DNA of 45,743 bases from Treponema sp. (GTDB lineage: Bacteria > Spirochaetota > Spirochaetia > Treponematales > Breznakiellaceae). The number at the start of each line of letters is the position of its first letter. Within the stretch, counting starts at the first letter, position 1. The stretch covers positions 1 through 45,743 of the forward strand of contig JAISCC010000146.1 in the NCBI GenBank assembly GCA_031265845.1, written 5' to 3'. The position numbers and the translations under genes are program-made. This document shows positions 1 through 45,743 of the stretch, in pieces. The notes beneath the pieces were generated by a model, which was given only the letters and a program-made list of their open reading frames with translations, made no database searches and was not told the origin of the DNA.

Positions 1-92
1 TCGCCGCGCCAGACCGGAGGCTCCGCGAAAGGAGGATTCAGGCAAAATAATTGTGAATTATCCTCTCTTGTCAAATTGTAGGAGGATTTCTT

Positions 93-1265
93 ATGAAGAA
101 ATTTTTTATCGCCCTTTTAACGCTCGCCCTCGTCGCGGGCAACCTGTTTGCGCAAACCACGATAAGCGGGGGAGTCGGCTACAAGTGGACGGTGGTGGGA
201 GGCGACAGCGCGAAAGATGACTTGTCCACAGGTTATAGCGTAATTGCCCCGCAAATTACGATTAAAGGACAGAATGAAGAGGGGACATTCGGCGGATTGC
301 TTCGGCTCGGCGCCCAGGTGGACTGGGGAGCCGGACACTACGCTTATGCGTGGTGGAAGCCACTTGATTTTCTGCGCTTGAAGTTCGGCGTTGACGGCGA
401 CGGCGAGTGGGGCAGAACCGATATTGTAGGATGGGGCTTCCACTCCGGCGCACAAGATTTTGTCGCGGAATCTAATGATGGCAAATTCGGGACAGCCTTT
501 TTCGGCGGCTTCGGCGGCTTCGGTTTGTGGACGAGCTTCACCCTCATTCCCAATCTTGCCGTCAATCTAGCGGTTCCGTATCCAAGCTCAACTTTGGGGC
601 CAGATGCTTTAGGGCAGGCAACGGCGAGCGGCATTGCGAAAGACATTTACAATCAGATAAAGGTGAACATCGCCTATACCTTTAGCGGTGCCGGCACAGC
701 CTCCCTCGCCTATGAGAGCGACTCCGGCAAAAAGGATCATACAGGCAAAATATCCGGCTCTTTCCTTGTAACGGCGATTTCCGGCATTCAGATTAACATC
801 GGCGCCAAGTACACCCTGCCTGCGGAAGAAGAAGTCGCCTCCGTCCTCACCACTTACAACTACCCTGTCGCGGTTGGACTTGGCTTCTCCTATGCGGAAG
901 GAGACTTCGGTGTGAAAGCCCGTCTCAACTTCGACTTCGCCGGAAGCACAAAAGTAGGAAGCGCGGATCCGCACGAGACACCTTTCGTATTCAATTTCGC
1001 GGTCATGCCCTACTACAACCTCGGCATATTCACCGCCTACCTCAACATCGCGCTTGCTGATCTTACCGGCGCTGAGGAAAATGGCAACGACCTCCATTTC
1101 GGCTGGTATGTGAATCCGTATTTGGTGAAAGCCATCGGACCTGGAAAAATCTACGCGGGCTTCCTGCTTAAGGGAGACCCAAAAAAGAAAGCGGGATCAA
1201 CTACAGAATATGACGGATTCGACATCACGTGGGCGATACCCGTAGGCATTTCCTACAGCTTCTAA
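93..1265 (+). CDS. Outer-membrane beta-barrel (porin-like) protein
   Basis: A 390-residue exported protein. The N-terminus is a classic signal peptide (MKKFFIALLTLALVAGNLFA, cleavage near residue 20). The mature part is rich in Gly, aromatic and alternating polar/hydrophobic stretches typical of amphipathic beta-strands, and the chain ends in Y-S-F, the terminal aromatic used by outer-membrane barrels for BamA recognition. A strong ribosome site (TAGGAGGATTT) lies 8-10 bases before the ATG, which fixes the start. It stands alone and is closed by a strong terminator at 1289-1311. I infer a surface barrel or porin of treponemal type; the substrate cannot be read from the sequence. Confidence 0.75.
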   Translation: MKKFFIALLTLALVAGNLFAQTTISGGVGYKWTVVGGDSAKDDLSTGYSVIAPQITIKGQNEEGTFGGLLRLGAQVDWGAGHYAYAWWKPLDFLRLKFGVDGDGEWGRTDIVGWGFHSGAQDFVAESNDGKFGTAFFGGFGGFGLWTSFTLIPNLAVNLAVPYPSSTLGPDALGQATASGIAKDIYNQIKVNIAYTFSGAGTASLAYESDSGKKDHTGKISGSFLVTAISGIQINIGAKYTLPAEEEVASVLTTYNYPVAVGLGFSYAEGDFGVKARLNFDFAGSTKVGSADPHETPFVFNFAVMPYYNLGIFTAYLNIALADLTGAEENGNDLHFGWYVNPYLVKAIGPGKIYAGFLLKGDPKKKAGSTTEYDGFDITWAIPVGISYSF

Positions 1266-1288
1266 TTGTTGTTTTTTTTTGTATAAAG

Positions 1289-1311
1289 CCCCCTCCACGG
1301 GGGTTTTTTTT
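1289..1311 (+). terminator. Intrinsic terminator after the porin-like gene
   Basis: Five C, a five-base loop and five G form a GC stem followed by eight T, 24 bases after the stop codon. Canonical rho-independent form. The remaining DNA to 1500 holds nothing I can support. Confidence 0.85.
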
Positions 1312-1500
1312 ATGCCAGCTGATACGGACTGCAACTTTAAAACCAATCTGATTTTGCTCTTGGCTCTAGACTTCCTGTCATCGGCATCAGCCGCTTGCGC
1401 GGGGCGCGTTTCAACTTAACCCCCTGTTTCCCCACGAACAGAAGAAATCGCCCCGCTAAAATCAAAACCTTCAAACCACAAGTTCGCGCCGTTCGCGTTC

Positions 1501-2004
1501 CTATCTTAATCCCGCCGCTTCAACCTGCGTCGCTTTCTTCCAGAACTGACTGCGCCCAATGCCGAGACCGATTTCACCCCGCATTTCCAAAGTGTCGGTT
1601 TTGTACCTGTTGCCATTCGCCTTGTGGAAGGTGATCTTGCACTTGTACATACTGCCGTCCGCAGGATTGATGATGTTGCCGCCCGACCATTGCCCCTCTT
1701 TATCTTGGCGCAGACCAAAAATCCACGGCGTTCCTACCACACGCATCTGATTCACCTTGCCGCTTACCGGAAAGCCCTTGTAACTCTCCTTGCATAGTTG
1801 CGCAAGCTGATCTTGTGGAAATTCGGCGACCGAAAGCATTTTCCCATATAAAAGTCCACTTTTATCTTGATAAATCTCCCAACCTGCCGTTGTTTTGCCG
1901 GTTTTTTCATCAACGCTGATCCAAAACCCCAACACCGGATCTGCGGCAAAACAGAAGCCCGCGCTTAAAAGCGTCAAACATGAAATAAAAAACAGTCTCT
2001 TCAT
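1501..2004 (-). CDS. DUF2147-like small exported protein
   Basis: A 167-residue protein starting at the ATG at 2004, preceded by the ribosome site AAGGAGAAAAAG. Earlier in-frame starts upstream run through the promoter and are rejected. Residues 1-20 are a signal peptide ending C-F-A-A. The mature protein has the DUF2147 pattern: an opening D-P-V-L-G-F-W block, a central G-x-W-S-G-G-x-I-x-N-P-A-D-G segment and an R-G-E-I-G-L-G-I-G-R-S-Q-F-W ending. The family is periplasmic, forms a small beta-barrel fold and has no firmly established function. It is divergent from the polyprenyl synthase gene; its own promoter is at 2041-2069. Confidence 0.75.
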   Translation of the reverse strand: MKRLFFISCLTLLSAGFCFAADPVLGFWISVDEKTGKTTAGWEIYQDKSGLLYGKMLSVAEFPQDQLAQLCKESYKGFPVSGKVNQMRVVGTPWIFGLRQDKEGQWSGGNIINPADGSMYKCKITFHKANGNRYKTDTLEMRGEIGLGIGRSQFWKKATQVEAAGLR

Positions 2005-2040
2005 CTTTTTCTCCTTATTGGAAATACTAAAACAAGCTCC

Positions 2041-2069
2041 AGTATACATAAAATGCGCCTGTATGTAAA
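2041..2069 (-). promoter_or_regulatory. Promoter of the DUF2147 gene
   Basis: Reading the minus strand, TTTACA (2069-2064), a 17-base spacer and TATACT (2046-2041). Predicted start near 2034 gives a leader of about 30 bases with a ribosome site. Confidence 0.65.
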
Positions 2070-2082
2070 CAACAAGAACGCA

Positions 2083-2110
2083 TTGACTCTCATCCCCGTT
2101 CCAATATACC
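2083..2110 (+). promoter_or_regulatory. Promoter of the polyprenyl synthase gene, leaderless type
   Basis: TTGACT at 2083-2088, 16-base spacer, TATACC at 2105-2110. The ATG at 2121 lies 10 bases after the -10 box and has no Shine-Dalgarno sequence, so transcription should begin almost at the start codon. Confidence 0.55.
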
Positions 2111-2120
2111 ATAACACCCA

Positions 2121-3266
2121 ATGAAACAGCCGCCCTTGTCCGAAAAAATCAACGCCATAGAAGCCGTGTTATATGACCTCTTGCCCTCTTCGGCGTCTTT
2201 GGCAGACAGCAAGTGGATGCGCGCCGTATTTCCCCATCTGGACATTTCTCCAGCCACAGCGCTGCCGCTCATTGAGCCTGCGTACGACCTTGTACGCAGG
2301 GGGGGCAAACGCTGGCGGCCTCTGCTTGCGCTGCTGGTGTGCGGGGCACTGGACGGTTCAGAGCAAGACTGCCTTCCGCTCACGCCCCTGTTGGAACTCT
2401 CCCACAACGCAAGCCTCATCCACGATGATATTGAGGATCATTCGGACACGCGCCGGGGCGAACCGGCTGTGCACATCAAATACGGAGAGGACATAGGCAT
2501 AAACAGCGGCAGTTTTCTGTATTTTCTCCCGCTCTGTTGCATTGATGCGTGGAACGCCGGCGCCGGGCAAAAAAACAGGATGTACGCGCTCTGGGCGGAG
2601 CACATGCGGCGCCTTCATCTGGGACAGGCGATGGACATTACATGGCACCGCGAGTTCGATGTGATTCCCGGCGCTGGCGAATACCGCGCCATGTGCGGTC
2701 TTAAAACCGGCTCGCTCGCCCGTCTTGCCGCCATGATTGGCGTCCTCGCCGCCCGCCTCGCCTCGCCTCGCCTGCGGCAAGCCGACGCCGGCAAAGCGGA
2801 CGAAGCCGCCGGACTGCTCGGAGCGGCGGCGGAAAAACTGGGTGTAGGCTTCCAAATTCTGGATGATGTTAAAAACCTTGCCGCCGGCAACCCCGGAAAA
2901 AAACGCGGCGATGACATTGTTGAAGGCAAAAAAAGCCTGCCGGTCATCCTCTACCTGCAAACGGACAGCCAAGCGGATTGCGAGGACGCGGCGCACGACG
3001 TAGATCGCGCCATTCCACGCTCCTCAAAAAAACAGTTCGTCCGGCGTTGCTTTCAAAGCGCCCGTGAACATGGCGCCGCCGCGCCGGAAGTGGAAGAGCT
3101 GATCGCGCAACTGGAAGCGTCCGGCGCCATAGCGCGGGCGCAATCGCAGGGAGAGGCGCTTATTGATGAAGCGAAGTCCGTATTTGCGCGGGAAACGTGC
3201 GCTGGCGTCACCCTCAACCAGCATTACAGGGACTTGCTCGCCGCTCTTATTGACTCGATGGGATAA
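2121..3266 (+). CDS. Polyprenyl diphosphate synthase (trans-isoprenyl transferase)
   Basis: A 381-residue cytosolic enzyme that condenses isopentenyl diphosphate onto allylic diphosphates to build prenyl chains for quinones or lipid carriers. Visible family motifs are R-R-G-G-K-R-W-R-P near residue 57, the first aspartate-rich motif in L-I-H-D-D-I-E-D near residue 101, the K-T-G-S-L block near 195 and the second aspartate-rich region F-Q-I-L-D-D-V-K-N near 249, followed by G-D-D-I-V-E-G-K-K-S-L-P. The second motif reads D-D-x-x-N rather than D-D-x-x-D. Small residues before the first motif suggest a medium or long product. It is longer than the usual 300-330 residues. The start has no ribosome site and follows a promoter directly. 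Chain length cannot be assigned. Confidence 0.85.
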   Translation: MKQPPLSEKINAIEAVLYDLLPSSASLADSKWMRAVFPHLDISPATALPLIEPAYDLVRRGGKRWRPLLALLVCGALDGSEQDCLPLTPLLELSHNASLIHDDIEDHSDTRRGEPAVHIKYGEDIGINSGSFLYFLPLCCIDAWNAGAGQKNRMYALWAEHMRRLHLGQAMDITWHREFDVIPGAGEYRAMCGLKTGSLARLAAMIGVLAARLASPRLRQADAGKADEAAGLLGAAAEKLGVGFQILDDVKNLAAGNPGKKRGDDIVEGKKSLPVILYLQTDSQADCEDAAHDVDRAIPRSSKKQFVRRCFQSAREHGAAAPEVEELIAQLEASGAIARAQSQGEALIDEAKSVFARETCAGVTLNQHYRDLLAALIDSMG

Positions 3267-3311
3267 CGGCGCGTGGTTGCGGCGCCTCGTTGTGGCGGCG
3301 CCGATTTCCAC

Positions 3312-3340
3312 TTGACAACCGTATCGCTTTCGTCTATAAT
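3312..3340 (+). promoter_or_regulatory. Perfect sigma-70-type promoter, leaderless type
   Basis: TTGACA (3312-3317), exactly 17 bases, TATAAT (3335-3340): both hexamers match the consensus fully. The ATG at 3350 is 9 bases beyond the -10 box with no ribosome site. Confidence 0.85.
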
Positions 3341-3349
3341 GAAAAAATT

Positions 3350-4120
3350 ATGAAGAAATTACCAACAGGCATATTCTTGTGCGCGGTTCTCGCCGCGTCA
3401 TCTCTGTCCGCTCAAACAACATGGACAACCAACGGCGTTTTTTCCGGCAAACAGGCGGTTTCGGCTTCCTTCGCCATGTACAGCGCCCCACTTATTGAAA
3501 AAGGGCAATTTCCCCTGTCCGCCCGCTATCGCTTTGAAATTCCGCAGGTTTCCGCAATGGGCGCGTTTCAATTCAGCGAAGACACGCAGGACATTGTTCT
3601 GAACGGCGTCTATTTTCCGCTTAATACGCCGCGATTCCGGGTGGGCGCAGGCGCCTCGTACCACGGGGGCTGGTTTGAAATGGACGGCGATCTCGCCTCC
3701 TTTCAAAGCGACATCTTTCTGGGCGCCTACGCGACCATTAACTTCTGGCGCATGTATCTGAACATACACGTCGGGTGGTTTGAGCAGATCATAACCGTTC
3801 CCGCGCTTTCGGCTGAGTATGATACCTTCGCGCAGAGCGACATGGCGGCTTCCCTGTTTATAGGCGGCAAACTGCTCGACAATTTCAGCGCGGAACTGGG
3901 CGTCGCCTCCTATGAACTCTACCGGTACCACTTGTTTTTTACCCCCGCCTTCTCGCTGGCATTGCGCTATGAATTCCAAACGCCGCGCTTTCAAGGCAAG
4001 GCGCTCGAAGGGCGCATTTTCGCGGAGCTGTCGACTTCGGTACGCTATTCCGACATGTTCACCCTTTCCGGTCATGTCGAATACTCCGCCACGACCATAA
4101 CCATAGGCTACACATTTTAA
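3350..4120 (+). CDS. Outer-membrane beta-barrel protein
   Basis: A 256-residue exported protein. The start is M-K-K-L-P-T-G at 3350; a longer frame from 3290 overlaps the consensus promoter and is rejected. The signal peptide ends S-L-S-A-Q near residue 22. The mature chain consists of alternating hydrophobic/polar segments with many Tyr, Phe and Gly, and ends I-G-Y-T-F, the outer-membrane barrel C-terminal signature. It is probably co-transcribed with the phosphoesterase lipoprotein that begins 11 bases downstream. No specific family is recognised. Confidence 0.65.
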   Translation: MKKLPTGIFLCAVLAASSLSAQTTWTTNGVFSGKQAVSASFAMYSAPLIEKGQFPLSARYRFEIPQVSAMGAFQFSEDTQDIVLNGVYFPLNTPRFRVGAGASYHGGWFEMDGDLASFQSDIFLGAYATINFWRMYLNIHVGWFEQIITVPALSAEYDTFAQSDMAASLFIGGKLLDNFSAELGVASYELYRYHLFFTPAFSLALRYEFQTPRFQGKALEGRIFAELSTSVRYSDMFTLSGHVEYSATTITIGYTF

Positions 4121-4131
4121 GGAGGAACAGC

Positions 4132-5067
4132 ATGAAAAAAAATGAAAAAATAGCGGCGCGTATCGCAATGTGGCTTATCGCGCTCTGCCTCGCGCTCGCC
4201 GCGTGCAAAGACGAATACGGTTTGGATGAGTTCCTCACCCGCGCTGACGACATAAACGCCAGAAGCGCGTACATCACGAGGCTTGGCGCGCCTATACTTG
4301 ATAAAGATATAGTTAGTAATAATAAAAATATGTACGAACCGAATAAACCGGGCGTTTTCCCTTTCGATAAAAACTATACCGTCTTAATACTTGCTGACAT
4401 ACATTTCGGAGCGCATTCTGATCATCCCGATCTGCCCGAAGAAAAATTTTTCGACTGGCTTGACGCTAAAAAAGATGCTGGTACAACGCCCGCCTTCTGC
4501 CTTGTTCTTGGCGACAACGCGGAAGCCGGTACGGAAGACGAGTACAAACAATTCAAGGCGTTGTCCGATACACTCGAAAATGATTACAATATACCGGTCT
4601 ATTCCATCGTAGGCAACCACGACCTCTACAACGACGGGTGGCGACCCTATACGAAATACTGCAAGCCCTACATCTCCTATTACCATTTCAGCACCGGAAA
4701 CTTTTCGTGGTACGCCCTTGATTCGGGAAGCGGTACGCTCGGCGGCAGTCAGCTCAAGAATCTTGTCAGCAATCTCAAGGCGGATCCAAACCCAAAGATC
4801 GTCTTCTCGCATTATCCGATGTATGGAGGCGGCAACTTCTACTTCTCCCTGTCCGATCCGCATGAACGCGCCGCGCTCATATCCGCGTTTGCAAAGAACA
4901 ATGTGAAAATAGTGTTGGAAGGCCATCAGCACCCGGGCAGTTTCTATGACTTCGGTTCTTTCAAAGAATACAATGTGGCGGCGTTCCGCGACAGGCAGAG
5001 TTGGCATCTTCTTACTGTAGATGAAACAAACGCAACCGTAACGCTTGAGACAGGCATTACTGAGTAA
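4132..5067 (+). CDS. Calcineurin-like metallophosphoesterase lipoprotein
   Basis: A 311-residue lipoprotein. The N-terminus carries a basic start, a hydrophobic core and the lipobox L-A-A-C, so it should be lipid-anchored at about Cys24. The metallophosphoesterase metal-binding motifs appear in order: L-A-D-I-H (near residue 86), G-D-N (near 126), G-N-H-D (near 161), S-H-Y-P (near 225) and G-H-Q-H (near 264). This is the full ligand set for a di-metal centre, so the enzyme is probably active on a phosphoester; the substrate is unknown. The ribosome site AAGGAGGAACAGC overlaps the end of the barrel gene upstream, indicating one operon. The hairpin at 5108-5140 probably ends the transcript. Confidence 0.85.
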   Translation: MKKNEKIAARIAMWLIALCLALAACKDEYGLDEFLTRADDINARSAYITRLGAPILDKDIVSNNKNMYEPNKPGVFPFDKNYTVLILADIHFGAHSDHPDLPEEKFFDWLDAKKDAGTTPAFCLVLGDNAEAGTEDEYKQFKALSDTLENDYNIPVYSIVGNHDLYNDGWRPYTKYCKPYISYYHFSTGNFSWYALDSGSGTLGGSQLKNLVSNLKADPNPKIVFSHYPMYGGGNFYFSLSDPHERAALISAFAKNNVKIVLEGHQHPGSFYDFGSFKEYNVAAFRDRQSWHLLTVDETNATVTLETGITE

Positions 5068-5107
5068 ACAAGCGGTTATTCCGGCTTGCGAAGGGCTGTG
5101 AAACATG

Positions 5108-5140
5108 AAGATGCCGCAGGGCAAGCCCTGCGGCATCTTT
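5108..5140 (+). terminator. Perfect 14-bp hairpin, probable terminator
   Basis: A perfect 14-bp inverted repeat (5108-5121 with 5126-5139) around the loop CAAG. Only three T follow. It may end the phosphoesterase operon. It could instead be the end hairpin of the adjacent IS200-type remnant, since IS200/IS605 elements carry subterminal hairpins. Confidence 0.6.
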
Positions 5141-5145
5141 AACCT

Positions 5146-5502
5146 TCACGCTTTATGTTGATATGAAAACAATTCAAGCTGTCTCTCTTCACGCCGTCTT
5201 CTGATAACCCTCCGGCCTTCCCCCTGGCTCTTGACGCACCGTTGCGCCTCACGCCCTTTATCGTTCGCGCCATCTTCCCGGGGCTGTACGTCGGCGCCGA
5301 TTGAGCCGGAAAATGTGCGCGGTCTTGTCCGCCCCTGTCTCCAGAAACTTCATCTCATATCTCGCTTCGATCCCCAGGCGTATTTCCCGAAGCCTCTCAT
5401 CCGCTTCTTTATTTTTATTATCGCCCTTCGGCGTCTCGCCGGACATACTGTATGACACGCCAGCGCGCCCATATTATGTCCTTTGCGGACGATCCCGCTC
5501 AT
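5146..5502 (-). pseudogene. Decayed IS200/IS605-type TnpA transposase
   Basis: No intact frame remains, but pieces of a small HUH transposase are readable in order on the minus strand. From the ATG at 5502 comes M-S-G-I-V-R-K-G-H-N, then H-T-V-C-P-A-R-R-R-R-A-I (compare H-x-V-x-x-x-K-Y-R-R-x-V). After a frameshift comes E-A-D-E-R-L-R-E-I and I-E-A-R-Y-E-M-K-F-L-E-T-G-A-D-K with a damaged H-x-H region (T-A-H-I-F). A further frame gives the typical tail E-E-R-Q-L-E-L-F before a TGA at 5146. The catalytic tyrosine segment is missing, so there is an internal deletion. Assignment rests on remembered family patterns. Confidence 0.55.
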
Positions 5503-5634
5503 CCTTTTATTATATTCACGCTTATAACTGCGGCAAGCTGCAGGGTGTCAAACCGTATGGATTTCGCCTAATAATTACACGAACGGCGCGAATAAAACAG
5601 CGTGACGGGGAAGATTTGGGTTTGTGGCGGCTTG

Positions 5635-5988
5635 TCAATCGTCTGCAATCCGCCACGAAAGCGGCTCAACCGTTCCGTCTTTCAGAAACAACGCGGCGTT
5701 TCCTTCCGGTTTTTCAAGAAGCCGCGCGGTAAATTCAACGGCGCGGCCTTGCAACCGTCTGATTGCGGCTTCTTTTTCCCGGGGCGAAACGCCATATCGC
5801 TTGCCGTCAGCCGTAATGATGCCGACGAATGTGTGCGGTTCATTGCCAAAAATCTTTACCGCGCCGGTGATGCGCATAATTCGCCCCGCCTCTCCAGCGT
5901 CAGCCGCCGACTCGTCTTTTTCACCGCCCGCAAAAAGTCCGTTGTGAAAGAACGCCGCCATAAGCGTAATAAAGAAAAGTTTTTTCAT
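5635..5988 (-). CDS. Small exported hypothetical protein
   Basis: A 117-residue protein starting at M-K-K-L-F-F-I-T-L (5988); the longer frame to 6036 is less likely because the signal peptide begins here. The segment L-F-A-G-G-E-K-D at the signal-peptide end resembles the start of many treponemal exported proteins. The mature part contains a G-A-V-K-I-F-G-N-E-P-H-T-F-V-G-I-I-T-A-D-G-K-R-Y block suggesting a small beta-fold. It lies 56 bases after flgJ on the same strand and may be the last gene of the flagellar transcript. No good ribosome site is visible. Function unknown. Confidence 0.6.
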   Translation of the reverse strand: MKKLFFITLMAAFFHNGLFAGGEKDESAADAGEAGRIMRITGAVKIFGNEPHTFVGIITADGKRYGVSPREKEAAIRRLQGRAVEFTARLLEKPEGNAALFLKDGTVEPLSWRIADD

Positions 5989-6044
5989 CTGATGTGGTGA
6001 TTCGAGCGTTGTCCTGCGCCGCCCGAGTCGCCGCAAGCGTGTCG

Positions 6045-6482
6045 CTAGAATTTTTCGTTGATCACCGTACCGCGCTGTCCCGTCAGTTCAAGGTAGGCGA
6101 TCTCGGCGAACCCGAAATTCGTGTCTTTGGTGAAGTTTTTCGCGTACTCATCGTAGAGCATGTCTTCGTACATATCGCCCGCGAATCCCTCATCAATAAA
6201 ACCGGATTTCTGAATGGTATTTCTCATACTGTTGAGCAAATTTTTGATCAAGAACGACTCAAGCGCCTCGCATTGTTCGTAGAGTACGCTGCTTTTATCA
6301 ATAACGGGTTTTCCGGCCGCGCTTTCTTCCGGTGCGGCGGCGTCTTTTGCGGCGGCTTCAAGACTCTGGAGGAGGCTGTCAAACGCGCCTTTTTCACTGG
6401 CGGAAACTGCCGAAACGCCGTCCACGCCGCTTCCAAACGCCGCCGGATCGAGTTGACCGCTGTTAATAGACTGTATCGCCAT
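6045..6482 (-). CDS. flgJ: Flagellar rod-binding protein FlgJ (rod domain only)
   Basis: A 145-residue protein matching the N-terminal rod-binding domain of FlgJ: a variable Ala/Ser-rich head (1-60), then L-Y-E-Q-C-E-A-L-E-S-F-L-I-K-N-L-L-N-S-M-R and a M-Y-E-D-M-L-Y-D-E-Y-A block. The muramidase domain of enterobacterial FlgJ is absent, as is usual in spirochaetes. It acts in the periplasm as a cap or scaffold for rod assembly. The start has the ribosome site GGAGGCGGTGTAA and lies 29 bases after flgG, so it belongs to the same operon. Confidence 0.85.
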   Translation of the reverse strand: MAIQSINSGQLDPAAFGSGVDGVSAVSASEKGAFDSLLQSLEAAAKDAAAPEESAAGKPVIDKSSVLYEQCEALESFLIKNLLNSMRNTIQKSGFIDEGFAGDMYEDMLYDEYAKNFTKDTNFGFAEIAYLELTGQRGTVINEKF

Positions 6483-6511
6483 TTACACCGCCTCCATTGC
6501 TATAGACCCGC

Positions 6512-7312
6512 CTACCGCTTCAAGCTTGTCGCTGTCGCAAGCATACTGTCGCTGGTCTGTATGGTCTTGGAATTAAACTCGTATGCGCGTTGCGCCACAA
6601 TGAGATCGACCATTTCCCGCACTACAGAGACATTCGACATTTCGAGGAATTTATGGTAAATCTTGCCCATACCCTCAAAACCCGGACGACCGGGAATGGG
6701 ATCGCCTGATGCGTTCGTTATTTTGTACAGATTTTCGCCTGCGGCGGTAAGCCCCACCGGGTTCGGGAAGCGGTACAACTCTACCTGCCCAACCTCAATC
6801 GGCGTGGTCTCATCAATCTGTGGCACAATCACAGACACTCTGCCGTCCTGGGATACGGTGATGCTTTCAGGCAGGAAGTTTTCCGGCATCACAATGTCCG
6901 GCAGAAGCCAGTACCCCTGAGCCGTAACCATGCGTCCCGTTGAATCAACCTGGAACGCGCCGTTGCGGGTATAGGCGTAGCTGCCGTCGTACAACTGTAC
7001 GCGGAAGAACCCGTCCCCCACGATGGCTACATCGGTCGGCACGTCGGTATGCTGGGGCGATCCCTGCCCGAACATGCGCTGGGTGTCCGCCAGTTTGACG
7101 CCATGCCCCATCTGTACGCCCACCGGCACAACCGTGTCTTCGGTCGCCGGCGTACCGGCTGTTTTGATGGTCTGGTAGAGCAGGTCTTCAAAGTCCGCCC
7201 GCTGCTTCTTGTAGCCTGTTGTATTTACATTCGCCAGATTGTTGGAAATCGTGTCAATATTCGCCTGTTGCCCTATCATGCCGGAAGCGCCCGTCCACAA
7301 ACTTCGCACCAT
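6512..7312 (-). CDS. flgG: Flagellar distal rod protein FlgG
   Basis: A 266-residue rod protein, normal length. The N-terminal S-L-W-T-G-A-S-G-M and N-L-A-N-V-N-T-T-G-Y-K-K motif (residues 4-36) is the diagnostic flagellar rod/hook signature. The C-terminal heptad segment near residues 230-262 (M-V-D-L-I-V-A-Q-R-A-Y-E-F-N-S-K) is the other conserved helix that packs in the rod. The interior G-D-G-F-F-R-V block is also typical. The ribosome site AAAGGAG fixes the start. It sits between flgF and flgJ. Confidence 0.95.
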   Translation of the reverse strand: MVRSLWTGASGMIGQQANIDTISNNLANVNTTGYKKQRADFEDLLYQTIKTAGTPATEDTVVPVGVQMGHGVKLADTQRMFGQGSPQHTDVPTDVAIVGDGFFRVQLYDGSYAYTRNGAFQVDSTGRMVTAQGYWLLPDIVMPENFLPESITVSQDGRVSVIVPQIDETTPIEVGQVELYRFPNPVGLTAAGENLYKITNASGDPIPGRPGFEGMGKIYHKFLEMSNVSVVREMVDLIVAQRAYEFNSKTIQTSDSMLATATSLKR

Positions 7313-7332
7313 TTATGTCTACTCCTTTACCC

Positions 7333-8184
7333 TTATCCTAATTTACTCACCTGATTTATCAACACGCCCAGCATGGAGTCGCCGGTCATAATGACTTTTT
7401 GATTCGCCTCGTAAGCGCGGTTGACTTCGATCATTTGTACCATTTCGACAACCGGCTCAACATTCGAGCCTTCGACAAACCCCTGCACCACTCGCGGACG
7501 TTCCGAAACGTTCAGCGTCCGCGCATCGCCCGAAACATCGGTCGCCTTGTACAAGCTGGAGCCTTGTTTTTGCAGGTACCGGTCAAGATCGAATTCAACG
7601 ATTCTCAGGATGTCGAGCAGTTCTGTCTGTTCCCATGTATTGCTTTCCCGTGAAACCATCACGTCAGGATCATCGGGAACAGCCGCGTTTATCCAGATTT
7701 TGCCTTCCTTGTCAACCTGAAAATTATTGGCTTTTATTCTGATGAATCCATTTTCGCCCAGAACCGGATAGCCCTCTTTGGTTTCGAGGACGCCTTCTTT
7801 TCCAAGCTGGAAACTGCCGTTGCGGGTGTACCGCTCGCCCCACGGGGTCGCTATCACAAAGAAACCTTTGCCGTCCAGCGCGAGATCGTAGTCGCTGTCG
7901 GTCTGCTTCAAGGCGCCTTGCTGGAAATCCGTAAAAAGCTCGTTCAATTCAACGCCGGTTCCCAGTTTGCCCACTATGGGCGCGACATCCGCCGAACCAA
8001 ACGGCTGTTTATATACGCCGTCGTCATTCATGCGCCGGAGCAACAACTCTGGAAACGCCTTGAACGACGCCATGTCTCTTTTGTATGCGTCCTGATCGAT
8101 GTTGGCGAGGTTGTTCGCTATCGCGTCAAGCCGCCACTGTTGCGCCCGCATTCCGCTTGCGCCGGTGTACCATCCTCTAACCAC
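7333..8184 (-). CDS. flgF: Flagellar proximal rod protein FlgF
   Basis: A 283-residue paralogue of FlgG and first gene of the rod operon. The start is a GTG at 8184 behind a GAGAGGTAGAA ribosome site. It carries the rod N-terminal motif (W-Y-T-G-A-S-G-M, then N-N-L-A-N-I-D-Q-D-A-Y-K-R) and the C-terminal V-V-E-M-V-Q-M-I-E-V-N-R-A-Y-E-A-N-Q-K helix. Position before flgG and the divergent interior (W-G-E-R-Y-T-R-N-G-S-F) support FlgF. FlgG is followed by FlgJ, the spirochaetal arrangement. Confidence 0.9.
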   Translation of the reverse strand: MVRGWYTGASGMRAQQWRLDAIANNLANIDQDAYKRDMASFKAFPELLLRRMNDDGVYKQPFGSADVAPIVGKLGTGVELNELFTDFQQGALKQTDSDYDLALDGKGFFVIATPWGERYTRNGSFQLGKEGVLETKEGYPVLGENGFIRIKANNFQVDKEGKIWINAAVPDDPDVMVSRESNTWEQTELLDILRIVEFDLDRYLQKQGSSLYKATDVSGDARTLNVSERPRVVQGFVEGSNVEPVVEMVQMIEVNRAYEANQKVIMTGDSMLGVLINQVSKLG

Positions 8185-8451
8185 TTCTACCTCTCTACTC
8201 TTTCTATAGTATCGGGCGAAATACGGGAAATGTGTAGAAAAAACGCGCCGTCTTGGACGCTCAATAGACTAATTAGATCAGATATTCCTACGCCGCAGAC
8301 GTTATAGAATCGCTATTCTTAATCATTTGTTGAATGTCTGATTGACATGCATGAGAGGATAAGATACAAGCGTCGGACTCTTTAAAAAACGACGCAAAAC
8401 AATTCAGCCGCTGATATTCGTCAAATGAAACGAACTTTATCCGTTCTTTCT

Positions 8452-8481
8452 GAAAAGTGGTTTTTTCCTTCCACTTTTTTT
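8452..8481 (+). terminator. Orphan intrinsic terminator
   Basis: AAAAGTGG (8453-8460) pairs with CCACTTTT (8471-8478) across a ten-base pyrimidine loop and is followed by a T-run. No plus-strand gene lies upstream of it (flgF is on the other strand), so it may end a short RNA; a TTGACA box is at 8342-8347. The rest of the 8185-8741 gap holds only the TPR remnant at 8481-8604. Confidence 0.55.
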
Positions 8482-8604
8482 CAGCAACCCACGCTCCGCG
8501 ACCATTCAGATTTCGCCGCGCGTCGGCGTCATTGGGGTTTATTTGGGGTTTATCCGCAACGCCTGGGTGAAGTCCGCTATGGCTCTGTCCCGATCCCCTT
8601 TGTC
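8481..8604 (-). pseudogene. Remnant of the C-terminus of a B-family TPR gene
   Basis: Minus-strand reading gives D-K-G-D-R-D-R-A-I-A-D-F-T-Q-A-L-R-I-N-P, then after a frameshift N-P-N-D-A-D-A-R-R-N-L. This matches the end of the B1/B2 proteins (last TPR helix, then L-N-P-A-D-x-x-A-R-x-N-L-E-V-L). The frameshift coincides with a perfect 11-bp tandem duplication (8532-8542 and 8543-8553). Only about 40 codons survive. Confidence 0.65.
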
Positions 8605-8703
8605 ATGAATGAGTAATGATATTGTATCTGCCATAACAAAAAGCGAAAAAGATACACGCGAGCGATCCAGGCGTCCATGCCGCCATCCCTCCCCGCCTTC
8701 CAC

Positions 8704-8732
8704 TTGACATTCTTTTCTTTTTTCTTCATTAT
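8704..8732 (+). promoter_or_regulatory. Promoter of the DUF4912-GH57-murE operon, leaderless type
   Basis: TTGACA (8704-8709), 17 bases, CATTAT (8727-8732); TATACA at 8730-8735 is an alternative -10 with a long spacer. The ATG at 8742 has no ribosome site and lies 9 bases past the -10 box. Confidence 0.5.
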
Positions 8733-8741
8733 ACACTAAAT

Positions 8742-9428
8742 ATGAAAAGCACGGAATTATCAAGAACGTACCTTGAAGGCTTGACAACGGAAGAATTGAT
8801 TGTGTTGGCGGATCGTTTTGATATTGAAGTCCCGCCTGATTTGGCGTGGAGCTTTATTGTGGAAACCCTGTTGGACATCAATCCGATGGAAGGTTCTCAA
8901 AGCATAGGACATCTGAATGATCCGGCGCAAGCGGAAACCACGGGAGGAGGCGCGGCGCTTGACGCCGCCGCGTCCTTGCCGGAACAGTACAATATTTCTT
9001 TCGTTGACATTTTGATCCGCGACCCATTGTGGGTCTATGTGTTTTGGGAAATCAAGAGCCATGAAAAAGAAGCGTTCGAGAATAAAAGTGGTTTTAGCGG
9101 CTATTATTTGAAGATATGCCCCGTGGAAGACAGCCGGAAAGCGTTTACCGTTCATATTCGCCCGGCGGACACCGCGTGGTATGTGGGAATTCCTGATTCA
9201 GAAACCAGTTATAAAGTGGAACTGTGCGTGTCAGCGGACAAAAAAGAAACCGTGATAGCCTCTTCCGGTGTGTTCTCCATGCCGTCGCTGTTTGAACCGG
9301 CAAGGAAGCGTGGCGTCCGCGTTGCCGGCGTTGCGATCAACAACGCCGATCCTTATAATCCTTTGCATATCTTGTCGGGAATAAACGATTTCACCATACT
9401 CCGCAACAGGGAGCGCAACGTCCAGTGA
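8742..9428 (+). CDS. DUF4912 domain protein
   Basis: A 228-residue soluble protein without a signal peptide. Residues about 1-45 form a small helical region with a Rho-N/SAP-like look (Y-L-E-G-L-T-T-E-E-L-I-V-L-A-D). Residues about 80-210 fit DUF4912, with the marker D-P-L-W-V-Y-V-F-W-E-I and G-Y-Y-L-K-I and a carbohydrate-module-like beta content. It overlaps the GH57-type gene by four bases (GTGA), implying translational coupling. I infer an accessory or binding partner for the glycosidase; function is not established. Confidence 0.75.
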   Translation: MKSTELSRTYLEGLTTEELIVLADRFDIEVPPDLAWSFIVETLLDINPMEGSQSIGHLNDPAQAETTGGGAALDAAASLPEQYNISFVDILIRDPLWVYVFWEIKSHEKEAFENKSGFSGYYLKICPVEDSRKAFTVHIRPADTAWYVGIPDSETSYKVELCVSADKKETVIASSGVFSMPSLFEPARKRGVRVAGVAINNADPYNPLHILSGINDFTILRNRERNVQ

Positions 9429-11002
9429 GCAATCGTCCTGTCATTTCCATCCTTATAAACGCCCATATCCCCTGGGTTATAACCAATTCGACGTATGAGA
9501 AACCGGTTTTTGAGAGCATAGTGGAAACGTATCTTCCCTTATTGGAGGTCTTCGACCGGTTGGATGCGGATCACATCCCGTTTCATATAGGACTTTCTAT
9601 CTCGCCGGCTCTGTGCTGTCTGTTGTCCGAAACGCACACGCAGACGCGATGCCTTGAGTATATGTCTGCGCGAATTGAATTCGGGCGCAGGGAAGTGGAG
9701 CGCACCGCCTTTCTGCATGGAGAATCCGGGGAACAACTGCACAAACTCGCAAAGTGTTATTATGACGAGGCCATAGAGCGGCAAATACAGTTCGCCGAGC
9801 GGTATGAAAGAAACATCCTGAAAGTATTCCACTATTATCAAAAGAAGGGAAATCTTGAGTTGCTCGCGACTGCGGCGACGCACGCTTTTCTGCCTTTATA
9901 CGTGTCGAAGCGCGAAGGCGTTCAAGCCCAGATTGAGACCGCAATCAGCGCGTTCCGCCTCCATTTTGGAAAGCATCCGATAGGGTTTTATCTGCCTGAA
10001 CTCGGGTGGACGCCTGAAATAGACTCTTTTATAAGGGCGTACAACTTTGGTTATACGGTTTGCGACAGCCACGCCCTTGTTCTGGGAAACCCGTCCGCGT
10101 CAAAAGGCTCGTTCTATCCGGTTAAAACCCCGGCGGGCGTTTGTGTTATGGCGCGGGATTTCTACGCGACGCGGGACATTGCGGGCGAAGAAGGTTTTTC
10201 ATGCGCGCAAGAGTACCGCGACAACCGGAGGGACGCGGGATTTGAGTTGCCCCGCGAGGCGCTCGCGTCTTTTATTGGCAAATCTTCCTGCCGTTCGGCG
10301 ACCGGATACAAATACTGGTCCCATGGCAAAACGCCCTATGACCCTGAAAAGGCTCTTGAAAAAGCGAAGGCTCATGCGCGGGAGTTTTTGGACGCGCAGG
10401 CCGCCCGGTTGCGCGAGGCTTCGCAGTACATGAAGGAGACGCCGCTCTGCCTGTGCGCCGTTGACGCGGACAGTCTTGGGCGTTTTTGGCGCGAAGGGAC
10501 ATTGTTCTTGGAAGCGCTGTTCAGAGAGGCGATTCATACCGGCGTTCACTGTGTAAGCCCGAGCGAATACCTGTACGATCAGGATGGCACCCTGCTTGAG
10601 ACTGTGGTTCCTTCGTTCTCGTCTTCCGGCATGAATGGCTATGCCGAAACATGGCTCGACTCGTCCAATGACTGGATGTACCGGCACATTGAACGGGCTG
10701 TCGAGCGCATGACCGAGCTTGCGGAACGGTTTCCCAATGAATCGGGCATAAAGGAACGCGCCTTGAATCAGGCTGCGCGGGAATTGTTGCTCGCGCAAGA
10801 TTCCTGCCTGTCGAAACGCCTTTATTACCAGGAGAACGCCACCTGCAACGAGAGAGAGATAGAAAACGACTTGCGGAATTTCACCACCATTTATGAATCC
10901 CTTGGCTCAAGCCACATCAGCACGGACTGGCTCACCAGACTGGAGCGCGTCCATCATATTTTTCCCTACATCAATTACCGCGCTTTCAGAAAAAAGAGGT
11001 GA
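9425..11002 (+). CDS. Glycoside hydrolase family 57 protein (DUF1957-type)
   Basis: A 525-residue GH57-type alpha-glucan enzyme. The GTG start overlaps the stop of the DUF4912 gene. Family landmarks are L-I-N-A-H-I-P-W-V at the start (H-x-H/P region), F-Y-L-P-E-L-G-W-T-P-E near residue 190 (the W-L-P-E motif with the presumed nucleophile Glu), and A-V-D-A-D-S-L-G-R-F-W-R-E-G near 350 (the region with the acid/base Asp in GH57). The C-terminal helical part fits the DUF1957 branching-enzyme group. A glucan branching or transferase role is inferred; a glycogen context is not present nearby. The next gene, murE, starts 8 bases after the stop. Confidence 0.75.
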   Translation: MSNRPVISILINAHIPWVITNSTYEKPVFESIVETYLPLLEVFDRLDADHIPFHIGLSISPALCCLLSETHTQTRCLEYMSARIEFGRREVERTAFLHGESGEQLHKLAKCYYDEAIERQIQFAERYERNILKVFHYYQKKGNLELLATAATHAFLPLYVSKREGVQAQIETAISAFRLHFGKHPIGFYLPELGWTPEIDSFIRAYNFGYTVCDSHALVLGNPSASKGSFYPVKTPAGVCVMARDFYATRDIAGEEGFSCAQEYRDNRRDAGFELPREALASFIGKSSCRSATGYKYWSHGKTPYDPEKALEKAKAHAREFLDAQAARLREASQYMKETPLCLCAVDADSLGRFWREGTLFLEALFREAIHTGVHCVSPSEYLYDQDGTLLETVVPSFSSSGMNGYAETWLDSSNDWMYRHIERAVERMTELAERFPNESGIKERALNQAARELLLAQDSCLSKRLYYQENATCNEREIENDLRNFTTIYESLGSSHISTDWLTRLERVHHIFPYINYRAFRKKR

Positions 11003-11010
11003 CGCCGGGT

Positions 11011-12693
11011 ATGAAAGACGGATTTTCTTGTGTGTTGTCCCGCTTTTTTTATGACAACGCTGGTTTCTTTTCAAAGATCGGGTTTCTCGAAAGAAAGAAC
11101 GACGGGGACCCGGTTGTAACCGGTTTGCAATATGATTCCCGCGCAATAGAAAAAGGCGATATGTATTTCGCCCTTCCGGGCGCACATACAGACGGACGCC
11201 GTTTCATACCCCAAGCCGTGGAACGGGGGGCTGTGGTCGTTGTTCATCAAGACGAGGCGGGCGCCTATGCGGAGGGCGTCGTCTATATAAAAGTGAAAGA
11301 CTCGCGTTTCGCCATGAGCGGAATCGCCGACGCTTTTTACGGGTCCCCTTCAAGAAAACTGGCGGTCATCGGGGTGACGGGAACCGAAGGCAAGTCAACC
11401 ACGGTGCATCTCATCTGGCAGTTGCTGCGTCTGTGCGGCAAGCGGGCCGGGTTTATTTCAACCGTGCAGTACTGCGTCGCCGACAGCGCGGAATGGAATC
11501 CCGAACACCAGACCACGCCGGAAGCGACCGTCATCCATAAGCGGCTTGCCGAAATGGTCAATAATGGGCTTGAGTTCGCTGTTTTGGAAGCCAGCTCCCA
11601 CGGGCTTTCCCCCAGAACCAACCGTCTGGGAGACGTCGCCTTTGACGTCGCGGTCATGTCCAACGTCACCCACGAACATTTGGAATTTCACGGCACATGG
11701 GAGCGGTACCGCGATGACAAGGCCCGCCTGTTCCGCGCTCTGGATGCGGGTTCCGCAGTTTCCCATCAGAAACGCCTTGCCACCGGCATGGCGCCCGGAT
11801 TCGGCGTTGTCAACGGCGATGACAAGAGCGCGTCCTATTTCGCGTCCGTTACGCAAAAACCGGTCTTTTCGTACACGGAAGGCGCCGCCGAAGGCGCTAT
11901 TGACGCGGACGCGCGGCTTGTGCGTATCGAAAGCGCGTCCGGCGGCAACGAGTACGCGCTCTTAGAGACAAAGACCCAGCGCGTCATCCCGGTTAAAGAC
12001 AATTTGCCGGGCGCGTTCAACGTGAGAAACGTCATGGCAAGCCTTTTGTGCGTGTCGAATCTGCTCTCCACGCCTATCGCGGACCTTGCCCCGCTGGTTC
12101 CCCAACTCACGCCTACACGCGGGCGCATGACTGCAGTTCAAAAAGGACAGCCTTTTGAAGTGATCGTGGATTACGCGCACACGCCCTCTTCGTTTGCGAC
12201 GATCTTCCCGCCTTTGCGGTCCCGGTATGACAAAACAGGCGGGCGCATCATCAGCGTCTTTGGATCCGCCGGCGACCGCGACACCCAAAAACGCCCTGAA
12301 CAGGGGCGCATAGCCGCGCTCCACTCGGATATTATCATACTTGCCGATGAAGACCCTCGCGGCGAAGACCCCATGGCCATACTTGAAGAAATAGCCGCCG
12401 GCGTCTACGCCGCGCAAAACAGCGCCGGGAGCGGCGCTCCTGGCGGCGCGGTCCGGGCCTGCCGCAACACCGGAACGAGAGGCGAAGACCTCTTTCTCAT
12501 TCCCGACCGTCCGTCCGCAATCAGGAAGGCTTTTTCGCTTGCGCGAGAAGGAGACGTGGCGCTGCTCTTGGGCAAGGGGCATGAGAATTCGATCCTATAC
12601 GCGCATGAAACGCGACCCTATGACGAGATAACGGAAGCGGAGAAGGCGTTGGAAGAAGCCGGATATACTCTGCCCGCTATACAGGCTTCTTGA
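11011..12693 (+). CDS. murE: UDP-N-acetylmuramoyl-tripeptide synthase MurE
   Basis: A 560-residue Mur ligase adding the third amino acid to UDP-MurNAc-L-Ala-D-Glu in the cytosol. Motifs: P-loop T-G-T-E-G-K-S-T (near residue 125), E-A-S-S-H-G-L, S-N-V-T-H-E-H-L with F-H-G-T (near 215-230), the D-D-K-A-R-L-F lysine expected to be carbamylated, D-Y-A-H-T-P (near 390), and G-K-G-H-E near the end. The specificity region reads D-E-D-P-R-G-E-D-P, close to but not identical with the diaminopimelate-type D-N-P-R motif; treponemes use ornithine, which may explain this. The ATG at 11011 has GAGGTG eight bases upstream and is preferred over the in-frame GTG at 10999. Confidence 0.9.
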   Translation: MKDGFSCVLSRFFYDNAGFFSKIGFLERKNDGDPVVTGLQYDSRAIEKGDMYFALPGAHTDGRRFIPQAVERGAVVVVHQDEAGAYAEGVVYIKVKDSRFAMSGIADAFYGSPSRKLAVIGVTGTEGKSTTVHLIWQLLRLCGKRAGFISTVQYCVADSAEWNPEHQTTPEATVIHKRLAEMVNNGLEFAVLEASSHGLSPRTNRLGDVAFDVAVMSNVTHEHLEFHGTWERYRDDKARLFRALDAGSAVSHQKRLATGMAPGFGVVNGDDKSASYFASVTQKPVFSYTEGAAEGAIDADARLVRIESASGGNEYALLETKTQRVIPVKDNLPGAFNVRNVMASLLCVSNLLSTPIADLAPLVPQLTPTRGRMTAVQKGQPFEVIVDYAHTPSSFATIFPPLRSRYDKTGGRIISVFGSAGDRDTQKRPEQGRIAALHSDIIILADEDPRGEDPMAILEEIAAGVYAAQNSAGSGAPGGAVRACRNTGTRGEDLFLIPDRPSAIRKAFSLAREGDVALLLGKGHENSILYAHETRPYDEITEAEKALEEAGYTLPAIQAS

Positions 12694-12773
12694 CAGCCCC
12701 TGTGAACTGTGGTTGAATAGCAGACGATGTGGCGCCGGACGGTTCCAGAACATCAGGTGAACCGGCCTGGCTC

Positions 12774-12796
12774 TGCATACCTATTTGCATACCTAT
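12774..12796 (+). promoter_or_regulatory. Direct repeat upstream of the first DUF4469 gene
   Basis: TGCATACCTAT occurs twice, at 12774-12784 and 12786-12796, one base apart and just before the AAAGGAG ribosome site. A possible operator or translational control element; the neighbouring TTGACA at 12689-12694 may be the promoter. Confidence 0.35.
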
Positions 12797-12814
12797 ACAT
12801 AAAGGAGTAAAATC

Positions 12815-13561
12815 ATGGCGGTACTACACACCATCAAAGCGTGGCTGTACGAAAATCTCTTGACGGACGATCCCAATGATTACACGGCGCGGGTCAGCGC
12901 GGAGCGCGCGCTTTCGACGCGGGACATTTGTCAGTCTGCGGCGGATCGGGGCGGAGCGGATGTCAGCGCGTCCGCGATGGAACATGCGGTCGAGTTGTTT
13001 CACAAGGAGATGGGCTACCGGCTCTGCGACGGGTTCTCGGTGAACACGGGTTGGTACAACGCGTCGATGCACATCAAGGGCGTATTCAACAGTCCGGCGG
13101 AGGGCTTTGACCCTGAGAAACACACGATTGCGGTTGAGTTGCATCAGGGAGTGGAGCTTCGCAAAGAATTGAACATGGTGAGCGTGAGCGTTCTGGGCAA
13201 GGCCGAATCAAACTTCTTCATCGCCCAGGTGGTTGACATGCGGACGGGCAGCGTCAATGATCTGCTGACGCCCGGACGCAACGCGCGGATCACCGGCGGC
13301 AAGCTGAAGGTGGAGGGCGCGGACCCCTCCTGCGGAGTGTACTTCGTGAACGAGGCGGACGGATCGCGGGTGAAGGTGGACGAGGAGGACATCGTGGAGA
13401 ACCAGAACGCCCGCCTGCTCATTGTCATTCCCGCGCTGGCTTCGGGAACCTACCGGCTGGAAGTGACCACGCAGTACATGGGCGGCGGCAAGCTGCTGAA
13501 AGCCCCCCGCACCGCCGTGTTCGACCGCCTGCTGACTGTCGCGGAGCCGAACGCTCCGTAG
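12815..13561 (+). CDS. HU-like DNA-binding / DUF4469 Ig-fold protein 1
   Basis: A 248-residue cytosolic protein, no signal peptide. Residues 1-125 match the HU-type DNA-binding family seen in Bacteroidetes and treponemes: W-L-Y-E-N-L-L-T-D-D-P-N-D-Y-T-A-R-V, then G-F-S-V-N-T-G-W-Y-N and I-K-G-V-F-N. Residues about 145-245 fit the DUF4469 Ig-like domain (G-K-L-K-V-E-G-A-D-P, then L-I-V-I-P-A-L-A-S-G-T-Y-R-L-E-V-T-T-Q). The start has AAAGGAG six to seven bases upstream. The stop codon is directly followed by nine 23-bp palindromic repeats and then a terminator. A paralogue lies at 33993-34757. A nucleoid or element-associated role is inferred. Confidence 0.8.
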   Translation: MAVLHTIKAWLYENLLTDDPNDYTARVSAERALSTRDICQSAADRGGADVSASAMEHAVELFHKEMGYRLCDGFSVNTGWYNASMHIKGVFNSPAEGFDPEKHTIAVELHQGVELRKELNMVSVSVLGKAESNFFIAQVVDMRTGSVNDLLTPGRNARITGGKLKVEGADPSCGVYFVNEADGSRVKVDEEDIVENQNARLLIVIPALASGTYRLEVTTQYMGGGKLLKAPRTAVFDRLLTVAEPNAP

Positions 13562-13766
13562 CGCAAGGCGTTTGATCCGGGCGGCGCGGAGTGTTTGAGG
13601 CGCCTTGCGCAAAGTGTTTGCGCCGTCCGGTGCAAGGGGTTTGATCCGGGCGGATCAAGGCGCTTGATCGGGGCGGATCAAAGTGGTTGATCGGGGCGGA
13701 TCAAAGCGTTTGATCCGGGCGGATCAAAGCGTTTGATCCGGGTGGATCAAAGTGGTTGATCGGGGC
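13560..13766 (+). repeat. Nine tandem 23-bp palindromic units
   Basis: Nine consecutive units of exactly 23 bp beginning inside the TAG stop codon. The last five are nearly identical, with arms GGATCAAA-GYG-TTTGATCC followed by GGGC. Unit 13606-13628 has different but matching arms (GCGCAAA-GTG-TTTGCGC), so pairing is conserved while sequence changes. A tenth, degenerate unit runs into the terminator. Confidence 0.9.
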
Positions 13767-13783
13767 GGCGCGGAGTGAATCAG

Positions 13784-13819
13784 AAGGGCGGGGGCGCTTA
13801 TAGCGCCTCCGCCCTTTTT
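13784..13819 (+). terminator. Hairpin terminator, copy 1 of a repeated cassette
   Basis: A 14-bp stem with one G-U pair, loop TTATA and a T5 tail. Near-identical copies occur at 15929 and 22904, with a degenerate copy at 13956-13995. Confidence 0.85.
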
Positions 13820-13828
13820 GTTGGGCGG

Positions 13829-14056
13829 GCGGTGTCAGACACGCGGTGTCTGACACGCGGTGTCTGACGTGTGGCGGGTGTCAGAGGAGCGCCGTGTCAG
13901 AGGCGTGAATCAGAAGGGCGGCGGTGTCAGACACGCGGATGTATGTTAGAGGCGCGGGCGGATGTCAGGGCGCTTATAGCGTCCCCACCCTTTTTGTTGG
14001 GCGTGTGGTGTGGTATCTGACACGCGGCGGAGTTAGAGGCGCGTGATTCAGACACG
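13829..14056 (+). repeat. Cluster of TGTCAGACA-type palindromes
   Basis: Between the terminator and the A1 promoter the odd palindrome GTGTCAGACAC (or its complement GTGTCTGACAC) and partial forms recur many times, separated by CGCGG or GGCG. A degenerate copy of the hairpin terminator sits at 13956-13995, and a truncated copy of its left flank at 13904-13920. No gene is seen here. Confidence 0.7.
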
Positions 14057-14058
14057 TA

Positions 14059-14087
14059 TTGACGAATTGTCTGATATATATAATGAT
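14059..14087 (+). promoter_or_regulatory. Shared promoter module, copy for A1
   Basis: TTGACG (14059-14064) with AATGAT 17 bases on (14082-14087); TATAAT at 14079-14084 is an alternative -10 with a 14-base spacer. The spacer holds an imperfect TGTCTGA half-palindrome, and a perfect TGTCAGACA follows at 14094-14102. Confidence 0.6.
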
Positions 14088-14160
14088 AGAAGGTGTCAGA
14101 CATACAACGAGGAGGTTGCGTTTGCCTGCAAGCGTACCCTACGGGTGTGAGGAGGTTTTT

Positions 14161-15834
14161 ATGATGTATCGGAAATTAGCGGTTGTATTCTTGGCGTTTG
14201 CGGTTGCGGGCGCGGCATTTGCGAAAGACAACCTTGCCGTACTGCCGTTTACCGGCGGCACGGGCGAAGAGGGCGAAATCATAGCGGAACTGTTCTCGTT
14301 CAACCGTGAATTGAACGCGGTGTTCGCGCCCATTCCCCGCACGAGCATCACGCGCACGGTCAATAACGAGCAAAAGTTTCAGCGTAACACCGGCATGACT
14401 GACCCTGACACCATCGCGGCTATCGGGAAGCAACTCGGCGCGAACTACGTGCTTACGGGGAGCATCGGCAAGCTGGGCAGTCAAAACCTGTTGATCATTT
14501 CGATAGTGAAGATCGACGACCTGCGGCAGGTGGCTGGGGATGTTCAGACCTACGTGAATACAAGGGACATACAAGGCAAACTGCCGGACATGGCGCGGAA
14601 TATCATTGAGGCGACGAAGATAGACGCATCGCGGCTGGAAAAGCTGGCGGTAACGCCAGTGGATTTGGGCAAAGACATTGACGCGCGGGTTGCGGATACG
14701 CTGGCGCAGATACTGTCCATAAACCTTATCAAAAGCAAGAAATATGCGGTATACCCGCGCACCGCAACATTGGAACAGGTACAGACGGAATACAGGAATC
14801 AGCGGAGCGGGATAACCGCGGACGAGAATATTGTTGACATAGGCAAGGGGGAGAACCCACGATTGGCGCTGTCGGTGGTGGCGCGGCGGTGGGATAACCA
14901 GAATATGTTCAACGCGGCGATCATCAATCTCGAATCCGGGGTACAGGTAGTAGGCGGGTCAGTTGATTACCAAACGTTGGATAGCGGTATAACTGCGATG
15001 GAGAATCTCGTGCGGGAATTGACGACCACGTATTTAACTTTATCGCTTGCCGAGTCGTTAAAGTGGATCAGCGCCAACGCGGTAGACGGCGGGAACTACG
15101 CGGTTACCTTGAAGAACAACGAGACCCTCGCGCCCCAGTCGCTTTCGTATAATGGGAAGAAGGTGAGTATAACCCTTGACGGCGGGACTGCGGAGCGGAC
15201 CGTTAGCTTGAGTGCAAACGGGTCGCTCTTTACGGTGGGAAGCGGCGTAAGCTTGACGCTGGGAAACAACGTCTCCTTGCAGGGGCGGAGTAGCAATACG
15301 GCTTCGCTCGTTGTGGTGAACAGCGGGGGAACGCTGGTGATGGAAAACGGGTCCAAGATCAGCGGCAATTCCGCAGTCCAGAGCAGCGCCGGGGTGGGGG
15401 TGAGCAGAGGCGGTACGTTTACGATGAACGGCGGGACGATCAGTGGCAATACAGCTCGCTTCAACGGTAGCGGGGTGTATATGAGCGGCGGGACGTTCAT
15501 GCAGAGCGGCGGAACTATTAGCGGCAATTCCGCGTCTTTCGGCGGCGGGGTGTATGTGAGCAGCGGGACGTTCACGCAGAGCGGCGGGACTATCAGCGGC
15601 AATAAAGCATCCTCACGCGGCGGCGGGATGTATGTGTACAGTAGCAGTACATTTACCAAGCAGACGGGCGGGGTCATTTACGGGTCAGACGCAAGCGGTA
15701 CGCTGAAGAACACCGCGCCTAACGGGAGCGCGGTCTATGTCGATAGTTCGCCGACCAAGAAACGCAACAGCACGGCGGGTGTCGGCGTAACGCTGGACAG
15801 CACGAAAAGCGGTTCGGCGGGCGGCTGGGAATAA
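14161..15834 (+). CDS. A1: exported CsgG-like protein with short beta-helix
   Basis: A 557-residue exported protein. The ATG at 14161 follows GAGGAGG by four to five bases; the longer frame from 14059 covers the promoter and is rejected. Signal peptide: residues 1-20, ending G-A-A-F-A. Residues about 22-165 resemble a CsgG/TolB-type domain (N-L-A-V-L-P-F, G-K-Q-L-G-A-N-Y-V-L-T-G). A second related module follows to about 325 (A-D-T-L-A-Q-I-L-S-I-N-L, L-A-L-S-V-V-A-R-R-W). From about 400 to 500 come four G-G-T-I-S-G-N coils of a right-handed beta-helix, then a conserved tail ending S-A-G-G-W-E shared with A2. No lipobox. A periplasmic or surface role is inferred. Confidence 0.75.
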   Translation: MMYRKLAVVFLAFAVAGAAFAKDNLAVLPFTGGTGEEGEIIAELFSFNRELNAVFAPIPRTSITRTVNNEQKFQRNTGMTDPDTIAAIGKQLGANYVLTGSIGKLGSQNLLIISIVKIDDLRQVAGDVQTYVNTRDIQGKLPDMARNIIEATKIDASRLEKLAVTPVDLGKDIDARVADTLAQILSINLIKSKKYAVYPRTATLEQVQTEYRNQRSGITADENIVDIGKGENPRLALSVVARRWDNQNMFNAAIINLESGVQVVGGSVDYQTLDSGITAMENLVRELTTTYLTLSLAESLKWISANAVDGGNYAVTLKNNETLAPQSLSYNGKKVSITLDGGTAERTVSLSANGSLFTVGSGVSLTLGNNVSLQGRSSNTASLVVVNSGGTLVMENGSKISGNSAVQSSAGVGVSRGGTFTMNGGTISGNTARFNGSGVYMSGGTFMQSGGTISGNSASFGGGVYVSSGTFTQSGGTISGNKASSRGGGMYVYSSSTFTKQTGGVIYGSDASGTLKNTAPNGSAVYVDSSPTKKRNSTAGVGVTLDSTKSGSAGGWE

Positions 15835-15928
15835 AGAAAGCGGCAAGCGGTAAGAGCGGAGGCGGTGTTGGGCGCTAGAGATGTGTCGGCGGTGTCAGGT
15901 GCGCGGCGGTGTCAGAGGCGTGAATCAG

Positions 15929-15964
15929 AAGGGCGGGGGCGCTTATAGCGACTCCGCCCTTTTT
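15929..15964 (+). terminator. Hairpin terminator, copy 2
   Basis: Same stem, TTATA loop and T-tail as the copy at 13784, 95 bases after A1. The flanking 15835-16019 otherwise contains TGTCAG-type repeats only. Confidence 0.85.
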
Positions 15965-16019
15965 GTTGGGCGCGTGGTGTCAGAGGCGCCGAAGGAGGCG
16001 GCGGGGTGTCAGACATGTA

Positions 16020-16048
16020 TTGACGAAATGTCTGACATATATAATGAT
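16020..16048 (+). promoter_or_regulatory. Shared promoter module, copy for B1
   Basis: TTGACG (16020-16025), 17 bases, AATGAT (16043-16048); TATAAT at 16040-16045 overlaps. The spacer contains the perfect palindrome ATGTCTGACAT, and TGTCAGACAT lies just upstream of the -35 box. Confidence 0.65.
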
Positions 16049-16125
16049 AGTAATGGAAGGTGTCAGTGGGAAGTGTGGGAAGCTTTGGGTGTCTGACACA
16101 GGGCGGGCTATATAAGGAAAAGAAA

Positions 16126-18150
16126 ATGAAAAAAGGATGTGTTTCAATAGTTTTCGTGGTCATGGCGGTCGTGGGAATGTCCGCGCAGACCACGGGGGAT
16201 GGGCTTTCCCTAGACGAGGGCATCGCGCAGATTGCGCGGGACTTTGAGCGCGGGCTTCCCGCGGGAACCCGTATCGCGGTGGTGAACCTTGAGTCCCCTT
16301 CCGCGCGGTTCAGCGACTTCGTGCTTGAGGAGTTGCAGGGCTATCTGGTGAACGGCAAGAGACTTGTGGTAATGGAACGTTCCAAGTTGGAACTCCTGCG
16401 TAACGAGATTAACTTCCAGATGTCTGGGGACGTGAGCGATGAGAGCATGGTCTCGCTGGGGAAATCCCTTGGGGCGCAAGTGGTCGTTACGGGGCGTCTG
16501 ACGGACATGGGCGGGGCGTATCGGTGTCGGTTCAACGCCATTGACGTGGAGACCGCGGTGCGGACGGCGTCCTCAGCCGTTACCCTGCGGAACGACCGAA
16601 CCATCGCGTATATGCTTCCCACGAGCGCCGCGCCGCCGCCCGCGCAAGTTCCGTCAAAGCCCGACCCCGCGCTGGCGACCGCGTATTTCAACGCGGGCTT
16701 CGCGCACTACGAGGCGAAGCGGTACACGGAAGCCGCCGCGGACTTCACCCGCGCGCTCGCGGTAACGCAGGATGACGAAGCCTCCCTGCGCTATCGGGCG
16801 TTGTCGTATTACTACCTCAAGGACTATGACGGGACGATTACGGACATGAGCCGCTTGATACAGATGAAGCCGGGCAATGCGGAAAGTTACCTTACGCGAA
16901 GCGCCGCATACGGTGGAAAAAGGGAGTATGACAAAGAGATAGCGGACTGCAATGAGGCGATCAGGCTCGATCCCAATTATGCTCTGGCGTACACTAACCG
17001 GGGCAACGCCTATGACGACAAAGGGGAGTATGACCGGGCAATTGCGGATTACAATGAGGCGTTGCGGATCAACCCCAATCTTGCCGAGGCGTACTTTAAC
17101 CGGGGCATCGCCTATAACGGCAAAGGAGAGTATGACCGAGCCATCGCGGATTACAACGAGGCGTTGCGGCTCAACCCCAATTACGCGGTGGCGTACAATA
17201 ACCGGGGCAACGTCTACTACAACAAAGAGGAGTATGACCGAGCCATCGCGGACTACAATGCGGCGTTGCGGATCAACCCCAATTATGTTGAGGCGTACAC
17301 TAACAGGGGCAACGCCTATGATGAAAAAAGGGAGTGTAACCGGGCTATCGCAGACTACAATGCGGCGTTGCGGCTCAACCCCAATTACGCTGAAGCGTAC
17401 AATAACCGGGGCATTGCCTACTACAACAAAGAGGAGTATGACCGGGCAATCGCAGACTACAATGCGGCGTTGCGGCTCAACCCCAATTACGCGGTGGCGT
17501 ACTATAACCGGGGCAACGTCTACTACAACAAAGAGGAGTATGACCGAGCCATCGCGGACTACAATGAGGCGTTGCGGCTCAACCCCAATTATGCTGATGC
17601 GTACCTTAACCGGGGCAACGCCTATAACAACAAAGGGGAGTATGACCGGGCTATCGCCGACTACAATGAGGCGTTGCGGCTCAACCCCAATCTTGCTGAT
17701 GCGTACAATAACCGGAGCGCCGCCTACAATCGCAAAGGGGAGTATGACCGGGCGATAGCGGACTGCGATGCGGCGTTGCGGCTCAACCCCAACTATGCTT
17801 ATGCGTACAACAACCGGGGCAACGCCTACTACGGCAAAGGGGAGTATGTCCGGGCGATAGCGGACTACAACGAGGTGTTGCGGCTCAACCCCAACTATGC
17901 TTATGCGTACTATAACCGGGGCAACGCCTACGGTGAAAAAGGCGAGTATGACCGAGCCATCGCCGACTGCAATGAGGCGCTGCGGCTCAACCCCAATTAT
18001 GCTGAGGCGTATACTAGCAGGGGCGTTGCCTACGCTATGAAAGAGGATTACACCCACGCCCGCGCGGACTGGGAGAAGGCGTTGCAACTCAATCCCGCTG
18101 ACGCCAATGCGCGGCAAAATCTTGAAGTCCTGCGGGGCATGGGATACTAA
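16126..18150 (+). CDS. B1: exported CsgG-like protein with 14 TPRs
   Basis: A 674-residue exported protein starting at M-K-K-G-C-V-S-I (16126), with AAGGA seven bases upstream. Signal peptide ends M-S-A-Q near residue 21. Residues about 35-165 fit a CsgG/FlgO-type domain: R-I-A-V-V-N-L-E-S, L-V-V-M-E-R-S-K-L-E-L-L-R-N-E, L-G-A-Q-V-V-V-T-G-R-L-T-D and N-A-I-D-V-E-T-A-V. After a Pro-rich linker come 14 tandem 34-residue TPRs (about 182-660), most with the consensus A-Y-x-N-R-G-N-A-Y-x-x-K-G-E-Y-D-R-A-I-A-D-Y-N-E-A-L-R-L-N-P-like pattern, and a short tail L-E-V-L-R-G-M-G-Y. The near-identity of repeats indicates recent expansion. Paralogues: 23100-24614, a pseudogene at 33063 and a remnant at 8481. 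Confidence 0.85.
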   Translation: MKKGCVSIVFVVMAVVGMSAQTTGDGLSLDEGIAQIARDFERGLPAGTRIAVVNLESPSARFSDFVLEELQGYLVNGKRLVVMERSKLELLRNEINFQMSGDVSDESMVSLGKSLGAQVVVTGRLTDMGGAYRCRFNAIDVETAVRTASSAVTLRNDRTIAYMLPTSAAPPPAQVPSKPDPALATAYFNAGFAHYEAKRYTEAAADFTRALAVTQDDEASLRYRALSYYYLKDYDGTITDMSRLIQMKPGNAESYLTRSAAYGGKREYDKEIADCNEAIRLDPNYALAYTNRGNAYDDKGEYDRAIADYNEALRINPNLAEAYFNRGIAYNGKGEYDRAIADYNEALRLNPNYAVAYNNRGNVYYNKEEYDRAIADYNAALRINPNYVEAYTNRGNAYDEKRECNRAIADYNAALRLNPNYAEAYNNRGIAYYNKEEYDRAIADYNAALRLNPNYAVAYYNRGNVYYNKEEYDRAIADYNEALRLNPNYADAYLNRGNAYNNKGEYDRAIADYNEALRLNPNLADAYNNRSAAYNRKGEYDRAIADCDAALRLNPNYAYAYNNRGNAYYGKGEYVRAIADYNEVLRLNPNYAYAYYNRGNAYGEKGEYDRAIADCNEALRLNPNYAEAYTSRGVAYAMKEDYTHARADWEKALQLNPADANARQNLEVLRGMGY

Positions 18151-18182
18151 AGAAAGTTAATAGTTAGTAATGAGCAAAGGAA

Positions 18183-18330
18183 AGACGAGACGTGCGGTGG
18201 TGTCTGACGTATCGGTGTCTGACACCGTGTTAAGGCGCGGGTGTCAGGCACACGGGCGGTGTTGAGTGTTAGCGGCGTACGGTGTCTGTGCGGCGGTGTC
18301 AGACGTGCCGATGCCGGAGGCGTCCTTCTG
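18183..18330 (+). repeat. TGTCTGACA-type palindrome cluster before A2
   Basis: Several GTGTCTGAC(A/G) and GTGTCAG(A/G)C motifs lie in the B1-A2 gap. Unlike the other gaps, this one has no copy of the hairpin terminator, so B1 transcription may continue into A2. No gene is seen between 18151 and 18498. Confidence 0.6.
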
Positions 18331-18354
18331 GTTGGGGAGTGGTTCAGACCCGTA

Positions 18355-18383
18355 TTGACGAATTGTCTGCCATATATAATGAT
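18355..18383 (+). promoter_or_regulatory. Shared promoter module, copy for A2
   Basis: TTGACG (18355-18360), 17 bases, AATGAT (18378-18383) with overlapping TATAAT (18375-18380). The palindrome is degenerate here (TGTCTGCCA), as is the following TGTCAG site (CGTCTACCA). Confidence 0.6.
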
Positions 18384-18498
18384 GGAAGGCGTCTACCATA
18401 CACCGGGCAGGCTCCGCTTGCAAGCCGAGGTCAGCGGCGCATTTCGTACAACAACCGTTGGGAAGTTGTCTAACACCCTTCGGATGTGGGGGTTATTT

Positions 18499-21400
18499 AT
18501 GATGTATCGGAAATTAGCGGTTGTATTCTTGACGCTTGCGGTTGCGGGCGCGGTCTTTGCGAAGGATAACCTCGCTATCCTGCCATTCACCGGCGGCACG
18601 GGCGAGGAAGGCGAAATCATAGCGGAACTGTTCTCGTTCAACCGTGAATTGAACGCGGTGTTCACGCCCATTCCCCGCACGAGCGTCACGCGCGCGGTCA
18701 ATAGCGAGCGGAGGTTTCAGCGTAACACAGGCATGACAGACCCGGACACTATCGCGGCTCTTGGGAAGCAACTCGGCGCGAACTACGTGCTTACGGGGAA
18801 TATCGGCAAGCTGGGCAGTCAAAATCTGTTGACTATTGCGATAGTGAAGATCGACGACCTGCGGCAGGTGGCGGGGGATGTTCAGACCTATGTGGATAGA
18901 AGGGACATACAGGGCAAACTGCCCGGCATGGCGCGGACTATCATCGAGGCGACGAAGATAGACGCTTCGCGGCTGGAGAAGCTGGCGGTAATACCGGTGG
19001 ATTTGGGCAGAGACATTGACGCGCGAGTTGCGGATATGTTGGCGCAGGTCTTGGCGGTGAACCTCATACGGAGCGGCAAATACGCGGTGTATCCGCGCAC
19101 CGCGACGCTGGAGCAGGCTCAGGCGGAATACAAGAACCAACGGAGCGGGCTCACTGCGGACGAGAATATTGTTGACATGGGCAAGGGGGAGAATCCGCGA
19201 TTGGCGCTGTCGGTGGTGGCGCGGCGGTGGGACAGCCAGAATATGTTCAACGCGGCCATCATCAACCTCGAATCCGGGGCGCAGGCGGCAGGCGGGTCAG
19301 TGGATTACAATTCGTTGGACGACGGGATAAGGGTGATGGAGAGTCTGGCGCGGAAGTTGACGACCATGCATTTCACTTCTTCGCTTGCCGAGTCGTTGGC
19401 GTGGATTGCAAGCAACGCGGAAGAAGGCGGGAACTACGCCATCACTTTACAGAACAACGAGACCATCGCGCCGCAGACACTCTCATATAATGGAAAGAAA
19501 GTGAGCGTCCGCATTGACGGCGGGACGGCTGAGCGGACAGTTACGTTGAGCGCAGACGGGGCGCTCTTTGAGGTAGGCGACGGCGTAACATTGACGCTGG
19601 GCAACAATGTGTCCTTGCAGGGGCGGAGTAGCAATACGGCTTCGCTCGTGTGGGTGAGCGACGGCGGAACGCTGGTGATGGAAAGCGGCTCGAAGATCAG
19701 CGGGAACACGTGGGTCCGCAGAGTGGGCATGTACGGCGACATAATCACCGCTTGGGTCGGCGGAGTGTATGTGAGCGGCACGTTTGTGATGAGCGGCGGG
19801 ACGATCAGCGGCAATTCCGCAGACTGCGGCGGTGGGGTGTACGTGTACGGCAGTGGCACGTTCACCATGAGCGGTGGGACGATCAGCGGCAATTCCACCA
19901 CTGGCTTCGGTGGTGGGGTATACGTAGACGGTGGGACGTGGACGCAGAGCGGTGGGGCTATCAGCGGCAATATCGCAGCCTACGGCGGCGGCGTGTATGT
20001 GAGCGGGACGTGGACGCAGAGCGGTGGGGAAATCAGCGGCAATACCGCAGACTACGGCGGCGGCGGGGTGTGTGTAGACGGTAGCGGGACGTGGACGCAG
20101 GACGGCGGGACGATCAGCGGTAATACCGCAGACTACGGCGGCGGGGTATATGTGTACGGGACGTGGACGCAGGACGGCGGGGAAATCAGCGGGAATACCG
20201 CCAAGTACGGCGGCGGGGTATATGTGTACGGCACGTGGACGCAGAGCGGCGGGGAAATCAGCGGGAATACCGCCAAGTACGGCGGCGGGGTAGATGTGGA
20301 TAACAACGGGACGTGGACGCAGAACGGCGGGATGGTCAGCGGCAACACAGCCACCAACGGCGGTGGAGTGGATGTATGGGGTATGTTCACGCAGAGCGGC
20401 GGGACAGTCAGCGGCAACACCGCAGGCGACAGTGGCGGTGGGGTATATGTGGACAACACCGGCACGTGGACGCAGAACGGCGGGATGGTCAGCGGCAACA
20501 CAGCCACCAACGGCGGTGGAGTGGATGTATGGGGTATGTTCACGCAGAGCGGCGGGACGGTCAGCGGCAATATCGCAGACTACGGCGGCGGGGTACATGT
20601 GGACAACAGCGGAACGTTCACGCAGAGCGATGGGACGGTCAGAGGCAATACCGCAGACTACGGCGGCGGCGTGTATGTGGGCGGGACGTGGACGCAGAGC
20701 GGCGGGACGGTCAGCGGCAACACCGCAGACTACGGCGGCGGAGGGGTTTGTATAGACAGTAGCGGGACATGGACGATGAATGGTGGGACGATTAGCGGCA
20801 ACACCGCAGACTTCGGCGGCGGGGTGTTTATGGCTGGCACGTGGACGCAGAGCGGCGGGGCTATCAGCGAGAATACCGCCAAGCACGGCGGCGGCGGGGC
20901 GCTTATAAGCGGTAGCGGCACATGGACGCAGAGCGGCGGGACGGTCAGCGGCAATTCCGCGTCTTTCGGCGGCGGGGTGAATGTGGATAACAGCGGAACG
21001 TTTATGCAGAGCGATGGGACGGTCAGCGGCAACACCGCAGACGGCGACGGTGGGGTATACGTGGACGGTAACGGCACATGGACGATGAGCGGCGGAGCAA
21101 TCAGCGGCAACACCGCAGACAACAATGGCGGCGGGGTGTACGTTGACAGCGGCGCATTCACGCAGAGCGGCGGGGAGATCAGCGGCAATACCGCAGGCGA
21201 CAGTGGCGGTGGGGTATATGTATGGGGTACGTTCACGATGAGCGGTGGGACGGTCAGCGGCAACACAGCCGCCCATTATGGCGGCGGGGTGCGTGTGAAC
21301 ATTGGCGGTACGTTTGCGATGAGCGATGGGACTATCAGCGGCAACACAGCCACCGACGGCGGCGGCGTGTACGTGAGCGGGGTGTGGACGATGAGCGACG

Positions 21401-22755
21401 GAGAGATCAGCGGCAACACAGCAGACGACAGTGGCGGCGGGGTGTGTGTGGACGGTGGCGGAACGTGGACGATGAGCGGCGGGATGGTCAGCGGTAATTC
21501 CGCATTCAACCACGGCGGCGGGGCGTATGTGAGCGGGACGTGGACGCAGGACGGCGGGACTATCAGCAGGAATTCCGCCGCCTCCTACGGTGGTGGGGTG
21601 TATATATCCGATGGCACGTGGACGCTGAGCGAGGGGACGGTCAGCGGCAATTCCTCATTCGACGGCGGTGGGGTGTTTGTGGGCGGGACATTCACGATGA
21701 GCGGTGGGACTATCAGCGGTAATTCCGCCTTCGACGGTGGCGGCGGGGTGTATGTGAGCAGTGGCGGCACGTGGACGATGAACGGCGGAACTATCAATGG
21801 CAATTCCACCAGATGGGGCGGTGGGGTGTTTGTGAGCAGTAGCGGTACATGGACGCTGAACTATGGGACAATCAATGGCAACACAGCCTCTTCCAACGGC
21901 GGCGGAGTGCTTGTGGGCGGTAATGGGACATTCACGATGAGCGGCGGGAAGATCAGCGGCAACACAGCCACCGACGGCGGCGGGGCGCTTGTGTTCGGTA
22001 GCGGCACATTTATGCTGAACGACGGAGAGATCAGCGGCAATTCCGTATCCACCTACGGTGGCGGGGCGCTTGTGAGTGGCAACGGGACATTCACGCAGAG
22101 CGGTGGGACTATCAGCGGCAACACAGCCATCGACGGCGGTGGGGTGTTTGTGGGTGGTAGCGGCACATTTATGCTGATCGGCGGAGAGATCAGCGGCAAT
22201 TCCTCCACTTCCGATGGCGGCGGGGTGTGTGTGGACGGTAGCGGCACGTTTATGATGAGCGGCGGGACTATCAGTGGCAATGCCGCGGATGTCGGCGGCG
22301 GGGTGGGTATGAACAGCGGGGTGTTCACGATGAGCGGCGGGACTATCAGCGGCAATTCCACATCCTACTTCGGCGGCGGGGTGTATGTGTACGACGGCAC
22401 GTTTATGATGAGCGGCGGGGCTATCAGTGGCAATGCCGCAGACGCCGATGGCGGTGGGGTGTGTGTGGGCGGGACATTCACGATGAGCGGCGGGGAGATC
22501 AGCGGCAATTCTGTCGCAGAATACAGCGGCGGCGGCGGAGTGTATGTTCGGAGTAGTGGGACGTTCACCAAGCAAGCGGGCGGGGTCGTTTACGGGTCGG
22601 ACGCAAGCGGTTCGCTGAAGAACACCGCATATACCAATAGTTACGGGCACGCGGTCTACGTCAGCGGTTCATCGGACAAAAGACGCAACAGCACGGCGGG
22701 TTCTGGCGTCCCGCTGGACAGCAGAGTAAGCGGCTCAGCGGGCGGCTGGGAGTAA
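18499..22755 (+). CDS. A2: giant exported CsgG-like beta-helix protein
   Basis: A 1418-residue version of A1. The start at 18499 (M-M-Y-R-K-L-A-V) has GGGGG upstream; the longer frame from 18241 crosses the promoter. Signal peptide to about residue 23. Residues to about 320 duplicate the two A1 N-terminal modules closely. From about 420 to 1355 there are roughly 38-40 coils of about 24 residues with the pattern G-G-G-V-Y-V-x-G-T-W-T-x-S-G-G-T-I-S-G-N-T-A, a right-handed parallel beta-helix of the polymorphic-adhesin type. The tail (F-T-K-Q-A-G-G-V-V-Y-G-S-D-A to S-A-G-G-W-E) matches A1. Coil composition shows internal duplications. Probably a long surface or periplasmic fibre; the large open minus-strand frames across it are shadows. 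Confidence 0.85.
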   Translation: MMYRKLAVVFLTLAVAGAVFAKDNLAILPFTGGTGEEGEIIAELFSFNRELNAVFTPIPRTSVTRAVNSERRFQRNTGMTDPDTIAALGKQLGANYVLTGNIGKLGSQNLLTIAIVKIDDLRQVAGDVQTYVDRRDIQGKLPGMARTIIEATKIDASRLEKLAVIPVDLGRDIDARVADMLAQVLAVNLIRSGKYAVYPRTATLEQAQAEYKNQRSGLTADENIVDMGKGENPRLALSVVARRWDSQNMFNAAIINLESGAQAAGGSVDYNSLDDGIRVMESLARKLTTMHFTSSLAESLAWIASNAEEGGNYAITLQNNETIAPQTLSYNGKKVSVRIDGGTAERTVTLSADGALFEVGDGVTLTLGNNVSLQGRSSNTASLVWVSDGGTLVMESGSKISGNTWVRRVGMYGDIITAWVGGVYVSGTFVMSGGTISGNSADCGGGVYVYGSGTFTMSGGTISGNSTTGFGGGVYVDGGTWTQSGGAISGNIAAYGGGVYVSGTWTQSGGEISGNTADYGGGGVCVDGSGTWTQDGGTISGNTADYGGGVYVYGTWTQDGGEISGNTAKYGGGVYVYGTWTQSGGEISGNTAKYGGGVDVDNNGTWTQNGGMVSGNTATNGGGVDVWGMFTQSGGTVSGNTAGDSGGGVYVDNTGTWTQNGGMVSGNTATNGGGVDVWGMFTQSGGTVSGNIADYGGGVHVDNSGTFTQSDGTVRGNTADYGGGVYVGGTWTQSGGTVSGNTADYGGGGVCIDSSGTWTMNGGTISGNTADFGGGVFMAGTWTQSGGAISENTAKHGGGGALISGSGTWTQSGGTVSGNSASFGGGVNVDNSGTFMQSDGTVSGNTADGDGGVYVDGNGTWTMSGGAISGNTADNNGGGVYVDSGAFTQSGGEISGNTAGDSGGGVYVWGTFTMSGGTVSGNTAAHYGGGVRVNIGGTFAMSDGTISGNTATDGGGVYVSGVWTMSDGEISGNTADDSGGGVCVDGGGTWTMSGGMVSGNSAFNHGGGAYVSGTWTQDGGTISRNSAASYGGGVYISDGTWTLSEGTVSGNSSFDGGGVFVGGTFTMSGGTISGNSAFDGGGGVYVSSGGTWTMNGGTINGNSTRWGGGVFVSSSGTWTLNYGTINGNTASSNGGGVLVGGNGTFTMSGGKISGNTATDGGGALVFGSGTFMLNDGEISGNSVSTYGGGALVSGNGTFTQSGGTISGNTAIDGGGVFVGGSGTFMLIGGEISGNSSTSDGGGVCVDGSGTFMMSGGTISGNAADVGGGVGMNSGVFTMSGGTISGNSTSYFGGGVYVYDGTFMMSGGAISGNAADADGGGVCVGGTFTMSGGEISGNSVAEYSGGGGVYVRSSGTFTKQAGGVVYGSDASGSLKNTAYTNSYGHAVYVSGSSDKRRNSTAGSGVPLDSRVSGSAGGWE
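20311..20557 (+). repeat. Recent 153-bp duplication inside A2
   Basis: About 94 bases from 20311 recur exactly from 20464 (offset 153 bp, 51 codons, two coils). Adjacent coils are diverged, so this is a recent in-frame duplication. Confidence 0.85.
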
Positions 22756-22903
22756 AGAGCAAAGGAAGACGGGCGGGCGGCGCGGTGGTATTAGAGGCGC
22801 GGTGTTAAACACGGTGTCAGGCGCGGGTGTCAGGCACGCGGTGTCAGACGCGGTGTTAGGGCGTGGGTGTCAAGCACACGGCGGTGTTAGAGGCGTGAAT
22901 CAG

Positions 22904-22939
22904 AAGGGCGGGGGCGCTTATAGCGTCTCCGCCCTTTTT
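22904..22939 (+). terminator. Hairpin terminator, copy 3
   Basis: Same stem-loop (loop TTATA, T5 tail) as at 13784 and 15929, about 150 bases after A2. The DNA from 22756 to 22903 and 22940 to 22993 holds TGTCAG-type repeats and no gene. Confidence 0.85.
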
Positions 22940-22993
22940 GTTGGGCGCGGGTGTCAGAGGTAACGAAGGAGGCGGCGGGGTGTCAGACACGTA

Positions 22994-23022
22994 TTGACGA
23001 AATGTCTGACATATATAATGAT
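22994..23022 (+). promoter_or_regulatory. Shared promoter module, copy for B2
   Basis: TTGACG (22994-22999), 17 bases, AATGAT (23017-23022), overlapping TATAAT (23014-23019). Spacer palindrome ATGTCTGACAT is perfect; TGTCAGACAC flanks the -35 box upstream. Confidence 0.65.
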
Positions 23023-23099
23023 AGTACTGGAAGGTGTCAGTGGGAAGTGTGGGAAGCTCTGGGTGTCTGACACCGGGCGGGCTATATAAGGAAAAGAAA

Positions 23100-24614
23100 A
23101 TGAAAAAAGGATGTATTTCAGTAGCTTTCGCGGTCATGGCGGTCATGGGAATGTCCGCGCAGACTGCGGGGGATGGGCTTTCCCGAGACGAGGGCATCGC
23201 GCAGATCGCACGAGAGCTTGAGAATGAATTGCCTGCGGGAACCCGCATCGCGGTGGTGAACCTTGAGTCCCCTTCCGCGCGGTTCAGCGACTTTGTGCTG
23301 GAGGAACTGCAAGGCTATCTGGTGAACGGCAAGAAACTCGTGGTAACGGAGCGTTCCAAGCTGGAACTCCTGCGGAACGAGATCAACTTCCAGATGTCCG
23401 GGGACGTGAGCGATGAGAGCGCGGTGTCTCTGGGGAAATTCCTTGGGGCGCGAATGATCGTTACGGGTCGTCTGACGGATATGGGCGGGACGTATCGTTG
23501 CCGGTTCAACGCCATCGACGTGGAAACCGCAGTGCAGACGGCCTCCCCGGCCGTTACCCTGCGGAACGACCGCGCCCTCGCGTATATGCTTCCCGCGAGC
23601 GCCGCGCCGCCGCCCGCGCAAGTTCCAGCTAAGCCCGACCCCGCGCTGGTGACCGCGTACTTCAACACGGGCTTCGCACACTACGAGGCGAAGCGGTACA
23701 CGGAAGCCGCTGCGGACTTCACCCGCGCCCTCGCGGTTCAGCAGGACGACGAAGCCTCCCTGCGCTATCGGGCGTTGTCGTATTACTACCTCAAGGACTA
23801 TGACAGGACGATTGCGGACATGAGCCGCTTGATACAGATGAAGCCGGACAATGCGGGAAACTACCTTACCCGAAGCGCCGCCTACGACGACAAAGGGGAG
23901 TATGACAAAGCCATAGCGGACTACAATGAGGCGTTGCGGCTCAACCCCAATTACGCTGAAGCGTACAATAACCGGGGCGTCGCCTACTACGGCAAAGGGG
24001 AGTATGACCGGGCGATAGCGGACTACAATGAGGCGTTGCGGCTCAACCCCAATTATGCGGTGGCGTACAACAACCGAGGACTCGCCTACAAAAACAAAGG
24101 GGAGTATGACCGGGCGATAGCGGACTACACTCAGGCGTTGCGGCTCAATCCCAATCTTGCTGATGCGTACTATAGCCGGGGCGCCGCCTACTACAGCAAA
24201 GGGGAGTATGACCGAGCAATTGCGGACTACAATGAGGCGTTGCGGCTCAACCCCAATCTTGCTGATGCGTACAATAACCGAGGCAACGCCTACTACGGCA
24301 AAGGGGAGTATGACCGGGCGATAGCGGACTACACTGAGGCGTTGCGGCTCAACTCCAATTATGCTTATGCGTACTATAACCGGGGCAACGCCTACGGCCG
24401 CAACGGGGAGCATGACAAAGCCATAGCGGACTTCACCGAGGCGCTTCGGCTCAACCCCAATTATGCTGAGGCGTATACCAGCCGGGGTGTCGACTACTCT
24501 TATAAAGGCGATTATGCACGCGCCCGTGTGGACTGGGAGAAGGCGTTGCAACTCAATCCCGCTGACACCGATGCGCGGAATAATCTTGAAGTCCTGCGGG
24601 GCATGGGATATTAA
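23100..24614 (+). CDS. B2: exported CsgG-like protein with 9 TPRs
   Basis: A 504-residue paralogue of B1, start at 23100 with the same AAGGAAAAGAAA leader. Signal peptide M-K-K-G-C-I-S-V to S-A-Q. The CsgG-like domain (about 35-165) is very close to B1 (R-I-A-V-V-N-L-E-S, S-K-L-E-L-L-R-N-E, N-A-I-D-V-E-T-A-V), and the linker and first two TPRs are almost the same. It then has nine TPRs in total against fourteen in B1, and the same final repeat and L-E-V-L-R-G-M-G-Y end. The difference in repeat number with conserved ends points to unequal recombination between 102-bp units. Confidence 0.85.
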   Translation: MKKGCISVAFAVMAVMGMSAQTAGDGLSRDEGIAQIARELENELPAGTRIAVVNLESPSARFSDFVLEELQGYLVNGKKLVVTERSKLELLRNEINFQMSGDVSDESAVSLGKFLGARMIVTGRLTDMGGTYRCRFNAIDVETAVQTASPAVTLRNDRALAYMLPASAAPPPAQVPAKPDPALVTAYFNTGFAHYEAKRYTEAAADFTRALAVQQDDEASLRYRALSYYYLKDYDRTIADMSRLIQMKPDNAGNYLTRSAAYDDKGEYDKAIADYNEALRLNPNYAEAYNNRGVAYYGKGEYDRAIADYNEALRLNPNYAVAYNNRGLAYKNKGEYDRAIADYTQALRLNPNLADAYYSRGAAYYSKGEYDRAIADYNEALRLNPNLADAYNNRGNAYYGKGEYDRAIADYTEALRLNSNYAYAYYNRGNAYGRNGEHDKAIADFTEALRLNPNYAEAYTSRGVDYSYKGDYARARVDWEKALQLNPADTDARNNLEVLRGMGY

Positions 24615-24788
24615 AGAAAAGGGTGGTCGCCTGACGCCCTTCGGGTGGTGTCAGAGGTGTACGCGCTTGGCGCTGGGTAACGCAGGAGTGTCAGACACCA
24701 AGCGTGCGGTGTGTTAGACACACGGCGGTGTCAGACATCTTGTTTGTTAGGGGGGTGGCGGAAGACCGCCGCAGGCGGGCTGGAGACA

Positions 24789-24944
24789 GGGGGGCGCGAC
24801 ACAAGGGCGACTGTGTGCCGACCTCCGTTAGGGAAAACCGCGCCCCCCTCATACTGCGCTTGTGATATGCCGGCACCGACATTCAGCGCGTTTATACGCA
24901 ACGTACAAACGGCGTACAAACGGGAGGGGGCGCATTGCCTCCCG
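24789..24944 (+). other. Structured leader before the LRR gene
   Basis: In the 24615-24968 gap, GGGGGGCGCG (24789-24798) can pair perfectly with CGCGCCCCCC (24839-24848), enclosing 40 bases. Then CGTACAAACGG is tandemly duplicated (24902-24912, 24913-24923), and CGGGAGG/CCTCCCG form a hairpin (24921-24944) just before the ribosome site. The first part of the gap has TGTCAGACA repeats. A structured 5' untranslated region is possible. Confidence 0.45.
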
Positions 24945-24968
24945 CATTTATATTCAGGAGGGGTACTT

Positions 24969-25568
24969 ATGAACATGAGGAACCTGTATACATTGATTAT
25001 GTGTATGACGGCGAGCGGCGCGGCGCTTTTCGCGCAGACAAATGCGGCGGCTGACTTTTCGGTGCAGACAACGGCGCCGGGTGAAGGCGTGGGAATCGCC
25101 GGCTACTATGGGCAGGACGGAAAGGTCGTTATCCCCGAAACCATTGGCCGCGAGCGCGTCGCTTACATCGGCGCGGAGGCTTTTTATGGGCATTCGGGCA
25201 TAACGTCCGTCACAATACCGGCAGGCGTCGCTTACATTGGCGCGGCTGCTTTCGCGGAGTGCGGCAACCTCAAGGCGATCACCGTGTCTGCTGACAACCA
25301 GCAGTACAAAGACATTGACGGCGTACTGTTCGCCAAAGACGGCAAGACGCTTATCGCCTATCCGGGGGGCGGGAAAAGCGACTACACGATGCCGACAGGC
25401 GTCGCCAGCATTGACGACTTCGCTTTTTTCGGTTGCTCGAACCTTGTCTCCGTCACGATGTCGGCAAGCGTCGCCTCCGTTGGCGCGAGGGCTTTCGCCG
25501 GTTGCGACAAACTGAAGCCGGAAGTCCGCGCGGACATTGAGAGGCGATTCGGGAGCGAGGTCTTTTGA
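24969..25568 (+). CDS. BspA-type leucine-rich-repeat exported protein
   Basis: A 199-residue protein starting at M-N-M-R-N-L-Y (24969) behind CAGGAGGGG; the longer frame from 24711 covers non-coding repeats. Signal peptide ends A-L-F-A-Q near residue 20. The mature chain carries BspA/TpLRR-type repeats of about 23 residues: V-A-Y-I-G-A-E-A-F-Y-G, I-T-S-V-T-I-P-A-G-V, I-G-A-A-A-F-A-E-C-G-N-L-K-A-I-T-V, with a D-G-V-L-F-A-K-D-G-K-T-L-I-A-Y-P insertion typical of these proteins. About four repeats are present, shorter than most such adhesins. Probably periplasmic or surface-attached. Confidence 0.8.
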   Translation: MNMRNLYTLIMCMTASGAALFAQTNAAADFSVQTTAPGEGVGIAGYYGQDGKVVIPETIGRERVAYIGAEAFYGHSGITSVTIPAGVAYIGAAAFAECGNLKAITVSADNQQYKDIDGVLFAKDGKTLIAYPGGGKSDYTMPTGVASIDDFAFFGCSNLVSVTMSASVASVGARAFAGCDKLKPEVRADIERRFGSEVF

Positions 25569-25621
25569 ATAAAGGATGAAGAGCGTTTTTGCGCTGATTG
25601 CGCGCATGACGGCGCGCGGCT

Positions 25622-25650
25622 TTGACACAAAGCTCAGCATATAAAAGTAT
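25622..25650 (+). promoter_or_regulatory. Possible argC promoter
   Basis: TTGACA at 25622-25627 with a weak -10 (AAGTAT at 25645-25650, 17-base spacing; AT-rich alternatives follow). Confidence 0.35.
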
Positions 25651-25669
25651 ATAAAAAGGAGAAGCGATC

Positions 25670-25708
25670 ATGGTTGATGATGTATATGTGAAGGAGGCGA
25701 CATGGTAA
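25670..25708 (+). CDS. 12-codon upstream ORF coupled to argC
   Basis: An ATG with its own AAAAGGAG site opens a 12-residue peptide (M-V-D-D-V-Y-V-K-E-A-T-W) whose TAA stop lies inside the start region of argC, overlapping it by seven bases. The argC ribosome site GGAGG is inside this ORF. It may be a leader or coupling peptide, or chance. It contains no arginine codon, so classical arginine attenuation is not suggested. Confidence 0.4.
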   Translation: MVDDVYVKEATW

Positions 25709-26853
25709 ACATAGGCGTACTGGGCGCGACCGGGTATGCCGGCGCGGAGTTGACTCGCATTCTGCTGGGACACCCGCAGACAGCGGAACTCCACCTCTCA
25801 TCGGTCAGTTTTGAGGGGGACGCCCTTGAAACCGTGTATCCCAATTTCCTGGGGCATACGAAAAAAATCATCGGGGGCTTGAAGAAAGCCGAAGAGGCGA
25901 TTGAAGCGGCTGACGTGGTTTTCGCATGTCTGCCCCACGGCGTAGGCGAGGATTTCGCCACGGCTTGCGTTGAAAAGGGCAAGCCCTTCATTGATTTGTC
26001 GGCTGATTTCCGGTTCGGCGCCGACGAGCGGACGTTTGCGGCGTGGTATGGCACGGGCTACCGGCGTCCTGAATTGCGGCGATATTCGGTGTACGGCCTT
26101 CCCGAGATCAACCGGGAGGCGGCGCGGCGCCTCGCCGCCTCCGGCGCGGTGATTGTTGGAAATCCGGGGTGCTACCCCACAGCCGCGACATTGGGCGCGC
26201 TGCCGGCGTTGGCGCGCGGTTTAGCCGGAGACGGCGCCGTCATTGTAGACGCGGTTTCCGGCGTTACCGGCGGCGGGCGGGAGCCTGCGCGGGCCTATCA
26301 TTACCCGGAATGCGCGGACAATGTGTCGCCCTACAAAGTGGGCTGCCACCGGCACACGCCGGAAATCAGCCGCAATTTCGCCGTTGCAAGCGGACTTGCA
26401 AACGGCGCCCCCCGTCCGGTGATCTTTACACCCCACCTTGCGCCGGTGAACCGGGGCATTTTGGCGACCATCTACATCCCGCTTGCGGACACGCTTGCGG
26501 ACTCAGGCGATCCGTCTCCGGCATTCTTGCCAAAAGAAACCGCGCCCCGCCCTCCGTCAAAAGAAATCAACGCAAAAGCGGAGGCGATTCACGCGGTCTA
26601 CGCCGAATTCTACCAGGGCGAGCCTTTTGTGCGCGTCCTGCCTCTTGGCGCCGCAGCCTCAACAAACCGCGTGCGCCAGTCGAATTACTGCGACGTTTCA
26701 GTACATCTGGATCAGAGCGGGTCCACGCTCATCATAGCGAGCGCGATTGACAACATGGTGAAAGGCGCGGCCGGGCAGGCGGTTCAGAACATGAACATCA
26801 TCTTGGGGTTTGAAGAAACCGCCGGACTTACGGCGATTCCGGCGTTGTTTTAA
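25702..26853 (+). CDS. argC: N-acetyl-gamma-glutamyl-phosphate reductase
   Basis: A 383-residue NADPH-dependent reductase of arginine/ornithine synthesis, reducing N-acetylglutamyl phosphate to the semialdehyde. The nucleotide-binding G-V-L-G-A-T-G-Y-A-G-A-E-L begins at residue 5. Other landmarks are A-C-L-P-H-G-V, I-D-L-S-A-D-F-R, the catalytic cysteine in V-G-N-P-G-C-Y-P-T-A (near residue 156) and C-H-R-H-T-P-E-I (near 216). It is slightly longer than usual because of an insertion near residues 265-290 (D-S-G-D-P-S-P). No other arg gene is in the window. The ribosome site is GGAGGCGAC. Confidence 0.95.
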   Translation: MVNIGVLGATGYAGAELTRILLGHPQTAELHLSSVSFEGDALETVYPNFLGHTKKIIGGLKKAEEAIEAADVVFACLPHGVGEDFATACVEKGKPFIDLSADFRFGADERTFAAWYGTGYRRPELRRYSVYGLPEINREAARRLAASGAVIVGNPGCYPTAATLGALPALARGLAGDGAVIVDAVSGVTGGGREPARAYHYPECADNVSPYKVGCHRHTPEISRNFAVASGLANGAPRPVIFTPHLAPVNRGILATIYIPLADTLADSGDPSPAFLPKETAPRPPSKEINAKAEAIHAVYAEFYQGEPFVRVLPLGAAASTNRVRQSNYCDVSVHLDQSGSTLIIASAIDNMVKGAAGQAVQNMNIILGFEETAGLTAIPALF

Positions 26854-26878
26854 CGCTTCGCGCTCATAGCTTGGCACA

Positions 26879-26897
26879 GATTGGCATGTAGCCAATC
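26879..26897. terminator. Small hairpin between convergent genes
   Basis: GATTGGC-ATGTA-GCCAATC, a perfect 7-bp stem between argC and the FecR gene, without a T-run. Weak candidate for a bidirectional terminator. Confidence 0.3.
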
Positions 26898-26992
26898 GCA
26901 ACAAGGACTGTCGGCATGGGCGCCCGTAGGATCGCGTACATTACGCATAGTCCGCGCAGAGGCGAAGCGGCGGGCGCAGACGCGGGGCGCTC

Positions 26993-27955
26993 TTATTTCT
27001 TGAGCGGATCGCGCCGGACGCGAAGCGTTCCGGTTGAGACGTCCGCCGCGTTTGATGAAATTGGCGGCGAGCCGGAATCGTTTTTTGCGGGATATATCCG
27101 CCACCAGTACATTCCTTCATTGAGATCCACCGATACGCTGGAAAGAGGAGAGTCTATGGCGCGGACGATTCGGGAAAACCGGCGATCCAAAGCTATATCC
27201 AGATGCGCATGGTGTTCCATGCTAAAACGCGCCGTTGTCCACGAAAAGAGTACCGGAACAGGAAAGCCGGCTGACACCACTTCGTGGTTCAGCACGGGAG
27301 AACGAACCACTATAGAGGGATTTGGGCTGGCAACGGCACTTGCGCCGGAGCCGCCCGTTCCGCCGACGCTCACGGTCGCTCCTGCGGCGACAAGGCTGGT
27401 TTTGCCATCCAAGAACAGAATCGCCTTCCCTTCCGCGACGCGCAGAATCAACGCGCCGTTTTCGCCGCATACCGCTTGTAAGGCGCCGCCGCCTGAAATG
27501 ACTGCGATCTGGTCATCATACGCGACAACTAACTCCGTCTCTTTAGACCTCGCGCTGATGGAGCCGCCTGACAATGCAATCCTTGTACGGCTGTTTGCGT
27601 CCATTGCAATCCGCGCCGCGCAATCTTCCGATAATCCGACGGAATCTCCGTTTATAAAGGTTATGACCGCATCGGAAAGCCATCCGGTTCTAATGGCGTC
27701 ATCGTTGTACACGGGCGATTCAGGCGTAAGCCGGGTCCATACGAGTCCATCCAGACGTTGGCGCAACGCAACGTTGTTTTTGCGGGTGAGGCTACCGATG
27801 GGGAGCGCCGTCTCCTTGTCCGCCACTTTGATCAGATCGCGGTAAAAAAATATCCCGATAAAGAACAACCCCGATACGCAGACAAAGGCGATGAGGGCAT
27901 CGGCGATTCTGGTTTTAACCGCCGGTTTGTATGACGTATTTCTTTTCTTCTTCAA
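26993..27955 (-). CDS. FecR-domain membrane-anchored protein
   Basis: A 320-residue protein with one N-terminal membrane segment (about residues 17-38, I-A-D-A-L-I-A-F-V-C-V) and a periplasmic FecR-type domain: L-T-P-E-S-P-V-Y-N-D-D-A-I-R-T, then I-T-F-I-N-G-D-S-V-G-L, repeated short beta-strands and a Ser/Gly-rich linker before a C-terminal Ig-like part with M-Y-W-W-R-I-Y-P. I choose the TTG at 27955, which overlaps the stop of the upstream cyclase-like gene (TTGA) and has AAGG upstream; an earlier in-frame ATG at 28042 would overlap that gene by 91 bases. FecR-like proteins usually relay periplasmic signals. Confidence 0.7.
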   Translation of the reverse strand: MKKKRNTSYKPAVKTRIADALIAFVCVSGLFFIGIFFYRDLIKVADKETALPIGSLTRKNNVALRQRLDGLVWTRLTPESPVYNDDAIRTGWLSDAVITFINGDSVGLSEDCAARIAMDANSRTRIALSGGSISARSKETELVVAYDDQIAVISGGGALQAVCGENGALILRVAEGKAILFLDGKTSLVAAGATVSVGGTGGSGASAVASPNPSIVVRSPVLNHEVVSAGFPVPVLFSWTTARFSMEHHAHLDIALDRRFSRIVRAIDSPLSSVSVDLNEGMYWWRIYPAKNDSGSPPISSNAADVSTGTLRVRRDPLKK

Positions 27956-30456
27956 TGTGTCGCCTTGCTTATATCCGGCGCGGACAGCCCCAGCATTCTG
28001 CGAAGCTCCGCCATGTTCTGGGGCGCACCTGGTCCCAGACACAACCGGCTTGTATGTGAGTTTGTCTTTGGCGTCTGTTCTATGGTTGAAAATATCCGTT
28101 CAAGAATTGTAATGTTTCGCGTGTTGACCACAGCGAACAACCTGATCTCTTTTCCCTTGTCCCTAATCGGCGGCAGGTTTTCTATGATAAAGCTGTCTTT
28201 AATCAAATCCCGCGTGTTTTCGGTAATGACGATTTCCGCGCCAAGAGTTTCACAGAAATCTTTCGCGCGCTTCGCGCGCGTCACCGTATCGCCCATAACC
28301 GTGTATTCGAGCGCGCCGGAAGAGCCGATTTGCGCGGCGGTTATGTCGCCGCTGTTCAGTCCGCACCCTGCCCGGAGAATCGTCTTGCCCCGGACACCCG
28401 CCTCATTGAGAGAGTCGTTGAGGCTGCGCATCGCGGCCCTCATCATAAGGGCCGCGCATACCGCGTTGACCGCGTTCTGTTCAGCGTTGCCGACCGCAAT
28501 GTCGGCGGAGTCTGCCGCGCCCCAATGCGCCATCACCGTAGCGCCGATATATTTGTCAACAACGCCGCCTGTCAGCGTTATGCATGCTGACATACGGTCC
28601 AGATACTCGTTGAGAAGGGCGACCGTTTCTTCAGGATTATCAGTATTTTCTATATTTTCCATAAAAGACCATAGGCTTGAGAAAAAGACGGTCGCTTCTT
28701 TTCGCGTCCCTTCCGCCTGAAGCAGTCCTTTCCATAGCCGTCGCGCGATTTTTTGGTTGGCAAAGGACTCAACGTTTGCAAGCGTCCGGATCATATCGTT
28801 CACACTTTCCGTAAGAAGTCCGATCTCATCGCCACAGGAAGTGTCCGTCATGCTGTAGTTTCCATCCTCCACGGCTTGCACCGCGCTTTTTAGGACTTTG
28901 AGCGGTACTGATATGGTTTTTGAGAAGAAACGCATAACAATAAGAGCGACAAGACCTGCGGCAAGGGACAGATACAGATTAAGACGCAGTATCGCGTTGT
29001 TGTTTTCAAAAACGACGGCTTCGGGGATGACGGTCAGCGCAAACAAGTCATCGTCGCTCGTGTTGAGCCGCCTAATCGCCGCAATGCAGGCGTCCCCGCC
29101 CGTGCTGACATAGCGGGTCTGGAGCGCGGTTTTTCCGCTGTCTACAAATTCCCGCAATACCGGCGCAGTGGAGAAATCGAAACCATTCGATTCTTGCATG
29201 ATTACGTCCTGCTCCGCGTGTACCAATACATCACCGCGCCTGTTGAGCAACAGGGAAGCGTTCTCACTGCCGCCAAAACTTTCGGCGAGGCGTTCCGATG
29301 AAAAGAAGACCGCAATCCAGCCGCGATCCGCTGGAAAGCGCATCGCCAGCAACGGCGCGCCCTCGAAAAAAGGCGCCGCGTTGAGCAATGCGGGTTCCAT
29401 GCGAGGCACCTTATTGTTCAGTCCCATTCGCTCCATGCACGCGGTTATGAGAGACGCATCTATCCCGTGGTTCAGAAAGAAGCGCTCATGTATGAAGCGG
29501 CGCTCTTCACGTTCGCCGGGCGCATATCCGCCAGACAGGATTGCCGCTACAGCAGGGTGTTCCTCAAAAAAGGAAGAGACCGTTTCGGGTTTCGGCGGGT
29601 CAAGCCCATAGAACAGCATTGACACATTGTTTTTAACCGAGGAAAGGGCAGTTTCCGCAACGAGCGTTGCGCGGCAATTGATCTCCGCATTGTGTCTTTC
29701 CGCCGTACGCCGCGCATCCGCTCCTATAAAGAGCCACCCTGCCGCAGCGAGCGAACCCAGAGAACAGAGCGCCACGCCTGTGATGCAGGCCGTCAATTTT
29801 GCGCCTATGGGGAACACCACCTTAATCCGCCTGGGATCATGCGCGCCCGTCTTGGACTGACCGGGAAACGCTGCATGCGTCGTATGGCGTTGGGCTGAAA
29901 TTTCTGCGGTCGCGTGCTCCGCTCGTTTGGTCTCCGGCCTTGCGTCAAGGACAGGCGGCTGCGAAACCGGCGGTTCCACCATCTTGACAGCGGGCGTTGC
30001 CCCAAGGATAGGCGTTTGCGCCGCCGGTTCCGCATCGGGACGCGCCTCAAGGACGGGTGGTTGCGCCGCCGCCGGTTCCACGACTGCCTGCCCTGACTGC
30101 TTGACATCCGGCGTTGCCCCAAGGATTGGTGGTTCGGCGTCTAAACCGTCCTCAATGACCGGCGCCCGCGCCGCCGCTGATTTCGCAACAACCTCTTGCT
30201 CCACCGCAGGAAGCGGCGTTTCGGCGCAAGAAAATTCACCGTAATCTAACACGTCATTGCAAACGGATGAGGCTTTCGCCGCGTTTTCTTTTTCACTGTT
30301 TTCAGGGGAAGAAGCGAATTCGCCGTACGCAAAAAAAGCGGGGATGTCAGTTGTGGGAACCTCTTTCACGGTTGCGACCGAGTCGCGTATTATACCGGCG
30401 CTGTCGGTAAAGCCTCCATAATCAAGAACATCCCGCGCTATACGTTGATCCGCCAT
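27952..30456 (-). CDS. Membrane receptor with degenerate adenylate-cyclase domain (long)
   Basis: An 834-residue protein. The ATG at 30456 (or 30459) overlaps the stop of the upstream gene. Residues 1-195 are a cytosolic low-complexity region with three short Y-G-x-F motifs (near 13, 44 and 72; two as D-V-L-D-Y-G) and four P-I/V-L-x-A-x-P repeats. A membrane segment (about 215-235), a periplasmic sensor region, a second membrane segment near 490, a HAMP-like linker and a class III cyclase-like domain (about 590-800) follow. The metal-binding Asp positions are replaced: the V-F-F-S-S-L-W-S-F block lacks the usual F-x-D-I-x-G-F, and V-D-K-Y-I-G-A-T-V-M-A-H-W-G has Ala for the second Asp. Catalysis seems unlikely. 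Confidence 0.75.
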   Translation of the reverse strand: MADQRIARDVLDYGGFTDSAGIIRDSVATVKEVPTTDIPAFFAYGEFASSPENSEKENAAKASSVCNDVLDYGEFSCAETPLPAVEQEVVAKSAAARAPVIEDGLDAEPPILGATPDVKQSGQAVVEPAAAQPPVLEARPDAEPAAQTPILGATPAVKMVEPPVSQPPVLDARPETKRAEHATAEISAQRHTTHAAFPGQSKTGAHDPRRIKVVFPIGAKLTACITGVALCSLGSLAAAGWLFIGADARRTAERHNAEINCRATLVAETALSSVKNNVSMLFYGLDPPKPETVSSFFEEHPAVAAILSGGYAPGEREERRFIHERFFLNHGIDASLITACMERMGLNNKVPRMEPALLNAAPFFEGAPLLAMRFPADRGWIAVFFSSERLAESFGGSENASLLLNRRGDVLVHAEQDVIMQESNGFDFSTAPVLREFVDSGKTALQTRYVSTGGDACIAAIRRLNTSDDDLFALTVIPEAVVFENNNAILRLNLYLSLAAGLVALIVMRFFSKTISVPLKVLKSAVQAVEDGNYSMTDTSCGDEIGLLTESVNDMIRTLANVESFANQKIARRLWKGLLQAEGTRKEATVFFSSLWSFMENIENTDNPEETVALLNEYLDRMSACITLTGGVVDKYIGATVMAHWGAADSADIAVGNAEQNAVNAVCAALMMRAAMRSLNDSLNEAGVRGKTILRAGCGLNSGDITAAQIGSSGALEYTVMGDTVTRAKRAKDFCETLGAEIVITENTRDLIKDSFIIENLPPIRDKGKEIRLFAVVNTRNITILERIFSTIEQTPKTNSHTSRLCLGPGAPQNMAELRRMLGLSAPDISKATH

Positions 30457-32426
30457 CATTCCCTCACATAGTCCGCAGGCCCGCAACGCGGCGGCTCTTC
30501 CTCCGGCGTTTCCGCCTCTTGCAGGATGGCGTCAGCTTCATCACCGCTCTGTACATTCACCAGCGCAAATGTACGAAGCGATCTTTCTCTCCCTTTCACC
30601 GCAATAACCGGCGTTTCTTCTAGTACAAGCCGCTCTCCAATAAGCTCCCACGTACGCTCCATGATCAGAATATCCGTGTCAAAGTCTTCATTCGCGTCAG
30701 CGACGCGCTCGGCAAGGCTCGCCGCATCGCCCGCGATCAGCAACTCTTTGCGTTCATCCGCGCTGATAATCCCTGTAAGCGACTCTCCGGTATTAACAAC
30801 GCACCTCATCTCAATCAATGGGACACAGTGCGCGTTTGCCGTTCTTTCCGGTTGCGGCGCTTCACTTTGAGCGGCGTGTACGCGAAGCAAACGCTCTTTA
30901 TTCAATTTCTGTAAACTCGCCCGCATCGTCAGCGCGGCGTGGATGCAATTCATCGCATGCCGCTCAGGAGCGCCAGATTCGAGCGCGCCCCAGAACGCCA
31001 CAAGCGCGGCTCCGTCATGGGTCAGAAATGTATCGACAACGCCGCCGGCGTGGGTTATGCGCCGTGTCAAACAGGAGAAAAATTCATTGGCTAAAGCCGC
31101 TGTATCCCATGCGCTCAATTTTCTGGTCAGTTCCGCAAAAGCGCGGAACTTGACAAAGCAGACCGTGGCGAGAGTCTTCCCCGCGTGAACCGGCGCTCCC
31201 TGCCGCGCAAGCCGCAACGCCGTCTTATTGGCGAATTGTTCAAAATACGCGACCCCGCGAGTCATGCTGACAAAGCTTTGGGTCAGTTCCCCAATCTCAT
31301 CCCTGCTCCGGTTCGCACGATTCACGGCGTAATCGCCATCCTTAATGGAATCCGCGGCATGAATCAACGCAAAAAGCGGCTTGCTGATAATCCTGGAATA
31401 TACCTGTACAAGAAGCAAGGACAGAACCAGCGCCCCTCCGCCGATACAACACATAAACCGGACAACAGCCGCAGTTTTCTCAAAAATGAAGGCGGTTTTG
31501 ATGGTTGTAATCACAACCAGATTGTTTTCATTCCCTCTTTGATGTACGGCTATCTTTTTGATTGCCGCGAAGCCTTCTGCTCCTTCAGCATCCTTATACG
31601 TGGATGTAAAGCTCCGGTTCCCGCGTTCCAGCGTCTGCCATTGTATAAAGGAAAGATCGTCCGAATCGCCCCCATTTTCCGTCTGAAATAGCACATCGCC
31701 CGCTTCGTTTATCAAAAACGAGGCGTTCTCTCCTATTCCAAAACTTCTGACAAGGTTTTCGGGCGAAAAGAAAACGGCCGCTCTCGTGATTTCAGCGCCA
31801 CTTTTATAAGGAAAGATCATAACAAGAAGAAAATCGTCAGAAAAAGGCGCCGCGCCTTCCATCGCAGTGCGTGTCGCGGCGCGTGTCGCTTTGCGCAACA
31901 GGATTTCATCGGATAGCGTGAGCGTTTCTTTCTGACTTTCAAACCACAGTGTCATAGTTTCCCGTCCGATAGGTTCCGCCGTATTGTTGACGAACAAGCG
32001 CGGATCAGGCGCGTCCCGGGCTTTCGGCGAATCCGCAACAGCGGAAGCCTCGCCTGTCGTTTGTAGAATATCCGAAAAGGTGAAAACCGCTTTTAGAGAG
32101 GGATTGAGCGTAAAAAACCGCTCCGCTATTCCATTCGCGTCCGCGACCGCGCTGTCCGCCTCGTCAATTTTCCGTAACAGCGACACGGCGCCGGAATGGA
32201 CGTTTTCAAGCTCGCTCTCCACTGTCCGCGCAGTCCAATCATTCGTCGCTCTGGTATGTTCCTGCGCGACGTTGCGCGCGTTTGTCAACCTCGCTGCCAG
32301 CGCGACAATCACCGGCAGAAATAAAAGCGACAACACGGTAGAAATGAGCGTGAGTTTTGCGCGTATGGGAAACCGTATGCGCTTTTTACTTTTTTCTGCC
32401 CAACTCGCCTGGATCGTCCTGTCCAT
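30456..32426 (-). CDS. Membrane receptor with degenerate adenylate-cyclase domain (short)
   Basis: A 656-residue protein, first gene of the operon. Membrane segment at about 24-46, periplasmic region with a sensor-like fold, second membrane segment near 315-340, HAMP-like linker (S-K-P-L-F-A-L-I-H-A-A-D-S-I-K-D-G-D-Y), then a class III cyclase-like domain (about 410-640). The first metal Asp region reads V-C-F-V-K-F-R-A-F, with Lys in place of Asp. The second region (V-D-T-F-L-T-H-D-G-A-A-L-V-A-F-W-G) keeps an Asp but has an insertion. It also probably cannot cyclise ATP on its own. Together with the longer partner and the FecR protein it may act as a signalling complex, possibly as a heterodimer. 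Confidence 0.75.
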   Translation of the reverse strand: MDRTIQASWAEKSKKRIRFPIRAKLTLISTVLSLLFLPVIVALAARLTNARNVAQEHTRATNDWTARTVESELENVHSGAVSLLRKIDEADSAVADANGIAERFFTLNPSLKAVFTFSDILQTTGEASAVADSPKARDAPDPRLFVNNTAEPIGRETMTLWFESQKETLTLSDEILLRKATRAATRTAMEGAAPFSDDFLLVMIFPYKSGAEITRAAVFFSPENLVRSFGIGENASFLINEAGDVLFQTENGGDSDDLSFIQWQTLERGNRSFTSTYKDAEGAEGFAAIKKIAVHQRGNENNLVVITTIKTAFIFEKTAAVVRFMCCIGGGALVLSLLLVQVYSRIISKPLFALIHAADSIKDGDYAVNRANRSRDEIGELTQSFVSMTRGVAYFEQFANKTALRLARQGAPVHAGKTLATVCFVKFRAFAELTRKLSAWDTAALANEFFSCLTRRITHAGGVVDTFLTHDGAALVAFWGALESGAPERHAMNCIHAALTMRASLQKLNKERLLRVHAAQSEAPQPERTANAHCVPLIEMRCVVNTGESLTGIISADERKELLIAGDAASLAERVADANEDFDTDILIMERTWELIGERLVLEETPVIAVKGRERSLRTFALVNVQSGDEADAILQEAETPEEEPPRCGPADYVRE

Positions 32427-32432
32427 ACCTGT

Positions 32433-32461
32433 ATGTTAAAATAAAATTGAACGGCTGTCCA
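32433..32461 (-). promoter_or_regulatory. Promoter of the cyclase-like/FecR operon, leaderless type
   Basis: Minus strand: TGGACA (32461-32456), 17 bases, TAACAT (32438-32433), then six bases to the ATG at 32426, with no convincing ribosome site. Confidence 0.5.
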
Positions 32462-32539
32462 GCGATATTCACGCGTTATAACGAAAATGGCGTTAGAAAG
32501 ATGCTGTTTTTCGTAGAAAAGCCAGCGTGTGCGCATGAG

Positions 32540-32822
32540 TCCCTAGCGGTTGTTCTAATCCAGCCCTGCGCCAGTCCATAGTTCCTGGTCCGCGCCGCAT
32601 TGCGCCTCAAACCGGCGCATTTCCCGGTGAGCCTCCGCGCAACAAGAGTAGACCCCATTGTCAAGAAATGCAGTTGCGCTTTGATGGCAGGAACATGCCT
32701 CTTGGCTTCCGCCAGGCAAAGGCGGCCACCAAAAAGACAAGCGAGTTGGGAGCGGCTGGGCGAGATCATAGAATACAGGGCGTCCCCGCGCCTTGAACAC
32801 ACGTTTTACGTTTTTTGTTCAT
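32540..32822 (-). other. Possible decayed gene start
   Basis: Minus strand: AGGAG (32833-32829) sits six bases before an ATG (32822) opening M-N-K-K-R-K-T and closing after about 18 codons. Downstream, disrupted frames to about 32540 carry coding-like stretches, but no family is recognised. Probably a degraded exported-protein gene. Confidence 0.25.
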
Positions 32823-32899
32823 GGCATGCTCCTAAAAGAAGTAAGGTTCCCCGTCGTTGCCAGGGTTTTTCGCCTAAACCTCCTCGCTCTTCAAAAGGC

Positions 32900-33040
32900 G
32901 GCGTCTGGCGCCATAGGCGGCGCCTTTGGCGATAGGCGTTCACGGTAACAACCACGAGTTTTTTACGGCAAAAAACGTTTATGTGTCTTCTTCGCGCTCG
33001 CAGTCAAAACATACGTGAACGCCTATGGCGTCAGACGCCC
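32900..33040. repeat. Inverted-repeat-bounded element of about 140 bp
   Basis: The left end (32900-32944) and right end (33014-33040) are inverted repeats: an outer 20 bases (GGCGTCTGRCGCCATAGGCG, one mismatch) and inner TTCACG. The left arm has a 19-base extra copy of part of itself. The interior has a GTTTTTT/AAAAAAC hairpin and no ORF. It looks like a small non-autonomous element. Confidence 0.5.
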
Positions 33041-33062
33041 CTATGACGCGTGGCGCCCCGCG

Positions 33063-33806
33063 CTACCTCATCTGCCGCGCCTGTTCAACAGTATTCCGCA
33101 CGCCGGCGTCGTTGGGATTGCTTTGCAACGCCTTCTCCCAGTCCTCGCTCGTCCTGGCATAAACGCCTTTCAGAGCGTAGACAGCGCCCCGATTAGCGTA
33201 CGCGCCAGCAAAAGTGGGGTTGATCTCTATTGCCTGAGTGCAGTCCGCAATGGCTCGGTCATACTCCCCTTTATCGCTGTAGGCGCCGCCTCAGTTAACG
33301 TACGCCGCATCAAGATTGGGGTTGAGCCGTAAGGCCTGATTATAATCATCGAATGCCTTGTCGTGTTCCCCTTTTTCATACTAGACAACGCCCCTAGCGT
33401 AATAATTCTCCGCATTATTTGGGTGCGTTTGTATCAGATGGGATATATCGGTACTGGAGCGGTCAGAGTCCTTAAGGTACTAGTACGCGTGCGCCCGGCT
33501 ACCCTCCGCCGCCGCCAGCATCGGATCGAGCTTTGCCGGAACCTGCGCGGAGGGCGCGGCTTCGGCGGGCACCATGGAGTCCATGGTGTTGTCCCGGCGC
33601 ACTATTGCTGCGGGCGATGCCTTGTGCGCCGCAGCCTCCCCATCTATGGCGTTGAACCGGCAACGATACGCCCCTCCCCTATCCGTCAGACTTCCGGTTA
33701 CAATCACCTGCGCCCCCAGCCCTTTCCCCAGGTGAACCGCGCGCTCCTCGCTCACTTCGCCGGACATTTGGAATGTCACCTCGTTCCGCAAAAGCTCCAG
33801 CTTGGG
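33063..33806 (-). pseudogene. B-family CsgG-like/TPR pseudogene
   Basis: Minus-strand reading from about 33803 gives K-L-E-L-L-R-N-E-V-T-F-Q-M-S-G, L-G-A-Q-V-I-V-T-G-S-L-T-D and Y-R-C-R-F-N-A-I-D, clearly the B1/B2 CsgG-like domain. Then come a shortened linker, about four TPRs (K-G-E-Y-D-R-A-I-A-D-C-T-Q-A-I among them) and the family end, up to a TAG at 33063. The signal peptide and first half of the domain are missing. Three in-frame nonsense codons (33480-33482, 33381-33383, 33291-33293) replace Tyr, Tyr and Arg codons by single-base changes, and about 35 codons around TPR 1 are deleted. Confidence 0.85.
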
Positions 33807-33891
33807 ATGCAAGCCATATACCTGCCTCCGTACTATTATAATGCGTCCCAAACGCCAGTTTTGGTTATGACCGTGAACTAACCCTGTTCAC

Positions 33892-33996
33892 GATCCCTCC
33901 CCAAGTCTGGGATGGATCCTTCCCCAAGTCTGGGAGGTGTCCCTCCCTCATGCAGGGAAGGATCATTCCGCAAGCTGGGGAAGGACCCCTCCCTAG
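33892..33996. repeat. 23-bp palindromic array after DUF4469 gene 2
   Basis: Four full units (33892, 33915, 33938, 33961) and a partial one reach the stop codon of the minus-strand gene at 33993. Units share the plan TCCCC-CAAGTCT-GGGGA or similar, that is, pyrimidine and purine arms that pair. The sequence differs from the array at 13560 but unit length and layout are the same. Confidence 0.85.
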
Positions 33997-34757
33997 TTTT
34001 GAGCGGTCAGTTTGAACTCTGACCGTACTTCCCGGACGGTTTTCAGCACAGCCCTGGCGCCCTTCGCCGAGCTTTGGGTGACGATTTTCAGCGCGTATTC
34101 ACCGCCCGCGACAAGGATCGCCGGGACAATCGCCTTGAGGGTCCTCGGCTCGTTCACGGCAACGATCTCCGCCTTGACGGGCGAATTCTGCCCATCGTCA
34201 AACCAGAGTCCAATCTCGTCCGTGTGCTGGGCGTCGCCTTCGATCTTAAGTCCGCAACCCCGGATTGTCAGGAGATTCCCGATGGTCATCACCTCGTCCG
34301 TCTGGCCCGAATGTTCGTCCACCGCCTCCGCGATAAGTCCGTCCGCCTGGTCCACGCCGTCAAACAGAACCTCCACCCGCTCCCGGATGTACTTCCGGAA
34401 TGGCGCGGCGCTCTGCATACGGACTTCCGGGTGGAGCCCCTCGGAGAGGCTCGTCTCCGCGCCCTCGTACTCGCCGGGCAGGCGGATGCGCAGGTTAAAA
34501 AGCGGGGTTTTGATTTTGTACCCGTCTGCGGCAAGGTAATAGATAAGCTCGCAGCCTGCGGTCAGCCCCTCCTCTATCACCCTGGGATCGGTCTCAATGT
34601 TGTACACCGCCGCCTTGCTGGCTATGCCGTGGATGTCCAGCTCCGGCTGGTGCACGGCCCGTAAATTGTAAGGCTTTTTCGCGTCGGGCAAAAAAGCGTG
34701 GGTGAACTTCGCTGTAACCTTGTGGATTACATCTTTCACCGTAAAATCAAGCGCCAT
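33993..34757 (-). CDS. HU-like DNA-binding / DUF4469 Ig-fold protein 2
   Basis: A 254-residue paralogue of the gene at 12815. The start at 34757 has AAGGAGGCCCATT upstream. Residues 1-135 are the HU-like part (Y-N-L-R-A-V-H-Q-P-E-L-D-I-H-G-I-A-S-K-A, then G-Y-K-I-K-T-P-L-F-N-L-R-I). Residues about 150-250 fit the Ig-like DUF4469 part (N-L-L-T-I-R-G-C-G-L-K-I-E-G, then A-I-V-P-A-I-L-V-A-G-G-E-Y-A-L-K-I-V-T-Q-S). No signal peptide. The stop codon runs straight into a 23-bp repeat array. A strong promoter lies about 370 bases upstream, and the leader contains a 14-base C run (G on the plus strand). Confidence 0.75.
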   Translation of the reverse strand: MALDFTVKDVIHKVTAKFTHAFLPDAKKPYNLRAVHQPELDIHGIASKAAVYNIETDPRVIEEGLTAGCELIYYLAADGYKIKTPLFNLRIRLPGEYEGAETSLSEGLHPEVRMQSAAPFRKYIRERVEVLFDGVDQADGLIAEAVDEHSGQTDEVMTIGNLLTIRGCGLKIEGDAQHTDEIGLWFDDGQNSPVKAEIVAVNEPRTLKAIVPAILVAGGEYALKIVTQSSAKGARAVLKTVREVRSEFKLTAQN

Positions 34758-34792
34758 AATGGGCCTCCTTAAAAAATGAAATTATGGAATGT

Positions 34793-34807
34793 GGCGTCTG
34801 ACGCCAT
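34793..34807. promoter_or_regulatory. GGCGTC-T-GACGCC palindrome in the leader
   Basis: A perfect 13-bp odd palindrome 36 bases before the start of DUF4469 gene 2. The same sequence forms the outer arm of the element at 32900-33040. Possible operator. Confidence 0.35.
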
Positions 34808-34966
34808 GAGGTTTGCCGTGATGGGTAAAAAATGACCGGACGCCGCTTTTTTTTGCCGGGAATCCGGACGCTCTACGGGTTGTCCGGAACGTTGAACGGA
34901 ATGTCCAAAAATACATAGAGAGGGTATATGACGAGTTTGTTGGAAAATCGATGTTATAGGCGCTAT

Positions 34967-34980
34967 GGGGGGGGGGGGGG
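34967..34980. repeat. Homopolymeric tract of 14 G
   Basis: Fourteen consecutive G on the plus strand, in the predicted leader of DUF4469 gene 2, 210 bases before its ATG. Two small minus-strand frames (34769-35023, 34782-35033) would be read through it as poly-proline. Such runs mutate by slippage. Confidence 0.85.
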
Positions 34981-35129
34981 TACTCGCACCGAAAGGCGTC
35001 TTCCGGCTGGACAACGTGTTCACTTTTTGTCAACGCTCCTTTTTTGAAGATTTAGACGTTCTGGATTGTCTCAATGCCCGGTGGCGCTGAAATTTTCTCT
35101 CTGATAAAGCAACCGCGCTTTTGAAAGAA

Positions 35130-35158
35130 AATATAGACCTTTTCTCTCTGATTGTCAA
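35130..35158 (-). promoter_or_regulatory. Strong promoter reading toward DUF4469 gene 2
   Basis: Minus strand: TTGACA (35158-35153), exactly 17 bases, TATATT (35135-35130). The first gene downstream is 34757-33993, giving a leader of about 370 bases. Confidence 0.6.
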
Positions 35159-35218
35159 GCTATTTCTAAAAAAATGCGAGGCGCGGGCGAACTGTTCTGG
35201 CGGCGCTTTTACGATGAT

Positions 35219-35951
35219 GTCTGACACTGCTCCCGGAGGGCGTTCAATCGGCGGCTTTCGTAACGGTGTCTGGCACTGCGCCCCTGGAGCGCAACGGGGT
35301 CTGACACCGGACACCGCGACTTGGAGGGCGTTCAACCGGTGGTTTTCGCAACGGGGTCTGAACGCCGCGCCCTAGAGGGCGTTCAACTAGCGGCTTTCGC
35401 AACGATGTCTGACACCGGACACCGCGACTTGGAGGGCGTTCAACTAGCGGCTTTCACAACGGGGTCTGACACCGGACACCGCGACTTGGAGGGCGTTCAA
35501 CTAGCGGTTTTCGCAACGGAGTCTGAACGCCGCGCCCCTGGCAGTTCATTCATGAGAGTGTCTGACACCGCGACTTGGTGGCGGCTTATTCATGACGGTG
35601 TCTGACACCGCTCCCCAGAGGGCGTTCAACCAGTGGCTTTCACAACGGGGTCTGAACGCCGCGCCCTCTAGCGGCTCATTCATGAGAGTGTCTGACACCG
35701 CTCCCTAGAGGGCGTTCAACCGGCGGCTTTCGCGATGGTGTCTGAACGCCGCGCATCAGGCGGCTCATTCAGGACGGTGTCTGACACTGCTCCCCCTGGC
35801 AGTTCATTCATGAGAGTGTCTGACACCGCGCCTTGGAGGACATTCAACTAGCGGCTTTCGTGATGGTGTCTGAACGCCGCGCCCTCTAGCGGCTCATTCA
35901 TGACGGTGTCTGACACCGCTCCTCTGGCGATTCATTCTCAATAGTGTCTGA
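35219..35951 (+). repeat. Array of 17 GTCTGA-type motifs
   Basis: GTCTGACACCG or variants (GTCTGAACGCC, one GTCTGGCAC) begin at 35219, 35268, 35299, 35356, 35407, 35464, 35521, 35560, 35600, 35650, 35690, 35740, 35779, 35818, 35868, 35908 and 35946. Spacings are mostly 57, 50 or 39-40. Intervals are of two repeated kinds: long, with GGGCGTTCAACTAGCGGC, and short, with GCGGCTCATTCATGA. No gene is supported between 34758 and 36204. Confidence 0.85.
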
Positions 35952-36012
35952 CACCGCTCCCGGATGGCGTTAAACCAGCGGCGCTTCTTAATCTCTTGAA
36001 GAGCGCTGTTTC

Positions 36013-36081
36013 CCACCGGCGCCCTCAAGCCTGAGCGCCATCATGATTTAAACTCAATCGCCATCATGATCTAAGCCTGAA
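36013..36081. repeat. Three degenerate 23-bp units
   Basis: CGCCATCATGAT at 36036 and 36059 is spaced by 23 bases, and the flanking unit at 36013 shares the CAAGCCTGA tail with the third. The core ATCATGAT is palindromic. Confidence 0.55.
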
Positions 36082-36169
36082 CGATTAACGTGGCATGTCG
36101 CGGCAAGAAAAAAGCGCCGCTCAACGCGCGTTTTTTCGCGCTTCCCTTTCTGTCTCCTTCGCCGCCCCA

Positions 36170-36198
36170 TTCCCATTCTATTTGTAATAGAATATACT
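36170..36198 (+). promoter_or_regulatory. Promoter of the oxidoreductase gene, leaderless type
   Basis: TTCCCA (36170-36175), 17 bases, TATACT (36193-36198), then six bases to the ATG at 36205; no ribosome site. Confidence 0.55.
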
Positions 36199-36204
36199 TT
36201 TCCC

Positions 36205-37326
36205 ATGAACAAATTACGCATAGGCGTCGCAGGCGCCGGCAATATCAGCGATATATACCTGCGCAATTTAACGGGCGTCTTTAGCGGCGCGGTTGCGGTG
36301 ACCGCCATCGCCAACCGGACGCGGGAAAAGGCTGAAAAAGCTGCGGAACGCTGGCATATTCAGCGCGTACTTACCCTTGAAGAGCTTGTCAACGCGGAAG
36401 ATGTCGATTTGATTCTTAATCTGACTGCGCCTGCTCAACACTACACACTCGCGATGGCTGCAGTACAAGCCGGCAAGCACGTGTACAATGAAAAGCCGCT
36501 CTGCATAACAAGGGAAGACGCCGCGGCGCTCTTGAAAAGCGCTGCGGAACACAAGGCGCGGGTAGGATGCGCGCCGGATACATTTCTCGGCGCGGGCATG
36601 CAAACCTGCCGCAAATTGCTGGACGACGGCTGGATCGGGCGTCCCATAGCCGGCGCCGCCTTTGTAATGAATCACGGCATGGAAGCGTGGCATCCGTCTC
36701 CTGAGGCGTTTTATAAAGCGGGGGGCGGACCTCTTTTTGATGTGGGACCCTATTATCTTACGGCGCTCATCAATCTGTTAGGACCAATCGCGCGCGTGTC
36801 CGGCTCGGCGCGAAAGACTTTTGAGACTCGCGTTGTTACGAGCAAGCCGCTTGAAGGAACGGTTATTGCCGTAGAAACGCCCACCCATGTCGCCGCTACG
36901 CTAGATTTTGCGAATAACGCTGTTGTAACGCTTGTCGCCAGTTTTGATGTATGGTCGCATTCCATGCCCTGCATTGAGTTGTACGGCACAGAAGGCGCTC
37001 TCCGCCTCCCTGATCCCAATACGTTTCGCGGCGTGGCGCTGATTCGGCGTTTCCGCGCGGAAACGTGGTCCGAAATCCCCCTTGTCATGCATCATGTGGA
37101 TGATTGCAAAGACACCGATGACTGGCATGGCGACGCAAATATGCGGGGACTCGGAGTCGTTGACATGGCTGAAGCCATCGCAAACGGCTCGCCTCACCGC
37201 GCTTCAGGAGAGATGGCGTACCACACGCTTGATGTTATGCACGGAATCTATGAAGCGTCGGCTTCCGGCGCGTATTACACCGTAAAAAGCGTGTGCGAAC
37301 GCCCCGAAGCGTTTCAGGGCGCATGA
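36205..37326 (+). CDS. Gfo/Idh/MocA-family oxidoreductase
   Basis: A 373-residue NAD(P)-dependent sugar or polyol dehydrogenase-type protein. The N-terminal Rossmann motif G-V-A-G-A-G-N-I-S-D-I-Y begins at residue 7. The family signature E-K-P-L-C-I-T (near residue 95) contains the conserved Lys that contacts cofactor and substrate. G-G-G-P-L-F-D-V-G-P-Y-Y-L-T near 172 is the usual G-G-G-x-x-x-D-x-G block. The C-terminal half is the mixed beta-sheet substrate domain. It appears single and leaderless. The substrate cannot be told. Confidence 0.9.
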   Translation: MNKLRIGVAGAGNISDIYLRNLTGVFSGAVAVTAIANRTREKAEKAAERWHIQRVLTLEELVNAEDVDLILNLTAPAQHYTLAMAAVQAGKHVYNEKPLCITREDAAALLKSAAEHKARVGCAPDTFLGAGMQTCRKLLDDGWIGRPIAGAAFVMNHGMEAWHPSPEAFYKAGGGPLFDVGPYYLTALINLLGPIARVSGSARKTFETRVVTSKPLEGTVIAVETPTHVAATLDFANNAVVTLVASFDVWSHSMPCIELYGTEGALRLPDPNTFRGVALIRRFRAETWSEIPLVMHHVDDCKDTDDWHGDANMRGLGVVDMAEAIANGSPHRASGEMAYHTLDVMHGIYEASASGAYYTVKSVCERPEAFQGA

Positions 37327-37362
37327 TTCGAGGGCGACAACCCCGCTGTCTTGGCAATCCTC

Positions 37363-37391
37363 TTGCCGAAAAGCGTAAAGATTAGTATAGT
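37363..37391 (+). promoter_or_regulatory. Promoter of the NifU-type gene
   Basis: TTGCCG (37363-37368), 17 bases, TATAGT (37386-37391); a short leader with AGGAGAG precedes the ATG at 37409. Confidence 0.55.
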
Positions 37392-37408
37392 ATGGATAGG
37401 AGAGTGCT

Positions 37409-37633
37409 ATGTTAGAAGAACAGGTAAAAGCGGCGCTTGATGATGTGCGTCCTTCGTTGCAAGCTGACGGCGGAGACGTGGAATTTGTTTCCTTCAAAGA
37501 TGACGGAACCGTATCGGTCAAACTGACGGGCGCATGCGGCGGATGCCCCATGGCGCAAATGACGCTGAAAATGGGAATTGAGAACTATCTCCGCGAAAAA
37601 ATTCCCCAAGTAAAAGCCGTTGTCGGAGTGTAA
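37409..37633 (+). CDS. NifU C-terminal-type Fe-S scaffold protein
   Basis: A 74-residue protein equal to the NifU C-terminal (Nfu) domain alone: V-R-P-S-L-Q-A-D-G-G-D-V-E-F near the start and the cluster-binding C-G-G-C-P-M-A-Q-M-T-L-K motif near residues 46-49. The two Cys bind a [4Fe-4S] cluster between two subunits for transfer to apoproteins. It has its own promoter and ribosome site; the length is normal for stand-alone versions. The stretch after it to 37815 shows only a weak 6-bp hairpin (37657-37673). Confidence 0.9.
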   Translation: MLEEQVKAALDDVRPSLQADGGDVEFVSFKDDGTVSVKLTGACGGCPMAQMTLKMGIENYLREKIPQVKAVVGV

Positions 37634-37815
37634 CTTGTTGTTTCAGTTGGATTAAGCGCCGTATCAAACGGCGGGGATTTCGCGTCATAAAAAAGAGAAC
37701 CCGGGGCACAGGCTGTTTTCAGAGCTGTTTTCAGAAGCTTTCAAAACATTTTGCAACGCGCTGGCAGCCAGCCGTCCCGCAGGTTCCCTGTACTTTTTCA
37801 CCTTATTTTTAAAAC

Positions 37816-38766
37816 TTACTGCAACGCCTCCCGCAAGGCGTCTACATTTCGGGTCATCAATTCCAGATAGGTTGCGCCGTTGTCCAAATCCCGCTTGCTT
37901 ACGTTATGAACGGCGTGAAGCTGGCGTTTTTTCGCTCCGGTTTCAGCGGTTATGGCATCCGCTATTCTTTCATTTGAAAGCTCAAGATGAAAAACAACGG
38001 GTATATTCTCCGACCTGATTTTATTAATTAAAAAAGCGATGGTCGCCGCGCTGCATTCCGTTTCGGTTGAGCAACCCGGGAAAGCGGCGAAATAGGAAAG
38101 CCCATAAGCGTCCGCAAAATACCGGAAGGGGAAGCGGTCGCCGAACACGATTGTTTTCCGTTTTGCGTTATTCACAACCGTTTGGAAAGCGGCGTCAAGC
38201 TCATTCAGCTTTACGGTGTAAGAGTCCGCGTTCCGCCGGTAAAAATCGGCGTTAGCCTTGTCTTTTTCGCACAGCGCGTCCGTTATCGCCCGAACGATCA
38301 ACGCGGCGTTTTGGGGCGAAGTCCAGATATGCTCGTCATATTCCGCCGCTTCCGCGGTTTCCGCAGCTTCCTCCTCTTCTTCCATGCCTTCGACAATTTC
38401 TTCTTCAACCACATCAACGGCATCCATGAGCCTGATGACTTTCATGTTCCGCTTGTCCATGGAATCTAATATCCTGTCCACCCATGCGTCAGATTCCCCG
38501 CCGTTATAGATGAAAACATCGCTGTGTTGAATGGTGAGGATGTCGCGGGGAGTCGGCTCAAATGAGTGGCTTTCGGCGCCCGGGGGCAACAACAGAGCGA
38601 GATTTATCTTGTCGCCGGCAATGGCGCGGGTAAAATCATAGAACGGGAAAAGGGTCGCAGTTACGGTAATGGCGCCGTTTGCCTTCGGCGCGTCTTTGGT
38701 CCCATTGGCAAAAGCGAATGAACCTATACCAATACATAGCGCAATGAATATATACGCTCGTTTCAT
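37816..38766 (-). CDS. Zinc/manganese ABC transporter substrate-binding protein
   Basis: A 316-residue ZnuA/TroA-type periplasmic binding protein. The start at 38766 has GGAGGTTTT upstream. Signal peptide ends F-A-F-A-N near residue 21. Metal ligands are at the family positions: His in P-G-A-E-S-H-S-F-E-P, His in D-E-H-I-W-T-S-P, His in V-F-H-L-E-L-S, plus a late acidic residue in T-Y-L-E-L-M. Where ZnuA proteins carry a His-rich loop, this one has a run of Glu with Ala (V-E-E-E-I-V-E-G-M-E-E-E-E-E). No ABC permease or ATPase gene is adjacent. The metal is probably Zn or Mn. Confidence 0.85.
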   Translation of the reverse strand: MKRAYIFIALCIGIGSFAFANGTKDAPKANGAITVTATLFPFYDFTRAIAGDKINLALLLPPGAESHSFEPTPRDILTIQHSDVFIYNGGESDAWVDRILDSMDKRNMKVIRLMDAVDVVEEEIVEGMEEEEEAAETAEAAEYDEHIWTSPQNAALIVRAITDALCEKDKANADFYRRNADSYTVKLNELDAAFQTVVNNAKRKTIVFGDRFPFRYFADAYGLSYFAAFPGCSTETECSAATIAFLINKIRSENIPVVFHLELSNERIADAITAETGAKKRQLHAVHNVSKRDLDNGATYLELMTRNVDALREALQ

Positions 38767-38914
38767 AAAAACCTCCAATAATAGAAAATAAAAAATAAAA
38801 AAAACAGATTATAACGAGGCTTTCCCGAAGCGCAAATGAATTGGCTTTAGGAGAGCCTTTTGTAGCGCCAGTTCAAAAAGTCAGATTTTAAAACCGGATC
38901 ATGGGAGCGAGGGA

Positions 38915-39229
38915 TCATGTATTGAGGCGAACTTTTAAGGTGACCGGCGTTAGTACCGCATAGGCTGTCAACGCCGGTTTTTTAATGTTTTTTTTAACGT
39001 ACGCGACAAGACCCGCGGCAAAGAGCGTTATGCCAATACGCCCCAGCCCTTCAAAGAGAAGTTGAGCCGCTTCTATTTCATAACAAACAGAACAACTTTC
39101 TCCCGCGCCATTGTGGTCATGCGCATGGTAAAGATGGGTAAATATAAAAGATTCCTCAAAAAAAGCGGTGAAAGCCACATATAACAGCAAGATAATGAGA
39201 AAAAGAGGCTTCTTCTGTATATTTTTCAC
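38915..39229 (-). CDS. Small membrane protein with His/Cys metal-like motif
   Basis: A 104-residue protein starting at a GTG (39229). Two membrane segments (about 8-25 and 68-84) flank an external segment H-L-Y-H-A-H-D-H-N-G-A-G-E-S-C-S-V-C, a cluster of four His and two Cys that looks metal-binding. Position just upstream of the metal-binding lipoprotein on the same strand suggests a joint role in metal uptake. The -10 box lies six bases before the GTG, so it is probably leaderless. Confidence 0.65.
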   Translation of the reverse strand: MKNIQKKPLFLIILLLYVAFTAFFEESFIFTHLYHAHDHNGAGESCSVCYEIEAAQLLFEGLGRIGITLFAAGLVAYVKKNIKKPALTAYAVLTPVTLKVRLNT

Positions 39230-39235
39230 ATTATT

Positions 39236-39264
39236 ACTATACTAAAAAAGGGAAATTGAGGCAA
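39236..39264 (-). promoter_or_regulatory. Promoter of the small metal-motif gene, leaderless type
   Basis: Minus strand: TTGCCT (39264-39259), 17 bases, TATAGT (39241-39236), six bases to the GTG start. Confidence 0.55.
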
Positions 39265-39334
39265 GAGGGCGGTTGCGCAAGCGCGGCGCGTTCCCGTTTA
39301 AATTTCCGGCGGTAAAGAATTGCCTCGCCCGCCA

Positions 39335-41140
39335 TTAATTTGAATATTCTTTTTCATACCGCTTTAACTGCTGGTTGTCCGGGGCAATGGCAAGCGCCTG
39401 TTTCAAATAGTACAGAGCGCGGCGGTCGCCCTGCCTATGGTAGTACTCAAACATAGCTACAAGCGATTGCAGATTTCGGGGATGCTCGAAAAGGCTCGAC
39501 CGGAGGTCGTTTAAGCGGGCTTCGTCGCCGCTTCTTGTACGGCTGCGCAGGTAATAATAGCTGGACTTCACGGAGCCGGCTGGAGATGCGCTGAGGCGGG
39601 CGTCTATCAGAGACGCGGCTTCGACCGTCCGCCCCGTGTCGATCAAAGCGGAAATATAGACAAGCCCCGCCTCATTGTTTGACGGCTCTTTCTGAAACAA
39701 CTCGCGGGCGTAGGCGAGGGCGGAAGCGTTGTTGTTCAGCCCGTGTTCAATCGTGTAAGCGTTCATCAAGTCTGCGGAAGAGCGGCGTTCATCAAGCAGG
39801 CGCCGCATATAGGGACGCGCCGCTTCCCATGTTTCGCGGCGGATCGCATCGGCGGCGGCAAGCTCAATAATCGCGAGAGAGGGCTTCTCTTTGTCGAGCA
39901 ATCCGGCGAGTATGTTTTTTCCTTCGGCTTGCTCTTCTTTTTTATCCGATTCCAAAAGCAGTTTCGCCATATACACCAGCGCCTCGTCCTCAATGGCAGG
40001 CGCGTTGCGAAGCGCGCGGAGATAGTTGAGCGCGGCGTCTCTGTTGTTGAAACCTTCGGCTTGAATACGCGCCCGTAAAAACAAGTAATTGGGATCATTT
40101 GCATTGATGAGCGCATAAGCGTCAAGCTGGCTTTGCGCTCGGGGAAACTGCCCCCGCTCGATCAGCGTCCGCGCGTACAGGAGTATAAAATCCCCGTCTT
40201 TGTTGTTTTGCTGTACAATTTCCGCAATAGCGCTATCCGCGTGGGACCAGTCTTCCATTTCATAATATATAATCGCAAGCTGCCGCTTGATGTCCATATT
40301 GTTGGGAAAAATCATGAGCGCATCCAATAGCGACTGCGCCGCCTCTTGATATTGTCCCTCACGCGCCATGATGCGCGCAAAGCCGAGCGCGGCTGGATAA
40401 CACTCTTTTGACAGAGCGAGCGCTTCTGAATACGCAGCGCGCGCTTCGGTGAAACGCCCGTTTTTCTCATAGGCAAATCCAATAAAATACCGGGGCGCGA
40501 CCCCATTGGGGTAGAGCGCAACCGCTCTTTCCAAATCGGGAAGGCTTGCGAGCAATCGCGTGGAATCCTCGGTTGCGGATTCCGCGCCTTTGATTAAAGC
40601 GAGGAACGGCAGGACGCATTCAAGGTAATCTCCGTTGGGAGGCGGCGTTGTATAAATGCCCTTGTCAACGCCCAGCAAAATTTTGGTGTACACCGCGTTT
40701 TGAGACGGATTCGCCGCAGGAAACTGCCCCTGAACGCCGGGATACAGCCTTTGGAACATATACATAATCACCGCGCTCATGGTTCTGCCGAATTCGCCGT
40801 TTGAAAGGTTTTGGGCGCGGATAAGATCGAGCGCTTTCAGCAATGATGACGGTATCCCTGAATACACCAGCGCCCGTATTTCAGCGGCAATGCCAGCGGT
40901 GATGCCAGCGGCGCCGGATGGCACTGGAGGCGGAACGGCGCTTCCTGTGGGAGGCGGCTCCGCAGGACGTTCGCTGGTTTGGAGAGGCGTTTCGAGAACT
41001 TCAGAAACCGCGCCCGGCTGTGCCGCTGGCTGCGCCGCCGGCTGTGAATTAGGTTTATCGTACCGTACGGCTGGCTGAGTTGTACAGGAAAACAAAAAAA
41101 CTGCTGGCAGGATGAGAAAGCGCCCAGCGGCGCATCTCAT
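39335..41140 (-). CDS. TPR lipoprotein
   Basis: A 601-residue lipoprotein starting at M-R-C-A-A-G (41140), where the ATG overlaps the stop of the upstream gene (ATGA) and GAGG lies upstream. The lipobox L-F-S-C puts the lipid on about Cys18. A Pro/Ala/Gln-rich linker (A-Q-P-A-A-Q-P repeats) runs to about 80. After that come many degenerate TPR-type helix pairs (A-L-Y-P-N-G-V-A-P-R-Y-F-I-G-F-A-Y-E-K-N-G-R-F-style and A-A-L-N-Y-L-R-A-L-R). A scaffolding or envelope-assembly role is inferred. Confidence 0.8.
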   Translation of the reverse strand: MRCAAGRFLILPAVFLFSCTTQPAVRYDKPNSQPAAQPAAQPGAVSEVLETPLQTSERPAEPPPTGSAVPPPVPSGAAGITAGIAAEIRALVYSGIPSSLLKALDLIRAQNLSNGEFGRTMSAVIMYMFQRLYPGVQGQFPAANPSQNAVYTKILLGVDKGIYTTPPPNGDYLECVLPFLALIKGAESATEDSTRLLASLPDLERAVALYPNGVAPRYFIGFAYEKNGRFTEARAAYSEALALSKECYPAALGFARIMAREGQYQEAAQSLLDALMIFPNNMDIKRQLAIIYYEMEDWSHADSAIAEIVQQNNKDGDFILLYARTLIERGQFPRAQSQLDAYALINANDPNYLFLRARIQAEGFNNRDAALNYLRALRNAPAIEDEALVYMAKLLLESDKKEEQAEGKNILAGLLDKEKPSLAIIELAAADAIRRETWEAARPYMRRLLDERRSSADLMNAYTIEHGLNNNASALAYARELFQKEPSNNEAGLVYISALIDTGRTVEAASLIDARLSASPAGSVKSSYYYLRSRTRSGDEARLNDLRSSLFEHPRNLQSLVAMFEYYHRQGDRRALYYLKQALAIAPDNQQLKRYEKEYSN

Positions 41141-41694
41141 AGTTTTGTTTCCTCGTTTGTGGTTTTTGTTCCCAGCGTCAGGAGAATGAGAAGGACGCCG
41201 GCCAAAAGAATGAGAAGCGGCCACCAATTTAGGACAAACTGTGAAAATTTGAAAGGAACTATATGGAATGAAAAAATAAGCAGGCATACGCCAAGCCCGA
41301 TAAAGGCTAAAGACGGAGCTATGAATTTGATGCTTGCCATCTTGTACTTCCGCCACCCCGCAGGGATAAGGGCGAGACCGGAAAAAACCGCAGTGAGCGG
41401 CCACGCCTGCTTGAAAGAAAATGGAAGCAACGCCAGCGCGGACAGAAAAAGGAAAATCCCCACTAATATTGAAAAACACGCGAAGAAAAGGTACAACGCG
41501 CGTTTATTGAGTTTGATGGCAAAAGAAGCGACGCCTACGCCGGACAGCACAAATAAAAAAGCCAAAAGTACGTATTGTTGAGAAATAGCGCCTTGGTTCC
41601 CCAAAAGAAAAGCGAATCCTACCAGTACAAGCGCCAAACCGGTAAAAAAAACTATCTGAGCGATAATGAAACGTTTTAACTTTGCATTATGCAT
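41137..41694 (-). CDS. Polytopic membrane protein (LiaF/DUF5668-like segments)
   Basis: A 185-residue integral membrane protein. The start is taken as M-H-N-A-K-L-K-R-F (41694), seven bases after the -10 box; no ribosome site. Six hydrophobic segments are visible, ending with F-V-L-N-W-W-P-L-L-I-L-L-A-G-V-L-L, a pattern seen in small LiaF/DUF5668-type modules. The tail is charged and cytosolic. It is co-transcribed with the TPR lipoprotein, with which it overlaps by four bases. Function unknown. Confidence 0.7.
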   Translation of the reverse strand: MHNAKLKRFIIAQIVFFTGLALVLVGFAFLLGNQGAISQQYVLLAFLFVLSGVGVASFAIKLNKRALYLFFACFSILVGIFLFLSALALLPFSFKQAWPLTAVFSGLALIPAGWRKYKMASIKFIAPSLAFIGLGVCLLIFSFHIVPFKFSQFVLNWWPLLILLAGVLLILLTLGTKTTNEETKL

Positions 41695-41701
41695 AGAGTA
41701 T

Positions 41702-41752
41702 AGTATACCACAAAAAATGTTACTTGCCAAGATAAAACATATAGTATACTAT
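41702..41752. promoter_or_regulatory. Divergent promoters sharing their -35 boxes
   Basis: Minus: TTGGCA (41730-41725), 17 bases, TATACT (41707-41702). Plus: TTGCCA (41724-41729), then TATACT at 41745-41750 or TACTAT at 41747-41752. The two -35 boxes overlap within TTGCCAA. Both start codons (41694 and 41759) follow their -10 boxes by 6-8 bases. Confidence 0.6.
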
Positions 41753-41758
41753 GTGGAT

Positions 41759-42871
41759 ATGAAGAATATATGCCGTCTTTTGTCATTGTCGCCGCTTGCC
41801 GTGTATTTCTTTTTCGCCTCTGGTTGCGCCATTGGCGACGACGTTGGCGGCGTCGTTGATATGGATCGCCACGCGGTTGATCCCTACTATTTGACCGGCG
41901 CAAAAGAAAAACAGGAACAGCTTAAAAATCTCTGGACGCTTCTGAATCAGCAGGATGTTTCGGCGGACGCGGAGCTTTTGGCGGAAGAGCGATTCTCGCT
42001 GGTGTGCGAGATAGCCGCCGTCTACATGCGGCAAAACGAATACAACGTACTCCACAACTTCCTCGCCTCCCAGATAGACGCCATGCCGGACAATCGGTAC
42101 AACGTCTATTACCTTCTCATGATCGCCTATTCCCATATCCAGCGGGAAGCGCCGCAGGTGGCGGCTCTCTATTTTGAGATCATCCTTAACAATTACCCTG
42201 ACATGCTTGTTCAGGGAAAGTCAATACACTTTGCGTGCCTCAACCAATTGCTCGATCTTGTCGCCGATTCAGGTCGCCGTGTCAAATACTATCAAGAGCT
42301 TATAACGCGCTTTCCGGATCAGACCAATCTGGCCGTTGATTATTTTTTGCTTGGCAAAGCCTACGAAGATATCGGGGAATGGAACCTCGCCATACAAGCC
42401 TACACCCAATTCCTCACCTTCGTTGGCGCAAACGTACCGGGTTTTCCCGATGCTGAGCAGTACGCGAAGCATCTCGTTGACTTCAACAAATCCTCAAAAG
42501 ACTGGACGTTTGAAACCCTATCCGGCTTGGTCAACACCGTAAAAACAGCCATAGCCGCAGGCGACAGTTGGCAACTGTGGCGGTATCGCGCGAAAGTCAA
42601 TTTCTTCGCCCGCTCATGGTCGGAGCAGGATACAAGCGATTCGGGCATGGCGGAATTCAGCCTGCCCGACTTCATGCAGGGCGCTAATGTGCAATACGCG
42701 GCGACGCTGGACCCCATCTCAAACGCAACCGAAGCCTACTTAAAGACCTGGGGCTGGTCCCAGTTCATTTCAACGTGGTATCTTTACTTCCGTAAAATTT
42801 ATTTCCCTCTGAATCCTGACATACACGGACGATGGGAATGGGCAGGTGTGTACTATGGCGAAAAATTTTAA
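41759..42871 (+). CDS. TPR-containing lipoprotein
   Basis: A 370-residue protein starting at M-K-N-I-C-R-L-L (41759); the longer frame from 41666 runs over the divergent promoter. The lipobox F-A-S-G-C makes it a lipoprotein. The mature part is helical with TPR-like segments near residues 140-235 (Y-F-L-L-G-K-A-Y-E-D-I-G-E-W-N-L-A-I-Q-A-Y) and a Trp-rich C-terminus. It overlaps the lytic transglycosylase gene by 17 bases, so the two are an operon; an envelope or cell-wall role is inferred. Confidence 0.7.
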   Translation: MKNICRLLSLSPLAVYFFFASGCAIGDDVGGVVDMDRHAVDPYYLTGAKEKQEQLKNLWTLLNQQDVSADAELLAEERFSLVCEIAAVYMRQNEYNVLHNFLASQIDAMPDNRYNVYYLLMIAYSHIQREAPQVAALYFEIILNNYPDMLVQGKSIHFACLNQLLDLVADSGRRVKYYQELITRFPDQTNLAVDYFLLGKAYEDIGEWNLAIQAYTQFLTFVGANVPGFPDAEQYAKHLVDFNKSSKDWTFETLSGLVNTVKTAIAAGDSWQLWRYRAKVNFFARSWSEQDTSDSGMAEFSLPDFMQGANVQYAATLDPISNATEAYLKTWGWSQFISTWYLYFRKIYFPLNPDIHGRWEWAGVYYGEKF

Positions 42872-44312
42872 ATTTTTTAATCTTTTTAAATTGAACGGCT
42901 TTCCCGCACCACGTTGCGGGACGCGGCGGATCACGACGGTTTTTGGGAAAGCCGGCTTGGATTTAGATAAAAAAACGGTTTTAGCCGTTTTCCTTGCCGC
43001 GCTGTTTTTGCCTCCGCCTCTATTCGCCGACGATCCGCCGCCTCCGGCTGAAGCGGCGGAGGCGGTCTATGCGGTTGACATGGATCCGCCGGTGTTCCCG
43101 CGTCCCCTGCGCGGGAAACCCTCCGTCATACCTGAGCGGTTGGTTAAAGACTCCGCTGACCTCACAACGCCTTCGTTGATAGGAGGGCTGGAGAAACCAG
43201 CCACCCAGTCATACATTGCGCGGTATACCACGAGGAGCGGCAAGCTTTGGCTCAACGGCATCATGGCGAACGCGCAGCCGTATTTGGCGTTCATCCGGCG
43301 GGAAATTGAGGCGCAGAATCTGCCGATGGAATTGCTTTATCTGCCGGTTATTGAATCGGGTTTCGTGAACAAGGCGAAAAGCTCGGCGGGCGCCGTCGGA
43401 CTATGGCAATTCATGCGGAACAGCATGGGTCCTTTTGACATGAAAATCACGGATTGGATGGACGAGCGCATGGACTTCTGGAAATCCACCACCGGCGCGC
43501 TTCGCAAACTCCAGGAAAACTACCGCATTTTGGGAGATTGGGCGTTAGCCCTTGCCGCATACAACATGGGGCTTGGCGGACTGCAAAGGGTCATCAAGCA
43601 GACGGGCGTTAAAGATTACTGGAGACTTTCCGAGCAAAACCATATCAGAACGGAAACCTCGGTGTACATGCCGAAACTCATGGCCGTCTCCTATATTCTT
43701 ACACACCTGCGTCAATTTGGCTTGCCGGTAATCTGGACAAAAGACGCTCAATGGATGCGGATAAAGGCGGGCAAAACCGTTGACTTGCGCTTGGTCGCCG
43801 AATATGCGGGTGTTGACGAAAAAATCCTGATAAACGCGAATCAGGAGCTTTTTTATACCGTTACGCCCCCAGATGGAAACTATTACCTTAAAGTGAGAGC
43901 GGAGGATGCGGATAAAATTGCCGCAACGCTTGAAAGAAGCGACGCCATCATGATCAAATACCATATATACACCGTTAAATCCGGGGATACATTGTCCGCG
44001 CTTGCAAGGCATTATGGGGTTACGATTGCTCAAATCATGGAACACAACAGGGGCGTACAACCTAAAACCCTTCAAATCGGCATGAAGCTTGTCATTCCCG
44101 CCTTCAAAGATGTGGCGCCCTATAAAGGGGCGATAGTGGACGATCCTCCTCCAACCGATTTCACCGGCATCCATGTGGTGCAACGGGGGGAAACGCTCTG
44201 GTCTATCGCTCGCGCCTACGGCGTCCGCCCGGAAACGCTCGCGGTGGTCAATAATATGGATTTACAGGATACGTTGAGTATAGGAAAGCGGCTGAAAGCG
44301 CCGATAAAATAG
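42855..44312 (+). CDS. MltD-type lytic transglycosylase with two LysM domains
   Basis: A 485-residue exported murein lyase. The ATG at 42855 is chosen; a GTG at 42846 is in frame. A long N-terminal head carries a hydrophobic segment (V-L-A-V-F-L-A-A-L-F-L-P, near residues 40-52). Residues about 135-290 are the transglycosylase: P-V-I-E-S-G-F with the catalytic Glu, A-V-G-L-W-Q-F-M, and A-L-A-A-Y-N-M-G. Two LysM peptidoglycan-binding domains follow near 375-420 (Y-T-V-K-S-G-D-T-L-S-A-L-A) and 440-482 (V-Q-R-G-E-T-L-W-S-I-A). It cleaves the glycan backbone to anhydromuropeptides. Confidence 0.9.
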   Translation: MAKNFKFFNLFKLNGFPAPRCGTRRITTVFGKAGLDLDKKTVLAVFLAALFLPPPLFADDPPPPAEAAEAVYAVDMDPPVFPRPLRGKPSVIPERLVKDSADLTTPSLIGGLEKPATQSYIARYTTRSGKLWLNGIMANAQPYLAFIRREIEAQNLPMELLYLPVIESGFVNKAKSSAGAVGLWQFMRNSMGPFDMKITDWMDERMDFWKSTTGALRKLQENYRILGDWALALAAYNMGLGGLQRVIKQTGVKDYWRLSEQNHIRTETSVYMPKLMAVSYILTHLRQFGLPVIWTKDAQWMRIKAGKTVDLRLVAEYAGVDEKILINANQELFYTVTPPDGNYYLKVRAEDADKIAATLERSDAIMIKYHIYTVKSGDTLSALARHYGVTIAQIMEHNRGVQPKTLQIGMKLVIPAFKDVAPYKGAIVDDPPPTDFTGIHVVQRGETLWSIARAYGVRPETLAVVNNMDLQDTLSIGKRLKAPIK

Positions 44313-44376
44313 TAGGCGCCGCTTTCAAAACCGGGCGCTGAAAGAACCGGAAGATTGGAGAATTTGGAGAACCGCT

Positions 44377-45282
44377 ATGAAGCGTTTGGTTTTGGTGTCG
44401 CTCTTTTTTTGTTTTGCCCAAGTTGCCGGGCGGTCTGTCTTTGGGCAATCTGCCATTAGGCAACCAACATTTGATACAAAAAGTTCCGTTGACTGGATCG
44501 ACATGGAGATCAGGGCGCAGACCGCGCTTAATCTCGCTTCGGCAGACATCAAACTGCCGGCTGGAAGAGGGTTGGCGCAAGAGATCGTTGAAGAGGAGTT
44601 CCTTCATCTCATACGTCCTGTCATCCTGAATATACAGGTGGATTCGTCCCATAGGGTGGCCGATCTCTTGAGCGGCGGGGAACTCAATTTGGCTGACATA
44701 GATGGGTTTAGCCGTCCAGCGAGCAAGACGCCACCCGCTTTGTCAAAAGACATGGGTTTTATGCAAGTCTCCTACACCGTAAGCCTCAAAGCCATGAGCG
44801 AGGCGTTGTTGCGCCACACTAGACCGTCGCCTATACGACGGCCCCTCTTGCCAGCAAACGCGCCCGGCTATACCGGCGTCATCATCATTGCGACCGGCAG
44901 TCTGCCCATTCACGGCAGGAACACGGCGTCTCTTGTTCAGCCGTGCATCTTTCCCAAAATCTGGGACACGGATATGAACCTCATTTATGAACGAAGCATG
45001 ACCGACCCTGATAAGAATATGAACGGCATCGTAAAATATGTGCCGGAGGAAGCCGTGTTCCGTCCCACTCCCTCCGGTATGGACGCCGGTTTGGAAGCCT
45101 TTGTTGGCAAGAACCCCCTGCGCATCATAGCGAGAGGGGTTTTCGGGATGAATCCTACTGATCCGATCATTGACAAGAACGACGCGCTTCTTATCCTCTC
45201 CTCTGATGAAAATATACAGCTTCTCCGCCAGGCGCGTGTTGTTTTTGTACTCGATCCCGCCGCCCTCAACGCTTCTTTATAA
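44377..45282 (+). CDS. Exported FlgT/LPP20-like protein
   Basis: A 301-residue protein; the ATG at 44377 has GGAG at the right distance. The signal peptide ends S-V-F-G-Q near residue 23. Residues about 165-290 have the pattern of FlgT/LPP20-type proteins: Y-T-G-V-I-I-I-A-T-G, P-C-I-F-P-K-I-W-D-T-D, I-Y-E-R-S-M-T-D-P, and a late stretch with I-I-D-K-N-D-A. The neighbours are envelope genes, so a periplasmic role at the cell wall or flagellar base is possible but not shown. Confidence 0.6.
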   Translation: MKRLVLVSLFFCFAQVAGRSVFGQSAIRQPTFDTKSSVDWIDMEIRAQTALNLASADIKLPAGRGLAQEIVEEEFLHLIRPVILNIQVDSSHRVADLLSGGELNLADIDGFSRPASKTPPALSKDMGFMQVSYTVSLKAMSEALLRHTRPSPIRRPLLPANAPGYTGVIIIATGSLPIHGRNTASLVQPCIFPKIWDTDMNLIYERSMTDPDKNMNGIVKYVPEEAVFRPTPSGMDAGLEAFVGKNPLRIIARGVFGMNPTDPIIDKNDALLILSSDENIQLLRQARVVFVLDPAALNASL

Positions 45283-45303
45283 GGCGGATGGTTACAAAAA
45301 GGA

Positions 45304-45471
45304 TTACGAACCGCGCCAAGACGCCGCCCATGAAATGACCATTCCGCTCATACCATAAGGGTTGGCGTTGCTGGAACCGCCCTGATCGCGGAAATTATCG
45401 TCTCGCGCCTCGAATTCCTGGTGGGTTACGGGTACTCTGCGGTTCGTTTGAATGTGGTCTTTTCTGTAAAG
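45304..45471 (-). pseudogene. Remnant of a C-terminal coding region
   Basis: Minus-strand reading ends ...P-V-T-H-Q-E-F-E-A-R-D-D-N-F-R, then N-P-Y-G-M-S-G-M-V-I-S-W-A-A-S-W-R-G-S and a TAA at 45304. There is no start codon before an in-frame stop about 55 codons upstream, so only an orphan end remains. Family not recognised. Confidence 0.35.
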
Positions 45472-45642
45472 CTAGGCTAGCGGCATATACTGTATAGGAT
45501 TTGCTGTCTTTCTTCACCTTCTCTCAAAATTCGTTCAAATGAGTGAAATTTTGCGGCGAAGAGATCGTTCTTCTGATCGAGACCTTGACAAAACATACAA
45601 ACAGTTATATTACCGTTTATAATAATCCGTTTGGAGGCGATC

Positions 45643-45732
45643 ATGTTTTATAAGAAACTGGATGCATTGGGGCAAGATGCCAAACTAAGTAGGGGGGGCG
45701 CGGCGCCGCCGGGGGGCAGGCAGTCGCTATAG
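45643..45732 (+). CDS. Short ORF with good ribosome site, probably truncated
   Basis: TTTGGAGGCGATC leads into an ATG and 29 codons (M-F-Y-K-K-L-D-A-L-G-Q-D-A-K-L-S, then a Gly/Pro/Arg stretch from a GC-rich run) before a TAG. TTGACA lies at 45586-45591. The beginning faintly resembles the N-terminus of radical-SAM DNA-repair-type proteins, but the frame ends too soon; either a truncated gene or a sequence error in the G-run near 45691. Confidence 0.3.
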   Translation: MFYKKLDALGQDAKLSRGGAAPPGGRQSL

Positions 45733-45743
45733 GTGGGGGAATA

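Follow-up and report, generated by a model that had tools for sequence, protein, structure and literature searches.

Genes for proteins that combine an HU-like domain with an Ig/TIG-like DUF4469 domain are mostly followed, in treponemes and in Bacteroides, directly from the stop codon by a private array of palindromic repeats with a period of 22–24 bp, and the repeat motif changes together with one small loop of the adjoining protein. Judged from sequence comparison, the HU-like/DUF4469 proteins are probably DNA-binding regulators, each with an address of its own and a matching array of operators.

Two such genes lie in the window (the whole stretch of 45,743 nucleotides that was analysed). 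Gene 1 (12815–13561, plus strand; 248 residues) encodes an HU-like domain at about residues 28–121 and the Ig/TIG-like DUF4469 domain at residues 132–246, as judged from Pfam, an AlphaFold2 model and fold matches; its matches to PF14848 (HU-DNA_bdg, 8e-36) and PF14734 (DUF4469, 2e-31) are both above the curated cut-offs. Gene 2 (33993–34757, minus strand; 254 residues) matches DUF4469 above the cut-off (3e-15) and the HU family only weakly (1.6e-4, 22.2 bits against a cut-off of 30 bits), and with 25% identity the two proteins are distant paralogues. A run of about 14 G (34966–34980), a homopolymer tract of the length-variable kind, is situated upstream of gene 2.

The coordinates given in the earlier note for both genes and for a 23-bp array behind each are confirmed by Pfam, TRF and shuffling. 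Array 1 (13563–13768, plus strand; TRF period 23, 9.0 copies, 78% matches) consists of nine units with the dyad core ATCAAAGNGNTTGAT and the half-site GATCA. The note had described nine exact units; the number holds, whereas the units are 78–88% alike. Their arms covary (GATCAAA/TTTGATC against GCGCAAA/TTTGCGC), as can be seen in the sequence. Array 2 (33892–33993, minus strand; period 23) starts at the stop codon of gene 2 and contains four and a half units with the dyad TCCCAGACTTGGGGA, in agreement with 4.5 copies found by TRF. Self-match scores are 107 for array 1 and 28 for array 2, and did not exceed 15 in 1000 shuffles. Both arrays share a plan of an approximately 15-bp dyad and an 8-bp spacer but not their sequences, as had been claimed.

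The window contains other repeats as well. A second, different palindromic repeat of the GTGTCTGACAC type has many intergenic copies (13829–13868, 22798–22881 and 35290–35982), is also found near the arrays of loci L012 and L017, and looks like a dispersed REP-like element. Two proteins (16060–18150 and 23034–24614) are built from TPR-like units of 34 residues in tandem (DNA period 102 bp, 83% alike), and a 1504-residue protein (18241–22755) with degenerate SGGTISGNTA-type repeats (72–78-bp DNA period) is probably an exported repeat protein.

The association of gene and array extends across the family. In the host genome, which belongs to a treponeme relative, there are 25 DUF4469 genes. Most of them carry a private dyad array of period 23 at the stop codon, and almost all HU-domain profile matches of the genome fall on these 25 genes. 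We took 3′ flanks from the host genes and from relatives in 28 of 60 related genomes. The best repeat period is 23 after 88 of the 135 genes with enough flank, the runner-up being 24 (four genes). In an enlarged set from related genomes, which takes in one finished treponeme genome of 2,843,201 bp, 135 of 190 DUF4469 genes have an array of period 22–24. Counted from the first base of the stop codon, these 135 arrays begin at a median distance of 9 nt, so the start at the stop codon, which had been noted for the window, is general. Seven Bacteroides-type genomes contributed 23 further DUF4469 genes, 20 of them with an array of period 23 or 24; the scan that the earlier note had proposed for other family members is thus strongly positive. 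The background was 832 kb taken without regard to arrays and amounting to about 12% of the host genome and 14% of one finished treponeme genome. Nine of the ten dyadic period-23 arrays in it are within 300 nt of a DUF4469 stop codon; among periods of 16–44, only 23 shows such a tie. Arrays reach a length of 25 units.

DUF4469 genes that lack an array belong largely to one subclade of the tree, with scattered truncated or degenerate cases in addition. Many genes of this Treponema subclade (L166, L049, L156, L165–L171, L082 and L190) have terminator-like hairpins instead, and the subclade could reveal what role the family has without arrays. Several draft contigs (G005, G008, G010 and G014) stop inside an array or just past a family gene; arrays therefore probably break assemblies and are under-counted. 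At L009, L012, L015 and L016, a GC-rich hairpin of the GCCCCCCGTACGGGGGGC type and a T-rich stretch directly precede the ribosome-binding site of the DUF4469 gene, a possible attenuator or upstream terminator.

When 80 arrays are superposed on their dyad centres, complementarity is 85–90% at 5–7 bp from the centre (0.85–0.90 observed against 0.26–0.31 expected), 75% at 4 bp and 66% at 8 bp, with little beyond 8 bp. Since pairing peaks at 5–7 bp, half-sites recur every 11–12 bp in alternating orientation. The half-site is private, with 71 different 5-mers in 109 arrays.

Arms that are complementary and begin at the stop codon could also form a series of RNA hairpins at the mRNA 3′ end that act in stability, attenuation or termination, an option raised in the earlier note. 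If pairing in the sense strand were selected, G-U mismatches should far outnumber A-C mismatches. The counts are 153 G-T against 129 A-C for all arrays (41 against 34 when counted by array) and 14 against 21 for the Bacteroides arrays. As the two kinds are about equally frequent, the dyads behave like sites in duplex DNA. A stricter subset of arrays does show an excess of G-T (90 against 56 A-C), which may reflect a mild RNA contribution. A strong GC hairpin followed by a T-run (13786–13819, plus strand; folding at −28 kcal/mol) lies 3′ of array 1 and resembles a terminator, so that array 1 may be transcribed as a 3′ UTR; the hairpin is absent from the list of a consensus scan. Terminators 3′ of arrays are few (3 of 118), and the window has no Rfam match at the gathering score. 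RNA hairpins would moreover require neither a strict 23–24-bp period nor covariation with a protein loop. With most mismatch counts so nearly balanced, we do not favour the RNA explanation and consider it very unlikely. Neither arrays nor proteins have a match in PHROG (phage protein families), NCBIfam or PADLOC (models of known anti-phage defence proteins).

An argument for binding of each array by its own protein comes from the protein sequences. Proteins that are 90% identical can carry unrelated array motifs. We compared protein pairs of equal overall identity whose half-sites are either the same or different, using pairs that are 65–97% identical. Differences in loop 221–226 amount to.18 in the 45 pairs that share a motif and to.67 in the 290 pairs that do not; the corresponding backbone differences are.23 and.24. 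Residues 222, 223, 225 and 226 differ in 12% of cases with the same half-site and in 72% with a different one; for neighbouring variable sites of that stretch (227, 230, 233, 239, 243 and 244), the values are 52% and 70%. Dividing the first same-to-different ratio by the second gives 0.22 (cluster-bootstrap interval 0–0.35). A sliding window over the whole protein ranks 223–226 first (r of.476 against an sd of.113). In gene 1, the loop (codons 221–226, Y-M-G-G-G-K) is encoded at 13475–13492 and a second cluster of motif-tracking residues (codons 234–238), on the strand after the loop, at 13514–13528, both on the plus strand. The aligned loop of gene 2, SSAKGARA (34050–34073, minus strand), is its putative specificity loop.

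The loop also has predictive value among related proteins. Where loop identity is at least 0.8, the nearest neighbour by loop gives at least four of the five half-site bases correctly in 90% of 49 cases. A phase-free comparison at a backbone similarity of 0.8–0.97 yields 18.0 of 23 matching unit positions for similar loops and about 11.5 of 23 for dissimilar ones, with a null value of 10.1. For 24 newly fetched loci, the phase-free gain is modest (12.1 of 23 for the loop neighbour against 11.9 for the backbone neighbour), and this only partly successful prediction limits the recognition claim. When two proteins are distant, similarity of their loops does not bring similarity of their motifs. 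The association is confined to related proteins, indicating that there is no simple universal loop-to-base code; a search for such a code across distant proteins gave no signal.

Sequence alignment shows that gene 3′ end and array have been swapped together, while the flanks on both sides stayed nearly identical. The orthologous loci L182 and L061 of two treponemes are identical over a stretch up to about codon 206, diverge through the gene end and the array, and are then 99.5% identical for 1.3 kb. The Bacteroides proteins L145 and L146 share 93.8% identity, and nine of their approximately 17 differences are situated in the loop; their arrays are different and the flanks conserved.

This exchange raises the question of whether loop and motif are merely linked, the 3′ end and the array travelling together by recombination and the repeat being either free of sequence-specific recognition or bound through the preference of HU-type proteins for cruciform or bent DNA. 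Besides the L182/L061 exchange, the lack of convergence between distant proteins fits such an explanation, as does some synonymous linkage: synonymous divergence in the loop is.33 for pairs with a common motif and.52 for the others, so part of the covariation is linkage. Linkage does not, however, explain which sites freeze. Within the exchanged block, proteins with a common motif keep only residues 222, 223, 225 and 226 and residues 234–236 and 238 fixed, whereas 227, 230, 233 and 239 are free, and the same motif and spacing recur in arrays that lack the gene (see below). We regard linkage by itself as a distinctly unlikely explanation. It is extremely unlikely that the array serves mainly as a site at which a mobile specificity cassette is exchanged by recombination, with the protein as an accessory factor. 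HU/IHF-type proteins do assist recombination, and loop and array are exchanged while flanks are conserved; against this, no recombinase was noticed beside the genes, and in L182/L061 the breakpoint on the upstream side falls within the gene and not in the array. The covariation of loop residues and array motif instead supports cognate binding, the possibility raised in the earlier note, and cognate recognition is well supported at the level of sequence.

The AlphaFold model of the gene 1 protein has a mean pLDDT of 76, with about 90 for the C-terminal domain and moderate values for the HU-like region. Residues 222–226 are predicted to form the tip of a hairpin between strands 211–221 and 227–242. 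The N-terminal domain (28–121) has the HU fold of the HU/IHF superfamily and can be aligned with the structures of HU, IHF, Hbb and a Burkholderia histone-family protein (Z 8.4–9.1). The C-terminal domain (132–246) has a TIG/IPT fold, as in the dimerisation domains of Rel-family proteins and in cyclodextrin glycosyltransferases. The C-terminal Rel (IPT/TIG) domains of NFAT and NF-kB match with Z of 8.5–9.3; since the TIG domains of cyclodextrin glycosyltransferases match better (Z 11.8), the fold alone says nothing of function. A solved relative exists in PDB 4FMR, BVU_2165 of Bacteroides (Phocaeicola) vulgatus, which shares the fold and the combination of an HU-like with an Ig-like domain (phmmer 1e-33, Foldseek 3e-25, Z 20.3). 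The entry describes a putative DNA-binding protein, and its title names neither an array nor a specificity loop.

The genes that follow the arrays may indicate what is controlled. A co-directional gene starts within 450 nt of 84 of 121 arrays, and 33 of these 84 genes encode a lipobox, compared with 15 of 135 and 20 of 168 in the background (11–12%). Among the longer downstream proteins read by eye, about 55 of 71 are exported. They comprise BspA-type leucine-rich repeat proteins (LRR_5), FGE-sulfatase-like lipoproteins, LpoB/CsgG-like proteins, outer-membrane barrels, fimbrillins and a TonB receptor. The gene downstream of array 1 (14161–15831, plus strand) likewise encodes an exported protein, with an LpoB-like stretch.

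Arrays with a matching motif also occur away from family genes. The GATCA motif of array 1 recurs in two more arrays of four units each at 23-bp spacing, both on contig C103, in which we found no DUF4469 gene; a reversed-pattern control gave none. The first is located 82 nt before a gene for a solute-binding lipoprotein, behind an ABC permease, and the second 120 nt before a gene for an esterase-like lipoprotein, near a GH3 gene. An orphan 23-bp array at L208:7610–7710, with no adjoining DUF4469 gene, has the GTGAGAG motif of the C57 paralogue and directly precedes a lipoprotein gene with an fn3 domain. In the finished genome G216, the GGTAGAC motif is found in its own array and in none elsewhere.

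Trans arrays before exported genes, together with the exported genes downstream of family arrays, would be read most economically if the arrays are operators. Against this role it counts that some arrays have no exported gene behind them, that array 1 is cut off from its neighbour by the terminator-like hairpin, and that the GGTAGAC motif of G216 has no trans array. The arrays could alternatively be bound for the maintenance of the chromosome or of an element, as a centromere-like or DNA-organising platform, and not for gene control. The HU-like domain and the sheer length of some arrays are in line with this, and plasmid Rep/iteron, ParR/parC and ParB/parS systems likewise pair a protein with private tandem cognate sites beside its gene, with specificities that diverge between copies. 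The DUF4469 loci differ from these systems in being dispersed chromosomal paralogues, 25 of them on one genome, that encode an HU+Ig protein and have the array 3′ of the stop codon. The neighbours that we read or scanned include no ParA/ParM-like gene and no replication gene; many of them encode exported proteins. The C103 arrays sit just upstream of lipoprotein starts. A maintenance role is thus unlikely in our view.

We infer physical binding, dimerisation, bending and both the fact and the direction of regulation, and propose the following mechanism for the operator reading. The HU-like/DUF4469 protein would be a sequence-specific, presumably dimeric DNA binder that recognises the dyad behind its own gene as two half-sites of approximately 5 bp, with their midpoints 6 bp to either side of the dyad centre, and repeated along the array every 11–12 bp in alternating orientation. 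The Ig/TIG-like hairpin-tip loop (222–226, aided by 234–238) would set the half-site sequence, and dimerisation and DNA bending are probably the part of the HU-like domain. The arrays are probably multi-site operators for the following gene, often one for an exported or surface-exposed protein, and some proteins probably act at arrays elsewhere in the genome too. The loop-coding 3′ end adjoins the array and can be swapped together with it, which would give a locus a new address in a single step. We give an even chance to the fuller proposal that the hypervariable Ig-like hairpin loop is an exchangeable reading head for short DNA half-sites in at least two phyla, that every gene brings along its own target as tandem operators, that loop and target array are swapped as a cassette so that surface-protein circuits are re-addressed in one recombination event, and that the trans arrays form small private regulons.

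Re-programming of an address via a small coding segment is also a feature of specificity-subunit swapping in type I restriction and of the TAL effector code; in the DUF4469 system, by contrast, the target array is exchanged along with the reading loop, and no modular rule holds between distant proteins. We know of no ordinary HU with an Ig domain, a hypervariable loop or arrays. Burroughs, Kaur, Zhang and Aravind reportedly described new HU clades in Cell Cycle in 2017 (doi 10.1080/15384101.2017.1315494), a paper outside the literature that we covered. Within that literature we found neither a description of such a system nor a paper on DUF4469, in keeping with the earlier note, which knew of no described system of this form. 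The HU fold, the Ig/TIG fold and operator arrays are known parts; what would be new is a widespread system in which loop and array are exchanged together.

The findings provide a hypothesis for the function of two poorly known domains that occur in multiple copies in gut and oral spirochaetes and in Bacteroides, and they supply more than 100 natural protein–site pairs from which to learn how one loop sets DNA specificity. They also suggest a route by which these bacteria may rewire the control of surface adhesins and lipoproteins. That the site sequence changes with one small loop suggests a rapidly re-targeted recognition system over neighbouring surface-protein genes.
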